DNA of 64,000 nt from Bacteroidota bacterium (GTDB lineage Bacteria; Bacteroidota; Bacteroidia; AKYH767-A; JAHEYN01). The translations under genes and the position numbers were made by a program. Shown piece by piece: positions 1 through 64,000 of this stretch. The notes below the pieces were generated by a model. It saw only the letters and a program-made list of their open reading frames with translations, did no database searches and was not told the origin of the DNA. The stretch's first letter is position 1; each line of letters opens with the position of its first letter. The stretch lies in contig JAHEYN010000009.1 in the NCBI GenBank assembly GCA_023251555.1, positions 57,943-121,942 of the forward strand, given 5' to 3'.

Positions 1-28
1 GAAGAACCATCAGTGTACATAATAGTTA

Positions 29-613
29 TCACCTGCTTAGAAGTTTTTCTATTACCTGAGGATAATAACGGTGTTCGAGCTTCCTGATTTTCTCAGCAAG
101 ACTCGCAGGAGTGTCCGCTGCATCAACAGCACAACGCTTCTGCATTATTATTTCCCCGGCATCAAAATGCTCATTCACAAAATGAATGGTAATCCCTGAT
201 TCTTTCTCCCCGGCAGCTATCACAGCCTCATGCACCTTTAATCCATACATACCTTTCCCTCCATACAGGGGAAGAAGAGAAGGATGAATGTTGATGATTT
301 TCCCCCGGAATTGCTTTACCATCTCCCCGGGGAGAAGCCAGAGAAAACCTGCAAGCACAATAAGATCGGGCTGGATCGTCCCAAGGATCGCCCCGGTGAC
401 CCCGGAGTTAAATTCTTCTCTCCCGAAAACAATCGTCCTGAGACCTGCCTCTCTGGCCTTCCCGATAACCCCCGCAGCAGAATTGTTGCTGAATACCGCT
501 ACTACCGCCACCTCAGCCCTTCCGTGGAAATAACGCATGATAGCCTCTGCGTTGGTCCCCTCCCCCGAAGCAAATAAGACAACTTTTTTCATGCGGCTTC
601 CCCTGAAATGCAA
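29..613 (-). CDS. purN: phosphoribosylglycinamide formyltransferase
   Basis: VVLFASGEGTNAEAI N-terminus and NIHPSLLPLYGGKGMYGLKVHEAVIAAGEKESGITIHFVNEHFDAGEII are typical PurN motifs; the true start is probably the internal MKKVV Met. Confidence 0.93.
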   Translation of the reverse strand: MHFRGSRMKKVVLFASGEGTNAEAIMRYFHGRAEVAVVAVFSNNSAAGVIGKAREAGLRTIVFGREEFNSGVTGAILGTIQPDLIVLAGFLWLLPGEMVKQFRGKIINIHPSLLPLYGGKGMYGLKVHEAVIAAGEKESGITIHFVNEHFDAGEIIMQKRCAVDAADTPASLAEKIRKLEHRYYPQVIEKLLSR

Positions 614-703
614 GGCTAAAAATAAATCAAAAAGCTGAGGTATCGGATGGTGAAGGAGAATTTTCTCCTTGGGAATATCCCTTTATTTGTTACCTTTACA
701 ACA

Positions 704-1954
704 ATGAAAAAATTCATCTTCTCTATACTGCCCCTCTTCTTTATGTCTGTTTTAATGGCTCAGAATCTTGTTCCAAATGCAAGTTTCGAGTCTCTCTCTT
801 CATGCCCCTGCAATACCTGCACCGGAAACATAGGAAATGCTACCGGCTGGGCCGGGCCTACCCCTGCCACCTGCGGAGACCTCTTTAATACCTGCGTGGT
901 TTCTGCTCCCGCTCTTGAAGGGGTTCCTGCCAACGGCTTCGGGAATCAAAGTCCTAATACAGGAAACGGATACGCCGGCATCTCTACCTATTGTGAAACA
1001 GGCCTGTACCGCGAGTATATTATGTCCACCCTGTCCTCCGCACTCGTTGCAGGAACTTCTTATGACATTATTTTCCACGCCAGTCTGGGCGACCTGTACA
1101 GGGATGGGATAAAAGAACTCGGCGCATACCTTTCCCCCTCAATTCCAACACCGGGGGTCGGCGGGCTCATCACCCCTTCCGGCTCTTACCCCCTCTTTGA
1201 AAATAGTTCCGCTTATGTCACTGATAAAACCAACTGGGTTCAGCTCAGCGGGTCCTTTACTGCAACCGGGGGAGAACAATACCTCATCATCGGAAACTTC
1301 CGGAATGACGCATCTACCTCCTGGACTAATGTCGGAAGCGGATCTTCCATATATGCTTATTATTACATTGATGACGTAAGCCTTATACCAAGCTTCCTTC
1401 CGGTATCCCTGATAGATTTCGAAGGGCATTACACGGGATCCGGAATCCGCTTGTCGTGGGAAACGCTTTCCGAAACCAATAATGATTATTTCGGGATCGA
1501 ACGAAGTATCAATGGATCTTTGTTTGAATCCGCTGGAAAAGTTGCCGGGGCGGGCAATTCCACCTCTCCTCATCATTACTCTTATATTGATTCTCCCCCC
1601 GCAAACGGAAGCGGCCATGTATACTACCGCCTTAAACAGTCAGACTTTAACGGCCATGCTGTTTATTCCCGTATAATCGAGGTACAGCCTCCCCAGGCTC
1701 CTTTAACCCTTAAAATGATTGCTGCATCCCCCGGTGAAATTAAAATCGCTTTTTATGCTGAAACTTTCGCCACTCTTACACTGAATATCACAGGAATGAC
1801 AGGTCAGAAAACTTCATCTGTAATAATACAGGCAACCGAAGGGAATAATGAACAATCCGTTAATACGGCTTTCCTTGTCCCGGGGGTTTATTTTATCCAG
1901 CTCCATGGATCTTCCTCGAACTCAGGAGTTCTGAAATTTGTGAAAGAAAAATAA
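704..1954 (+). CDS. secreted protein with T9SS-type C-terminal region
   Basis: ORF 647..1954; likely start at 704 (MKKFIFSILPLFFMSVLMAQ signal peptide); NDYFGIERS...YYRLKQSDFNG linker typical of Bacteroidota T9SS cargo. Confidence 0.75.
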   Translation: MKKFIFSILPLFFMSVLMAQNLVPNASFESLSSCPCNTCTGNIGNATGWAGPTPATCGDLFNTCVVSAPALEGVPANGFGNQSPNTGNGYAGISTYCETGLYREYIMSTLSSALVAGTSYDIIFHASLGDLYRDGIKELGAYLSPSIPTPGVGGLITPSGSYPLFENSSAYVTDKTNWVQLSGSFTATGGEQYLIIGNFRNDASTSWTNVGSGSSIYAYYYIDDVSLIPSFLPVSLIDFEGHYTGSGIRLSWETLSETNNDYFGIERSINGSLFESAGKVAGAGNSTSPHHYSYIDSPPANGSGHVYYRLKQSDFNGHAVYSRIIEVQPPQAPLTLKMIAASPGEIKIAFYAETFATLTLNITGMTGQKTSSVIIQATEGNNEQSVNTAFLVPGVYFIQLHGSSSNSGVLKFVKEK

Positions 1955-1978
1955 ATGGTTTTTTAAGTTTGCTCCTGT

Positions 1979-2668
1979 TCAGACAAACTTCAGTTTATCC
2001 ATCAGTAATTTTTTGCACGACCGGCTCACGGGGATAACCTGGTTGTTCATAATTACGCTGTTATCCTCTATCTTGGATATCTTATCCAGCCTGATAATGT
2101 ATGAGTTATGAACTCTCATGAAGGTACTTACGGGAAACTCCTTCTCCATATTCTTCATGGTATTATGCACATGATAATCTTTTAAAGGCGTATGTATGGT
2201 AACATAATTCTCAAGGGCCTCAATGTATAGAATATCTTTGGTGTTGACTTTCACATACGAACCGCCTGATTTAAGGAATACATCCCAATCGGAGTTCTCA
2301 TACGAAAACTTTTTCTCATGGAACTGGCTGGCTTTTATAACTGCCTTTGCAAATCGGCTATACTTAATCGGTTTGAGAAGAAAAGCCGTAACATTATAAT
2401 TAAAAGCGTTCAGGGCATATTTGCTTTCGGAGGTCATTATTATAACCTGGGGCAGAGTCTCATCAAACGCTTTCAAAAAATCCAGCCCATCCATCTCGCG
2501 CATATCGAGACCAAGAAATATAATATCAATTTTATCGCTCAGCATTATCTGGAGTGCCTCTGTACAGCTGGAACATGTTTTAACAAGTTCAAGAAAAGGA
2601 ACCTTCTGCATTAATTCGCGCAGAGACACATTGGCAGCAGGATCATCATCAACAATAAGACACCGCAT
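1979..2668 (-). CDS. LytTR-family response regulator
   Basis: N-terminal receiver (MRCLIVDDDPAA...IIFLGLDMREMDG) plus LytTR DNA-binding domain (SGGSYVKVNTKDILYIEALENYVTIHT...FMRVHNSYIIRLDKI). Confidence 0.93.
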   Translation of the reverse strand: MRCLIVDDDPAANVSLRELMQKVPFLELVKTCSSCTEALQIMLSDKIDIIFLGLDMREMDGLDFLKAFDETLPQVIIMTSESKYALNAFNYNVTAFLLKPIKYSRFAKAVIKASQFHEKKFSYENSDWDVFLKSGGSYVKVNTKDILYIEALENYVTIHTPLKDYHVHNTMKNMEKEFPVSTFMRVHNSYIIRLDKISKIEDNSVIMNNQVIPVSRSCKKLLMDKLKFV

Positions 2669-2756
2669 ACTTTAATTAATATTTATAAGTTTAAAGCACC
2701 CTGTCCCAACTGCTACTTTAATTGCTTTGTCAAAAGCATCGATCATTTGCATGATA

Positions 2757-2999
2757 TTATAACACCGGGTACCCATAATAGATATTTAGCAATCCTGTGT
2801 TATACAATGGCTCTACTCTTACGATTTTTTGCTCATTATAGTTACGAAGAACTTCCACATAAAAGTCCCACAGCATAAAAAGCTGGAGATCATGCCTTTC
2901 ATCAATAATTTTTCTTGAGAGTAATTTGCCTTTCTCCCTCAACAACTGCATCCTCGACTTCATATTAAACAGGCAGAATTCTCCCGTAGTAAGCTTCAT
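2757..2999 (-). CDS. small hypothetical protein between the PLP/GNAT enzyme and the LytTR regulator
   Basis: 80 aa ORF, same strand, 21 nt downstream of the upstream gene; no recognised family. Confidence 0.5.
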   Translation of the reverse strand: MKLTTGEFCLFNMKSRMQLLREKGKLLSRKIIDERHDLQLFMLWDFYVEVLRNYNEQKIVRVEPLYNTGLLNIYYGYPVL

Positions 3000-3020
3000 A
3001 AATTAGGTTTTGCCCCCTTT

Positions 3021-5525
3021 TTACAACCTTGCCTCCACTACACTAATATTCCCGAGGACGGCCATATTATAATTATCCTTTGCCTGCACATAAGCAACGG
3101 GGGTAAAAATTGTTGCCCCTATTTTCTTTTTCTCGGAGGAAGTGGTAAAACCGAGATGTATTTTCTTCAATCCAAGATTCTGTGCTCTTTTTACAACCTG
3201 GTATAACGCCTGCTTGTAAGGTTTAAAATCATCCTGATAACGGTAATCAAGACCTATGATCATAAAATTGTAGGTGTCCCCCGAGATGTAGTTCAGCATC
3301 ACCGCAACAGGCTTGCCCGGGGTTTCCCCGGCTTGTTCATGCCCCGGCTTGAGCGACAAAGTGATGATATCCCAATGCCCCCCCGATACGATGTTCTCAA
3401 ATGCTTTGAACGGAAGTTGAAAAGTGTTTATCACATAGCTCCCGCTCTTTACATTCAGGTAAAGCTGGTACCAGTGGTTCACTTCTTCGGGAGAAGGATT
3501 GGTAACGACCCTGGTATCGTAGAATTCTTCATAACGGAAGATATAACGCTTCACATGCTTGGCAGAAGAGGGAGTGAGCGTTCGGAGGTACTCCTCTTTG
3601 CCCGTCCATTCCACTTTATCAATGGAATGATTCTCGGGCATGCGGATCTTGAAATATCCGTTGTCCACGAGAAATGAATCCATCTCTTCATCCTCATGAT
3701 GAAAATCCCGCAGGGTAACGGTTACCGCCTGGTATTGTTCCTGGAGAGCTGAAATTTTTTCAAACATCAGGTGCATCGCATCTTTCCAGAATGGCGAAGT
3801 TCTGTCAACATAAAGATGCTCCCCCTCAGTAAGGAGGGATCCCAGCGATAACACCTTCGAAGTGAGATAATAAGCATCTCCTTCATTGCGTATTTTTTCA
3901 AGCTGCATAGAAACTGCAGCGGGCGAAAGCATATCATCCTTGGCAAGAGCAGAAGTGAAAAATGCGGCAAGCAGGGTTTTCCCCGATCTGTCTTTAACAA
4001 AAAAATAATCGAAATCCCAGTTGTTTTCCTTCAGCAGGTTGCCGCTGAAAGTCTGCTCAAGAAATCTCATCCCTTCATAATCAAAAGAGCCTTTTCCCGC
4101 ATACATACTATCCCACTCCTCCCTGTCAATTTCATTAATGGATTTAAGGGAAACAACCCGCAGGTCGGCCTTGTTCAGGATAGACGAAACTTCTGCATCT
4201 ATCTGCTTCTCTTCGGGCATTTGCATTTTAAATGCCTTGTAGATATGCTCCATGGAAATATTTTCGTCCGCCAGTGCTTGCGGAAGATGGTGCGCCATCG
4301 CCCCGATCATGCTTTCAATCTGTGCAAAGGTGTGCAGGCGTGTAATGGTAAAGCGAACTCCGGTATTCTTCATGGGAACGGCAGGAAAAATCCCGAGGTT
4401 GAGATAATATCCTTCATTAAACATTCTCCTGACCATATTATACCCCATCTTCGGGAGGCTCACCCCGATAAAAAATACAGGCGTCCCGGATACAGAAACT
4501 GCCGGGAGACCATATTTACCAAGGAGAAGATTTGTATACCGGATATTTTCATGAAGGTCTTCCTGCAGGGAATATATTTCATCCGACAAATGTATCCCGG
4601 CAGATGCGACAGCCGCGCCAAGCGCCCCGGGCTGCATCGGGCCTGAAGTGATAAGCGGCCCACCACAGGTCCTCACCCTCCTTGCCATTTCCGCATCCCC
4701 GAACACAAGCGCCCCGCCTCCCGAAGCAAATGACTTATTGAGCGAAGCCGCCACAACCATCCTTTCGTGGATGGGCTGCCTGCCAAGCACATATCCTCTG
4801 CCGTGTTTGCCAAAGCAACTCATGCCATGTGCATCATCAACATAATAGTGCAACTCCGGGTATTGATTCATCAGTACCCGGACCTCGTCAACAGGAGAAA
4901 CATCGCCATACATGGAATAAATGCCGTCAGCCATATACCATATGCGGGAATATTTCTGACGCAGTATCTTAATCCGTTCCTCCAGCAGGTCAAGGCGGTT
5001 ATGGCGCAGCAACTCAACATGAATACCCCTCGGCTTGAGCAGGGTTACTGCAGTCTGCACGGAGTTGTGAACCTGGTGGTCAAGTATAACCGCATCCGAA
5101 TCCCCGACCAGCACGGGAATGGCCGCAATATGCCCCAGTGTCGTGGTAGGAACTACAACTATGGCAGCCTCAAAAAGAGCCCGGAGCCGGGATTCAAGAG
5201 TATCATACAGCCTGACGGAAACATATGCCCTGGATTCTGAAAATTGTGTACCGTAATTGTCAACTGCCTGCTTCACGCCTTCCTTCAGCCTCCTGTCAAA
5301 TTCAAGCCCCAGATAGCTGCATGAGCCGAAATTCACAACTTTTTCCCCTTTCAGAACAAGTGTGTTTCCGGAAAGACATTCGTCCTCGTTGTGAAGATGA
5401 AGAATCCCCTTTATAACACCGTCAGTAACTATCTGGTCAACAGTATCCGTAAATGAGTGATGGTTTGCCATAAAAACGAAGGATGAATTTTTTTCAAAAA
5501 TACCCCCCCTGTCAAACGAAAACAT
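3021..5525 (-). CDS. fused alpha-oxoamine-synthase-like PLP enzyme / GNAT (FemAB-like) acyltransferase
   Basis: AOS-family motifs (NFGSCSYLGLEFD, YYVDDAHGMSCFGKHGRGYVLG, probable PLP lysine in AASLNKSFASGGGALVFGD), then an approx. 400 aa C-terminal region resembling GNAT/FemAB acyltransferases (SSAKHVKRYIFRYEEFYDTRVV, LGLKKIHLGFTTSSEKKKIGA); alternative start at 5471 (MANHHSF). Confidence 0.8.
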   Translation of the reverse strand: MFSFDRGGIFEKNSSFVFMANHHSFTDTVDQIVTDGVIKGILHLHNEDECLSGNTLVLKGEKVVNFGSCSYLGLEFDRRLKEGVKQAVDNYGTQFSESRAYVSVRLYDTLESRLRALFEAAIVVVPTTTLGHIAAIPVLVGDSDAVILDHQVHNSVQTAVTLLKPRGIHVELLRHNRLDLLEERIKILRQKYSRIWYMADGIYSMYGDVSPVDEVRVLMNQYPELHYYVDDAHGMSCFGKHGRGYVLGRQPIHERMVVAASLNKSFASGGGALVFGDAEMARRVRTCGGPLITSGPMQPGALGAAVASAGIHLSDEIYSLQEDLHENIRYTNLLLGKYGLPAVSVSGTPVFFIGVSLPKMGYNMVRRMFNEGYYLNLGIFPAVPMKNTGVRFTITRLHTFAQIESMIGAMAHHLPQALADENISMEHIYKAFKMQMPEEKQIDAEVSSILNKADLRVVSLKSINEIDREEWDSMYAGKGSFDYEGMRFLEQTFSGNLLKENNWDFDYFFVKDRSGKTLLAAFFTSALAKDDMLSPAAVSMQLEKIRNEGDAYYLTSKVLSLGSLLTEGEHLYVDRTSPFWKDAMHLMFEKISALQEQYQAVTVTLRDFHHEDEEMDSFLVDNGYFKIRMPENHSIDKVEWTGKEEYLRTLTPSSAKHVKRYIFRYEEFYDTRVVTNPSPEEVNHWYQLYLNVKSGSYVINTFQLPFKAFENIVSGGHWDIITLSLKPGHEQAGETPGKPVAVMLNYISGDTYNFMIIGLDYRYQDDFKPYKQALYQVVKRAQNLGLKKIHLGFTTSSEKKKIGATIFTPVAYVQAKDNYNMAVLGNISVVEARL

Positions 5526-5527
5526 CC

Positions 5528-5588
5528 GTATAAATACTGAAAATGCAGTATTTTGAAACTAAGTATTTATAATTAAGTATAAATACTT
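5528..5588. promoter_or_regulatory. cluster of AGTAT/ATACT half-sites with a perfect 10-bp inverted repeat (putative operator)
   Basis: AAGTATTTAT (5561-5570) and ATAAATACTT (5579-5588) are perfect inverted repeats; further half-sites ATACT 5534-5538, AGTAT 5547-5551, AGTAT 5576-5580; lies between divergent genes. Confidence 0.6.
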
Positions 5589-5627
5589 AACTACCGCGTT
5601 ATTATTTAAAAATTCAGGTAATTTAAA

Positions 5628-5635
5628 TATATTTG
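5628..5635 (+). promoter_or_regulatory. putative Bacteroidota -7 promoter box TATATTTG
   Basis: exact match to TAnnTTTG; overlaps the TTG start in the ORF track, so the true translation start is probably slightly downstream. Confidence 0.35.
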
Positions 5636-6049
5636 CGCGTGCTTATAAAGGATTTTGATCACCCATATGTTTTCTTTTCGCTTAGGGATGGTATTTTATG
5701 TATGACCTATCGCTCAGGTCTGATAATCGACAGGAAAATGGCCATGGAGATTGTTGCAACCCGGCTTCGTATTTTCAATGAAAGAGATTATCCCCTGCTG
5801 ATCCTTGACCAGGGAATTGTCAGCATGGACAAGGATGCCCGTGATTTTTTTGCATCAAGAGAAGGATCCAGTGGACTTAATTCGGCAGCCATGGTGTTGA
5901 AATCGGTTTTCAGCAAAGTTCTTGGCAACTTCTTCCTTAAGGTTCATCCTCCTCATATGCCGGTCCGCATTTTTAATGAGGAAGAAAAAGCAATGGCCTG
6001 GCTGGAACAGTTTAAAGAAGTTCCCGAGCTTTTAAAAGTAAGTGCCTGA
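5633..6049 (+). CDS. STAS/SEC14-like (SpoIIAA-like) domain protein
   Basis: 138 aa; pattern DARDFFASREGSSGLNSAAMVLKSVFSKVLGNFFLKVHPPHMPVRIFNEEEKAMAWLEQF resembles a Bacteroidota STAS-like family; start uncertain. Confidence 0.6.
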   Translation: MRVLIKDFDHPYVFFSLRDGILCMTYRSGLIIDRKMAMEIVATRLRIFNERDYPLLILDQGIVSMDKDARDFFASREGSSGLNSAAMVLKSVFSKVLGNFFLKVHPPHMPVRIFNEEEKAMAWLEQFKEVPELLKVSA

Positions 6050-7579
6050 GTGGACCCCCGGTTCGACAAAATCAATGAGCTTTTTATCAACTACTCCCTC
6101 GGGAATTTTGATTTAAAAGGGACCCTTTCGCCCCGCCTTGATGAAGTTGATGCCTTTATCTCCAGTGTTAATATGCTTGGAGAAGAACTGAAAGCCTCCA
6201 CTATCTCCAAAAATTATTTTAACGATATTTTTCATTCCATACCGGATATGCTTTTCATGCTTGATGATAAAGGGAATATTACAAACATCAATCATGCCGT
6301 TGCAGAAAAACTTTTATACACTTCGGCGGAAATGAAAGGTTACAATATTGACCACCTGCTTGCTTCAGGCAAATCGCCATTATTTGCGTCTGCGCGGGAA
6401 CTGCTTACCAGAGGACAGCCCCTCGCAGACTATGAAACTGACTTTCGCACTTCGGCAAACAGGATAATCCCGGTGTATTGCACAATTACCCTTGTATATA
6501 CCTCAAAAGATAAAAATCCCGACTACCTGCTTGTTGCAAAAGATCTTACCCGGATTAGGGAATACCAGGTCTCGCTTCTGCACTCGGAAGAGAAATATAA
6601 AAGGCTTTTTCAGGAATCAAGCGATGCAGTTGTTGTGTTTAATCAACAAAGAAATTTGATAGATTTCAATAAAGCATTTTTATCCCTTTTTAACTACTTA
6701 CCGGAAGATGCAGTGGGAATGTTTTTTTATGACTTATACAGCAATCGGGCTGAGATGACACATTTTGAAAAATTGCTGTGTGAGAAAGGCAGCGTCATTG
6801 ACTTTAAAACCAAACTTTCAGATAGCAACGGGAACCTGATTGACTGCCAGATATCGGTGGCCATGGTGAATAATAACAACAGGGAGATGATCGGGTTCCA
6901 GGGGATCATCAAGGATATCCGTAAACAAAAGGAAACCGAACAGCTGCTTGTAAGAACCATGGTTGACACACAGGAAGCCGAACGCAAACGGTTTGCAAAA
7001 GACATTCACGACGGACTGGGCCAGCAGCTCTCTGCAATAAAGTTTTATCTCGGAGCACTCAAAAAAGCAAATTCGTTTTCATGGGAAAAAATTGAGACTA
7101 TCCTGGAGAAAACCAATGAAGCGCTCCATTCTGTGATAAATGAAGTGCGGAATATTTGCTTTAACCTGATGCCCCGTACCCTTGAAGAACATGGACTGGC
7201 CCACGCCATCAATGAGTTGTGCAGCAAACTTGAATTTATGGGAATAATGCAATTTGAAATTGATATTGAATATCTTCACCCTGTTGACAAATCTCTTGAA
7301 ATCGCTATCTTCCGCCTCGTACAGGAATTTATCAATAATACCATGAAGCATGCCCAGGCTTCACAGATAACAGTTGTTATTAAACAAAATAATACCGTTC
7401 TGCATGTTATTCTCAAAGATAACGGAGTCGGGTTCAATGCTGATAATATGACTACCTTCAACGGGATGGGCCTGCGCAACGTACGATCGAGAGTAGAATC
7501 TTACAATGGAGAAGTACGTTTTGAAAGTGCCCCCGGCAACGGAACATTATATAAAATAGATATCCCAATCCCCGCATGA
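6050..7579 (+). CDS. PAS-domain sensor histidine kinase (HisKA_3/HATPase_c), apparently soluble
   Basis: two PAS-like segments; AERKRFAKDIHDGLGQQLSAIKFYL H-box; DNGVGFNADNMTTFNGMGLRNVRSRV ATPase motif; no obvious transmembrane stretch; GTG start directly after upstream stop. Confidence 0.9.
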   Translation: MDPRFDKINELFINYSLGNFDLKGTLSPRLDEVDAFISSVNMLGEELKASTISKNYFNDIFHSIPDMLFMLDDKGNITNINHAVAEKLLYTSAEMKGYNIDHLLASGKSPLFASARELLTRGQPLADYETDFRTSANRIIPVYCTITLVYTSKDKNPDYLLVAKDLTRIREYQVSLLHSEEKYKRLFQESSDAVVVFNQQRNLIDFNKAFLSLFNYLPEDAVGMFFYDLYSNRAEMTHFEKLLCEKGSVIDFKTKLSDSNGNLIDCQISVAMVNNNNREMIGFQGIIKDIRKQKETEQLLVRTMVDTQEAERKRFAKDIHDGLGQQLSAIKFYLGALKKANSFSWEKIETILEKTNEALHSVINEVRNICFNLMPRTLEEHGLAHAINELCSKLEFMGIMQFEIDIEYLHPVDKSLEIAIFRLVQEFINNTMKHAQASQITVVIKQNNTVLHVILKDNGVGFNADNMTTFNGMGLRNVRSRVESYNGEVRFESAPGNGTLYKIDIPIPA

Positions 7580-8262
7580 AAATAAGTACACCTGTTAAGA
7601 TCCTTATAGTCGATGATCACAAAATGATTCGCGACGGCCTCAGGAATATGATTGAGTCCCAGGGAGTTCCCAGTCAGTTTTACATCCAGGAAGCCGCCTC
7701 CGGCGAAGAAGGCATAGAGAAAATTAAACATTTTGATTTTGATATTATCATTATGGATTATCAGCTCCCTGGCAAAGATGGCGCTCAGACAATAGCAGAA
7801 ATGCTTATTTATAAATCGGACCTGAAAATCCTCGCTCTTTCAAATTACGATGAACACATGTATATAAATAACATTTTAAAGGCGGGAGCAAGAGGATTTG
7901 TGTTGAAAAACATTGAACCCGAAGAACTGATCAAAGCCATGGAGACAATTATAGGGGGACATACCTATTATTCTCATGATATTGCGACACGTCTTGTTGA
8001 CGCAAGCTATTCCAGGTATAACTTCTCCCAACAGGCAAGTCCTTCACAATCAAGAGAAGGGGATGCTGTATCCACTCTTTCTGAACGGGAAAAAGAAATC
8101 CTTAATATGATTGCCGGAGAAAATACAAATGAACAGATTGCAAAAAAACTCAATGTGAGCGTAAGAACCATTCATACGCACCGAAGTAATATACTTAGGA
8201 AACTCGGGGTAAAAAATACTGCCGGATTAATAAAAGCGGCCAGTATCCTGAAACTCATATAG
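7576..8262 (+). CDS. NarL/FixJ-family response regulator
   Basis: receiver (KILIVDDHKMIRDGL, IIIMDYQLPGKDG) plus LuxR-type HTH (LSEREKEILNMIAGENTNEQIAKKLNVSVRTIHTHRSNILRKLGV); 4-nt overlap with the kinase. Confidence 0.95.
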   Translation: MKISTPVKILIVDDHKMIRDGLRNMIESQGVPSQFYIQEAASGEEGIEKIKHFDFDIIIMDYQLPGKDGAQTIAEMLIYKSDLKILALSNYDEHMYINNILKAGARGFVLKNIEPEELIKAMETIIGGHTYYSHDIATRLVDASYSRYNFSQQASPSQSREGDAVSTLSEREKEILNMIAGENTNEQIAKKLNVSVRTIHTHRSNILRKLGVKNTAGLIKAASILKLI

Positions 8263-9007
8263 ACCTCATTCCTGCATAGGTGTTATACCCGGGGTCCAGG
8301 GGGGACCTTATTACAAACACCTTGCTCCCGGCGGATATCTCTGCAAGTTGCATTGTACTTTCCCCTTCCAGTAAAGCAAAATCCCCCGTTGTTATTTTAT
8401 TTCCGTTGAGGACCATATTCCCTTCTATAAGAAAAAGGGAATAAACATCCCCGGGAGAAAGCGGGTATTCTTTGAAAGCCGTAAAGAATGTTATTTCCCG
8501 GATATCGCCTATATTACTTTCGGTCATGAATGGCGTGCCTCCTAAAATAACTTTTGTACTGCTGTCCTGATCTTTATATACAGGAAAGAGTTCCGACGGA
8601 TAATCATTGTAAGAGGCTTTATGGGAAAGTGTTTTAGATACGTCAGGGTCAAACCATATCTGGAACATCGCAGCGCCAGGAAGAATTTTCTCGGCATGCG
8701 TAATTCCGCTCCCGGCCCTGATAATCTGCACATCCCCTGCGTTGAGACGCTTCCATCCTTTGTGCATACTGTCATAATGTTCTATCGCCCCCCTGAGAAC
8801 ATAAGACATAATTTCAAAGCCCTGGTGGGGGTGCTCTCCAATCATCCCCCCGGTATCGCTCCACGCATGAGCCCAGTAAAAAATAGTTGAGTACGGCTTC
8901 AGCAACCCCCCGTCCTGCGGAAACCCTACAGGTTTCCGCTCAAGAATACGCTCCCCGTCAAAAGCCCCGCCAGCCTGCATTGAAGATGGGAAAAAAAGAA
9001 CCGGCAT
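8255..9007 (-). CDS. pirin family protein
   Basis: GEHPHQGFEIMSYVLRGAIEHYDSMHKG and QIIRAGSGITHAEK pirin/cupin motifs. Confidence 0.9.
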   Translation of the reverse strand: MPVLFFPSSMQAGGAFDGERILERKPVGFPQDGGLLKPYSTIFYWAHAWSDTGGMIGEHPHQGFEIMSYVLRGAIEHYDSMHKGWKRLNAGDVQIIRAGSGITHAEKILPGAAMFQIWFDPDVSKTLSHKASYNDYPSELFPVYKDQDSSTKVILGGTPFMTESNIGDIREITFFTAFKEYPLSPGDVYSLFLIEGNMVLNGNKITTGDFALLEGESTMQLAEISAGSKVFVIRSPLDPGYNTYAGMRSI

Positions 9008-9076
9008 AATTATTTGTTATTAATAGCCCTTTTAACTCTGGTGCCGGGACCAGGGGACAGCCAAAGATGCTGTATG

Positions 9077-9149
9077 TTGTCCGACTAGGGCTCGAACCTA
9101 GACTCTTCTGAACCAAAATCAGACGTGTTGCCAGTTACACCATCGGACA
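9077..9149 (-). tRNA. tRNA-Gln (TTG anticodon)
   Basis: reverse complement TGTCCGATGGTGTAACTGGCAACACGTCTGATTTTGGTTCAGAAGAGTCTAGGTTCGAGCCCTAGTCGGACA; 7-bp acceptor TGTCCGA/TCGGACA, TTTTGGT anticodon loop, GGTTCGAGCC T-arm. Confidence 0.93.
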
Positions 9150-9291
9150 GCTCTCCTCCGCTTGAAACGGAAGCGTGCAAAAGTAAAAATTTTTACCTCC
9201 CTTTCAAAAAATAAAACCGCCAGAGCTGCGTTTAAGGTGTGCTTTTGCAAAATATTTATACATTCGCAACTTCATCATTAAACGGCTGAGA

Positions 9292-12200
9292 ATGAAATCT
9301 TTTCAAAAAGCAAATAACTTAGCAGGCTGGATTGTGTTCGCAATAGCCAGTACGGTTTACCTCCTTACTATAGAGCCTACCGCCAGCTTTTGGGACTGTG
9401 GGGAATTTATTGCTACCGCATTTAAGTTGGAGGTCGGCCATCCCCCCGGAGCTCCCCTGTTCCTGATTCTCGGGAGAATCGTATCCCTGTTTGCAGGAAA
9501 TGATCTCTCTAAGGTACCCGTAATGATTAATGCCCTCTCGGCTATTGCAAGCGGGTTCACAATCCTTTTTCTTTTCTGGACCATTACTCACTTTGCAAGA
9601 AAACTGCTTGCCCCCGACGGAAATTTTCAACCTGCCAAAATCATCCTTATACTGGGAAGCGGGGCTGTCGGAGCAATGGCATATACTTTCAGCGATTCCT
9701 TCTGGTTCTCCGCTGTGGAAGGTGAGGTATATGCAAGTTCCTCTTTCTTTACAGCTATCGTGGTATGGGCTATGCTGAAATGGGAAAATGCCGCCGATGA
9801 GAAACACGCCAACCGCTGGCTCATTCTTATCGCTTACCTGATGGGGCTTTCTATCGGAGTTCACCTTCTTAACCTGCTTGCCATCCCTTCTCTTGCCTTT
9901 ATTTATTATTTCAGGAAATACAAGCCCAGCACCAAAGGTATTATTCTGACTGCCATTATCGGAATGCTTATACTCGGCCTGGTTCAGGCCGGGGTAATAC
10001 CATGGGTGGTTATCCTCGGCTCTTATTTCGATTTGTTCTTTGTGAATACGCTCAGGCTTCCCTTCGGGTCCGGTATAATTGTTTATGCAATCCTCGTTAT
10101 TACCGGCATTACAGCAGGCCTTTATTATACCAGGCAAAAAAACAAGCCCCTGTGGAATACTGTGATTCTCTGTGTTACTTTTATCATTATCGGCTATTCT
10201 TCCTTCGCCCAGATACTGATTCGCTCCGCCGCCAACCCTCCAATGGATGAAAATAATCCCGAAAACCCTTTCACCCTTCGCTCCTATCTTGACCGTGAAC
10301 AATACGGAGACCGGCCCTTGCTTTACGGGCAATATTACACTGCCAAATATATTGATCAGGAGGAGGGCGCTATGACTTTCCGCGTAAGAAGCGATGACGA
10401 AAAGAGAGTACTGAAAGAAAAATATGAAAACAAACTTATCAGTAAATCAGAATATGAAGAACTTATAAAAGATCAATACATTGAAGCCGGCCGGAAAACA
10501 ATCCCCGTTTATAACCCTGAAGACTGCACCATCTTCCCAAGAATGTTCAGCAGCCAGGGAAGTCATGTCAATGCCTACAAGGAATGGGCCGGAATAAAAG
10601 GAGATAAGACCCCAACCTTTGCGCAGAACCTCAAATTCTTTTTCGCTTACCAGGTAAACTGGATGTACTGGCGTTACTTCATGTGGAACTTTACAGGGAG
10701 GCAAAATGATGTTCAGGGACACGGGAATATCACTGACGGAAACTGGATAAGCGGGATCCCTTTTATTGATAAGATTTTCCTCGGGCCCCAGGATAAAATT
10801 CCTCCCAGCATGACGAAAAATAAAGCCATGAATAAATTCTACTTCCTTCCTTTTATCCTCGGTATGATTGGGCTTGTATATCACTTCTCCAGGAATAAAA
10901 AGGATTCACTGGTAGTGCTGCTCCTGTTTTTCTTCACCGGGCTGGCGATCGTGCTTTACCTTAACCAGACCCCATACCAGCCGAGGGAACGGGATTATGC
11001 TTATGCCGGTTCATTCTATGCTTATGCCATGTGGATTGGCCTCGGAGTGCTGGCTGTCGCAGATTTTATCAGTAAAAAAATCAAGATCTCTGTGATCGCA
11101 AGCGCCGGCATTGCCATTCTCCTGTGTTCTTCCGTGCCCTTCGTGATGGGTAAAGACGGATGGAATGACCATAATCGCTCAGGAAGACGCACTTCCCGCG
11201 ACTTTGCATATGATTATCTTAATTCCTGTGCCCCGAATGCCATCCTGTTTACAAACGGAGATAATGACACTTTCCCGCTCTGGTATGCACAGGAAGTGGA
11301 AGGCATAAGAACTGATGTTAGGGTGGTTAACCTGAGTCTTCTTAACACAGACTGGTACATAGACCAGATGAAACGAAAAGCTTACGATTCCGACCCGGTG
11401 CCTTTTTCCTTAACCAGCGATAAGTACGTTCAGGGAACCAGAGACTATATTCCCTTTTATGACAAAAAGATTAAAGATTATGTACCACTGAGTGATCTTA
11501 TTGATTTTATTGGCAGTGAAAATCCTCAGGCAAAAGTACGGACACAGGGCGGCAATGAACTTAATTTTTATCCTGCAAAAAAATTCAGCATCCCCGTTGA
11601 CAGTGCAACAGTGGTAAACAACGGAACCGTCCCTAAAGATCTTGCAGGACAAGTTGTCAACGCCGTTGAGTGGGAGATTGACAAGAACTACCTCATGAAA
11701 GCAGATATTATGATCCTTGACCTGCTCGCACATAACAATTGGAAACGGCCTGTATATTTTGCTATTACAGTCGGGAATGACAGTTATATGAATCTTGAAG
11801 ATTATTTTCAGCTCGAAGGACTTGCTTACAGGCTCGTGCCTATAAAAAGTAAAACAAAAGATGGACAAACAGGCCGTATCTATTCTGATATCACTTACAA
11901 AAATCTCATGGAGAAATTCAAATGGGGAGGCATGGATAACCCCAAAGTTTATCTTGACGAGAACAACCTCCGCATGACTATGAACTTCAGGAATAACTTT
12001 GCCCGACTTGCCTATACGCTCCTCGGGGAAGGAAAGAAAGATTCTGCCACAAAAGTGCTTGACCGGTGCGTTGAAGTAATGCCCGAAAGCACTGTTCCCT
12101 ATAATATTTTCATGCTGCGGATTGCTGAAATGTATTACCGTGCAGGGGCTATAGAAAAAGCCAATAAAATTGCCCGCCGCCTGGCAGAGGTTTATGAACA

Positions 12201-12405
12201 GGATCTTAATTATTACTTTACCCTGAAAGGGAAATTTCTGAAATCCGTAGAACGGGATCTACAGCAGGCCATGGCTGTTGAAAATGAACTGCTCCGGATC
12301 TCAAAAGAAGCCAGGCAACAGGAACTTGCAGCGGATATTGAAGCACGGGTAAAAAAATTGCAGGAAGCCTACCTCGGGAGCGGCGCTGCAAATACAGAAG
12401 AATAA
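9292..12405 (+). CDS. DUF2723 family membrane protein (TMEM260-like, O-mannosyltransferase-related)
   Basis: IEPTASFWDCGEFIATAFKLEVGHPPGAPLFLILGR motif, multiple TM segments, LNQTPYQPRERDYAYAGSFYAYA, GDNDTFPLWYAQEVEGIRTDVRVVNLSLLNTDWYI. Confidence 0.9.
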   Translation: MKSFQKANNLAGWIVFAIASTVYLLTIEPTASFWDCGEFIATAFKLEVGHPPGAPLFLILGRIVSLFAGNDLSKVPVMINALSAIASGFTILFLFWTITHFARKLLAPDGNFQPAKIILILGSGAVGAMAYTFSDSFWFSAVEGEVYASSSFFTAIVVWAMLKWENAADEKHANRWLILIAYLMGLSIGVHLLNLLAIPSLAFIYYFRKYKPSTKGIILTAIIGMLILGLVQAGVIPWVVILGSYFDLFFVNTLRLPFGSGIIVYAILVITGITAGLYYTRQKNKPLWNTVILCVTFIIIGYSSFAQILIRSAANPPMDENNPENPFTLRSYLDREQYGDRPLLYGQYYTAKYIDQEEGAMTFRVRSDDEKRVLKEKYENKLISKSEYEELIKDQYIEAGRKTIPVYNPEDCTIFPRMFSSQGSHVNAYKEWAGIKGDKTPTFAQNLKFFFAYQVNWMYWRYFMWNFTGRQNDVQGHGNITDGNWISGIPFIDKIFLGPQDKIPPSMTKNKAMNKFYFLPFILGMIGLVYHFSRNKKDSLVVLLLFFFTGLAIVLYLNQTPYQPRERDYAYAGSFYAYAMWIGLGVLAVADFISKKIKISVIASAGIAILLCSSVPFVMGKDGWNDHNRSGRRTSRDFAYDYLNSCAPNAILFTNGDNDTFPLWYAQEVEGIRTDVRVVNLSLLNTDWYIDQMKRKAYDSDPVPFSLTSDKYVQGTRDYIPFYDKKIKDYVPLSDLIDFIGSENPQAKVRTQGGNELNFYPAKKFSIPVDSATVVNNGTVPKDLAGQVVNAVEWEIDKNYLMKADIMILDLLAHNNWKRPVYFAITVGNDSYMNLEDYFQLEGLAYRLVPIKSKTKDGQTGRIYSDITYKNLMEKFKWGGMDNPKVYLDENNLRMTMNFRNNFARLAYTLLGEGKKDSATKVLDRCVEVMPESTVPYNIFMLRIAEMYYRAGAIEKANKIARRLAEVYEQDLNYYFTLKGKFLKSVERDLQQAMAVENELLRISKEARQQELAADIEARVKKLQEAYLGSGAANTEE

Positions 12406-12412
12406 AACTCTT

Positions 12413-13105
12413 TTATTCCTCCTTTTTGCCTTCAACAACAATCACCACTTCCCCTTTAAGCGTATGCTCATTGTAATGAGCAATAATTTCCGCGATTGTT
12501 CCCCTTTGTGTTTCTTCATGAATCTTTGTAAGCTCCCGTGAAACAGATACCCGCCGGCCGGGGCCGAAATGATGGGATAACTGCTCCAATAATTTCATAA
12601 CTCTGAACGGAGATTCGTAAAAAATGATAGTCCTTTTCTCCTGTGCAAGCTCTGAAAGCCTTGTCTGCCGGCCCTTCTTCTGGGGAAGGAACCCCTCAAA
12701 ACAAAACTTATCACATGGCAGGCCGGAAGCTACCAAAGCCGGAATAAAGGCAACAGGCCCGGGAAGACATTCGACAGGAATTCCTCTCGTAATGCATTCT
12801 CTTATGAGAAGAAACCCGGGATCGGAAATACCCGGAGTGCCCGCATCCGTAACAATTGCAACCTTTTCGCCTCCTGCAATTCTCTCCACAATTACGGCAA
12901 CTGTTCCGTGTTCATTATACCGGTGGTGCGATTGCATCTTCTTCGCTATGATTTCATAATGCCTCAGAAGTATCCCGGCTGTCCTTGTATCCTCCGCAAG
13001 CACGAGGTCCGCGTCTCTGAGAACGCGGAGTGCCCGCAATGTAATATCCTCAAGATTCCCGATCGGGGTGGGGACAACATATAGTTTAGGAAGAAACTGC
13101 TGCAT
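12413..13105 (-). CDS. rsmI: 16S rRNA (cytidine(1402)-2'-O)-methyltransferase
   Basis: LYVVPTPIGNLEDITLRALRVL, AEDTRTAGILL, VTDAGTPGISDPG motifs. Confidence 0.95.
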   Translation of the reverse strand: MQQFLPKLYVVPTPIGNLEDITLRALRVLRDADLVLAEDTRTAGILLRHYEIIAKKMQSHHRYNEHGTVAVIVERIAGGEKVAIVTDAGTPGISDPGFLLIRECITRGIPVECLPGPVAFIPALVASGLPCDKFCFEGFLPQKKGRQTRLSELAQEKRTIIFYESPFRVMKLLEQLSHHFGPGRRVSVSRELTKIHEETQRGTIAEIIAHYNEHTLKGEVVIVVEGKKEE

Positions 13106-13405
13106 TCAACAAAGAAATAAAGTTATTGTCATTTGCACAACTTGTATTATTTCTCCCGTTGCCGTACGATATGTTTTTTCCCATACAACTTATGCAAACG
13201 GGGATTCAGTCTAAAGCTCAACATGAAGAACTACAAAAAGCAAAATTTAACAGAGCGTTTAACCGGATGGCTCAAGTACTGCAGGAGGGTGGGTCAGGGA
13301 ACACCAAATATCTTATCCTGACAATGGGACGCCTGACGTTCATCAAACTATATCTGAAAACCATTTTTCAGACACTACCTGGTGTTAGTGATTCCCGGAA
13401 GCCCT

Positions 13406-15277
13406 CTAATCCTCTCCGGGAAAATTAGAGCTTTTTGTTTTCGAGAAGGGAACCGTCTGCGGGATGTAATCATCCTCTGCATTAGGTTTGCTGTAGTCAT
13501 ATGCCCAACGGTGAACAACAGGAATATCCCCCGGCCAATTTCCGTGCATATGTTCCACGGGAGCCGTCCACTCAAGGGTATTGGACTTCCATGGATTCTG
13601 CACCGTTTTAGGTCCGCGGAAAACAGAATAAAAGAAATTATAAATAAATATCAGCTGGGCAAGTGCTCCTATAATTGCAAACACGCTGATGAGAGAATTA
13701 ACGTTGACAAGCTCATGGAACCCTTCATAGGCAGAATCTGCATAATACCTTCTCGGCACTCCGGCCAGCCCCAGGAAGTGCATGGGAAAAAACACCCCGT
13801 ATACACTCACAAATGAAAGCCAGAAATGTATATATCCCAGTTTCTTGTTCATCATCCGGCCATACAGGCGGGGAAACCAGTGATATACCCCTCCCAGCAT
13901 GCCAAAAATAGCTGCACTTCCCATTACAATATGAAAATGTGCAACCACAAAATAAGTATCATGAATATTTATGTCAAGGGCAGAATTTCCGAGAATAATC
14001 CCTGTAAGCCCCCCGGTAATGAAGAATGACACAAGCCCTATGGCAAATAACATCCCGGGAGACAATACAATATTTGCCCGCCACATGGTTGCTATGTAAT
14101 TAAATACTTTTACGGCCGAGGGGATCGCAACAATCAATGTTGTCAGCACAAACACTGAACCAAGGAATGGGTTCATCCCTGTCACAAACATATGGTGACC
14201 CCATACTATAAATGACAGAAATGCAATCCCGAGAATAGAACCTACCATTGCCTTATATCCGAAAATAGGCTTCCGGGACTGTGTTGCAATAATTTCGGAA
14301 GTAATTCCAAGCGCGGGAATAATAATAATATATACCTCCGGATGACCCAGGAACCAAAACAGATGCTGGTATAATATAGGGCTGCCGCCGGAATGAGCCA
14401 AAGGATGACCCCCGATAAAAATGTCAGAAAGATAGAAACTGGTCCCAAGGCTTCTGTCAAATATCAGGAGAAGAGCAGCAGCAAAAAGAACAGGGAAAGA
14501 AAGTATTCCAAGTATTGCAGTAATCATAAATGCCCATATCGTTAAAGGAAGCCTCGACATAGTAAGGCCTTTTGTCCTGAGGTTAATTACCGTGCAAACA
14601 TAATTGATACCGCCAAGCAGCGCTGAAACAATAAACAGCGCCATCCCGACAAGCCATAGTGTCATCCCAAGCCCGGATCCTGAAATTGCTTCAGGCAAAG
14701 CACTCAGGGGAGGGTAAACTGTCCATCCTGCAGAAGCAGGCCCTCCTTCAACAAAGAGGGAAATAAGCATCATTAAGTTGAACCCGAGAAAAAACCAGTA
14801 GGAAAGCATATTAAGAAATCCGGACGCCATATCCCGCGCCCCGCACTGCAATGGAATCAGCAGGTTGCTGAATGTTCCGCTCAACCCGCCTGTTAGTACA
14901 GAGAAAACAAGAATAGTTCCATGCATGGTCACAAGGGCAAGGTAGAAGCCCGGGTCAAGAACTCCGTCTTTTGCCCAGTGTCCCATAAAACTTTCAAGGA
15001 AAGGGAATTTATGCCCGGGCCATCCAAGCTGCAGCCTGAATATGGTGGACATTGCCATCGCAACCACTGCCATCACAATGGCAGTTATGAGGAATTGCTT
15101 GGAAATCATTTTATGATCCTGGCTGAAAACATATTTAGTCCAGAAATTTTGATGGTGCGCATCGTCTGTATCGCTGTCATGATGACCATGATGGTGCCAC
15201 TCTGCCGTGTGATAAACATCACCTGCATAATGTTCGGAGGCAAGGCCGGTTGGGGTGTTGGAATTTTGTATTGACAT
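13406..15277 (-). CDS. ctaD: cytochrome c oxidase subunit I
   Basis: WFLGHPEVYIIIIPALGI, VWGHHMFVTGM, HDTYFVVAHFHIVMG haem-copper oxidase motifs. Confidence 0.96.
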   Translation of the reverse strand: MSIQNSNTPTGLASEHYAGDVYHTAEWHHHGHHDSDTDDAHHQNFWTKYVFSQDHKMISKQFLITAIVMAVVAMAMSTIFRLQLGWPGHKFPFLESFMGHWAKDGVLDPGFYLALVTMHGTILVFSVLTGGLSGTFSNLLIPLQCGARDMASGFLNMLSYWFFLGFNLMMLISLFVEGGPASAGWTVYPPLSALPEAISGSGLGMTLWLVGMALFIVSALLGGINYVCTVINLRTKGLTMSRLPLTIWAFMITAILGILSFPVLFAAALLLIFDRSLGTSFYLSDIFIGGHPLAHSGGSPILYQHLFWFLGHPEVYIIIIPALGITSEIIATQSRKPIFGYKAMVGSILGIAFLSFIVWGHHMFVTGMNPFLGSVFVLTTLIVAIPSAVKVFNYIATMWRANIVLSPGMLFAIGLVSFFITGGLTGIILGNSALDINIHDTYFVVAHFHIVMGSAAIFGMLGGVYHWFPRLYGRMMNKKLGYIHFWLSFVSVYGVFFPMHFLGLAGVPRRYYADSAYEGFHELVNVNSLISVFAIIGALAQLIFIYNFFYSVFRGPKTVQNPWKSNTLEWTAPVEHMHGNWPGDIPVVHRWAYDYSKPNAEDDYIPQTVPFSKTKSSNFPGED

Positions 15278-15294
15278 GGGGTCCTGGTTTTATC

Positions 15295-16311
15295 TTATTT
15301 TGAAACAAGAATGCTGTTAGAGGTTTTTTCGTCAGAAACTTTCATATTATCCGCAAATGTTTTCTGCCCTCCAAGCCATTTCTGATATTCTTCTTTGGTT
15401 TCGCAAACTACTTTCATTGACATGTTGAAATGTGCCACCCCGCATATCTTATTGCATAACAACACATAATCAAACTGATTATTTTTTGTAATCTTCCGCA
15501 TCTCTTCCGTAGTAATGGTAGGAGTTAAATGAAACTGGGTGGTCATACCCGGCACACAGTTCATCTGCGTCCTGAAGTGAGGGAGGTATGCACTGTGAAT
15601 TACATCTCTCGAATGCATCACCAGCAATACAGGAGTGTTTACAGGAAGATGCAGTTCCTTCGCTATAATATCATCTCCCGAATGAACATCACTGGCGTCA
15701 ATCCCCAGCGGGTTACTGCTCTCTATCATCTTAAAATCTGTTTTGCCAAGATTATTGTCACTCCCTGCATACCTGGCAGTCCAGTCAAACTGCTTGGCAT
15801 AAAGCTCAATAATAACGGCATCCTTAGGTGCCGGACTCATAATTTTATTCCATTGCACGAGGCCATAAACAACCAACGCTATTAATACAATAGCAGGAAT
15901 GGCAGTCCAGATAATCTCGACTTTATGGCTATCGGGGAAGAAAAGCGCCTTATTCTCTTTCTTGTATTGATAACGATACCCGAAATAAAACAGCAGCACC
16001 TGCGTAATGAAGAAAACAATTATGATTATGAGGAAATTTACATAGAGCATATTGTCAATTCCAACTCCATGTTCTGAAGCCGAAACAGGAAGAATAAACC
16101 TCTTGTATTTTAATGTTACGTAAAGAAAATATACAATTGTTGCTATTAAAAAAACGAGGAGCATGAATCCGTTAAACCTGTTGTCACTCCTGTTAATCTC
16201 CTGCGTATCCCGCTCCCCCCTGAGTTCATCAAGCAATTCAAAGATTCTGACGGTTCTTGCAATAGCAATAATTGCAAGAATAAGTACAACATAAACCAAA
16301 GTGGTTATCAT
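15295..16311 (-). CDS. ctaC: cytochrome c oxidase subunit II
   Basis: KVEIIWTAIPAIVLI, KQFDWTARY, CuA site region LLCNKICGVAHFNMSMKV. Confidence 0.95.
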   Translation of the reverse strand: MITTLVYVVLILAIIAIARTVRIFELLDELRGERDTQEINRSDNRFNGFMLLVFLIATIVYFLYVTLKYKRFILPVSASEHGVGIDNMLYVNFLIIIIVFFITQVLLFYFGYRYQYKKENKALFFPDSHKVEIIWTAIPAIVLIALVVYGLVQWNKIMSPAPKDAVIIELYAKQFDWTARYAGSDNNLGKTDFKMIESSNPLGIDASDVHSGDDIIAKELHLPVNTPVLLVMHSRDVIHSAYLPHFRTQMNCVPGMTTQFHLTPTITTEEMRKITKNNQFDYVLLCNKICGVAHFNMSMKVVCETKEEYQKWLGGQKTFADNMKVSDEKTSNSILVSK

Positions 16312-16351
16312 AGTGATGGGGATTTAAATAGTTTATCTGCTTATGACACTA

Positions 16352-17527
16352 CTAAATATGATGGTGGTAACTTTCCTGCAGGAAAGGATGTTTTTGCGCA
16401 ACCAGGGGGGCTTTCGACAAAGCCCGCAACACTACCCATATAAACAACCCGGCAAAACCGAGGAAAGTGCCTATTTCAATAATCCCGATGCCCCAATCCT
16501 TACCCATGGTTCCCGGCATCACCATCAGGAATACATCAATCCAGTGTCCGAAAAGAATGATTGTACCGGCAACCTGCAATACACGCATTTTCCTTTTGGC
16601 ATCGCGGGTCATCAAAATCAGGAAGGGGCAAATAAAGTTAATGAGAAAATTCCCGATGAACAGGATCTTGTATCCGTCATTCCAGCGGGCATAAAAATAG
16701 GCTACTTCTTCCGGAAAGTTTGCGTACCATATCAGCATGAACTGGTCAAACCACAGATATGCCCAGAACACGCTGAATGCAAACATATATTTAGCCATAT
16801 CGTGTAAGTGATTTTCATTAACCTGCTGGAGGTAATTATTATTTTTAAGATAGATGATAATAAGGGCTATGGCAGTAAGTCCGGTAACAAACAAGCCGGC
16901 AAAGGTGTACCACCCAAACAGCGTACTGAACCAGTGAGTGTCAACAGACATTAAAAAATCCCAGGCCGAAGTTGAAGAGGACACTGCAAAGAAAACTATG
17001 AAAATAGCCGACAATACCATGCTTCTGTTATAATGTTTAAGTCCGCCGTCAAGATCTTCCTGCATGGATTCTCTTCTCAGCATGAATGTAAGAAGCACCC
17101 ACACAGAAAAATAAAGGAACAAACGGAAAGAATAAAATGGCATATTTAACCATCCGCTTTTCCCCTCTATTATTTTATCATATTCGGGAGATGCGGGATT
17201 GTATAGTTCTTTATGAGTCCAGTGGTATAAGTCATGGCCACCTGCAAAAAAGATAATGATCATAAACACTCCGGCAAAAGGGAGAAACTGACCCATGGCT
17301 TCAGGAACTCTTTTTATCACAGCCGACCAGCCTGCCTGCGCAAGGTAATTAGCAGCAACGAAAAACGTGCCACACAAAGAAATAGCCATAAAATAAAAAT
17401 TATCCACCAGCAGGTTGGCCCACATCCTGTGCGGATTTGTAGTAAATCCATAGGTAATCGCGGCAAGACCAATGGCCATAAGCACCATTGATAATGTTTT
17501 ATTATTTTTTGTAACCGTATATCTCAT
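16352..17527 (-). CDS. actF: alternative complex III subunit ActF (integral membrane)
   Basis: position in act operon, multi-TM, FAFSVFWAYLWFDQFMLIWYANFPEEVAYF motif. Confidence 0.88.
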   Translation of the reverse strand: MRYTVTKNNKTLSMVLMAIGLAAITYGFTTNPHRMWANLLVDNFYFMAISLCGTFFVAANYLAQAGWSAVIKRVPEAMGQFLPFAGVFMIIIFFAGGHDLYHWTHKELYNPASPEYDKIIEGKSGWLNMPFYSFRLFLYFSVWVLLTFMLRRESMQEDLDGGLKHYNRSMVLSAIFIVFFAVSSSTSAWDFLMSVDTHWFSTLFGWYTFAGLFVTGLTAIALIIIYLKNNNYLQQVNENHLHDMAKYMFAFSVFWAYLWFDQFMLIWYANFPEEVAYFYARWNDGYKILFIGNFLINFICPFLILMTRDAKRKMRVLQVAGTIILFGHWIDVFLMVMPGTMGKDWGIGIIEIGTFLGFAGLFIWVVLRALSKAPLVAQKHPFLQESYHHHI

Positions 17528-17547
17528 ATCTTTTTGATAAAATGATT

Positions 17548-18174
17548 TTATTTTTTTGCGGGTTTTTCTTTAACTGCGGGAGCGGAAGAATCAGCCATAG
17601 GGACTTCTCCAATATGCTGTAAAGTCTGGATATACAATATTATTTTCCATCTTTCGGCTGCGTTAAGCTGAGATGCATGAGAGCCCATCAGGTTTTTCCC
17701 GTATGTAATACTGTGAAACATTTTGCCTTCGGGGAGATTTTTAAGCTGGCCGGAGTATGAAGGCGGGGGGGGGAAATTCCTTTGAGTAAGCATTCCATCT
17801 CCTTTGCCCTCCTGTCCATGGCAATGAATGCAAAAATTCTCGTATAACCTTTTCCCTTCGGCAATATTTTCGGGGGTGCTTTCCAGAGGATTTTTCAATT
17901 CTTTTCCCGCAGCTTCATAACCCTCGTTTGTATTGGGATAAGTGTATGGTGTATATGCCACCGGGATTGTTCCCGGGGCAGGTAAACGCGAAGTCATGCT
18001 GTCGGGAAAATTCGGGTTGGAAGAATTGGTTTCGTACGAGGGGGAACGATACATATCAGGCATATATTCGTATCCCGGCTTCTTGCTATCCTTGCTGCAT
18101 GCCCCGAGCATAAGGCCGGAAACACAAAGGAGGACAGCCGGACGCAGGCTATGTTTTAAGATTGATTTTTTCAT
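17548..18174 (-). CDS. actE: alternative complex III mono-haem cytochrome c subunit ActE
   Basis: lipoprotein-like N-terminus (LMLGACSK), one CXXCH (ENFCIHCHGQEGKGDG). Confidence 0.9.
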   Translation of the reverse strand: MKKSILKHSLRPAVLLCVSGLMLGACSKDSKKPGYEYMPDMYRSPSYETNSSNPNFPDSMTSRLPAPGTIPVAYTPYTYPNTNEGYEAAGKELKNPLESTPENIAEGKRLYENFCIHCHGQEGKGDGMLTQRNFPPPPSYSGQLKNLPEGKMFHSITYGKNLMGSHASQLNAAERWKIILYIQTLQHIGEVPMADSSAPAVKEKPAKK

Positions 18175-18178
18175 ATAC

Positions 18179-18703
18179 TTACTTGATTTCCGAAGCTCCC
18201 GTTTGTTTTAATATTGAGATAATATCATTTTGATTTGCCTCAGTGGCAGAGACCTGGATGACAAATCGATCATCCGTACACCGTACGTCGGGTATTGGCG
18301 CAGTAACTCCGGGAAGCAGTTTGCTCCTCAGTAAAAATGTAAGCACCATCAGGTGAGCTGCACAAAGCACAGTACATTCGAAAGTGATGGGAATAAATGA
18401 GGGTAAATTCATATAAAGAGCAAAGTTCGGCTTGCCGCCTACATCCGAAGGCCAGTCATATATCATCATGTACCACATCATAAGAATAGCCAGCGAACAC
18501 CCGGCAACCCCATATATAAAAGAACATATGGCAAGCCTTGTTCTCGGGATGCCAAGTAATGCATCGATGCCGTGGATAGGGAAAGGAGAAAAAACATTTT
18601 TGATTTTAACCCCCTTGTCCCGGAGTTGTCTGGCCCCTTTAACAAGCAACTCATCGTCGCTGTATATACCAAGAATTGTTTTATTACTCATGATGACCTC
18701 CAT
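18179..18703 (-). CDS. actD: alternative complex III subunit ActD (DUF3341)
   Basis: [38 protein letters not shown]; likely start 18691. Confidence 0.92.
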
Positions 18704-20072
18704 TGCTACTGCCGTTTTCTCTGATTGCTTTCAGTACAGATTTTAACTCACTTAATGCTATTACAGGGAATACCCGTGAAAAAATCAGGAAACATGTAAA
18801 GAAAAGTCCAAGTGTCCCGATAAAAATTCCAACCTCGATAAAAGTCGGATGATACATTGTCCAGCTGGAAGTAAGATAATCCCGGTGAAGAGAAGTTACA
18901 ATAATAACAAAACGCTCAAACCACATTCCTATATTGACAAAAATTGAAATAATAAACGTTGCCACCATGCTTCTCCGGATGCCCCTGAACCAGAACAACT
19001 GGGGGGTGATTACGTTACAGGTCATCATTGACCAGTAAGCCCACCAGTACGGGCCGGTAGCTCGGTTGATGAATGCATAGGCTTCGTATTCCACTCCGGA
19101 ATACCATGCAATAAAGAACTCCGTAATATATGCTATACCGACAATGGATCCTGTGAGGATAATAATCTTGTTCATTGCCTCTACATGCTCCACGTTAATA
19201 TAATCTTCAAGGTTTAAAACTTTTCTTGCTATAAGCATAAGGGTCAGCACCATTGCAAACCCGGAAAAGATCGCCCCTGCAACAAAGTAAGGGGGGAAAA
19301 TGGTCGTGTGCCAGCCGGGGATGACGGAGGTGGCAAAGTCCATACTTACTATTGTATGAACCGATAAAACAAGCGGGGTAGATAATCCCGCAAGTACAAG
19401 TGCTACTTCTTCAAAGCGGGACCAGTCACGGGCTGAGCCTTTCCACCCGAAACTCAGGATTCCATAAATAGTATTTCTCATTTTATTATTTGCACGGGCA
19501 GCCCTGTCCCTGATAGTGGCCAGGTCAGGAATCAGACCAAGGTACCAGAAAACGAGAGAAACGCTGAAGTATGTGCTTATTGCAAAAACGTCCCAAAGCA
19601 GCGGAGAGTTAAAGTTAGGCCAGAGCGATCCGAACTGGTTCGGTAACGGCAAAACCCAGTATGCAAGCCATACGCGTCCCATATGAAAGACGGGAAAAAG
19701 TGCCGCACAAATTACAGCGAAGATGGTCATTGCTTCGGCTGAACGGTTGATGGACATCCTCCAGCGCTGGCGGAACAACAATAAAATTGCCGATATGAGA
19801 GTCCCGGCATGACCAATACCTATCCACCATACAAAATTAGTGATATCCCATGCCCAGCCTACAGTCTTATTCAAGCCCCATGATCCTATTCCCGTTCCTA
19901 CCGTATAAGATAAAGAAGCCACACCCCAAAGCAAAGCAAGAAAGGAAATGATAAAAGCCATCCACCAGTATTTATTTGCTTTCCCTTCCACGGGCCGGCA
20001 TATATCATCAGACAACTGAGTATATGATTTGTTGCCGATAATTAAAGGAACTCTTATTGACGCTTCCTGCAT
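18684..20072 (-). CDS. actC: alternative complex III NrfD-like membrane subunit ActC
   Basis: NrfD/PsrC-like polytopic protein with [35 protein letters not shown]; position in act operon. Confidence 0.93.
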
Positions 20073-20092
20073 AAGGCTGTATATTAAATTAA

Positions 20093-23000
20093 TTAAGCTT
20101 TCTCTTCCGGAGTATTTCTTACTTTGGTCTGGTAATAAATGTTGGGTTGGGTGTCAATTTCTCCAAGCAGGTGGTAACATCTTTCATCTTTTGCAACCTC
20201 TCCTATTTCACTTGCAGGATCATTATAATCTCCGAACACAATTGCATTGGTCGGGCAAGATTGTGCACAAGCAGTCTGAATATCGCCATCTTTCACTTTT
20301 CTGTTCTCTTTTTTAGCATTGAGTTTTCCCTCCTGTATCCTCTGCACACAAAGCGAGCATTTTTCCATTACCCCGCGGGAGCGGACAACCACATCCGGGT
20401 TCAGCACCATCTTCCCAAGGTTATCGTTCATATTGTAATCAAACTGCTTATTGTCTGAATATTTAAACCAGTTAAACCTGCGTACCTTATACGGGCAGTT
20501 ATTGGCACAATATCTTGTTCCAACGCAACGGTTATAAATCATCTGGTTCATTCCCTCAGAGCTGTGAGTAGTAGCAAGCACGGGGCAAACTGTTTCGCAG
20601 GGGGCGTGATTGCAATGCTGACACATAACAGGCTGAAAAACAACTTCAGGATTATCTGAAGGAGATTCCATCTCGCGCAAAGTCTGCATAGAGCCTTTCC
20701 CTTCTTCTTTTCCCTTTTCGGCGTTCATATCGCTGCTGTAATACCTGTCAATCCTGATCCAGTGCATTTCGCGACTTCTCATCACCTCGTCTTTGCCAAC
20801 CACAGGAACATTATTTTCGGCCTGGCAGCCGATAACACAGGCTCCACAGCCTATGCAGGAGTTCAGGTCTATCACCATGCCCCAGCGGTGGACGGGTTTT
20901 TCATGTGTGTCCCAGAGGTTTAATTCTTCCGACTTCTTTTTTGAACTTTCTTTACCGCTGGTATAAACAAAGAGTTCTTCCTCGTTACCGGCTTTAGGAT
21001 CTTTTATATATTCAGACAGGGTTGTTTCCTTTACAAGGGCCCGGCCCATCATCGTATGATGCGTCTGGGTAGCGGCAAATTCATGCTTATCAGCAGTTGC
21101 CCCGATTGAAACATTTCCTGCCGTATACTGAAAGGTCTCATTTCTCCACTGCACAAAAGGAAATGCATTAACTCCGACATTATTTGCAACCTTCCCTGTT
21201 TTCGTCCTGCCATATCCCAGAGCAAGCCCAATCGTTCCGGGCATCTGGCCGGGTTGAGGGTAAACAGGAGCCTTAACTGTGGTATTCCCAAGCGTAAGTG
21301 TTATAACATCTCCTGTATTATCTCCCCTCTCAAGCAGATTATATTTCCCGCGCATATCAGCCGGGGACATCGTTACATAATTATCCCATGTTACCTTTGA
21401 AACAGGGTCAGGAAGTTCCTGAAGCCATGGATTATTAGCCTGACTGCCGTTACCAAGCCCTGCCTTTTCATACAAGACAAGCTCCCAGTCGCCATTTTTA
21501 TCAGATGAATTTCTGAGAATCCCTTCAGATGCAGCCTCAAGGTCTATCTTTATGTTTTCAGAACCTGATTCTTGGGAATTCCGGTGTGCTTTGTTCTTCG
21601 ATTTATTCTTTTTGTTTTCAGGAGTCTCCTTCTCTTTTGCTGCTGCCGGGGCCATAGATGAATCAAAAACCCCATTCTGCAGGCTGTCCGTCCAGAAAGT
21701 TTCAAATAAAGTGTATTTGCTTTGAGTGTTAAACAAATTAGCTTTCCAGTAATCCTGAATATAGTTATGGTAATCCATTTCAACCCCTGCCCACTTTAGA
21801 AGGCTTTCCTGTGCGGCTCTTGTTTTAAACAGGGGGCGTATTGCGGGCTGGGCAAGGCTGTAGTGTCCCTTTGCTGGTTCAGCATCATTCCACGCTTCAA
21901 GATAATGATGGTCGGGACATACAAAATCCGCAAGAGCGGCTGTTTCATCTGCCCTGTCGGCAAAGGAGATTTTCAGTTCAACTTTCTTTTGCAGTGCAGT
22001 CTTAAACTCCTCCGCCCCAGGCAGGGTATATACAGGATTCGTGTTATACGTAATTAAGGCCGACACTTCCCCTGCTTTGATTTCTTCCATCAGCTTTGCG
22101 AGGTCAGCATCGTTACCCTGTTTCAGGCAGCAGGGATTTTCAATATCTATAGTATTACCATAACTATCAAGAAGCTTGTTAACAGCATTCACTATTATTT
22201 GGGAATATATATCATTCACTCCGCATACAACCAATGCTTTCCCTTTATTTTTCCATAATAACTGGGCAGTGTCTTCGATACTCTTTATAAAACGCACAGG
22301 TTTGTCTTTAACAGTTGAAGCCCCTGCGAATGCCGCAAGCCGGTTGTACAGGTTGAGCAAAGCAATTCCCTGTTCAGAGGGTTTCACCTGGATGCGTTTG
22401 TCGGCATTGCTACCCGTCAGCGACAGACTTGATTCATATTGTATATGACGGGACATTGTCTTCTTGCCACGAAGCTTACGGTTTTGAACATACTGGTTCG
22501 CAAATTCAACGGGGGAAATCCAGCTGTTGAGGAAGTCAGCCGCAAAACTGACTATTGTTTCGGCTTTATCAAACTTATAAGAAGGGATAACCGCTTTTCC
22601 GAATGAAGCCTGATTTGCTTTTATAATAGCAGAGTATGATACAGCATCATAGGTAATATGTTTTGCGGAAGGGTATTTAGATGTAAAGTCCGCAATAACT
22701 TTGTTGGTGGAAGGGCTTATGATTGTAGAAGACAGTATTCGGATATTGCCATTCTTGGCGGCAATCGCCTGCAGTTTCTCTTTTATTTTACCATCAACTT
22801 CCTGCCATGATGAAGGAGCTCCTCCTGCCAAAGGGCCTTGCAGCCGTGCTGAATCATAAAGACTGAGGACAGAAGCCTGCACCCTTGCATTAACACCTCC
22901 ACGGGTAACAGAGGAGCGTTTATTCCCCTCGATCTTAATGGGGCGTCCTTCGCGGGTCTTAACAACGATACTGCAGTAGTCATTCCCATCGGAGAAAGTG

Positions 23001-23278
23001 GAAGCATACCAGTTAGCCACACCGGGAACAATCTCTTCCGGCCTAATAAGGTAGGGGATCGTTTTTCTTACCGGAGCTTCGCAGGATGCAAGTGTGGCAG
23101 TAGCGAGACTGAATCCCATAAATTTCAGGAAATCCCTGCGGGGAGTGGCAGGCTGCTCTGATTTTCTACTGAAAACCTCATCCACAGGAATTTCTTCGGG
23201 AAACTCATTATTTGCCTTTTCAACAAATTCAACATCCCCTTTCAATTCATCAAGGCCTTTCCAGTATTTTTTTTCCAT
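20093..23278 (-). CDS. actB: alternative complex III Fe-S/molybdopterin-oxidoreductase-like subunit ActB
   Basis: TAT-like N-terminus ([23 protein letters not shown]), four ferredoxin-like Cys clusters ([53 protein letters not shown]...CAQSCPT). Confidence 0.95.
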
Positions 23279-23310
23279 AGGGCTTTAGTATGTCTTATTT
23301 ATTAGCTTAA

Positions 23311-24561
23311 TTAGTAGTGGCACCTCGCACATTCTGTTCCACCAATTTTCTCAACGGTAACAACAGTATCTCTTCCGTGTTTACCCATAAGTTCAGGAAC
23401 AGGGTGGTAGTTATCGTAGTAATGATTATTTTCCAGTTTAACCTGGGTGGTACGATGACAATTGATACACCAGCCCATGGTGAGCGGAGCAAATTGCTTG
23501 GCAACCGTCATCTCCTCCACAGGGCCATGGCAGGTCTGGCATTTCACTCCACCCACTTTTACATGCTGGGAATGATTAAAATATGCGAGGTCCGGGAGGT
23601 TATGTACGCGGGTCCACACCAACGGCTTTGAGTTAGGGCCATAGGTCATTGTGTTGGGGTCATAATCAAGCGCGGCATAAATCTTCGCTATTTCGGCAGT
23701 CCCGGTAGTGGGACCTTGCCTGATGGCCTTATGGCAATTCATACACACATTGACAGAGGGCACGCCGGCGGTTTTGCTTTTCTCCGCCCCGGAATGACAA
23801 TATATGCAGCTGATTTTCATCTCTCCCGCATGCAACTTGTGTGAAAAGGCAATAGGCTGGTCGGGCTGATATCCCTGCGAAATCCCGACATCGGCAAGCA
23901 TGTACCATCCTTTTACTGAGCTCCATACTCCGAGTACAATAATCGCAACTGCTATCAGTTTTTTATTACTCCGCGCCCAAACATACATTCTTTGGCGGGC
24001 AGGAAGAAGGGCAGGTTCAGGGATACCATTTTTAGCACGGATTGCTTTTTGCAAACCATTCCGGACACGTGTCAAAACCGCTGCAACAACAAGCAAAATT
24101 ACAGCGATGAGCAGTAATACATAAAAAGAATTGTCCCCTGAAGAATCTGTTTCTGCAGAAGCACCCTCCCCACCGACAGGAGTGGAAACAGATGCCGGAG
24201 CAGACGCTTTATCTCCTTCTGATTTAATGTATCCGAGCACCGCCTTGATTTCAGAGGGAGACAGACTCTGGTCGGGCATTTCAATATTGTATTGCCCGAA
24301 AATTTCATTGGCGTAGGCATCCCCACTCTTACGGAGTGAGGCTGAAGATTTAATCCATTTCAAAAGCCAGTCTTCAGACTGCCGTTTTTGGATGTCTTTC
24401 AGGTCAGGCCCCACGAGCTTCCCTTTTCCCACACTATGACATGCTGCACAATTGGCTTTGAAGAGAGATGCCCCATCAGGGTCCGCTGCACTCACGGCAA
24501 ACGGCAAAATAAATAACAGAGCCAGGGGCAGAAGTACCCCCCGCAGCTTGGGATGAGTCAT
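23311..24561 (-). CDS. actA: alternative complex III multihaem cytochrome c subunit ActA with N-terminal cytochrome c domain
   Basis: six CXXCH motifs (CAACH, CIYCH, CMNCH, CQTCH, CINCH, CARCH); likely start 24561 (MTHPKLRGVLLPLALL signal peptide) rather than 24741. Confidence 0.92.
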   Translation of the reverse strand: MTHPKLRGVLLPLALLFILPFAVSAADPDGASLFKANCAACHSVGKGKLVGPDLKDIQKRQSEDWLLKWIKSSASLRKSGDAYANEIFGQYNIEMPDQSLSPSEIKAVLGYIKSEGDKASAPASVSTPVGGEGASAETDSSGDNSFYVLLLIAVILLVVAAVLTRVRNGLQKAIRAKNGIPEPALLPARQRMYVWARSNKKLIAVAIIVLGVWSSVKGWYMLADVGISQGYQPDQPIAFSHKLHAGEMKISCIYCHSGAEKSKTAGVPSVNVCMNCHKAIRQGPTTGTAEIAKIYAALDYDPNTMTYGPNSKPLVWTRVHNLPDLAYFNHSQHVKVGGVKCQTCHGPVEEMTVAKQFAPLTMGWCINCHRTTQVKLENNHYYDNYHPVPELMGKHGRDTVVTVEKIGGTECARCHY

Positions 24562-24839
24562 AATGAACGGTTTTTGAATTCTTGCGAGAGACTTTATCAC
24601 AAAAATGAAGAAATTTTGATTTTTCCGGAAGCAAATATAGAAGAAACATTTTTGACTTAACAAACAATATGGGTTTTTTTTGAACATTTTTGAAGGAATT
24701 ATGTCAAACATCATAGATAACTGTTTCTTCGATATAGACACACTCTTTTCCCTCCCTTCAAAGGAAGAAATCAGCGAATCAATCTATCGTATAGTTACTA
24801 TTTGAAAGGAAGAGGGTTTCAGTTCACTGTTTTTATTTT

Positions 24840-24847
24840 TATTTTTG
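24840..24847 (+). promoter_or_regulatory. putative Bacteroidota -7 promoter box TATTTTTG upstream of aspS
   Basis: TAnnTTTG match about 30 nt before the aspS start. Confidence 0.4.
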
Positions 24848-24878
24848 CCTGCCTTTGTAACTTCTTAATTTATATTTC

Positions 24879-26639
24879 ATGTTTTATACCCATACCTGTG
24901 GCGAATTAAACATCAAAAATGCAGGCCAGAAAGTAACCCTATGCGGATGGGTGCAGAGATCAAGAGACCTTGGAGGCATGACCTTCATTGATCTGCGTGA
25001 CCGTTATGGAATTGCCCAATTGGTATTTAATATGGAGGCTGATAAGGCTCTCTGTGAGAAAGCGCGGAGCCTTGGGAGAGAATATGTCATCAGTGCATCC
25101 GGAATTGTTATGGAGCGCAGCAATAAAAACAAAAATCTTCCCACCGGGGAAATTGAAATACAGGTAGAAAAACTTGAAGTTCTAAATCCTTCAAAGACTC
25201 CTCCTTTCACCATTGAGGATCATTCCGATGGGGGTGATGATCTGCGGCTTAAATACCGTTATCTTGATTTGAGAAGAACCATCAATAAGAACAATCTCAT
25301 CATGCGCCATCAGGTAGCACGCGCGGTACGGGAATATCTTGACGGGCAGAAATTTATCGACATTGAAACTCCTTTTCTCATCAAAAGCACTCCTGAAGGT
25401 GCAAGAGATTTTGTAGTCCCTTCGAGAATGAATCCAGGGCAGTTTTACGCTCTGCCCCAGTCTCCCCAGACTTTCAAGCAGTTGCTGATGGTTGCAGGCT
25501 TTGACAGGTACTACCAGCTTGTCAGGTGTTTCAGGGATGAAGACCTCCGTGCCGACCGCCAGCCCGAGTTCACACAGATTGACTGCGAGATGGCTTTTGT
25601 GGAACAGGAAGATGTGCTGCAGATGTTCGAGGGCATGGTGAAGCATGTGTTCAGAAAAGTGAAAAATACCGAGCTCCCTGTATTTCCGGTAATGAAATAT
25701 GAGGATGCCATGAGACTGTACGGTTGCGACAAACCAGACTTACGATTCGGAATGCCCATCATTGAATTGAACGATATCATTAAAGGCAAATCATTCAAGG
25801 TATTTGATGATGCGGAAATGATTGGGGGCATCTGTGTTTCCGGGGCCAGTGAATATACCCGCAAACAGCTGGATGATCTTACGGACTTTGTAAAGCGGCC
25901 GCAGGTGGGAGCCGCCGGGATGGTTTACATCAGACATCTGCCGGACGGTTCTTTTAAATCTTCCGTGGATAAATTTTACAATGCTGCCGACCTGGAAAAA
26001 ATATGCACACACACAGGCGCTGCCGAAGGATCGCTCCTGCTTATTCTGGCTGGAAACAAAAACAAAACAAGAAGCGCATTATCTGCACTGAGACTGGAAA
26101 TGGGTGCCCGTCTCGGATTAAGAAAAAAAGAAGATTACAAGCCCTTATGGATTACAGATTTCCCTCTGCTTGAGTACAACGAAGAGGACAAAAGGTATTA
26201 TGCCATGCATCATCCTTTCACCTCTCCGCGACCGGAAGACATCCCCCTGCTGCAGGAAAACAGGGATCTCAGTAAAATCAAAGCCAGTGCTTATGATCTT
26301 GTCATTAATGGAACTGAGATAGGGGGCGGTTCCATCCGTATCCATAACCGCAGGCTTCAGGAAAGTATGTTCCGCGCCATAGGTCTTTCGAAGGAAGAAG
26401 CTGAACAAAAGTTTGCTTTCATATTGAACGCTTTCGAATACGGGGCACCTCCGCACGGGGGAATTGCGTTCGGGTTTGACCGTTTCTGCTCAATGATGAT
26501 TGCCAACGAGGACTATATCCGGGAGTTTATTGCCTTCCCGAAAAATAATGCAGGAAGGGATATGATGCTGGACGCCCCCTCCGAAATTACCGCAGAACAA
26601 CTCCGGGAACTCTCGCTGGAAACAAAGAGAGAAAAGTGA
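24879..26639 (+). CDS. aspS: aspartate--tRNA ligase
   Basis: class II aaRS motifs: [53 protein letters not shown]. Confidence 0.97.
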
Positions 26640-26701
26640 GCTTTTCTGCGGGGTGTATCTTTTCTTTTAGACAACTTACAACATTAAATTGGTATTAACC
26701 C

Positions 26702-26739
26702 CGGGGCAAGCCCCGAACCCTTTTGTCCGCTGTAGCGGA
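26702..26739. repeat. two adjacent perfect hairpins (CGGGGC-AA-GCCCCG and TCCGCT-GT-AGCGGA)
   Basis: 6-bp perfect stems at 26702-26715 and 26726-26739 between convergent genes; possible repeat element or terminator region. Confidence 0.5.
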
Positions 26740-26765
26740 ACGCGAAGGCTTCACAATAACATTTT

Positions 26766-27116
26766 TTACGGCATTTCTTTCTCAAAATACTCTACGACAG
26801 CCCGTTTCAGGAGAGTTGTTTGATCTGCGAGGGTAAGATGAGGTAGTTTGACTTTGAGTTTCCAGTGAGGCCAGCCATCGGCATCCCGGGTTTGAAATTC
26901 GTAATAGCCATAGGTGCTGAGAAGCCTGCAAATGGCAATATGTATAAGGTCTTCCTTTTCGGACTTGGAAAAAGAGCGGTACCCCTGCCCGAGTTCCTGC
27001 ACTCCCACTAAAAAAAGTATAGCCTGCAGATCGGGGGTTTCGCCAAACCGGGCAGAAAGGGTTGTTGTAAGATCCTGCCAGGCTTTTTTCATTTCATCAT
27101 GACCGTTCGTATCCAT
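26766..27116 (-). CDS. conserved hypothetical protein
   Basis: 116 aa ORF, plausible composition, no recognised family. Confidence 0.55.
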   Translation of the reverse strand: MDTNGHDEMKKAWQDLTTTLSARFGETPDLQAILFLVGVQELGQGYRSFSKSEKEDLIHIAICRLLSTYGYYEFQTRDADGWPHWKLKVKLPHLTLADQTTLLKRAVVEYFEKEMP

Positions 27117-27158
27117 AGGGCAAATGTAGGATATGTTAACTTTCTCAAAATCACTGTC

Positions 27159-28709
27159 CTAAAAACGGGGTGCATTATATAGCCCCTGTGCTTTCTCCTT
27201 TATTATATCCGCAAAAGGCCTGTTTTGAATCTTGCTTTCGAGCCATGAGATAAAGTCAAAATAATCAAGCACCTTAGCTTCAAAAGGGTCTCTCATTATT
27301 TCCTCCAATTCAGTTTTTAATTCTTTAAAAGCTGCTCTCCGTTCTCTATCAGCAATAACTTTAGGAAGTTTCTTTTTGATAAAATCAAGAATGGAAGTTT
27401 CCACTTTATATAAACGATTTTTTTTATCAAGATAACGATGAGCGGATTTTTCCATATACTCCAGCAACTCTTCATGACCTAATTCATAATGAACAATCAA
27501 CAACATTATTCTTGCCATGCAATAAATATCACTTCTTACATCAACAGTTGTATCATTTATTATTTTGTTTAAATAGTTGCGTGCTGCGCGATAGTTGCCA
27601 ACTCCAAAATAAATATAAGAAATATTATAATAAAAAGCCATTTCATCATCTTTAGGTAAATCAATCTTATCAAGTTCCTCTTCAATATGTGGAATTAATT
27701 TTATTCCCTGAGCAAACTCACCAGTATCAATATAAATGTTCAACTCCGTATAATTTACAATAAAGAATATCCGATTTTTTATCCGTTGGGATTTCGTATT
27801 TATTTCTTTAAGTTTTTTTAGAGTCAAAAATATCTCCTTGTGTTTTTTTAGATAACTTTGGCAAGCAATAAGATTGCCTAACATCGCTATATATGCTTCT
27901 AATTTTTCTTCTTTCTGATGAGGATGTTGTTCCATTAATTTCACTAATTTTTGACTGTATGAATACGCATTGAGGAAATCACTTCGCATAAAAAAATAGG
28001 CAGTGTAAACTGTGTAATAATTGTATGCTGCTTGATAAGACATCATTTTATTTTCAGTATCAAGTAAAGGATGGTTAATAATGTCTCGATATACCTTTAA
28101 ATCAGCATCACTTCTTGTCGTAGAACCTTGTTTAGATATTCGCATAAACATGCTTGATGAGAGTCGCTCATATTCTTTTTCATTCCTGTATTTTTCATTC
28201 ACATTGAATACTTCCTCATAAATATTTCCTATTTCATCCTCTGTTTTTCCCTGATATAAATATATCCGGCTCAGTTCAATTTTCCAACCCGATAATTCAA
28301 GCAGCACCAAATGTTTTTCATATTTCTCAGCCAATACTTTTGCTTTGGATATTATTTTTTCACACTCATCATACAGCCCTTTTTTAAATAGAATTTCAAT
28401 AGCACGCAAAAACTCTTTCAACTGGGCATTAGCGGATACACCGCTATGAAAAGAATTTAAACTTTTCAAAATAAGATTATACAGATAATTTTTTAGATTG
28501 GGAAGTTGGTTATTCCCATTAAATTTTCCTTTGTGTATAATCTTATTTTCATCATACTCATTTTGCTTATCAACAACATCAAAAAGTTTTATATAATTGG
28601 TTGATCCTTTCGAAGAGTTGATTAATGCAAACCTTTTAAAGTATCTCTTTTCCGATTGAGTTAAAGATTTTATCAGCTTGAATAAACTATCAGAACCCGA
28701 ACTTGCCAT
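27159..28709 (-). CDS. large helical TPR-like cytosolic protein, paralog 1
   Basis: 516 aa; opens with SLFKLIKSLTQSEKRYFKRFA; helical repeat-like; paralogous to 31198..32751. Confidence 0.75.
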   Translation of the reverse strand: MASSGSDSLFKLIKSLTQSEKRYFKRFALINSSKGSTNYIKLFDVVDKQNEYDENKIIHKGKFNGNNQLPNLKNYLYNLILKSLNSFHSGVSANAQLKEFLRAIEILFKKGLYDECEKIISKAKVLAEKYEKHLVLLELSGWKIELSRIYLYQGKTEDEIGNIYEEVFNVNEKYRNEKEYERLSSSMFMRISKQGSTTRSDADLKVYRDIINHPLLDTENKMMSYQAAYNYYTVYTAYFFMRSDFLNAYSYSQKLVKLMEQHPHQKEEKLEAYIAMLGNLIACQSYLKKHKEIFLTLKKLKEINTKSQRIKNRIFFIVNYTELNIYIDTGEFAQGIKLIPHIEEELDKIDLPKDDEMAFYYNISYIYFGVGNYRAARNYLNKIINDTTVDVRSDIYCMARIMLLIVHYELGHEELLEYMEKSAHRYLDKKNRLYKVETSILDFIKKKLPKVIADRERRAAFKELKTELEEIMRDPFEAKVLDYFDFISWLESKIQNRPFADIIKEKAQGLYNAPRF

Positions 28710-29136
28710 CGTATCAAAATTATTTTAAATACCTATAGAAAAAGGCAAAATTACAAAAATTAATAAACACTTGCCTTTGTATAATAAATAATTTTTAGTT
28801 TGCCCCCCCCCTTCACCGCATTACATTTGTCTCATCAAATAAAAAAAATGAAAACAATACAATTTATAATTTTAATAACATGACTCCAGCCGCTGCCCAG
28901 AAGATTAAGAAAGCCCGTCTGGATGGTTTAGATATGCTTCTGGACTCGGGATGCACTCCTGGACGGTCGGGATGTGATTAAAATAGGTAAATTTAACAAA
29001 ATTAGCAATAATTCATAATTTGAAATTTCAAAAACATGGCAACATATTGTTATTATTAATGTTTGAAAAAATAATTTGAAAATGACCAATGACCATTAAC
29101 AATTAATATTTATAAATCAATTTTAAACTTAAAACT

Positions 29137-31188
29137 ATGAAACAACTGCTTGTACTGTTCATACTGAACTTGTTTCAGCATCTGATGAGAACCCGAAACA
29201 AATTCGGGTTGACACTTGCTCTGCTCATTTTACATCTTGCATCCTTCGCCCAAGGCACTCTCACCTGGGCAACTTATTACGGATCAGCCGAGTTTGACTA
29301 TGGTTATTCAACAGCCGTTGACGGTTCGGGCAATGTTTATCTGGCAGGACAGACAACCAGTACTAACTTCATCGCATCTGCCGGGGGATATCAGAGTACT
29401 TTTGGAGGAAGTGTTGATGCTTATCTTGTCAAGTTCAATTCTTCCGGAACTACCCGAATATGGGCAACCTATTACGGGGGAACCGGAAATGAAACTATTA
29501 AATCAGTAGTTGTTGACGGTTCAAACAATGTGTATGTGGCAGGACAGACAGCAAGCACTAATTTCATCGCATCTGCCGGGGGGCATCAAAGTACTTATGG
29601 AGGAGGAACCAATGACGCTTTCTTAGTCAAATTCAACTCTGCCGGTAGCCGCCTATGGGCTACCTATTATGGAGGGACTGGTCAGGATTATGGGAAATCT
29701 GTAGCCATTGATGTTTCGGACAATGTATATTTGGCTGGATATACAACAAGCGCAAGCAACATTGCATCCGGAGGATTTCAGAATACTTTTGGAACGTCCA
29801 ATGACGCCTTCTTAGTAAAGTTCAATTCTGCCGGAGTGCGGCAATGGGGCACCTATTACGGAGACACCCAAAATGATGAGGGTTATTCAGTAGCAGTTGA
29901 CGCTTCCGGTAATAATGTGTATTTGGCAGGATCCACACAAAGCACCATCAACATTGCTTCCGGGGGATATCAGAATACTGTTGGAGGAGGATATGATGCT
30001 TTTCTTGTCAAGTTCGATGCTGCCGGCACTCGCCTATGGGCTACCTATTATGGAGGAACTGGCACTGACTATGGTTTTTTGTCAGCCGTTGATGCTTCGG
30101 GAAATATATTTCTCGAAGGAAATACAAGTAGTGTTAGTGCTATCGCATCCGGTGGACATCAGAATACTTACGGAGGAGGAGGTCAGGATGCTTTTCTTGT
30201 CAAGTTCGATGCTGCCGGCACCACTCTACTATGGGCTACCTATTACGGAGGAACCGGAAATGAATTTGGTGAGTCAGTAATCACTGATACTCCCGGCAAT
30301 GTGTATTTGGCAGGATGGACCAATAGTACCAACGCCATTGCCTCCGGTGGATTTCAGAATACTAATGGGGGAAGCTATGATGCTTTTTTGGTAACATTTG
30401 ATGCTTCTGGAATTCGGCAATGTGCGACTTATTACGGAGGAGCAGGGGTTGACTACGGTTATTCGGCAGCCCTTGATGGTACGGGTAATGTGTATTTGGC
30501 AGGATATACAGCAAGCACCAACTTTATTGCCTCAGGGGGATATGATAATACTTTTGGAGGGATTTATGACGCTTTTCTTGCTAAATTTCCAAGTTGTGGT
30601 GTAGTATTGCCCATAGAGTTGCTTTCTTTCACAGGATACAATGAAGAGAATAAAAATATATTGGAGTGGACAACAGCAACAGAAAATAACAATGATTACT
30701 TTATTATAGAAAGAAGCAGCCCCATCCCAACCTTCCCCAAAGGGGAAGGAGAATGGACTGCAATCGGTACAGTCAATGGTGCAGGAAACAGCAACTCCAT
30801 TAATAATTACCAATTCATTGACCAATCTCCCCTTCCAGGAGGGAATAAAGGAGTGTGTTATTATCGGTTAAAACAAGTTGATTATGATGGGAAATATACA
30901 TATTCCAACATTATTAATGTCATTGCGAACGAGACGAAGCAATCTGTTACTATTTATCCAAATCCTGCTAAAGAAAGTTTGTTCTTGACAGTTAATAATT
31001 GGCGAAAAGAAAAAAACAAAATAGAAATTGCAATTTTTGATGTCTTAGGAAGAGAAGTGTATCTCTTAGAAACAGACACCCACAATTCTCCATTCCAAAT
31101 TGACATCAGCACGCTTTCAAAGGGAATGTATTTTCTTAAAGTAAGAAACGGAACACAACAAACACAAATTAAATTTGTGAAGGATTGA
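29137..31188 (+). CDS. T9SS-secreted SBBP-repeat (beta-propeller) protein
   Basis: seven tandem repeats of LWATYYGGTGxDYGxSVAVDxSGNVYLAGxTxSTNxIASGGxQxTFGGxxDAFLVKF; T9SS C-terminal domain (IYPNPAKESLFL...GMYFLKVRNGTQQTQIKFVKD). Confidence 0.9.
   Translation: MKQLLVLFILNLFQHLMRTRNKFGLTLALLILHLASFAQGTLTWATYYGSAEFDYGYSTAVDGSGNVYLAGQTTSTNFIASAGGYQSTFGGSVDAYLVKFNSSGTTRIWATYYGGTGNETIKSVVVDGSNNVYVAGQTASTNFIASAGGHQSTYGGGTNDAFLVKFNSAGSRLWATYYGGTGQDYGKSVAIDVSDNVYLAGYTTSASNIASGGFQNTFGTSNDAFLVKFNSAGVRQWGTYYGDTQNDEGYSVAVDASGNNVYLAGSTQSTINIASGGYQNTVGGGYDAFLVKFDAAGTRLWATYYGGTGTDYGFLSAVDASGNIFLEGNTSSVSAIASGGHQNTYGGGGQDAFLVKFDAAGTTLLWATYYGGTGNEFGESVITDTPGNVYLAGWTNSTNAIASGGFQNTNGGSYDAFLVTFDASGIRQCATYYGGAGVDYGYSAALDGTGNVYLAGYTASTNFIASGGYDNTFGGIYDAFLAKFPSCGVVLPIELLSFTGYNEENKNILEWTTATENNNDYFIIERSSPIPTFPKGEGEWTAIGTVNGAGNSNSINNYQFIDQSPLPGGNKGVCYYRLKQVDYDGKYTYSNIINVIANETKQSVTIYPNPAKESLFLTVNNWRKEKNKIEIAIFDVLGREVYLLETDTHNSPFQIDISTLSKGMYFLKVRNGTQQTQIKFVKD
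29190..29210. repeat. perfect 8-bp hairpin inside the signal-peptide coding region (AACCCGAA-ACAAA-TTCGGGTT)
   Basis: direct read; part of a larger imperfect palindrome with 29166-29178 (11/13 match). Confidence 0.6.
29250..30599 (+). repeat. seven tandem SBBP-type coding repeats
   Basis: seven WxTYYG-initiated units counted in the translation. Confidence 0.85.
30731..30749. repeat. perfect palindrome CCTTCCCC-AAA-GGGGAAGG in coding sequence
   Basis: 8-bp stem, 3-nt loop, read directly. Confidence 0.6.
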
Positions 31189-31197
31189 GACTATAAT

Positions 31198-32751
31198 TTA
31201 TGGGGCAACGTTATTTTCTTTTAATTTCTCCTTTATTATATCCGCAAAAGGCCTGTTTTGAATCTTGCTTTCGAGCCATGAGATAAAGTCAAAATAATCA
31301 AGCACCTTAGTTTCAAAAGGATCTTTCATTATTTCTTCCAATTCTTTTCGAAGTTCTTTAAAAGCTGCTGTAAGGTCTTTCCCGTTACTTATTTTGGGAA
31401 TCTTTTTCCGCATAAAATCAAGAATAGAAGTCTCCACTTTATATAAACGCATCTTTTTTTCAAGATAGCGATGGGCTGATTTCTCCATGTATTCCAGCAA
31501 CTCATCATGACCTAATTCATAATGAACAAGGATAGCCATTACTCTTGTCATGCAATAAATGTCTGTTCTTAAATCAACAGTTGTATCATTTATTATTTCG
31601 TTTAAATAGTTGCGTGCTTCGCGATAATTGCCAATTCCAAAATACATGTAAGCAATAATATACTGTAAATTCACTTTCGTGCTTTTAGACAAACCAATCT
31701 TATTAAGATCGCCTTCAATGGACGTAATTAATTTTATTCCCTGAGCAAACGCACCTCTTTTAATGTATGTGTGCAACTCCATATTATTTGCAATAAAGAA
31801 TATATGATTTTTTATTGTCCGTGATTTAGTATTGATTTCTTTAAGTTTTTTTATCGTTAACAGCATCTCTTTGTATTTATTAAGACTGTATTGACAAATA
31901 ATAACATTGTCTAATGCAGCTACATATTCCTGCAAGCGTTCTTCAAGCAGGTGAGGGTGTTCTTCCATTAAGGTTACTGATTTCTGACCATATGAATATG
32001 CCCTGGCAAAATCATTTAGCATAAAATAATAAGCAGTGAAAATATTATAATAATGAGATAGTGCCTGATAAGTCATGGTCTTATTTTCTACCTGCCCAAC
32101 AGGCATATCTACAGGTAGTAGCGGATTATTAATTATATCTTGATATAACTTTAAATCAGCATCCTTTCTTGTATATCCTTGCTGATGTATCCGGGCAAAC
32201 ATTCTTATTAAAAGATGTTCGTATTCTTTCTCATTACTGTATTTATTCTTAACACGAAACACATCCTTATAAAATTTCTCTGTTTCTTTTTCCGGTTTTC
32301 CCTGATAGGATTGTACGCGCATTAATTCAAATTCCCATCCTGATAATTCAAGCAACACCAGATGTTTTTCATATTTTTCAGCTAACGAACGGGTTTTAGA
32401 AATTATTTTTTCACATTGATTATATAAACCCTTGTCAAACAATAGCTTTACATTATGCAGCAGTCCCTTTAATTCCACATCCACTGATTGATCTCTATCA
32501 TATACACGCAATATTTTTAATATGAGATAATATAAATGATTTTTCCGGTCAGGGAGATGATTAATAAATTTTTCATGATTGAATTCTTTTCGGATATTTT
32601 CTTCGCTATACTCTACTTGTTTATCAATGCTGTTAAACAATTTTAGATATTTTTTTTCCCCTTTTTGCAGGGAAGCGAACAATTTAAAATATCTTTTTTC
32701 CGATTTGGTTAATGACTTGATAAGCTGAAAAAGGTCGGGCGAACTCTTCAT
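31198..32751 (-). CDS. large helical TPR-like cytosolic protein, paralog 2
   Basis: clear paralog of 27159..28709 (shared LIKSLTxSEKRYFK, LAEKYEKHLVLLELSGW, KVLDYFDFISWLESKIQNRPFADIIKE). Confidence 0.75.
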   Translation of the reverse strand: MKSSPDLFQLIKSLTKSEKRYFKLFASLQKGEKKYLKLFNSIDKQVEYSEENIRKEFNHEKFINHLPDRKNHLYYLILKILRVYDRDQSVDVELKGLLHNVKLLFDKGLYNQCEKIISKTRSLAEKYEKHLVLLELSGWEFELMRVQSYQGKPEKETEKFYKDVFRVKNKYSNEKEYEHLLIRMFARIHQQGYTRKDADLKLYQDIINNPLLPVDMPVGQVENKTMTYQALSHYYNIFTAYYFMLNDFARAYSYGQKSVTLMEEHPHLLEERLQEYVAALDNVIICQYSLNKYKEMLLTIKKLKEINTKSRTIKNHIFFIANNMELHTYIKRGAFAQGIKLITSIEGDLNKIGLSKSTKVNLQYIIAYMYFGIGNYREARNYLNEIINDTTVDLRTDIYCMTRVMAILVHYELGHDELLEYMEKSAHRYLEKKMRLYKVETSILDFMRKKIPKISNGKDLTAAFKELRKELEEIMKDPFETKVLDYFDFISWLESKIQNRPFADIIKEKLKENNVAP

Positions 32752-32856
32752 AGGATTCAGAGAATTTATACAGTTATTTTAACTTTTTTATTCTTAATTT
32801 ACAACAAAAATACTTATTTCTTAAAGATAGGATATAGAGAATATAAAGCTTTTTAT

Positions 32857-35712
32857 TTGCTTTCCCTTCCTTCCCGCCTTACTTTTATCATAGAAATCTT
32901 AACTACTTTAACCCACGAGAATAAAATGATGCTGAACAAATCGCAATCTGTCCTTATGAGAAAATCTGCCTTGGGCCGGGGAAAAATTAAATTATTTATT
33001 TATTTATTTACTGTAATTATAACCATAGGGACACAAAAAGTAAAGGCATTACCACCTGTTACCATAACTCTTGCATCGGCCACTCAGGTGGCAGCAGGGA
33101 CCGTTTGTGCGGGGACATTAAAAACTCCAGTATACAGTTTCACATTAAATCCAAGCGGAGCTACAAACTTAACGGGGGTTAGCTTTTCCACAATCGGAGG
33201 GACTTATACTGTTTCTGATATTACTAAATTTCAATTGTGGTGGAGTACCACCAATAATTTATCGGGGGCATCTCAAATCAGTACGGATATTACTACAGGA
33301 TTAGGTCCTGCTTCGCATTCATTCGCTGCTTTTACTCAAGCATTAACTGCAAGTGTCTTAAATTATTTCTGGATAACTACAGACATCGCGGCATCGCCTG
33401 CTAATGGCAGTAAAGTCGTTGTTTCTGCCGTTTCTGCTGCTAACTTTACCGTATCTACAGGTTCTTTTGCAGGTTCTACAACTGCGGGTGGTATGCAAAC
33501 AATAGGAGTTACTGCTCCTACTGCTGCAGGAGGATCCATTTGTGCTGTTCCGGGGACTGTTATCCTCACAGCAAGCGGAGCAGCAGCAGGAGAGGATTAT
33601 AAATGGTATGATGCTTTGACAGGAGGTACGCTATTGCAAACCAATGGTACATCATATACCACCCCTCCCATCTCAGCCACTACTACTTATTATGTAACAA
33701 AATACAATACAACACTTTTATGTGAGAGTAGTCCAAGAACGCCTGTAACGGCAACTGTCAATATTGCGGTTGCAGGACCGTGGTCCACCAGTTCCGCTGT
33801 GAATAATACTATCTGCGCAGCAGCAAGTGATCAACAACATTCAGAAATTGTCAGTGATGGAAGCGGTGGTGCCTTTATCACCTGGTATGATTACAGAGGC
33901 GGCGCTATTAATGCCGACATCTATGCCCAGCGTATAAATGCAGGGGGAACTGTGCAATGGACATGTGATGGAGTAGCTATATGCACTGCAACAAATAATC
34001 AACAATACCCGACCATTGCTGCTGATGGCAGTGGTGGAGCTATTATTACATGGCAGGATAACCGGAACGGCAGTAATCCGGATATATATGCCCAGCGGAT
34101 TGATGCTAATGGAAGTATTCATGCAGGGTGGCCGACCGATGGAGTAGCTATTTGTACTTCCCCACAAGGGCAACAATCCCCGACCATTACCAGCGATGGC
34201 AGCGGAGGAGCGGTTATTGCATGGTGGGACCTCAGAAGTGCCGTTGATTATGATATCTATGCTCAACGGATAGATGGGAATGGATCAATTCATGCAGGAT
34301 GGGCCGCCAATGGGGTGCTTCTATGCGGAGCCGCACAAAGTCAATATTATCCCCAAATCGCCAGCGATGGCAGCGGAGGAGCCATTATAGCATGGCATGA
34401 TTTCAGAAGCGGCACTTTTTATGATATCTATGCCCAACGGATTGATGCAAGCGGAACGGTGCAATGGACCGCCAACGGAACCGCTATTTGCTCAGCGATA
34501 CAAAGTCAGCAATGGCCATCCATTACCAGCGATGGCAGCGGAGGGGCTGTTATTGCATGGCATGATTTCAGAAATACTCTTGATTATGATATTTATGCCC
34601 AACGGATAGATGGGAATGGAGCAATTCATACAGGATGGGCAACCGACGGAGTGCTTATCAGCGGAGCTGCACAAAGTCAATATTACCCATCCATTACGGG
34701 TGATGGGACTATTGGCGGAACAATTATTACATGGTATGATTTCAGAAGCGGAACTGATCAGGACATCTATGCCCAAAGGATTGATGCTACAGGAACGGTA
34801 CAATGGACTACAAATGGAGCAGCCATCTGCACAGCCGCACAAAGTCAATATTACCCTACTATTACTAATGATGGCACTGTCGGAGGTGCTGTTATTACAT
34901 GGTATGATATCAGAGGTGGCGTTGATTATGATATTTATGCCCAACGAATCAATGCTGGCGGGGTAGTGCAATGGACCGCCAATGGTGTAGCTGTTTCCAC
35001 GGCAGCAAATACTCAGGAGTATCCTCAAATTGTATCCAGTTCTTGTGGGGTTATTATTACCTGGTATGATCACAGAAGTGGCACTAATGATGATATTTAC
35101 ACCCAGCAGGTAGATGCCTCCGGAGTTTTAGGCGGTACTTGCGCTCTTCCTATTGAGCTCCTTTCTTTTACAGGGCATAATGAAGGAGCTAAAAATGTAT
35201 TGGAATGGATTACTGCCAGTGAATTCAATAATGACTATTTCCAAATAGAAAGAAGAAGTGAAGGCAACAATGAATGGGAAGTAATAGGGGAAGTGAAAGG
35301 CTCAGGTAATAGAAAGTCAAACAACAAATATCAATATACGGATGCACTATTCCCCGGTTCCTCTTACTTATATTATCGCTTAAAGCAATCTGACTTTGAC
35401 GGCAACTTCACATACTCCAGTGTTATCTCTTTAACAATGGGACACCTGGACAATACAATCAGCATTTATCCAAATCCGACTAAAAATTCTTTTGCACTAT
35501 CTTTCCAAATACCTAATCAAAACAATGAAAAAATCACAATTGGAATCTACAGCCTTTTAGGAGAAAAAGTTTTTGAAAAGAAGTTAGAAAAATCAGTTCC
35601 GTATTTCTACAACAAAGAAATAAATATAAGTTCATTGCCTGCGGGAATTTATATTGTAAAAGTAAATGCGGGGGCTGAACATCAGGAAAAAAAGTTAACC
35701 GTGATGGAATAA
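32857..35712 (+). CDS. T9SS-secreted repeat protein
   Basis: eight repeats of (A/T)xIxWxDxRxGxxxDIYAQRIxAxGxxxWxxxGxxICxAxQxQxxPxIxxDGSGG; C-terminal T9SS domain (ISIYPNPTKNSFAL...GIYIVKVNAGAEHQEKKLTVME). Confidence 0.88.
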   Translation: MLSLPSRLTFIIEILTTLTHENKMMLNKSQSVLMRKSALGRGKIKLFIYLFTVIITIGTQKVKALPPVTITLASATQVAAGTVCAGTLKTPVYSFTLNPSGATNLTGVSFSTIGGTYTVSDITKFQLWWSTTNNLSGASQISTDITTGLGPASHSFAAFTQALTASVLNYFWITTDIAASPANGSKVVVSAVSAANFTVSTGSFAGSTTAGGMQTIGVTAPTAAGGSICAVPGTVILTASGAAAGEDYKWYDALTGGTLLQTNGTSYTTPPISATTTYYVTKYNTTLLCESSPRTPVTATVNIAVAGPWSTSSAVNNTICAAASDQQHSEIVSDGSGGAFITWYDYRGGAINADIYAQRINAGGTVQWTCDGVAICTATNNQQYPTIAADGSGGAIITWQDNRNGSNPDIYAQRIDANGSIHAGWPTDGVAICTSPQGQQSPTITSDGSGGAVIAWWDLRSAVDYDIYAQRIDGNGSIHAGWAANGVLLCGAAQSQYYPQIASDGSGGAIIAWHDFRSGTFYDIYAQRIDASGTVQWTANGTAICSAIQSQQWPSITSDGSGGAVIAWHDFRNTLDYDIYAQRIDGNGAIHTGWATDGVLISGAAQSQYYPSITGDGTIGGTIITWYDFRSGTDQDIYAQRIDATGTVQWTTNGAAICTAAQSQYYPTITNDGTVGGAVITWYDIRGGVDYDIYAQRINAGGVVQWTANGVAVSTAANTQEYPQIVSSSCGVIITWYDHRSGTNDDIYTQQVDASGVLGGTCALPIELLSFTGHNEGAKNVLEWITASEFNNDYFQIERRSEGNNEWEVIGEVKGSGNRKSNNKYQYTDALFPGSSYLYYRLKQSDFDGNFTYSSVISLTMGHLDNTISIYPNPTKNSFALSFQIPNQNNEKITIGIYSLLGEKVFEKKLEKSVPYFYNKEINISSLPAGIYIVKVNAGAEHQEKKLTVME
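33838..35127 (+). repeat. eight tandem approx. 55-60 aa coding repeats
   Basis: DIYAQR(I)-containing units counted in the translation. Confidence 0.85.
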
Positions 35713-36044
35713 AAGATTAACCAGAAGCCATCCCAAAAATATCTTTTGTCTGATTTTCCGGTGTCTTTTCCCTTCATGCTTCGTTATCTTTATTGCCCCA
35801 ACCCCTTACAGTATGGGCTTTTAAGCAATTCTCCCCTTATCTCCCATTTTTTCACAAGGCCCCCATATCCGGATTCAGCTATGTGGAGTCTCATCATTTT
35901 ACAGGCGAAGGAGCCATTACTGCTCCGGCTGGAACAGGAAGGTGAATAAACATACCGGTCAAACTCAGGATATGGGAAGAAAGGGCACCCTACCTTATCC
36001 GCGAATGAGTTCTGGGCGTATTTTATTAGTTTTGAGTTTTAAGC

Positions 36045-37166
36045 ATGGCCGGAAGAAGAGAAATCGCATTTGTCTGCGTGCTTGTATTGCTGATGATACG
36101 GGGTGCTGCTGCCATGCCCGTTGATATTGTTTTCTGCATGGACCTGAGCGGAAGCACCAACGGACTGCTTGACAATCTCAAAACGAAGTTCTGGGACGTC
36201 TCGAATGAAATAAGCATGTATTCCCCTCCGGCGCAACTAAGAGTGGGGGTAGTAGCTTATTCGAGGCCGAAGTATGGCAAGGAAAATTATTATATAAAGA
36301 TCATTTCCGACCTCACCGGCGACCTGGATCGCGTGGAAAATGAACTGCTCAGCATTAAAACCATTACCGAGCAGGGAAAGCAATATGTGGGCCCCGCCCT
36401 CTTGAAATGTGTGGAAGAGTTAAGCTGGTCGAAAGACAAAAATGCCCTGAAGGTAATTTTCATTGTAGGCAACGGGCTTGTGAATCTGGGAGGGAATGAA
36501 TATATGACTGCCTGCGAGAAAGCCGTTGCAAAGAAAATAATTGTCAACTCCGTGTTTTGTAAAACATACGTAAACATGGAAGAAATCATGCAGTGGAAAA
36601 AAATAGCCGACCTCGGGCGGGGCACTTACTATGAAATAGATATTAACCGGAAACCGGTATTGATTCCCTCCGATTTTGATAATGCGGGGCTGGAAAACCT
36701 GAATACCGCGCTAAACAATACCTATCTTTATTACGGGCCGGAAGGGAAATCCAGGGGTGCCTTGCAGGTCGAGCTTGATAATAAAATGAAAGAAATGCAC
36801 TTCCTGTATTTTCTTTCGAGAGCAACTGCCAAAGCTTCTGCGAACTATCAGGGAAAGAACAAAGCATGGGACCTGGTTGACCTCAGCAATGAAACCCGCA
36901 TTAATTTTTCAAACATAGACAGGAATTTATTACCCGATAGTCTTCACGCTGCCAGTGATGATGATCTTAAAAAAGCAGTTGATATGAAGTGGAGCGAAAG
37001 GAGAAAAATAATAGAATCAATGAAAATAATTGGCCTGAAGCGGATTCAGGCTGTAAAAGAAAAAAAGGCGGAAATAGGGGTATCGGAAAGCAACACATTT
37101 ACAGGGATGGTGATAGAATGCATGGAAAAACTTGCAAAGGGGCCGGGGGTCAAAACAGGTAATTAA
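36045..37166 (+). CDS. secreted von Willebrand factor type A domain protein
   Basis: signal peptide followed by [23 protein letters not shown] (MIDAS DxSxS) and VGVVAYSRP. Confidence 0.85.
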
Positions 37167-37180
37167 AAAACAATCTGAAT

Positions 37181-37897
37181 ATGCGCGGATGGGGAAAATG
37201 GGTTTTCGGCGGAATGGGCTGGGCACTGGGAGGGCCAATAGGAGCCGTTATAGGCTTTGCCTTAGGGAGTGCCATAGGGGCCAGCGAAGAGAAGATGTTG
37301 TCCGGGAAAAAGACGCAGGCGGGAGACTTCGGAGCGGCACTGATGGTATTATGTGCCGCTGTGATGAAATCAGATAACAAGATTTTAAAATCAGAGCTTG
37401 ATTTTGTAAAAAAATTTTTCGTCCGGCAGTTCGGTGCTGCATATGCAAAAGAACGTGTGCTGCTTTTGCGCGAGATTCTCAAACAGGAAATTCCTTTACA
37501 GGATGTCTGTTTTCAGATAAAACATTCGCTGGATGTTCCGTCCCGGCTGCAGCTTATTCATCTTCTTTTCGGCCTGTCCGCAGCCGATGGCGAGACGCAT
37601 CCGCGTGAAATTGAGATCCTCCGCGTTATTGCAGGGTATCTTGGAATAAGCAGTATGGATTTCGAATCTGTCATGGCAATGTTTAAGAAAGATGTTTTAT
37701 CGCCATACAAAATTCTCGAAACCGATCCTGAAGCTTCCAATGAAGAAATTAAAAAAGCATACCGGAGACTTGCAGCCATGCATCACCCGGACAAAGTTCA
37801 CCACCTGGGACCCGACTTCCAGAAAGCCGCACAGGAAAAGTTTAAGGCTATCAGTGCAGCGTATGAAAAAATCAAAAGGGAACGGGGAATTGCATAG
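37181..37897 (+). CDS. DjlA-like TerB/J-domain co-chaperone
   Basis: glycine-rich N-terminal segment, TerB-like middle ([32 protein letters not shown]), C-terminal J domain with HPD ([12 protein letters not shown]). Confidence 0.9.
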
Positions 37898-37930
37898 CGT
37901 TCCCCAGAAAATCACACTCCGGCTTCACAT

Positions 37931-38995
37931 ATGAAAGTCCTCCACCTTCCTCATAATGTCGCATCAAAAATCAGCATTACAGTTGATGCGCTTAACAGCA
38001 AAGGGATAGATGCTAAGGGGATCGCCATCAATAACCAGGCGAATCAGAATGCAAGAAATATCCTTACGATAAATCCTGCAGCGTACAGTTTTCTTGAACC
38101 GGGCAAATATTTTTCAGTAATAAAGAGTTTTTACAAACTATATCGTCTTATTGAATGGGCAGATATTGTGCACTGGTATTTTGATTACAGGGTGCTCCAT
38201 TCGGCCTGGGCATTGAATCATATAAGAAAGCTGGACAAGCCGGCAGTGGTAGAATGGGCAGGTTCAGACATCCGCATCCCGGAAATACTTGCGAAAAACA
38301 ATCCCTATTATGCCGCGAGTTTTAAGGAAGATTACGAATATCAGTACGAAAGTCTCGGGCATTCAAGAGATATGCAGCAGAAATTCCGGGCTGCTGGTTT
38401 CACAGCCCTTGTGAGGCCGGAGCTTGAAGATTTTATCCAGAGGGATATTTTTCCGGATTATTACAAAATCAATAACCGCATTGATGTAAAAAATATTCAG
38501 CCCTGTTATCCTGCTGTTGATAACAAGAAGCCTCTCGTTATACACGCTTCGACCGCCCGTCATGCAAAAGGCACAGGCTATATCTTAAATGCAATTGAGG
38601 CTCTGAAATCCAGGTTTGACCTGGAATTTGTATTGATTGAAAATATGCCGGCATTAAAAATACATGAGTTGATGAAACGTGCAGACATTGTAATTGACCA
38701 ATTGATCCTGGGGGCCTTTGGGACCACTGCCCTGGAGGCAATGGCATACGGGAAGCCTGTTATTTGCTATATTGAACCGGAATTAGAAAAAAAAACCGGG
38801 GAAAGCCTGCCCATTGTCAACGCCAGCCCGGATACAATAGCGGAAAAACTGGAAATACTGATTCAGTCTCCGGAGATGAGAAACGAAAAGGGGAAACAAG
38901 GAAGAGGTTATGTGGAGCAATACCATAATGCAGAAAAAATTGCATTACAGCTGATAGACATCTACCGGGGAATAATAGACCGGAAGAAGAAGTAA
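37931..38995 (+). CDS. glycosyltransferase family 4/group 1-like protein
   Basis: DIVHWYFDYRVLHSAW, VIDQLILGAFGTTALEAMAYGKPVICYIEPE motifs. Confidence 0.8.
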   Translation: MKVLHLPHNVASKISITVDALNSKGIDAKGIAINNQANQNARNILTINPAAYSFLEPGKYFSVIKSFYKLYRLIEWADIVHWYFDYRVLHSAWALNHIRKLDKPAVVEWAGSDIRIPEILAKNNPYYAASFKEDYEYQYESLGHSRDMQQKFRAAGFTALVRPELEDFIQRDIFPDYYKINNRIDVKNIQPCYPAVDNKKPLVIHASTARHAKGTGYILNAIEALKSRFDLEFVLIENMPALKIHELMKRADIVIDQLILGAFGTTALEAMAYGKPVICYIEPELEKKTGESLPIVNASPDTIAEKLEILIQSPEMRNEKGKQGRGYVEQYHNAEKIALQLIDIYRGIIDRKKK

Positions 38996-38999
38996 GGCC

Positions 39000-40415
39000 A
39001 TGCGGAAGCATTTTAAGCAATTAGCCTCGGAAAGCCTGGTTTACGGCTTATCAAAAGTATTTACGCGATTAGTAAGTTTCTTTTTTGTCCCGCTTTATAC
39101 GCATCTTTTCACGCCTTCCGAATATGGGACCCTGAGCATCACCACAAATACTTTTTTCTTTGCGTCAATCTTTGTTGTTTTCGGCCTTGACACTGCTGCC
39201 GGGGTATTTTTCTGGGACAGGAACGAAGAACAGGAGCAAAAGAAAACTTTTTCATCCTGGTTCTGGATGCAACTCTTATTCAGCATCCTGGCAGCATTTG
39301 CTTTCATCATTTTCAGCAAGGGAGTAAGTTACAGGCTGCTTAACACAGAAGATGTTTCATATTATTTTATTCTTGGCGCCATAAACCTTGTCTTTGCCGG
39401 AATCCCTGATATATTAATAAACTGGCTGAGGCTGCAAAGAAGGGCGAAGGCCACTTTTTATTTTTCTGCAGTAACAAGTGTTATCAGTATAGGGTGCAAC
39501 ATCTTATTTGTAGCTGTTTTAAAAAGAGGGCTTGAAGGGGTTTTTCTGAGCCAGGTAATTACATCTGCCGCAGGGACTGTCATCACCCTTTTCATGATGA
39601 AAAACTGGCTGAGCCTTGCACATGTTGACCTTAACAAGTTGAAGGCGATGCTTCGTTTTTCCTTCCCGCTTATTCCTGCTGCAATAGCATCCTGGCTGTT
39701 GAGCGCGTCCGGTCCTTATTTTCTTGAGCACTATAAAGGCCTGGGGGATGCCGGTATTTTCCAGGTTGGAAGCACTATAGCTTCAGGAATGGGAATAGCC
39801 ATAGCGGCCTTCCAAATGGCCTGGGGGCCATTTGCCCTGTCGCTCCAGAAAAATGAAAAAGCAAAAGAGATTTATGCGGAAATGTTCAGGGTGTATATTT
39901 CTGCTGCCTCTTTGCTTGCCATGGCGCTGTTTCTTTTTGCCCCTGAAATACTTGACTTGTTTACAAGTGAAAGCTATCATTCTGCAAGTTATATAACAGG
40001 CATTTTAGGCTATAACATTGTATTGACAGGCACAGTATATGTCGCGTCTATAGGGCTTAACATTGTCAAAACCAATATTCCATATGTTAAAACCGTAATT
40101 ACAGGAGCGCTTTTGAATATTGCCCTTTATTACCTGCTGATCCCGGCATTCAGCAGTGAGGGGGCGGCAATTGCCATACTGGCAGGGCAAACCGTAAGAT
40201 GTATTTTTCTTTTTTCTGCAGCTCAGAAAAGATATCCTATTCCGTACAATTTCAGATATGCAATAATAGTCCCGGCCGTCTCCTTTTTTGCCGGCATTAC
40301 CACGCTTTATTTTCTTCCCCGTAATTTCATTCCGGGTCTTGTAATTAAGATTGTGATAACCCTGTGCTTCGGGGGAATAATGCTGTTCCTGAATAAAAGA
40401 ATTCTGAAAAAATAA
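39000..40415 (+). CDS. oligosaccharide flippase / polysaccharide biosynthesis protein (Wzx/MATE-like)
   Basis: multi-TM; ESLVYGLSKVFTRLVSFFFVPLYTHLFTPSEYGTLSI N-terminus. Confidence 0.9.
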   Translation: MRKHFKQLASESLVYGLSKVFTRLVSFFFVPLYTHLFTPSEYGTLSITTNTFFFASIFVVFGLDTAAGVFFWDRNEEQEQKKTFSSWFWMQLLFSILAAFAFIIFSKGVSYRLLNTEDVSYYFILGAINLVFAGIPDILINWLRLQRRAKATFYFSAVTSVISIGCNILFVAVLKRGLEGVFLSQVITSAAGTVITLFMMKNWLSLAHVDLNKLKAMLRFSFPLIPAAIASWLLSASGPYFLEHYKGLGDAGIFQVGSTIASGMGIAIAAFQMAWGPFALSLQKNEKAKEIYAEMFRVYISAASLLAMALFLFAPEILDLFTSESYHSASYITGILGYNIVLTGTVYVASIGLNIVKTNIPYVKTVITGALLNIALYYLLIPAFSSEGAAIAILAGQTVRCIFLFSAAQKRYPIPYNFRYAIIVPAVSFFAGITTLYFLPRNFIPGLVIKIVITLCFGGIMLFLNKRILKK

Positions 40416-42275
40416 TCAGTGTTCAAATAATTTTCCCGCCATCCAGTACTTCCAGCTGTTATCAATTGTTTCCACTGCACTTTCAGGGCTTGGTTGTTTA
40501 TCCAATACTTTCCTGTCAAGTATCTGCTCTTTAACAAGGAACTCTTTAGAGCATTTTATTTTTTCCTGAACCCGTTTTTCCTGCATCCACTTTTTCTGAG
40601 GGGGTTCAAATCCCACCTTGTCCTTGCGCCATGCAATCTCAGCGGGCAGGATTTTTTCAAAGGCTTTGCGTAAAGGGTATTTTGTCCATCCATTATACAT
40701 TTTGTATAGACAAGGAATCTGAAAAGCAAGCTCCACAAGCTTATGCGACAAAAACGGCAGCCTCACTTCTACAGAATGCGCCATTGAATTCCGGTCGGCA
40801 TGGCGGAGTATCTGCTCCATAGATTCCCCGCAAACGCCGTCCTTCATGACCATTCCAAGATCTGGCTCCGTTCTGATCCGGACAGCATACAAATGCTTTT
40901 TGTGGGACGCAAAGAAATCATGCCCGAGATCGGGTTGGGCAATACCGTAACGAATTCTTTTAAAGGTGGCGAGTTGCTTATAGTTCCTGCCCATCATTAC
41001 CTGCATCCAGAACTTAATATCTCTTCTGTAATCCGAACCATTTGTTTCTGCATACCTATTCAACTGTTCCTTGTATGCCTTTTTGTTTTTCAAAAAAAGT
41101 TCTTCGAAATAATACCGGAAATAATATGGATAGCCTGCAAATACCTCGTCGGCCCCCTGCCCGTCAAGTAATACCGTAACATTGTTCTGCCTGGCAAGCC
41201 TCATCACTTCATACTGTGCCACTATGCTCGATGAAAGGAAGGGCTCTTCCTGATGGTAGAAGATTTTATCTATGCGGTCAATGAGATCCTGTGCTCCGGG
41301 AGTAACAAAGTGAGGGTCCGCCTTTACGCGGGAAAGAAGAATATCCATGTATTTTCCCTCGTCCTTTTCAAAGCCGGGGAAGCGGGCAGAAAATGTTTTT
41401 TGCCGGAAAGTTTTTTCTTTATTCAGTTCACTGATAATACTCACAACAATCGAACTGTCTATCCCTCCTGAAAGGCTTGTCCCGACCGGCACATCAGAGC
41501 GCAACCTATTACCGACAGAATCAACCATAAGATTGCCTATCTGCGTATAAACTTCCTCTATATGCAGATTAGTGTTTTTACCCGTATCAATGTTCCAGTA
41601 TTTCTTTTTTTGAAGCCGGAGGCTGTTATCAATAATAAAATAGTGTGCAGAAGGCAATTTGCAGATGTTCTCAAAAAAAGTATCCTCCATATTGTCCGGG
41701 TTATCAACATATCCTGAAACAAGAAAATTACAAAGCATTACAGGATTTACCTTTCTTACAATGCCTGCAGCAAACAAAGCTTTCATCTCTGAAGCAAAAG
41801 CAAAACCTTTTCCGGGCTGATAGTGATAATAAAACGGTTTTTCCCCGAACCTGTCGCGCGCGCAAAAAAGTTTTTTCTCGAGTTTGTCATAGATGGCAAA
41901 AGAAAACATCCCGTCAAGTTCAGCAAGACAATTTTCTTTTTTCAAATCATACAATGCAAGAAGAACTTCCGTGTCAGAAAGAGATCTGAAATTATATCCC
42001 TTTTTTTGAAGTTCATTCCTTAATTCCCTGTAGTTGTATATTTCGCCGTTATAGGTAATTACATACCTGTCAAGATACGACATGGGTTGTCCGGCATTTT
42101 CGCTGAGGTCAATAACGGCAAGTCTCCTGTGCCCAAGACCGAGTTTGCCGTCGTCTGAAATAAAATAGCCTTCCGCGTCAGGGCCTCTGTGTACAAGAGA
42201 GTCTGTCATCCTTTTGAGCAGATCACGTGAGACGGCAGAAGAATCTGTTCCGAATAATCCGGCAATTCCACACAT
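40416..42275 (-). CDS. asnB: asparagine synthase (glutamine-hydrolysing)
   Basis: MCGIAGLFGTD N-terminus (start 42275, not 42443), LVHRGPDAEGYF, SLSGGIDSSIVVSI, LLDGQGADEVFAGYPYYFRYY. Confidence 0.94.
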   Translation of the reverse strand: MCGIAGLFGTDSSAVSRDLLKRMTDSLVHRGPDAEGYFISDDGKLGLGHRRLAVIDLSENAGQPMSYLDRYVITYNGEIYNYRELRNELQKKGYNFRSLSDTEVLLALYDLKKENCLAELDGMFSFAIYDKLEKKLFCARDRFGEKPFYYHYQPGKGFAFASEMKALFAAGIVRKVNPVMLCNFLVSGYVDNPDNMEDTFFENICKLPSAHYFIIDNSLRLQKKKYWNIDTGKNTNLHIEEVYTQIGNLMVDSVGNRLRSDVPVGTSLSGGIDSSIVVSIISELNKEKTFRQKTFSARFPGFEKDEGKYMDILLSRVKADPHFVTPGAQDLIDRIDKIFYHQEEPFLSSSIVAQYEVMRLARQNNVTVLLDGQGADEVFAGYPYYFRYYFEELFLKNKKAYKEQLNRYAETNGSDYRRDIKFWMQVMMGRNYKQLATFKRIRYGIAQPDLGHDFFASHKKHLYAVRIRTEPDLGMVMKDGVCGESMEQILRHADRNSMAHSVEVRLPFLSHKLVELAFQIPCLYKMYNGWTKYPLRKAFEKILPAEIAWRKDKVGFEPPQKKWMQEKRVQEKIKCSKEFLVKEQILDRKVLDKQPSPESAVETIDNSWKYWMAGKLFEH

Positions 42276-42619
42276 AAAAGTAAAAATAGAGAAAAACGGC
42301 AAGAACAGGGCATCTCCCGTAAAGTCAAATTTATCACTCCCTATGATGCACAAGGAAGAGCTGTCTGGACAGGAGCGATTTAAGCCTCTGAAAAACGAGT
42401 CCTTGCCAGAAGAGATCCCATCTTTTGCGAATTGAATATGCAATTCATGGCCAACGGGATATTCCGCCTACACAGAAAACCTGTATATTCGCATTCCTCC
42501 ATAATATCTGTGCTTCAGATTCCTTCGCAGGCAGATGAATAACAGGGAATAAAAAAAGATTGGGAAACAGAATGCATATTTAATTTACCTCCGGAATACG
42601 AATCAGGCCTTCCTTATAT

Positions 42620-43693
42620 ATGAATAGCAAAGAAAACGGGGCCCCCGTAGCAGTAATAGGCTCCGGTAGTTTTGGAACTGCGATTGCAAATATTCTTGCA
42701 GAAAATAATGTCGTACTGTTATACACGCGGAGAGACGATGTTGCGGCAAACATTAATAAATCTCACGAGCACAATAATCAGAAAATAAATCCGAGGATTA
42801 CCGCTACTACCCGTATTGAGCATATAACCGGTGAGTGTAAGCTTATTTTTCCTATAGTTCCTTCAGCCAACTTCCGGGATATGATAAAAAACTTTTCTCC
42901 TTCTCTTCACAAGGATCATATCCTTATTCACGGCACAAAAGGATTTGATGTCAATCTTCCCGAGGGCAAGAAATTTGCCCGACAAGATGCCAGTGCGGGA
43001 GAAAGTATTCCCCTGAGCCGGGAGCAGGTGCGCACTATGAGTGAAGTGATGCTCGAAGAAAGTTCAGTTGAAAAAGTAGGATGCCTTGCGGGCCCTAATC
43101 TTGTCGGGGAGCTTGCAGCAGGACAACCCGCAGCTACCGTAGTTGGAAGCCGGTACGACGAAGTAATAAAAGAGGGCCAGAAGGCTTTGAAAAGCAGTCG
43201 CTTTAAAGTTTTTGGAACACATGACCTGACGGGTGTGGAGTTAGCCGGGGTTTTGAAAAACGTTATGGCCATCGGATCGGGAATTCTCAGCGGGCTGGGA
43301 TTTGGGGATAATGCACGGGCTCTGCTCATCACGCGGGGTCTTGCCGAGATGATGCACCTGGGAAAAGTCCTCGGTGCCGCACAACAGGCATTTTTCGGGC
43401 TTTCGGGAGTCGGGGATCTTGTAGCCACATGCAGCAGTAAGCTAAGCCGTAATTTCACTGTTGGACACCGTATTGCAAAAGGAGAAAATCTGGAAGCAAT
43501 TCTCAGCTCCATGAACGAGGTAGCAGAGGGACTCAATACCATTAAAGTAACCAAAGGTCTTGCCGACCACTACAAAATAAGGGTTCCCATTACACAAACG
43601 CTTTACAAAGTAGTTTACGAAGGGCTTACTGCAGAAGAAGGAATGAAATACCTGATGGACTATCCTTTCAACATAGATGTGGATTTCTTATAA
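42620..43693 (+). CDS. gpsA: glycerol-3-phosphate dehydrogenase [NAD(P)+]
   Basis: VAVIGSGSFGTAIANILAENN, LAGPNLVGELAAGQPAATVV, GVELAGVLKNVMAIGSGILSGLGFGDNARALLITRGLAEM. Confidence 0.95.
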   Translation: MNSKENGAPVAVIGSGSFGTAIANILAENNVVLLYTRRDDVAANINKSHEHNNQKINPRITATTRIEHITGECKLIFPIVPSANFRDMIKNFSPSLHKDHILIHGTKGFDVNLPEGKKFARQDASAGESIPLSREQVRTMSEVMLEESSVEKVGCLAGPNLVGELAAGQPAATVVGSRYDEVIKEGQKALKSSRFKVFGTHDLTGVELAGVLKNVMAIGSGILSGLGFGDNARALLITRGLAEMMHLGKVLGAAQQAFFGLSGVGDLVATCSSKLSRNFTVGHRIAKGENLEAILSSMNEVAEGLNTIKVTKGLADHYKIRVPITQTLYKVVYEGLTAEEGMKYLMDYPFNIDVDFL

Positions 43694-43702
43694 TCATGCA
43701 GC

Positions 43703-45301
43703 GTGTTCTTTAGAGAACAACAAATACTGAATCTCCGGAAGGAAGTTTTTTTGATATCCCCTTTCGCTGCTGCTTTTCTTTTTACGCTTACATTTCACAG
43801 CATTTTTTCTCCCTTAAGCTTTGAAGATGATCATATCTATGAAAAGATAGTTCATCCGGAAATGGGGTACTTTGAAAAGTATGAGAAACATGAGTATTAC
43901 GGCAGCCTGGTACAATTCAATAAGTTATACCTGCGTACTGGCAGGTTCCATCCTGTAACACTAACGGGGGTATGGCTCATTGCCAGGGTCACCCATGCCA
44001 ATCCGGTGGCTGTTCACATAATTATCTTCTTATTTGCAATGACAACTGCTGTGTTGTTTTTTTCAGTCCTGAGACATCTTGGGGTGTCCGTTTTTCCGGC
44101 AGTCCTGTTTATGTTTCTTTTTCTTACAGGCCGTTATGACGAAGTCTGGTGGCGGACTACAGGAGAAACCTTCGGTATGTTTTTTTTACTGTTGTCCCTG
44201 TTTTTTCTTTTGTTGTCCTTGCGGGAAAATGCCGGAATTATCAATGGTGCCTGTGGTATTTTTTTTCTTTTTCTTTCTGCCCTCTGTAAGGAAAGCTTTA
44301 TAGTTCTTATCCCGGTTATAATTGCCGGATATATGATGGTGCCCGGGAAAAACAAATTTATTCTTTGGGGGATCATATTCTCCGGGCTGTTGTGCCTTGC
44401 AGGGTTGTTTCTCACGCTCCGGGGAAACCCCGCCATGGTTCCGAATGGGATTTTTTCTTTCTCAAAGAATCTCCTTGTCAATAATCTACTGCACTTAACC
44501 GGCCCCTGGCCTTACTGGCTGATAATTGCTGCGGGGGTTTTCATATATTCCGGGAAAAAGAAGAATGTCCCGGAACTGTTTCTCTTTGCCGCTACTATGA
44601 TCGCCTGGATCCTGTCCCAGTTATTTATCTATAAAGACATTGTCATTTTCCCTTCATGCCGTTACTTAGTGCCAGGAGCTCTGGTTGTACTTGTTTTTGC
44701 TGCCGTATTATTAGAAGTACTTAAAAGGAATATGCCATTATTACTATACAGGATATTATTGGGAGCTTTGGTTTTGTTTCTCCTGCTGAATGCAAGAAAC
44801 GTTTTTGTAAACAGCTATTTTTATGGCAGCAGAGCAAAGGCTTATCACAAAATGCTTGATACTGTTGCCGGTTCACGGCCAACATCATTGGCTGTAGTGG
44901 TCGGCAATGGGGAATGTTATGAATTTTTTGAATCCACGCTGGTACAATTAAGCAGGCGGAACATAAATGTGCCTGTAAAATATATGGAGTTGTTCGAAGA
45001 TCAAACCGCTATTCTGTATCCTGATTCTCTCCTTATAACAAACACCGGGGCGATGCATCTGCAGGAGCGAAAGCCGGCAACCAGCCTTTGGGAAGTTCTC
45101 CGGAATGATACAGCCTTAAACTATGTGATTTTTACGACACCTGCGGAGTTCGGACAATTCAAGGCAAAAGATTATAATAAGGGATTCGGCAAAGTACTTA
45201 CTTTCCCGGCTTTATACTATAGCGCATCTTCCCTGAATTTGCTGCATCCCCCTTTTGCTATTCAACCTGCAACGCTGACATACACATGTCTAAAAAAATG
45301 A
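43703..45301 (+). CDS. polytopic membrane protein (possible GT-C/ArnT-like), hypothetical
   Basis: 532 aa, many hydrophobic segments, acidic loop SFEDDHIYEKIVHPEMGYFEKYE after TM1. Confidence 0.7.
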   Translation: MFFREQQILNLRKEVFLISPFAAAFLFTLTFHSIFSPLSFEDDHIYEKIVHPEMGYFEKYEKHEYYGSLVQFNKLYLRTGRFHPVTLTGVWLIARVTHANPVAVHIIIFLFAMTTAVLFFSVLRHLGVSVFPAVLFMFLFLTGRYDEVWWRTTGETFGMFFLLLSLFFLLLSLRENAGIINGACGIFFLFLSALCKESFIVLIPVIIAGYMMVPGKNKFILWGIIFSGLLCLAGLFLTLRGNPAMVPNGIFSFSKNLLVNNLLHLTGPWPYWLIIAAGVFIYSGKKKNVPELFLFAATMIAWILSQLFIYKDIVIFPSCRYLVPGALVVLVFAAVLLEVLKRNMPLLLYRILLGALVLFLLLNARNVFVNSYFYGSRAKAYHKMLDTVAGSRPTSLAVVVGNGECYEFFESTLVQLSRRNINVPVKYMELFEDQTAILYPDSLLITNTGAMHLQERKPATSLWEVLRNDTALNYVIFTTPAEFGQFKAKDYNKGFGKVLTFPALYYSASSLNLLHPPFAIQPATLTYTCLKK

Positions 45302-45302
45302 A

Positions 45303-45333
45303 AAAGCCGTCCATGCATTGCAAAGACGGCTTT
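45303..45333. terminator. bidirectional rho-independent-like terminator
   Basis: AAAGCCGTC (45303-45311) / GACGGCTTT (45325-45333) perfect 9-bp stem between convergent genes. Confidence 0.7.
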
Positions 45334-45359
45334 CTTGTTTGCCAATAACAGGATGTTCT

Positions 45360-46385
45360 TTATTGGTTTTTCCCGACAAGGAATTTTCCTTTCATATTTC
45401 CCGCCTGATAATAATACAAACCCCGGGCGTAGGCAGCAGTATTTATTCTGGCTTTCCCCGCATTAAACATTACCCGCTCAATTTCCCGGCCTGTTGCATC
45501 GAATATAACGGCTTCTTTAACATGTCCTGCTGCAATAATTGTATAATCACTAACAGCAGGGTTGGGAAACCCTTTCGCCTCCGGAATTTCCAGGCTTTCT
45601 ATGCCGCTGGGCGTGGGCAGAGCAAGCAGGTATGAAGCCCTATAAACATTATTATTTGCATCTGTCTTAATCTCCACAATAGGGAACCGGGCGCTGGTGT
45701 CACTCGTCCACCACCTGTAAGTAACCTGGGTATCAGCAGTTGCATAAATATTTTGCCACATATTGTTGGCAGTATAATGTAAAAACAAACTGTCAACGGA
45801 CACCTCGGTATATGCCTGACGCTGACTATTAAAACTGCCAAGAGGTGTTGTAACAGAGCCCCATGCATCTATCTGACTGAAATAGGCAAGGGAAGAAACC
45901 ATTCTTATGGAATCAAACCCTATGCCTGCAGTATCAAACTCCATGGTGAAGAGCTTGCTGCTGCCGTTAAACACATCCAGATAGTTTGAAGGGAAGGCAA
46001 TAAAACGCTGTGGAGGAGTAAAAGATGCTCCACCGGAAGAGTCCCCGAACCCAATAATATCAAGTCCTGCAGAAGAGACTCCCAGGTAAATATACCCTCC
46101 ATTGCCTTCCGGTATAGCCAGATTGGCAGAGGGATAAGAAGATCCGAAAGGGGTCCAGTTAGGATTTGTGAAGATCGTGGTGTCCTGACTGTGATTCTGA
46201 AGTGATGTAAAATTCCAGGTCTGATTAGTGCCCCCCGCAGAAATGGAAACAGTCGGGGCTGTATCATTGGCCTGGGCGACCACATAGCCAACCCCTGGCA
46301 TATTTACCTGGGTGATAGTAACCTGGGCGTTAGCCAGAACAAGAGTTCCGCATACAGCGGATAGGAGAAGGATTTTTTTAAGCAT
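45360..46385 (-). CDS. T9SS-type secreted protein
   Basis: signal peptide MLKKILLLSAVCGTLVLANAQ; C-terminal FPNPAVSDYTII...GLYYYQAGNMKGKFLVGKNQ. Confidence 0.8.
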   Translation of the reverse strand: MLKKILLLSAVCGTLVLANAQVTITQVNMPGVGYVVAQANDTAPTVSISAGGTNQTWNFTSLQNHSQDTTIFTNPNWTPFGSSYPSANLAIPEGNGGYIYLGVSSAGLDIIGFGDSSGGASFTPPQRFIAFPSNYLDVFNGSSKLFTMEFDTAGIGFDSIRMVSSLAYFSQIDAWGSVTTPLGSFNSQRQAYTEVSVDSLFLHYTANNMWQNIYATADTQVTYRWWTSDTSARFPIVEIKTDANNNVYRASYLLALPTPSGIESLEIPEAKGFPNPAVSDYTIIAAGHVKEAVIFDATGREIERVMFNAGKARINTAAYARGLYYYQAGNMKGKFLVGKNQ

Positions 46386-46403
46386 AATACAGAATAGGTT
46401 AAA

Positions 46404-47318
46404 TTATTTGTTTACAATGAATCTCCCGGTATGGAGCAGTGTGTTCGCGGATGTCCTGATTTCATAAACATAAATTCCCTCGGGGTAGGAAGAAAGATTA
46501 ACGGCATTTCCGGTCATGGGGAGCTCATCAATTTTATTTCCGAGAATATTGTAGATGAGCAATTTGTTGTTGTTGTATACTGATGCGATGAACAGTTTAT
46601 CCACAGCAGGGTTTGGAAACACTTCTGCTACTTTTTTGTTTTTTGAAAGAAGTTCGTTCAAAGATATCGTTCCTGTAGGAAGCCCCATCAGGGAAAGATC
46701 GTCCACATTCAGAACTGTGCCGGCAGTGGCTGTAGCAGGCTGGTCGCAAAAAATAGTAACATTGACAGTATCAGCTGCTGTACCGGTAAAGAGGGGATTA
46801 TATGCAATCACCACGCTGAACATGGAATAAGTTGATTGCGCAGCACTGCTGGTGAACAACCCGCTGCCAATAGTATCTCTGGATGTCCCGTTCCATTTTG
46901 TGAGCATCACCGCAACGGAAAACATATCGGAGGCTCCTGCAGGCGCATACTTGTAATAGCCCACGAGAGAGTCAGGGGTTTGGATCCCGGTCAAGGGTAT
47001 TCCCCCGTCAATGGTATAAGTATAGGTACTGATATTTATCGTAATCTTCCCTGTGGTAATCACCCCGGGAACACCATATGTCAAAAAACTTTTTGTCTCG
47101 AGTTTAAGATCATATGAGCCTGCATAGGGAGCTGTTGCATCCTTGGATGCAGTGGTAAATCCATATCCGGAGGTAGTGGAATTAAGGGTTGTCCAACCCT
47201 GAGGGTCTTCATACATACCAAGGTTGTTCCAGGTTTCAAATCCCGCATTGGGGACCTGTGCGATAACTGATGCCGCTGCAAAAGCAGACAGTAAAAGAGG
47301 GAGGCTGAGTTTTTTCAT
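46404..47318 (-). CDS. T9SS-type secreted protein, PCMD-like N-terminal domain
   Basis: VPNAGFETWNNLGMYEDPQGWTTLNS; C-terminal FPNPAVDKLFI...TGRFIVNK; paralog of 47346..48257. Confidence 0.8.
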   Translation of the reverse strand: MKKLSLPLLLSAFAAASVIAQVPNAGFETWNNLGMYEDPQGWTTLNSTTSGYGFTTASKDATAPYAGSYDLKLETKSFLTYGVPGVITTGKITINISTYTYTIDGGIPLTGIQTPDSLVGYYKYAPAGASDMFSVAVMLTKWNGTSRDTIGSGLFTSSAAQSTYSMFSVVIAYNPLFTGTAADTVNVTIFCDQPATATAGTVLNVDDLSLMGLPTGTISLNELLSKNKKVAEVFPNPAVDKLFIASVYNNNKLLIYNILGNKIDELPMTGNAVNLSSYPEGIYVYEIRTSANTLLHTGRFIVNK

Positions 47319-47345
47319 GGAATTATTTTATAAATTGATTAGGGG

Positions 47346-48257
47346 TTAATTCACGGTAAGCTTACCGGCAGACAGAATATTATTCTTCATATCTGCTATC
47401 TGATAAAGATAGAGGCCTTGCGGGAAAGATGTAACATCTATTTTAGAAAAAGTGTTCTCAGTATCAAACTCCTTTACCTTAACCCCAATGGCGTTGAATA
47501 CGCTTACTTTCATCTTTCCTGCATGGGAAGGAAGAGAAAGCGTAACCTCCGAATTTGCGGGATTGGGATAGGCATGTGTTTCTGCAAGGATATCTGCAAG
47601 GTACCTGAATCCAACGTTACCTCCGGTAAAGGCTATATCATCTATGTTGAGGGTAGTGCCTGCCATTGCATAGCCAATCTGGTCTGACATAATAATGATA
47701 TTCGCAGAATCCGGGTCCACCCCGGTCAGGGCATACGTAACCGGAACGCTTAACATAGCAAAAGAACTTTGAGGGGATTTGCTTGCGTAACGGCCGGTAG
47801 CAACTGTATCTCTTTTATTGTTTGATGTATTCCATTTAGTCAAAAGCACTGAGATTTCAAAGCTATCCTGCGCCATGGGAGCATAACGATAATATGCAGT
47901 AAGTGCAGTAGGAGACGCCGTGAAAGGGAATCCTTTTTTAATAGTAAATGAACCCTGCATGTTAATACTGATATCTCCTGTAGTAGCTACTCCGGGAATG
48001 GTAAGGCTTAACAAAGCCACCGTCTTGCTCTCAAGTTTAAGAGAGTAATTTCCTCCGTGTTTACTAATACTGTCTTTTGAAGCAGTAATAACATTAAGCC
48101 CTGAGCCAAATGGGTTCGCAGTATGCCAATTTAGAGGTTCTTCGTAGTTGGAAGAAGCCGTCCAGTTTTCAAAACCTTCATTGGGAACCAGCCATTGTGC
48201 AGAGGCTGCAAGGGTTAAACTACAGGCTGAAAGACCAAGGAGTATTTGTTTATTCAT
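47346..48257 (-). CDS. T9SS-type secreted protein, PCMD-like, tandem paralog
   Basis: VPNEGFENWTASSNYEEPLNWHTAN; C-terminal YPNPANSEVTLSL...AGKLTVN. Confidence 0.8.
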   Translation of the reverse strand: MNKQILLGLSACSLTLAASAQWLVPNEGFENWTASSNYEEPLNWHTANPFGSGLNVITASKDSISKHGGNYSLKLESKTVALLSLTIPGVATTGDISINMQGSFTIKKGFPFTASPTALTAYYRYAPMAQDSFEISVLLTKWNTSNNKRDTVATGRYASKSPQSSFAMLSVPVTYALTGVDPDSANIIIMSDQIGYAMAGTTLNIDDIAFTGGNVGFRYLADILAETHAYPNPANSEVTLSLPSHAGKMKVSVFNAIGVKVKEFDTENTFSKIDVTSFPQGLYLYQIADMKNNILSAGKLTVN

Positions 48258-48392
48258 TTTTTGAGGTTATTTATGAGTTTCAAAAGTAAGATAAATTTCG
48301 GTCAGAAACAATTAGACGGGGTTCCGGGGGCTTGGTTTAATTCTTAATGCTCAACAGATTATACTGAAGTCCCCGTCCTATGATTTGCCGGA

Positions 48393-49118
48393 TTACTCCT
48401 CTGTTTCCATAATTTCTGCATCGGAAAGCAGCGGTTCCCCTTTGAATTTAAGCATAATTTGTGCGACAGCTACCACATCTCTCTGGCAGTATTTCACAAT
48501 TCGGGGAAGATCACGGTTTTTCCAGTAAACTTCGTAAACCATACTGCCATCTATATCTCCTTTAGGGGTGGGGATATCAAAAAGGCTGGTCAGCAGGAGA
48601 AGAGAGGTAAAACTTTTATTATCCCCGAATCTCCACATTTCCATAGTATCCAGCAGGTTTACTTCCCATGGTTTTTTCCCTGCATTGTCGAGCAGTTTCG
48701 GGAGGGAGATTCCATTCACCAGCATACGCCTTGAGAGGTAAGGGAAGTCGAATTCTTTTCCATTGTGGGCACAAAGAAGATGATTTTTCCCGTTGAAATG
48801 CATGTTCAGGAGTTCTGCAAATTTCAGAAGAAGATCTTTCTCCGTATCCCCGAAAAATGATTTGATACGAAAATGCCGCTGCCCCCCAGGGAGCAGCCTG
48901 AAATAGCCGGCTGAGACGCAAATCACCTTACCAAACTCTGCATAAATACCTGCCCGACGGTAGAGTTCAGAGGGGGGTTCTTCCGTCCTGGTGAGGTGTG
49001 ATGCCTTAATATCCCACAAAGACTTCCATTTCCCGGGGAGGTTCTCATATGAAGGATAAAGCGGAACTGTCTCAATATCAATAAACAGTACATTCTGAAA
49101 GTGAAAATTATCAAGCAT
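48393..49118 (-). CDS. predicted 3'-5' exonuclease (PolB-exonuclease-like, RNase H fold)
   Basis: VLFIDIETVPLYPSYENLP, LCAHNGKEFDFPYLSRRML, YCQRDVVAVAQIML. Confidence 0.88.
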   Translation of the reverse strand: MLDNFHFQNVLFIDIETVPLYPSYENLPGKWKSLWDIKASHLTRTEEPPSELYRRAGIYAEFGKVICVSAGYFRLLPGGQRHFRIKSFFGDTEKDLLLKFAELLNMHFNGKNHLLCAHNGKEFDFPYLSRRMLVNGISLPKLLDNAGKKPWEVNLLDTMEMWRFGDNKSFTSLLLLTSLFDIPTPKGDIDGSMVYEVYWKNRDLPRIVKYCQRDVVAVAQIMLKFKGEPLLSDAEIMETEE

Positions 49119-49135
49119 AAAAATGGCGTTAAAAG

Positions 49136-49540
49136 TTATTTTATTATGACCCCCATTTTCCCGATGAGGGGTATTTGCACTAAATTTTTTTCTATGATGC
49201 TTTCAGGGAGAAAAACATATTTTTTATCGTACATCACCCCTCCCAGCGAAAAGCTTATCCAGTACTCATTGCTCAACCCGAAAAGTTTATCAATAATGGC
49301 TTCCACTTTTACAAAGCTGAGGGGCATGACATCTCCAAGTGCATGCCGTAATACAGTTGTGGTTACTTTGCGTCCTTCGTAGTCGCCATAGCCTTTTGAA
49401 CTGATCAGAACCTGGCATATTTTTTCCTTTTTTAAATTAAGAAGGTAAACCCTCCACACGATTTCCCCTGTTTCTTCTGTCTCTTTCACAACAGCTATCG
49501 CGATATCTTTTACAACATTTGCGGGCAGATCTTTGAGCAT
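49136..49540 (-). CDS. conserved hypothetical protein (Bacteroidota)
   Basis: 134 aa; VWRVYLLNLKKEKICQVLISSKGYG...YDKKYVFLPESI pattern. Confidence 0.65.
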   Translation of the reverse strand: MLKDLPANVVKDIAIAVVKETEETGEIVWRVYLLNLKKEKICQVLISSKGYGDYEGRKVTTTVLRHALGDVMPLSFVKVEAIIDKLFGLSNEYWISFSLGGVMYDKKYVFLPESIIEKNLVQIPLIGKMGVIIK

Positions 49541-49552
49541 AAAACGGGACTT

Positions 49553-50713
49553 TCATTTTCCGGTAAACATATCCATTGTACCGTCAAGGTAATCAAACAC
49601 TTCGGCAGGATGAAAATTTCTTTTCTTACTGTTGCGTTTATGTCCAAGGCGCACAACGATCATTGATTCATCGGGAATCACAAAAATATACTGGCCGAGT
49701 ATTCCTCTCGCATAAAATATGTCATGTCCTTTAAAGGCGGGGAGCAGCCACCAGGAGTATCCATAGTAATTTACAGGAAATCCTTCGTTATTTACAAGCC
49801 CGGCAGGAGTCAGGGAGGCTTTTACATAATCTTCGGGCACCACCTGTTCGTTTCCCCATTTTCCTTTATTCATAAACAATTTACCTATACGGGCAAAATC
49901 TCTCGCATTGGAATTGAAGCAGCAATATGCTTTTTCATCTCCGTCATTTTTATCAAGACTCCAGGAGGCAGGGTGTACTGCTCCGATTTTTTTCCAGAGT
50001 TTTTCGGAGGCATATTCTGCAAGATGTTCTCCGGTGGCGGCCGCCACTACCAGAGAAAGCACCTGGGTGTCCCCGCTTGAATATTTAAATACTTTTCCCG
50101 GAGGCGAAACAACAGGGAGGGTTGCAACTGTCTTGCGCAAATCATGGCCGTAATAAATTCTTGTAGTAACAGAAAAAGGATTCGCATAACTTTCATTCCA
50201 TTCAAGGCCCGAAGACATTGTAAGCAGGTGCCTGATTGTAATTTTTGATTTTTCTCCTTCCCTGAATTCGGGTAAAAAATCTCCGGCGGGCTGGTCCACA
50301 TTTTTAATCTTCCCCTCTGCAATGGCAATACCTGTAAGCACTCCTACAAAAGACTTCGCCATGGAAAAAGAAGAAGATGCCGAATCGGGGCCGTAACCCT
50401 CCCAGTATTTTTCATACCGGACAGAATCATTTTTTATTACAAGAAAAGCAACACTCTGGTAATTTTCAAGCGTTTTAATAAGGTTTGCAGGAACAAGTAT
50501 TTTATTATAATTATTGCCTAACGGCCATTCTTCGGGTGTTCCATTGGGAATCCGCCTGTTGGCGAAAAGGCGGGCATCATCAATATCGGCGAAGTTGTAA
50601 TAAAAAGCTTTATAGAGATAGGTATTGTCTGTCAGAACAATCAGGGCATTAGCCGCAGAGAGGATAATTATTATCCACAGCAATATTCTTCCGGGTATCC
50701 TGCGTTGTTTCAT
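49553..50713 (-). CDS. serine hydrolase (beta-lactamase class C-like)
   Basis: SSSFSMAKSFVGVLTGIAIAEGKI (SxxK), IRHLLTMSSGLEW, FKYSSGDTQVLS (YxS-type). Confidence 0.9.
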   Translation of the reverse strand: MKQRRIPGRILLWIIIILSAANALIVLTDNTYLYKAFYYNFADIDDARLFANRRIPNGTPEEWPLGNNYNKILVPANLIKTLENYQSVAFLVIKNDSVRYEKYWEGYGPDSASSSFSMAKSFVGVLTGIAIAEGKIKNVDQPAGDFLPEFREGEKSKITIRHLLTMSSGLEWNESYANPFSVTTRIYYGHDLRKTVATLPVVSPPGKVFKYSSGDTQVLSLVVAAATGEHLAEYASEKLWKKIGAVHPASWSLDKNDGDEKAYCCFNSNARDFARIGKLFMNKGKWGNEQVVPEDYVKASLTPAGLVNNEGFPVNYYGYSWWLLPAFKGHDIFYARGILGQYIFVIPDESMIVVRLGHKRNSKKRNFHPAEVFDYLDGTMDMFTGK

Positions 50714-51450
50714 AATCCCCGGATTACAGCAGATTCCTCTTTGTCTTCGACAATTTCAATCTCAAATATTTCCGAAAAATATTTTTTCAGTTTTGATTTT
50801 ACTTCTCCAATATCCACAGTGGTTCCTAGTTCTTTTGAGAGGGATGTAACAGATTTATCTGCAATACCGCAGGGAATGATATCCCGGAAATAGCTTAAGT
50901 CTGTATTTACGTTAAACGAAAATCCATGCATGGTTACCCAACGGCTGCAGCGTATGCCAAAAGCGCATATTTTCCTGGCACGGGGAGAGTCAGGATCCAG
51001 CCACACTCCTGTAAGGCCTTTGATACGCCCCGCTTTGATTAAATATTCGTCGAGCGTACGGATAATCACCTCTTCGAGCAAACGCATGTATTTATGAATA
51101 TCTGTAAAAAAATAATCCAGATCGAAAATGGGATATCCTACAAGCTGCCCGGGACCGTGGTATGTAATATCTCCTCCCCTGTTGATACGGTAAAATGTTG
51201 CTCCACGCGAAGAAAGGGTCTGTTCATTTATAAGCAGATGCTTTTCCGATCCGCTCTTGCCAAGGGTATACACATGAGGGTGCTCACAAAAAAACAGTAT
51301 ATGTGAGGCCTGCTCGCGGAGAACTTCCGGGCTTGCCCTGTTTTTGAGTTTTGCTGCTACCGCCTTGCTAAAAAAATATTCCTGGATATCCCAGGCTTTT
51401 TTATAATCAATGGTTCCCAGATCCCTGAATGCTACTTTTTCTGCTTTCAT
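50710..51450 (-). CDS. lipB: lipoyl(octanoyl) transferase
   Basis: FFCEHPHVYTLGKSG, RGGDITYHGPGQLVGYPIFDL, MHGFSFNVNTDLSYFRDIIPCGI. Confidence 0.95.
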   Translation of the reverse strand: MKAEKVAFRDLGTIDYKKAWDIQEYFFSKAVAAKLKNRASPEVLREQASHILFFCEHPHVYTLGKSGSEKHLLINEQTLSSRGATFYRINRGGDITYHGPGQLVGYPIFDLDYFFTDIHKYMRLLEEVIIRTLDEYLIKAGRIKGLTGVWLDPDSPRARKICAFGIRCSRWVTMHGFSFNVNTDLSYFRDIIPCGIADKSVTSLSKELGTTVDIGEVKSKLKKYFSEIFEIEIVEDKEESAVIRGL

Positions 51451-51457
51451 TATCCGG

Positions 51458-52441
51458 CTATTTTTTACTTAATTCTTCCTTCAGGAAATCAATCACTTTT
51501 ACTTCTGTGGCGTCAATTTTTTTCAAATCCGCGAGGTAAACGGAAATCCAGTCGCCAAGGTGTATGTGATAGATCGCCTGTTCCGTCGGGGTATTCCCTT
51601 TTGACCACAGCTCAATAATTTCATGGCAGCGGGGAGCTATAATTTTTTTATTGATTTCTATGCGGGTTTGCGTTCGTTCGTAATCAAGGGTATTCCGGAA
51701 AATTACTGCTGTCGTATTCTTATAATTCTCTTTCCATCCCACCAGCTCATTGTGATTCATTTCAGGAATTACATGGTGCCAGCAAAGCATTTTGGCGTTT
51801 TCATTAATCTGCTGGCGGAAGCGGATGGCAACGCCTTCGGCCCCCGCAGCAGCATAAATAATGGGGATGTTGCCAAACAGCCTGGCTGCAACCGATGATG
51901 CCTCCTGCTTTATCCCTGGCTGTTCTTTCGTCAAAAGTGCAATAGCTGCTGACAAATCTTTCTTAAAATGGCCGCTGGTTACACCGAAAAATTCCAGTAT
52001 AAAAAATAACTGGGTAAGCGAATATCCAAGGCAGGATCGGGGCGGCATCCCGCCTGGAATAATAATATGATCGATCCCGTTTTTTTGCGCCATCTCCAAT
52101 ATTTTCCCTCCTGAGGTAATGCAAATAATCTTTGCCTGTTTTTTTATTGCAGCCTCCATTGCAGCAAGAGTTTCCTCGGTATTCCCGGAGTAGGAAGAGA
52201 CAATAACCAGTGTTGTCTTACCGACAAAAGCAGGAAGAAAATAATCTTTGTTTACAATAATGGGAAGCGTTGCTTCACGGGAGACGAGCTCTGACACAAT
52301 GGTTCCCCCGATCCCGGATCCTCCGAGGCCGGTAACCAGAATGTTTGATAAAGGGGATTGAGTAGGTGTAAGTTTTGCTGAAACGCCTATTTCAAGTGCT
52401 TCCTCAAGCTGCTGAGGGAAACGGGAGATTAATTTATGCAT
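51458..52441 (-). CDS. bifunctional phosphoglucose/phosphomannose isomerase-like SIS protein
   Basis: ILVTGLGGSGIGGTIVSEL, VIVSSYSGNTEETLAAMEAA, PRSCLGYSLTQLFFIL, PEMNHNELVGW. Confidence 0.9.
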   Translation of the reverse strand: MHKLISRFPQQLEEALEIGVSAKLTPTQSPLSNILVTGLGGSGIGGTIVSELVSREATLPIIVNKDYFLPAFVGKTTLVIVSSYSGNTEETLAAMEAAIKKQAKIICITSGGKILEMAQKNGIDHIIIPGGMPPRSCLGYSLTQLFFILEFFGVTSGHFKKDLSAAIALLTKEQPGIKQEASSVAARLFGNIPIIYAAAGAEGVAIRFRQQINENAKMLCWHHVIPEMNHNELVGWKENYKNTTAVIFRNTLDYERTQTRIEINKKIIAPRCHEIIELWSKGNTPTEQAIYHIHLGDWISVYLADLKKIDATEVKVIDFLKEELSKK

Positions 52442-52584
52442 AAGCAGTTGTATATTTTATCCGGCAAGTTATATAAACATAATAATAATAATACGGTACT
52501 GTAAACGCTTTTTGTTCAAAAACCATTTTCCCGCAGACGCTTCTTAAAACCAGCATTTGGCGGGAGAGGGTGAAGCTGTTTTTA

Positions 52585-52592
52585 TATCTTTG
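52585..52592 (+). promoter_or_regulatory. putative Bacteroidota -7 promoter box TATCTTTG upstream of lysS
   Basis: TAnnTTTG match about 20 nt before ATG. Confidence 0.5.
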
Positions 52593-52611
52593 TGCAAAAT
52601 AACAAATTTTT

Positions 52612-54132
52612 ATGCTGAATGAGTTAAGCGAACAGGAAAACATTCGAAGAAACTCCCTTGCAGAACTGATCCGGCTGGGAATAAATCCCTATCCTGCAGA
52701 GTTGTTTGAAGTGAATGTTTCTGCAAAAGAGATTCATGAAAATTACGAACGGGAAAAACTGAATTATAAAAATATCAGCATCGCCGGGCGTATCATGAAC
52801 AGGAGAATCATGGGAGGCGCATCCTTTGCTGAACTACAGGATTCCAGCGGGAAAATACAGCTCTATATAAAACGGGATGATATCTGTCCTTCCGAAGATA
52901 AAACCCTGTACAATACTGTATTCAAAAAACTGATTGATATCGGAGATATTATCGGGGTGAACGGGTTTGTGTTTACCACTCAGGCCGGGGAAATCACTAT
53001 TCATGTTACAGGAATGAAAGTGCTGTGCAAATCGCTCAGGCCGCTGCCCATAGTCAAGGAAGATGCCGAAGGAAAAGTACATGATGCATTTTCAGACCCT
53101 GAGCAAAGATACCGGCAGCGTTATGTTGATTTAACAGTTAATCCACAGGTAAAAAATGCTTTTATAAAAAGGACCATGCTTACCAATTCCATGCGGAATT
53201 TCCTGAATGAAAAGGGATACCTTGAAGTAGAAACCCCGGTACTTCAGCCTGTTTACGGAGGTGCGGCCGCAAGGCCTTTCAAAACACATCACAACACCCT
53301 TGACATTCCTCTCTATCTGCGCATTGCAAATGAGTTATACCTGAAAAGACTTATAGCCGGAGGCTTTGACGGGGTATATGAGTTTGCAAAAGATTTCCGA
53401 AATGAAGGAATGGACCGCTTTCATAATCCGGAGTTCACTCAGATGGAACTTTATGTAGCATATAAAGACTACGCCTGGATGATGGACCTTGTAGAGCAGA
53501 TGGTTGAAAAAATAACACTCGACCTTCATGGAACCACCGAAATAAAAGTGGGACAACATCTTATCAATTTCCAGAGGCCATGGAAACGGTTCACTATGTA
53601 TGAGGCCATCCTGCATTTCACGGGAACCGATATTTCAGCAATGGATGAAGCCGGGATGGCAGAAGCCGCAAGGAAGATGGGCGTGCCTATTGATAAAACC
53701 ATGGGACGGGGTAAAATCATTGATGAGATTTTCGGAAACAAATGCGAGCCCAACCTCATACAACCCACCTTTATTACAGACTATCCCGTAGAAATGTCGC
53801 CCCTGGCAAAAAAACACAGGAGCAAAGCCGGCCTGGTGGAACGTTTTGAGGCTATCTGCAACGGGAAAGAAATCTGTAATGCCTTTTCCGAACTGAATGA
53901 TCCGCTTGACCAGCGCAAGCGTTTCGAAGAACAGCTCGAACTGGGGAAACGGGGCGATGAGGAAGCCATGGTTCTGGACGAAGACTTCCTGAGAGCTTTG
54001 GAATATGGGATGCCCCCCACCGCTGGCCTGGGCATAGGAATTGACAGACTTTCAATGATCATGACAGATTCCGCCTCCATACAGGATGTGATTTTCTTTC
54101 CACAGATGCGCACCGAAAAAAGGGGAGCATGA
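52612..54132 (+). CDS. lysS: lysine--tRNA ligase (class II)
   Basis: [63 protein letters not shown]. Confidence 0.97.
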
Positions 54133-54141
54133 GACGATATT

Positions 54142-55689
54142 TTACTGATGCTGTTCTTCCGGGAAAAGCGCCTTAGTCCTGTCGTATTTTATTTCCTTTC
54201 CACCGGCATAAGTTATTTCAAAAAGAAGACGCCCCTGTGAATCGTATATTTTCCACGATCCCTCTCTCACCCCAAGGCGATAATTGCGCTCTTCTTTCAA
54301 ATTCCCGTTTTCATGAAAATACTTATGCACGCCATCTTCATCCCCTGAAGCGTAAGTACCCTCAAAGCTTGGTGCCCCATTATGATAATAATGTTTCCAT
54401 AATCCTTCTTCCCGCCCTTCTGCATATTTCCCTTCCGCACCTGATTCCGCAGAAACATATTTCCAAATACCATCTTTTTTCCCTTTCACATAATTCCCTT
54501 CGGCAATCACAGAGCCGCTGTCGGAATATTCTTTCATATAACCGTCTTCTTTCCCGTTTTTATAATTCTCTTCCCTGAGAATATGCCCTGACGGGTAATA
54601 CCACTTCCACGGCCCATCCGGGGTTCCGGCTATATATACTCCGCTCTGTTCAAGCGCTCCTGATTCATAATAATATTTCCATTCCCTTTCTTTTATTCCC
54701 CCGTTGTACCAGCCTTCTGCCTTCAATGCTCCGCTTTCATAAAACTCTTTCCAGGGGCCCTGTTCGAGGCCTGTTTCTTCCATTACTCCCTGCCGGATCA
54801 TTTTCCCCCCGGTGTATATCTCGGCTTTTTCTATTGTTCCATCGGGGGTATAGTGACGGAATACCCCTTCCGGAGTGCCTTTGTTGTAACTTCCGACTAC
54901 TTTCACTTTCCCGTCAGGATAATATTCTTTTTTCACATCAAGCTTTACAGGGTCTTTTTTTTCTTTGGCGATTAATTCTCCATTAATGTATAAGTCTGTC
55001 CGGAGAAGATTTCCTGCCTGGTCGTACTCTTTCCACAATTCCTGCTTCTTCCCGTCCTTGTAAAGCCCCTCGGACTTAAGGCGGTCGTCCGCATAAAACT
55101 CCTTCCAGGGGCCTTGTTTCAGGCCTGCATGATCGGTGCGGTTTATTTTCTCTTCCCTTACAATATATCCATTCCTGTATTCGGTAACAAGTTGCAGAAG
55201 GCCTTCAGGGGAATACTCTTTCCCATAACCTTCTTCTCTCCCATTTGAAAAAGGAATGGTTTTCCTTGCGACGCCGGGTTCATAATAATATCTGCATACT
55301 CCATCAAGGGAATCGGCCTTATACCACTCTTCCGATAAAACATTTCCGGAGGGAAAGTAATTAAGTTGTTTCCCCTCCTTTTTCCCCATCTTGTAAGAAT
55401 ACCTTCCTGTTACTTTCCCGCTATCTCCATAAAAAATCCAATCGCCTTCGAGCTGGTGATTAACCCTGTTCCCTTCTGATTTCAGCAGCCCGGTTTCATA
55501 ATATGTTTTCCAGTATCCATCGGGCCTTCCGTCTTTCATAGGTCCTTCGCTGGAAACCTGTCCGTTTTTGTAATAAAGTTTATTATAGCCATCGGGATTC
55601 CCGTTCTGCCCCTCCAAAGAATTAAAAAAGAACAGGCCTGCCGCAAGGGTAAAAATGATACAATATTTACTATTTATACAGAACAACAT
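54142..55689 (-). CDS. secreted MORN/YwqK-type repeat protein
   Basis: many repeats of YYxSGxLxxEGxYxxGxxDGxWKxY; N-terminal signal-like hydrophobic segment. Confidence 0.88.
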   Translation of the reverse strand: MLFCINSKYCIIFTLAAGLFFFNSLEGQNGNPDGYNKLYYKNGQVSSEGPMKDGRPDGYWKTYYETGLLKSEGNRVNHQLEGDWIFYGDSGKVTGRYSYKMGKKEGKQLNYFPSGNVLSEEWYKADSLDGVCRYYYEPGVARKTIPFSNGREEGYGKEYSPEGLLQLVTEYRNGYIVREEKINRTDHAGLKQGPWKEFYADDRLKSEGLYKDGKKQELWKEYDQAGNLLRTDLYINGELIAKEKKDPVKLDVKKEYYPDGKVKVVGSYNKGTPEGVFRHYTPDGTIEKAEIYTGGKMIRQGVMEETGLEQGPWKEFYESGALKAEGWYNGGIKEREWKYYYESGALEQSGVYIAGTPDGPWKWYYPSGHILREENYKNGKEDGYMKEYSDSGSVIAEGNYVKGKKDGIWKYVSAESGAEGKYAEGREEGLWKHYYHNGAPSFEGTYASGDEDGVHKYFHENGNLKEERNYRLGVREGSWKIYDSQGRLLFEITYAGGKEIKYDRTKALFPEEQHQ

Positions 55690-55711
55690 AAATGTGTTGC
55701 GGGATTTTTAC

Positions 55712-56830
55712 TTAAAGCTGTTGTTGTTCCATCACTTCCGGGAGTTTCCGGTATTCATACTGCTGTGTCCTCAGGCAGGGTTCAAAGCCGGCTTCAAGGA
55801 TGGCTTGTTGTATCCCGGCAGAATTAAAGCGGTAGGGAGCACCGGCTGCAGAAACCACATTTTCCTCTATCATGATAGAGCCGAAATCATTTGCTCCTGC
55901 ATGTAAACATACCTGGGCTGTGTCTTTTCCTACAGTAAGCCATGAAGCCTGGATATTGATAATGTTAGGCAGCATAATCCGGCTCAACGCTATCATTCTC
56001 ACATACTCATCAGATGTGACTGAATTACGGATACCCTTAACTCTTGCAAGCATTGTTTCTTTATCCTGGAAAGGCCAGGGGATGAATGCAATAAAGCCTT
56101 TGGATCCGGCAGGTTTTTCAGCCTGAACGCTGCGAATCATCACAAGATGTTCAAAGCGCTCATACAGGGTTTCCACATGTCCGAACATCATGGTGGCGGT
56201 TGTTGTGATTCCAAGTTTATGAGCTGCCCTCATCACTTCAAGCCATTCTCCTCCCGAACATTTGCCTTTGGAAATCAGTCGCCGTACCCTGTCATTTAAT
56301 ATCTCCGCCCCGGCTCCGGGGAGAGAGTCAAGCCCCGCATTTTTTAACGCAGAGAGTATTTCTGTAAACGACTGTTTTTCGAGCTTTGCGATATGTGCTA
56401 CTTCCGGGGGACCAAGTGCATGGAGCTTAAGCTGCGGGAAAAGAATTTTCAGATCTCTGAAGAGTTCTACATAAAACTTAAGCCCCAGTTCGGGATGATG
56501 CCCTCCCTGCAGCAAAAACTGATCTCCCCCGTAACGAAAGGTCTCCTCTGCCTTCTGCCTGTATTGTTCAATGGTGGTAATATAGGTTTCCGGATGCCCG
56601 GGGATCCGGTAAAAGTTGCAGAACTTACAATTGGCCACACACACATTAGTGGTATTCACATTCCGGTCAATGATCCAGGTAACCTTATTGTCCTTCTTTT
56701 GAATCTTTCTGAGTTCATTGGCCACAAACATGAGCTCTGAAAGAGGAGCTGTTTCAAAAAGAAAAACTCCTTCTTCTGCCGAAAGAAATTCAAAGTTCAA
56801 TGCTTTTTGAAAAATGGCTGCGGTGTTCAT
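55712..56830 (-). CDS. mqnC: cyclic dehypoxanthinyl futalosine synthase (radical SAM, menaquinone biosynthesis)
   Basis: CVANCKFCNFYR radical SAM CxxxCxxC; LQGGHHPELGLKFY; HAGANDFGSIMIEENVVSAAGA. Confidence 0.9.
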   Translation of the reverse strand: MNTAAIFQKALNFEFLSAEEGVFLFETAPLSELMFVANELRKIQKKDNKVTWIIDRNVNTTNVCVANCKFCNFYRIPGHPETYITTIEQYRQKAEETFRYGGDQFLLQGGHHPELGLKFYVELFRDLKILFPQLKLHALGPPEVAHIAKLEKQSFTEILSALKNAGLDSLPGAGAEILNDRVRRLISKGKCSGGEWLEVMRAAHKLGITTTATMMFGHVETLYERFEHLVMIRSVQAEKPAGSKGFIAFIPWPFQDKETMLARVKGIRNSVTSDEYVRMIALSRIMLPNIINIQASWLTVGKDTAQVCLHAGANDFGSIMIEENVVSAAGAPYRFNSAGIQQAILEAGFEPCLRTQQYEYRKLPEVMEQQQL

Positions 56831-57003
56831 GTGTGGCGCTTTAGAGCATTTTTTGATACCGCCTTACAGTGATGGCAGTACCTTTATAATACTCACCAAA
56901 ATTAGGACAGTGGATTAAATTTGCAAATTACTCAAAAGCTTTTCTTTATTTTTTAGTCTTGGTCAATTTAAGTATTTTCGCCCGCTTAAAAGTACAATTT
57001 ATA

Positions 57004-58446
57004 ATGGAACCCACCATCAGAAAATCAGTCACTCTCCCGTCAGAAGAATGTATTATTCTTATCGCCGACAATGTAATTAACTGGTCAAAGTATGAGCTCA
57101 CAAAAGCAGAAATAAGTCATATACAGGATGAAATCAAAAAAGATCAGAATATAATTTCTGTCAACCAGTACAAACGTTGGGTTTTTGTCTATGTAATAGA
57201 AAAAAAACCTGAGCAATATCAAACCAACGAAGCTGCAAGAAGAGCCGGGGACCAGCTTCAGCGAATACTCAATAAGTACCGGATAAAGGACGCTACAATA
57301 GTAGATACTTTCAACCACGGGCAGGAGACCCTTTCTCTTGCAGAGGGAATGCTACTCGGGAATTACCAGTTTCTCAGGTATTGCACCAAAAAGGATAAAA
57401 AAGAGGTTAACTCTCTCCGGGAAATAAAAATAAACAGCAAATCCGTAAGTGGCGAAGATGTTTCCCGGCTTCAAATCGTATGCGAGGCCGTAACAAAAGC
57501 ACGTGATCTCATTAATGAGCCAGTCATAACACTTACTGCTGTTGCACTTGCAAAGGAATTGCAAAAACTGGGGAGCGCCGCAGGCTTTAAAGTAGAAATA
57601 TTCAACAAGAGCCGTATTGAGGCCCTGAAGATGGGGGGATTGCTCGCAGTAAACAAAGGCAGCATCGATCCTCCCTCATTTACGGTTATGGAATGGAAGC
57701 CTAAAAATGCCAGGAACAAAAAACCTTTTGTACTCATCGGGAAAGGCATTGTCTTTGATACCGGGGGCCTTAGCCTGAAGCCAACAGCCAACTCCATGGA
57801 TTCCATGAAGTGTGACATGTCAGGCGCAGCAGCAGCAGGATGTACAATGTATGCTATTGCCAAATCCAATCTCCCCATACATGTAATTGCTCTTGTCCCT
57901 GCGACCGATAACCGCCCCGGCGGAAATGCTTATGTCCCCGGAGATATTATAACCATGCATAACGGGTCAACAGTAGAAGTCCTCAATACCGATGCTGAAG
58001 GAAGACTGGTGCTGGGGGACGCACTCAGTTATGCCCGGCAGTACAAGCCGGAACTCGCGATTGATCTCGCCACTCTCACGGGAGCGGCGGCTACCGCCAT
58101 AGGTCCCTTTGGTATCGTGTGTATGGGAACTGCAAATGAAAAAGCGATGCAAAACCTGAAAGCATCAGGGAATAATGTCTATGAACGGCTTGCAGAATTT
58201 CCCTTCTGGGATGAGTATGGGGACCTTCTGCACTCGGATATTGCCGACATGAAAAATATAGGAGGACCTGTAGCCGGAGCTATTACAGCGGGAAAGTTCC
58301 TTCAGCATTTTGTCAACTACCCATGGATTCACCTGGATATTGCAGGCCCTGCATTCCTGAATAAACGTGATAGTTACCGGGGCAAGGGAGGTACGGGGGT
58401 AGGGATAAGACTTCTGTTTGACTTCCTTTCGGAGGTTGCCAAATAA
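57004..58446 (+). CDS. leucyl aminopeptidase family (M17)
   Basis: VLIGKGIVFDTGGLSLKP, MKCDMSGAAAA, NTDAEGRLVLGDALSYA; ORF 56959..58446, ATG at 57004 preferred. Confidence 0.95.
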   Translation: MEPTIRKSVTLPSEECIILIADNVINWSKYELTKAEISHIQDEIKKDQNIISVNQYKRWVFVYVIEKKPEQYQTNEAARRAGDQLQRILNKYRIKDATIVDTFNHGQETLSLAEGMLLGNYQFLRYCTKKDKKEVNSLREIKINSKSVSGEDVSRLQIVCEAVTKARDLINEPVITLTAVALAKELQKLGSAAGFKVEIFNKSRIEALKMGGLLAVNKGSIDPPSFTVMEWKPKNARNKKPFVLIGKGIVFDTGGLSLKPTANSMDSMKCDMSGAAAAGCTMYAIAKSNLPIHVIALVPATDNRPGGNAYVPGDIITMHNGSTVEVLNTDAEGRLVLGDALSYARQYKPELAIDLATLTGAAATAIGPFGIVCMGTANEKAMQNLKASGNNVYERLAEFPFWDEYGDLLHSDIADMKNIGGPVAGAITAGKFLQHFVNYPWIHLDIAGPAFLNKRDSYRGKGGTGVGIRLLFDFLSEVAK

Positions 58447-58514
58447 ATTTTTTTTACTCTGTCTCAAAAGAAACCCCTGCTGCTGTATGGCTGCAGGCAT
58501 GCAGTCAACATATT

Positions 58515-59576
58515 TTGGATTACAGTCAGAACATAAAAATAGGGATTACTTCCGGGGACCTGAACGGCATCGGGGCAGAAGTCGTCATGAAAACCTTTGC
58601 GGAGGGGAAAATACTCCAGAGCATTACTCCTGTTATTTACAGTTCCTCAAAAGCGATTTCATTTTACAGGAAACTTCTGAATGCAACTGCTTTTAATTTC
58701 AACTCTATCCGCTCCGCAGATGCTGCAGCCATTCAAAAAATAAATGTTTTAAATTGCTGGGATGAAGAAGTTTCGATAGACCCGGGTGCCCCTACCCATA
58801 CAGCCGCACAGTATGCCTTTAAATCTCTTGAAGCTGCAACCACAGATCTTGCAGCCGGGAAAATCGCTGCCCTTGTTACTGCTCCGGTGAATAAAGACAC
58901 CATTCAAAAAGCCGGCTTTAATTTTCCGGGACAAACAGAATATCTCGCCGGTAAATTTAATTCTGCTCCCCTTATGCTTATGATCAGCGAGCGCATGAGG
59001 ATTGGCTTTGCTACCGGCCATATGCCACTGCAAAAAGTGCCTGAAACCCTTAACCAGGATATTATCCTGCAAAAGATAAAAATAATGAACAAATCCCTGC
59101 AGGAGGACTTTGCGATAAACAGACCGAAAATAGCCATCCTTGGTCTCAATCCGCATGCAGGGGAAAACGGAGCTTTGGGAAATGAAGAAAAAGAAATCAT
59201 CCTCCCGGCCGTTAAAAAAGCATTTGACGAAAAGATCCTTGTGTTCGGCCCTTTTTCTCCCGATGGATTTTTCGGGTCTGGCTCCTTTGCGCAGTTCGAT
59301 GGAATTCTTGCCATGTACCACGACCAGGGGCTGATTCCTTTTAAGGCTTTATCCTTTGAATCAGGAGTAAATTATACAGCCGGCATGCCGGTTGTGAGAA
59401 CCTCCCCGGATCACGGCACAGCTTATGATATTGCAGGTAAAAACATAGCCTCAGAAGCTTCTTTCCGGGAGGCCGTTTTTCTTGCTTACGACATTGTTGC
59501 CAAGCGGAAAGAATATAAAGAACTTCATGCGAATCCCCTCCCTCTTGGGTTTTCAAGCATGGGAGGAGATCAATAA
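58515..59576 (+). CDS. pdxA: 4-hydroxythreonine-4-phosphate dehydrogenase
   Basis: IGITSGDLNGIGAEVVMKTF, LVTAPVNKDTIQKAGFNFPGQTEYLA, MYHDQGLIPFKALSFESGVNYTAGMPVVRTSPDHGTAYDIAGK. Confidence 0.95.
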   Translation: MDYSQNIKIGITSGDLNGIGAEVVMKTFAEGKILQSITPVIYSSSKAISFYRKLLNATAFNFNSIRSADAAAIQKINVLNCWDEEVSIDPGAPTHTAAQYAFKSLEAATTDLAAGKIAALVTAPVNKDTIQKAGFNFPGQTEYLAGKFNSAPLMLMISERMRIGFATGHMPLQKVPETLNQDIILQKIKIMNKSLQEDFAINRPKIAILGLNPHAGENGALGNEEKEIILPAVKKAFDEKILVFGPFSPDGFFGSGSFAQFDGILAMYHDQGLIPFKALSFESGVNYTAGMPVVRTSPDHGTAYDIAGKNIASEASFREAVFLAYDIVAKRKEYKELHANPLPLGFSSMGGDQ

Positions 59577-59608
59577 AAGCGGTCTGTAATTCATGGGCTG
59601 CTCAACTG

Positions 59609-60139
59609 ATGAACCCGTTTAAAGAATATACTATTTCCTTTACAGGCCTCAAAGCGGGATTGTCTCATTATGACTACCTGATAGAGCATTCGTTCTTCCG
59701 GCTTTTTGAACATTCTGCCATTAAAGAGGCGAGGATTTGGGTTAATCTTGATTTGACGAAAGAGAGCCGGATGCTTATCCTCGATTTTAATACCAAAGGA
59801 ACTGTATGTGTCCCCTGCGATTTATGTACTGAATACTTTCATCTTCCCATCCAGGGAAAAAACCGATTAATAATACAATTTGGGAATGAGTCCTATGAAA
59901 ATACGGACGAGATTATTGTACTGACCAAGGACACCTCCGAAGTAAACATCGCACAATATATTTATGAATATATTCATCTGCTGGTCCCGCATAAAATAAT
60001 TCATTCAATGGGAACTTCCGGGGATAATAAGTGTGATAAAAAAACGCTTGGAGTTTTAAATAAGCTCCGGCATGCCTCAAAAAGTTCTGAAAATCCAGAT
60101 CCTCGCTGGGAAGCCTTGAGAAAACTGAGCAAAACATAA
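59609..60139 (+). CDS. DUF177 (YceD-like) protein
   Basis: VCVPCDLCTEYFHLPIQG Cys motif, acidic segment, immediately upstream of rpmF as usual. Confidence 0.9.
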   Translation: MNPFKEYTISFTGLKAGLSHYDYLIEHSFFRLFEHSAIKEARIWVNLDLTKESRMLILDFNTKGTVCVPCDLCTEYFHLPIQGKNRLIIQFGNESYENTDEIIVLTKDTSEVNIAQYIYEYIHLLVPHKIIHSMGTSGDNKCDKKTLGVLNKLRHASKSSENPDPRWEALRKLSKT

Positions 60140-60151
60140 GAAAATTTAAAT

Positions 60152-60159
60152 TATCTTTG
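60152..60159 (+). promoter_or_regulatory. putative Bacteroidota -7 promoter box TATCTTTG upstream of rpmF
   Basis: TAnnTTTG match about 50 nt before rpmF ATG. Confidence 0.45.
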
Positions 60160-60210
60160 CTCCCCTTCATAGCAAAAGAAGGAAGCAGCATAACATAAAC
60201 CAAGAATACA

Positions 60211-60396
60211 ATGCCAAATCCAAAACACCGACACTCAAAATCAAGAAGGGATAAAAGAAGAACCCATTACAAAGCTTCTGCACCTGCCCTGACGGCCTGT
60301 CCTAACTGCGGCTCTCCCAAGCAGAGGCACCGGGTTTGCGATGAATGCGGCCACTATAGAGGGAAACTGGCTATCGAAAAGAAAGTGGCTGTTTAA
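60211..60396 (+). CDS. rpmF: 50S ribosomal protein L32
   Basis: MPNPKHRHSKSRRDKRRTHYKASAPALTACPNCGSPKQRHRVCDECGHYRGK. Confidence 0.98.
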   Translation: MPNPKHRHSKSRRDKRRTHYKASAPALTACPNCGSPKQRHRVCDECGHYRGKLAIEKKVAV

Positions 60397-60416
60397 TTCC
60401 CGGCTTTCTACCTTCC

Positions 60417-61355
60417 ATGAGAATTGGAATTGATATAATGGGTGGTGATTTTGCTCCCGGAGTTACTGTTTCCGGGGCCATCCAGGCACAAAAAGTTTTA
60501 CCTCCTGACACCAAACTCGTATTGATTGGCAATAAGGATGTTTTTCTTCCTTTATTGACTGCACAGGGAGCTTCTCCTGATCAATTTGATATTGTTCATG
60601 CTCCCGAGGTCATTGACATGGGAGAGCACCCTACCAAGGCTATTGTTAAAAAACCCCGATCAAGCATTGCCATGGGATTCCAGATGCTTAAGGAGAATGC
60701 CATAGCAGGGTTTGCAAGCGCCGGAAACTCAGGGGCCATGATGGTTGGAGCTATGTATAGCGTAAAAACTATCCCCGGGATTATAAGGCCTGCCGCTATA
60801 ACCACCCTGCCAAAAGAAAATGGCAAAGTGGGATTTCTGCTGGATGTGGGGATAAATGCCGACTGTAAACATGACGTGCTCCATCAGTTTGGGATATTGG
60901 GATCTTTGTTTGCGGAACATGTATATAAAATAAATGTGCCCAGAGTCGGGCTGCTGAATATAGGAGAGGAAGAAGAAAAGGGAAGCCTGCTTGCTCAGGC
61001 TGCACATAAGATTATGAAAGATACTCCTCAATATAAATTTATAGGAAATGTGGAAGGACGTGATCTTTTTAATGATAAGGCAGATGTTATAGTGTCAGAT
61101 GGGTTTACCGGGAATGTAGTATTAAAACAGGCAGAGTCTTTTTACGAACTCATCCGGAAAAGAGGCATACGGGATGAATATTTCGACCGGTTTAACTACG
61201 AAAATTACGGCGGAACCCCGGTAATTGGGTTAAATTCAACTGTAGTCATAGGGCACGGAATCTCCAATGAAACCGCGATTAAAAATATGATTCTTATTAC
61301 CCAGGAAACCGCCCGGGCCAATCTAACAGAAAAAATAAAAAATTTACTTGCGTAA
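60417..61355 (+). CDS. plsX: phosphate acyltransferase
   Basis: RIGIDIMGGDFAPGVTVSGAI, GFASAGNSGAMMVGAMYSV, IVSDGFTGNVVLKQAES. Confidence 0.97.
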   Translation: MRIGIDIMGGDFAPGVTVSGAIQAQKVLPPDTKLVLIGNKDVFLPLLTAQGASPDQFDIVHAPEVIDMGEHPTKAIVKKPRSSIAMGFQMLKENAIAGFASAGNSGAMMVGAMYSVKTIPGIIRPAAITTLPKENGKVGFLLDVGINADCKHDVLHQFGILGSLFAEHVYKINVPRVGLLNIGEEEEKGSLLAQAAHKIMKDTPQYKFIGNVEGRDLFNDKADVIVSDGFTGNVVLKQAESFYELIRKRGIRDEYFDRFNYENYGGTPVIGLNSTVVIGHGISNETAIKNMILITQETARANLTEKIKNLLA

Positions 61356-61366
61356 TTTTTTAGTTT

Positions 61367-62355
61367 ATGTCAAAAATAAGAGCTGCTATAACTGCTGTTA
61401 ACGGATGGGTTCCCGATTATGTTCTCACCAACAAGGAACTCGAAAAAATGGTTGATACCAATGATGAGTGGATACGCGAAAGAACCGGAATTTATGAAAG
61501 AAGAATATTAAAAGGAGAAGGGCTGGGGCCTTCAGACATGGGAGCGGAAGCAGTAAAAGGGCTTTGTAAAAAAAGAGGAATTTCCCCCGAAGAGATTGAT
61601 ATGCTTATCTGTGCAACCGCCACGCCCGATATGCTGTTTCCGGCCACCGCAAATATTATTGCAGACAAAGCTGGAGCCAAAAATGCTTTCGGATATGATA
61701 TTATGGCCGCCTGCTCGGGGTTCCTTTTTGCCGTTACCACTGCTTCTAAATTTGTTGAGAGCGGAACGCATAAAAAAGTCGTTGTTGTGGGAAGCGATAA
61801 GATGTCGTCAATTGTTGACTACAGCGACCGTTCTATCTGCGTGCTTTTCGGAGATGCCGCCGCTGCCGTCCTTTTAGAGCCGAATGACCAGGGATTGGGG
61901 ATTATTAATGCTATTCTTAAAAGTGATGGATCGGGCCGTTCTTTCCTTCACCAGAAAGCCGGGGGCTCCGTTAAACCCGCTTCTCATGCTACGGTTGATG
62001 CTAAGGAACATTTCATTTACCAGGACGGGCAACCGGTTTTCAAAGCTGCTGTTAAGGGAATGGCCGATGTCTCGGCAGAGATCATGGAAAAAAACAATCT
62101 CAGGGCAGAAGATATTGCCTGGCTTGTGCCTCATCAGGCAAACAAAAGAATTATTGATGCAACTGCCCGGAGAATGGGCCTCACTAACCAGAAGGTGATG
62201 ATAAATATCCAGCGCTATGGAACACTACTAACGCTACAATCCCGCTATGCCTTTGGGAATGGGAAAAACAACTTCACAAGGGGGATAATATTATTCTCGC
62301 TGCTTTTGGCGGAGGCTTTACATGGGGTGCTGTTTATCTGAAGTGGGCGTATTAA
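61367..62355 (+). CDS. fabH: 3-oxoacyl-ACP synthase III, apparently frameshifted near the C-terminus
   Basis: [13 protein letters not shown] (Cys), [12 protein letters not shown] (His); ORF ends at 62341 in the wrong frame after INIQRYG; shifting frame at about 62221 gives [44 protein letters not shown] ending at 62355. Confidence 0.9.
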
Positions 62356-62403
62356 TTAAGTACATGGGGAATCTCCTCTCCCGAATTCTTTATAAAATAA
62401 ATG

Positions 62404-62411
62404 TATATTTG
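62404..62411 (+). promoter_or_regulatory. putative Bacteroidota -7 promoter box TATATTTG upstream of accB
   Basis: TAnnTTTG match 23 nt before accB ATG. Confidence 0.45.
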
Positions 62412-62434
62412 AAATCAAAATAGTAGTTATTACC

Positions 62435-62920
62435 ATGAACATAAAAGAAATAGAAGAACTGATAAAATTTGTGTCCAAATCGGGTGTGGCAGAAGTGCAG
62501 ATTGAAGACAAGGATTTTAAGATTTCTATCAAAACTTCATCCAAAGCAAAAGAAATTATTGCTGTTTCTCCTCCTGTTATGTCTGCTCCTCCTGTCATGG
62601 CCGTTACAGCACAATCTCAGCCTGCTGCGGAATCCGAAAAGCCGGCGACTCCGGATAAAAAACAAGCTGATGAGTCAAAGTTAATTACGATCAAAGCCCC
62701 TATGGTTGGTACATTTTACCGCACCCCTTCGCCCGATAAGCCATCATTTGTAAATGTAGGAGATGAAATCAAACAGGGGAAGGTCTTGTGTATCATTGAA
62801 GCGATGAAACTTTTCAATGAAATTGAATCGGAAGTTTCCGGGAAGATTGTTAAAGTATTGGTAGATAATGCCACCCCGGTAGAATATGAACAACCGCTGT
62901 TCCTCGTAGAGCCCAATTAG
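62435..62920 (+). CDS. accB: acetyl-CoA carboxylase biotin carboxyl carrier protein
   Basis: [50 protein letters not shown] biotinyl domain (EAMK). Confidence 0.97.
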
Positions 62921-62988
62921 GCAAAAGTTGGCTGTCTTGAATCTTTTTTATTCCCTAAAAATCTGTGTCATAAATAATCGCTGCTCTC

Positions 62989-64000
62989 ATGTTTAAAAAA
63001 ATATTGATTGCCAACAGAGGGGAAATTGCCCTGCGGATTATCCGGACATGCAAAGAAATGAACATCCGGACGGTAGCCGTTTATTCTACGGCCGACAGGG
63101 ATAGCCTGCACGTACGGTTCGCAGATGAGGCTGTATGTATAGGCCCTCCCCCCAGCAAAGATTCATACCTTAATATTCCCCGTATCATTTCCGCTGCGGA
63201 AATCACCAATGCTGATGCCATTCATCCCGGGTATGGTTTTCTCGCAGAGAATGCCAAATTTTCTGCTATTTGCGCAGAACACCGGATAAAATTTATCGGT
63301 GCCCTCCCCGACCAGATTGATAAAATGGGAGACAAGGCTACTGCAAAAGAAACTATGAAAAAAGCCAAAGTGCCGGTAATCCCGGGATCTGAAGGCTTAA
63401 TTACTACTATTGATGAAGGGAAAAAAGTTGCACGCAAAATCGGCTATCCTGTAATATTAAAAGCCACCGCCGGCGGTGGCGGGAAAGGCATGCGCATCGT
63501 ATGGGAAGAAAAAAACTTCGAGGCTTCCTGGGACGCAGCCAGACAGGAAGCCGGAGCTGCTTTCGGAAACAACGGGATTTATCTTGAAAAATTTATTGAA
63601 AATCCCCGCCACATTGAAATACAGATTGCAGGCGATCAGTATGGAAAAGCCTGTCATCTTTCGGAAAGAGATTGCTCCATACAGAGAAGGCACCAGAAAC
63701 TGCTGGAGGAAACACCTTCCCCCTTTATGACCGAAAAGCTTCGCAAACAAATGGGAGAAGCCGCCATCAAAGCCGCTCTTGCAGTGAAGTATGAAGGGGT
63801 GGGGACCGTTGAATTTCTCGTGGACAAAAACAGGGATTTTTATTTCATGGAAATGAATACCCGTATTCAGGTTGAACACCCCATTACTGAAGAAGTTATT
63901 AACTATGATTTGATTAAAGAACAGATCATGATTGCCGCAGGTACAAAAATATCCGGCCGGAATTATATTCCTGCAATGCATGCTATAGAATGCAGGATTA
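62989..64000 (+). CDS. accC: acetyl-CoA carboxylase biotin carboxylase subunit (partial, runs off window)
   Basis: [71 protein letters not shown]; absent from the ORF track because it has no stop in the window. Confidence 0.97.

Follow-up and report, generated by a model that had tools for sequence, protein, structure and literature searches.

An AOS-GNAT fusion enzyme with a conserved soluble sensor module: a candidate metabolite-signalling locus of Bacteroidota

The window analyzed here, a stretch of 64,000 nucleotides from a Bacteroidota bacterium, contains a divergent six-gene locus in which the gene for a fused alpha-oxoamine synthase (AOS) and GNAT-type transferase lies among genes for regulators. 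Does this enzyme make a metabolite that its neighbours sense? Regulators beside an enzyme may simply control its expression, and the initial annotation, which proposed signalling, had allowed that the neighbourhood might be coincidental. In the alpha-hydroxyketone (AHK) quorum sensing of Vibrio (CqsA/CqsS) and Legionella (LqsA/LqsS), an AOS-family enzyme gene likewise adjoins genes for a sensor kinase and response regulator.

Organization of the locus

The six ORFs first described were recovered with the same coordinates, strands and close spacing. On the minus strand lie a LytTR-type regulator (1979-2668), a small 80-residue protein (2757-2999) and the fusion enzyme, an ORF of 834 residues (3021-5525). 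Homologues of the fusion align only from about residue 18-24 onward, so translation likely starts at Met19 (gene 3021-5471). The divergent promoter region (5526-5632) would then span 5472-5632, ~161 bp. Domain searches assigned REC and LytTR domains to the LytTR-type regulator, which lacks the phospho-acceptor Asp and reads FLGLD in place of the FLDVQ of an ordinary receiver. The 80-residue protein had no match in Pfam or NCBIfam, and no family could be assigned to it.

The plus strand encodes a DUF7793 STAS-like protein (5633-6049), a sensor kinase (6050-7579) and a NarL/GerE-type response regulator with REC and GerE domains (7576-8262). These three genes form an operon-like run, with a TGA/GTG junction of 0 bp followed by a 4-bp ATGA overlap. 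The kinase consists of an N-terminus that is HAMP-like by pattern only, two PAS domains, HisKA_3 and HATPase_c. Its maximum 19-residue Kyte-Doolittle value is 0.86 and it has no hydrophobic segment; its original description as soluble is therefore correct.

The DUF7793 protein matched PF25056 (3e-35) and, weakly, a SpoIIAA-like model. Its AlphaFold2 (AF2) model (pLDDT 88.5) has the SpoIIAA/STAS fold, with Foldseek matches to 2q3l and 4xs5. At the position of the SpoIIAA phospho-serine motif (D-S-[ST]-G), DUF7793 reads K-x-A-R in an alignment made by eye, with A69 and R70 invariant or nearly so. With the serine replaced in this by-eye alignment, we rejected a phospho-switching STAS protein of the SpoIIAA/RsbV kind.

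The two halves of the fusion enzyme

The N-terminal half (residues ~19-429; 4239-5471, minus strand) was delimited by alignment with KBL and BioF and by sequence matches in the PDB (Alb29, SPT, KBL and BioF). Its best NCBIfam models were PRK07505, an uncharacterised family model (248 bits), SPT (159 bits) and bioF (130 bits), with KBL also matched and all scores below cut-off. The PLP residues H153, D230/D231, H233, K264 and R391 are retained in alignment with the KBL/BioF paralogues, and across the family the PLP lysine, the aspartate, the stacking histidine and the carboxylate arginine are conserved in every member or almost every one. AOS-type catalysis is thus expected from the sequence. 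By sequence, the nearest AOS of known structure is Alb29 from Streptomyces albogriseolus (PDB 8xha; 1.4e-36), which, unlike the fusion, is a stand-alone actinobacterial enzyme, of low identity, with neither a GNAT half nor a known linked sensor.

Membership in the CqsA/LqsA family was rejected (PRK07179, 49 bits against a cut-off of 428), as was membership in the serine palmitoyltransferases of the CFB group (NF047600, 158.6 bits against 640). Assignment as a sphingolipid or sulfonolipid enzyme was likewise dropped, the score lying below the SPT cut-off and pathway neighbours being absent. By these profile scores the fusion is a member of the AOS superfamily, joined to a predicted tandem-GNAT fold, and stands outside both families.

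The C-terminal half (residues 430-834; 3024-4238, minus strand) scored 32.3 bits with PF13480 (Acetyltransf_6; cut-off 22). Among 59 relatives of this half, 36 matched Acetyltransf_6 and 17 FemAB_like (PF04339) in Pfam, and invariant residues run through all 59. A profile of the C-terminal half found no PDB sequence at E<1, and the fold was searched instead. The AF2 model was confident (pLDDT 93.2, pTM 0.89), and its best Foldseek match was FemX (1.7e-12), with the double-GNAT fold present. The nearest folds belong to FemX, the streptothricin peptide synthases Sba18/Sbb17 and MprF/PGS, mostly at ≤15% identity and, unlike the fusion, not joined to an AOS. The AOS-GNAT architecture and the acyltransferase fold suspected initially are thus both borne out. 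The natural reading of the model is an N-acyl or N-aminoacyl transferase, for which an acyl-CoA or ACP donor would be as possible as an aminoacyl-tRNA.

This combination fits more than one kind of product. One possibility is a regulated lipid or secondary-metabolite enzyme whose product, an N-acyl amino-ketone resembling 3-keto-ceramide or a sulfonolipid, would go to the membrane or be secreted, with DUF7793, kinase and NarL regulator as a cluster-situated switch for another cue. Sphingolipids are built by an AOS and an N-acyltransferase, and the order of a PLP condensation and then an N-acylation would be common to the fusion and to the pair of SPT and bacterial ceramide synthase; the fusion differs from that pair in being one polypeptide. 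In the Caulobacter sphingolipid route, moreover, N-acylation may precede reduction (PMC11324152). However, the AOS half falls far short of the SPT cut-off, and it is FemX, not a known ceramide synthase, that has the nearest fold, bacterial ceramide synthase sequences being outside this comparison. Taking also the neighbourhood data below, we regard a lipid enzyme as unlikely.

If the fusion instead made a small antibiotic or a siderophore-like compound, by AOS chemistry and then aminoacyl-tRNA-dependent aminoacylation, this would account for the nearest folds, all aminoacyl-tRNA-dependent transferases, and for the Streptomyces origin of the closest AOS; regulators and mobile linkage would then mark a weapon or fitness cargo. 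Carriage of the fusion on an integrative and conjugative element (ICE) with SusCD/S9 genes also fits. The fold, though, cannot tell aminoacyl-tRNA from other donors, and genes for transport, immunity or additional tailoring are not conserved at chromosomal loci, which makes such a product quite improbable.

Conserved neighbours and a sister clade with kinases

We scanned 84,980 species genomes and obtained 167 relatives, of which the best 80 were used for neighbour tallies. All 80 span the fusion at full length or nearly so (a few at contig ends), and they belong to Bacteroidota wherever a phylum is named. By HMM tally, a divergent DUF7793 gene is present in 71/80 loci, and in 63 of the 70 having at least 3.5 kb upstream. 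The same tally gave a HisKA_3 kinase in 40 loci, NarL in 41, a sensor-AraC fusion in 23, the 80-residue protein (directly 3' of the fusion) in 29 and RteC in 22. In an independent sample of 247 genomes, drawn evenly from the class, 27 genomes carry the fusion, with 32 genes in all; by coordinates, DUF7793 lies within ~1 kb of at least 30 of the 32 (at least 27 divergent, at least 3 downstream). No other gene accompanies the fusion as constantly as DUF7793.

Over the diverse families covered, this linkage (71/80 and 30/32) has a binomial probability of ~5e-58 at a generous 1% background, relatedness being ignored. The neighbourhood is therefore not coincidental. The LytTR gene is not conserved beside the fusion in the 80 homologue loci, as a chance grouping would predict, and we removed it from the proposed system; for the DUF7793, sensor and regulator genes, a chance grouping of unrelated genes has a negligible probability. 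DUF7793 together with a sensor or regulator gene accompanies most copies, and the fusion is not widespread without them. The main exceptions are Saprospiraceae copies, four or five of which have no recognisable sensor module in the adjoining genes.

With the exception of the 80-residue protein, the genes that recur from one fusion locus to the next encode regulators. We found neither a biosynthetic partner common to the loci nor a reductase or other pathway gene that recurs beside the fusion, which argues against the lipid enzyme. PADLOC gave no anti-phage defence match, and no plasmid or phage copies of the fusion were found. The open-access papers searched contained nothing on DUF7793 or on an AOS with GNAT in Bacteroidetes and no description of the fusion system; AHK reviews among them name Proteobacteria. 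Together with the failed SPT and CqsA cut-offs, this speaks against an already characterised enzyme.

The sensor N-terminal module (HAMP-like, then PAS) is common to the kinase and AraC outputs. The AraC-type regulators that share it are those of Flavobacteriaceae loci, and one Bacteroidales locus has a hybrid kinase. Elsewhere in these genomes, DUF7793 genes often stand before a soluble HAMP-like kinase where no AOS is present; DUF7793 and the HAMP-like sensor thus form a general module of Bacteroidota, to which the enzyme has been joined. For the same reason the module may read another cue, as the lipid enzyme would have it.

The divergent promoter region carries an operator-like cluster (5528-5590) of three AGTATTTAT copies, compared with 0.82 expected in the whole window. 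Two of the copies form a 30-bp palindrome (5560-5589), whose 26-bp core pattern occurs once in the 2.8-Mb genome. In a homologous locus whose proteins are ~50% identical, the palindrome recurs with 29/30 positions matching. The core GTATTTATAC is present in 7/43 loci of the kinase/NarL type (0.1 expected) and in 0/29 others (AraC-type), whereas AAAACTGGT occurs in 14/29 AraC-type loci. Note that both cores were picked post hoc and that the AraC-type loci are related to one another. Across the genome, single half-sites numbered 31 compared with 60 for a reversed-pattern control; being no commoner than the control, they leave only the local cluster as meaningful. The repeats suggest local autoregulation through a putative operator.

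Stand-alone relatives of the AOS half occur without the fusion in 21 further genomes of the 247 (41-53% identity). Together with the fusions they form one fully supported clade in a tree with the genome's KBL/BioF/SPT-like paralogues. A kinase with several predicted TM helices adjoins the stand-alone AOS in 10/15 loci, and nine of these kinases share a homologous N-terminal domain. Searched alone, this multi-TM sensor domain was found in 20/247 genomes, 19 of them among the 21 with stand-alone AOS and 1 among the 226 others (Fisher 3.6e-25, relatedness ignored). Among 41 relatives the domain was present in 31/31 with stand-alone AOS and 0/10 others, the window genome being one of the ten. The two genes lie within ~2.5 kb of each other in 29 of the 31 pairs; the other two involve contig ends.

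Stand-alone AOS and multi-TM kinase thus look, from gene content, like a cognate synthase-receptor pair. The pairing can be likened to CqsA/CqsS and LqsA/LqsS, whose kinases have a similar architecture. It is the strongest reason for reading the whole clade as signalling, and a one-to-one match between a synthase and a kinase family counts against the lipid enzyme.

The sister-clade evidence concerns the stand-alone form, with a membrane-bound kinase; the kinase of the window is soluble.

A six-TM sensor kinase was not found next door to the fusion, multi-TM kinases occurring only beside stand-alone relatives. In place of the six-TM kinase of CqsS/LqsS, the receptor candidate in the window is the soluble DUF7793 and HAMP-PAS module; the synthase differs from CqsA/LqsA in its low family score, its tandem GNAT half and its occurrence in Bacteroidota.

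A proposed signalling model and a possible link to conjugative elements

We consider it moderately probable that the locus is a metabolite-signalling system, in which the product of a fused synthase is sensed by DUF7793/HAMP-PAS and the regulators feed back on the promoter. This reading draws on the linkage to the same sensor module, the scarcity of other shared partners and the sister AOS-kinase pairs. It draws further on the retained PLP residues, the FemX fold with its invariant residues, the operator-like palindrome and the adjacency to RteC. The signalling proposal of the initial annotation thus gains from the sister-clade pairs and loses the LytTR regulator as a component.

In such a system, the AOS half would use PLP to condense an amino acid and an acyl thioester, and the FemX-like half would then acylate or aminoacylate the amine so formed. 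We infer that the hydrophobic or amide product would be sensed inside the cell by the DUF7793 and HAMP-PAS module, and that it may also diffuse from cell to cell. Output would pass through the kinase/NarL pair here and through a directly fused AraC domain elsewhere, and the regulators would act back on the shared divergent promoter. The sequence evidence is best read as AOS-based signalling in a variant form, whose synthase would be bifunctional and whose receptor module would be soluble.

Elements of Flavobacteriaceae would in addition couple the gene for the enzyme to RteC. In 22 loci of the Flavobacteriaceae type, the distance from the fusion to the start of RteC is -4 to 75 bp, and in many of them a helix-turn-helix protein and an AAA protein come next. 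In one genome, fusion and RteC lie beside a DUF4099/DUF3945 protein, a topoisomerase, a YWFCY/TraG coupling protein, a MobA relaxase, a ParA-like protein and a DUF3875 protein, by content a CTnDOT-like ICE. In CTnDOT, tetQ-rteA-rteB lies next to rteC. The RteC gene directly 3' of the fusion and the topoisomerase, TraG, relaxase and ParA genes recall the RteA/RteB/RteC region of that element, but here a synthase and a DUF7793/AraC sensor adjoin rteC in place of tetQ-rteA-rteB.

Little is known about native small-molecule quorum sensing in Bacteroidota. A wider and more tentative proposal is a possible Bacteroidota AOS pheromone system in two forms: a stand-alone AOS with a multi-TM kinase, and an AOS-FemX fusion whose receptor would be the soluble DUF7793/HAMP-PAS module. 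The fusion would make an N-capped amino-ketone pheromone and would have been recruited at rteC by conjugative elements to time their transfer. The synthase clade and its near-perfectly co-occurring kinase family provide named genes, strains and a predicted molecule class to test; cultured carriers of the fusion include Flavihumibacter petaseus, Crocinitomix, Ferruginibacter paludis and Gillisia limnaea. Where a conjugative element carries the fused synthase and its own sensor ahead of rteC, signalling between cells could be tied to the transfer of genes in Bacteroidota.

Genes around the fusion in the window

The 80-aa protein encoded at window positions 2757-2999 matches no known family and is kept directly downstream of the AOS-GNAT fusion gene in 29 of 80 loci. 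The receiver of the LytTR-type regulator (window 1979-2668) lacks the phospho-acceptor Asp (it reads FLGLD), so this regulator is probably phosphorylation-independent. A pirin-family gene (window 8255-9007) is convergent with the NarL-type regulator gene, with an overlap of 8 bp.

Fusion and DUF7793 genes at other loci

In Flavobacteriaceae, the gene for the CTnDOT regulator RteC directly follows the fusion (L064:10414-13179; L181:1-19499), and at L181 the conjugation genes topoisomerase, TraG, MobA and ParA come next. On the sensor side of this locus there are MauE-DUF6520-SusCD-S9 genes (L182). Genome G221 holds a full fusion and also a second, decaying one, which is truncated to a 169-aa remnant (L162:4544-6309, contig C15); the DUF7793-AraC-MauE genes that adjoin this remnant are intact.

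DUF7793 is present in up to 17 copies in some genomes. Where a copy lies apart from the fusion, the gene that follows or overlaps it often encodes a soluble sensor kinase of the HAMP-like type (L160, L161, L163, L164, L169, L170). The second copy in the window's own genome (L159:5406-5783, contig C21 of G000) is an orphan without an adjoining kinase.

Stand-alone AOS genes and multi-TM kinases

Across several families of Bacteroidota, with the order of the window among them, stand-alone AOS genes form pairs with histidine kinases of one multi-TM family (L144-L158; for example L149:8186-9457 with 10201-11583, and L152:8046-9371 with 10026-11759), often with a CheY-like regulator as third member. 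Genome co-occurrence of the two is near-perfect. These pairs are candidates for a CqsA/CqsS-like system in their own right.
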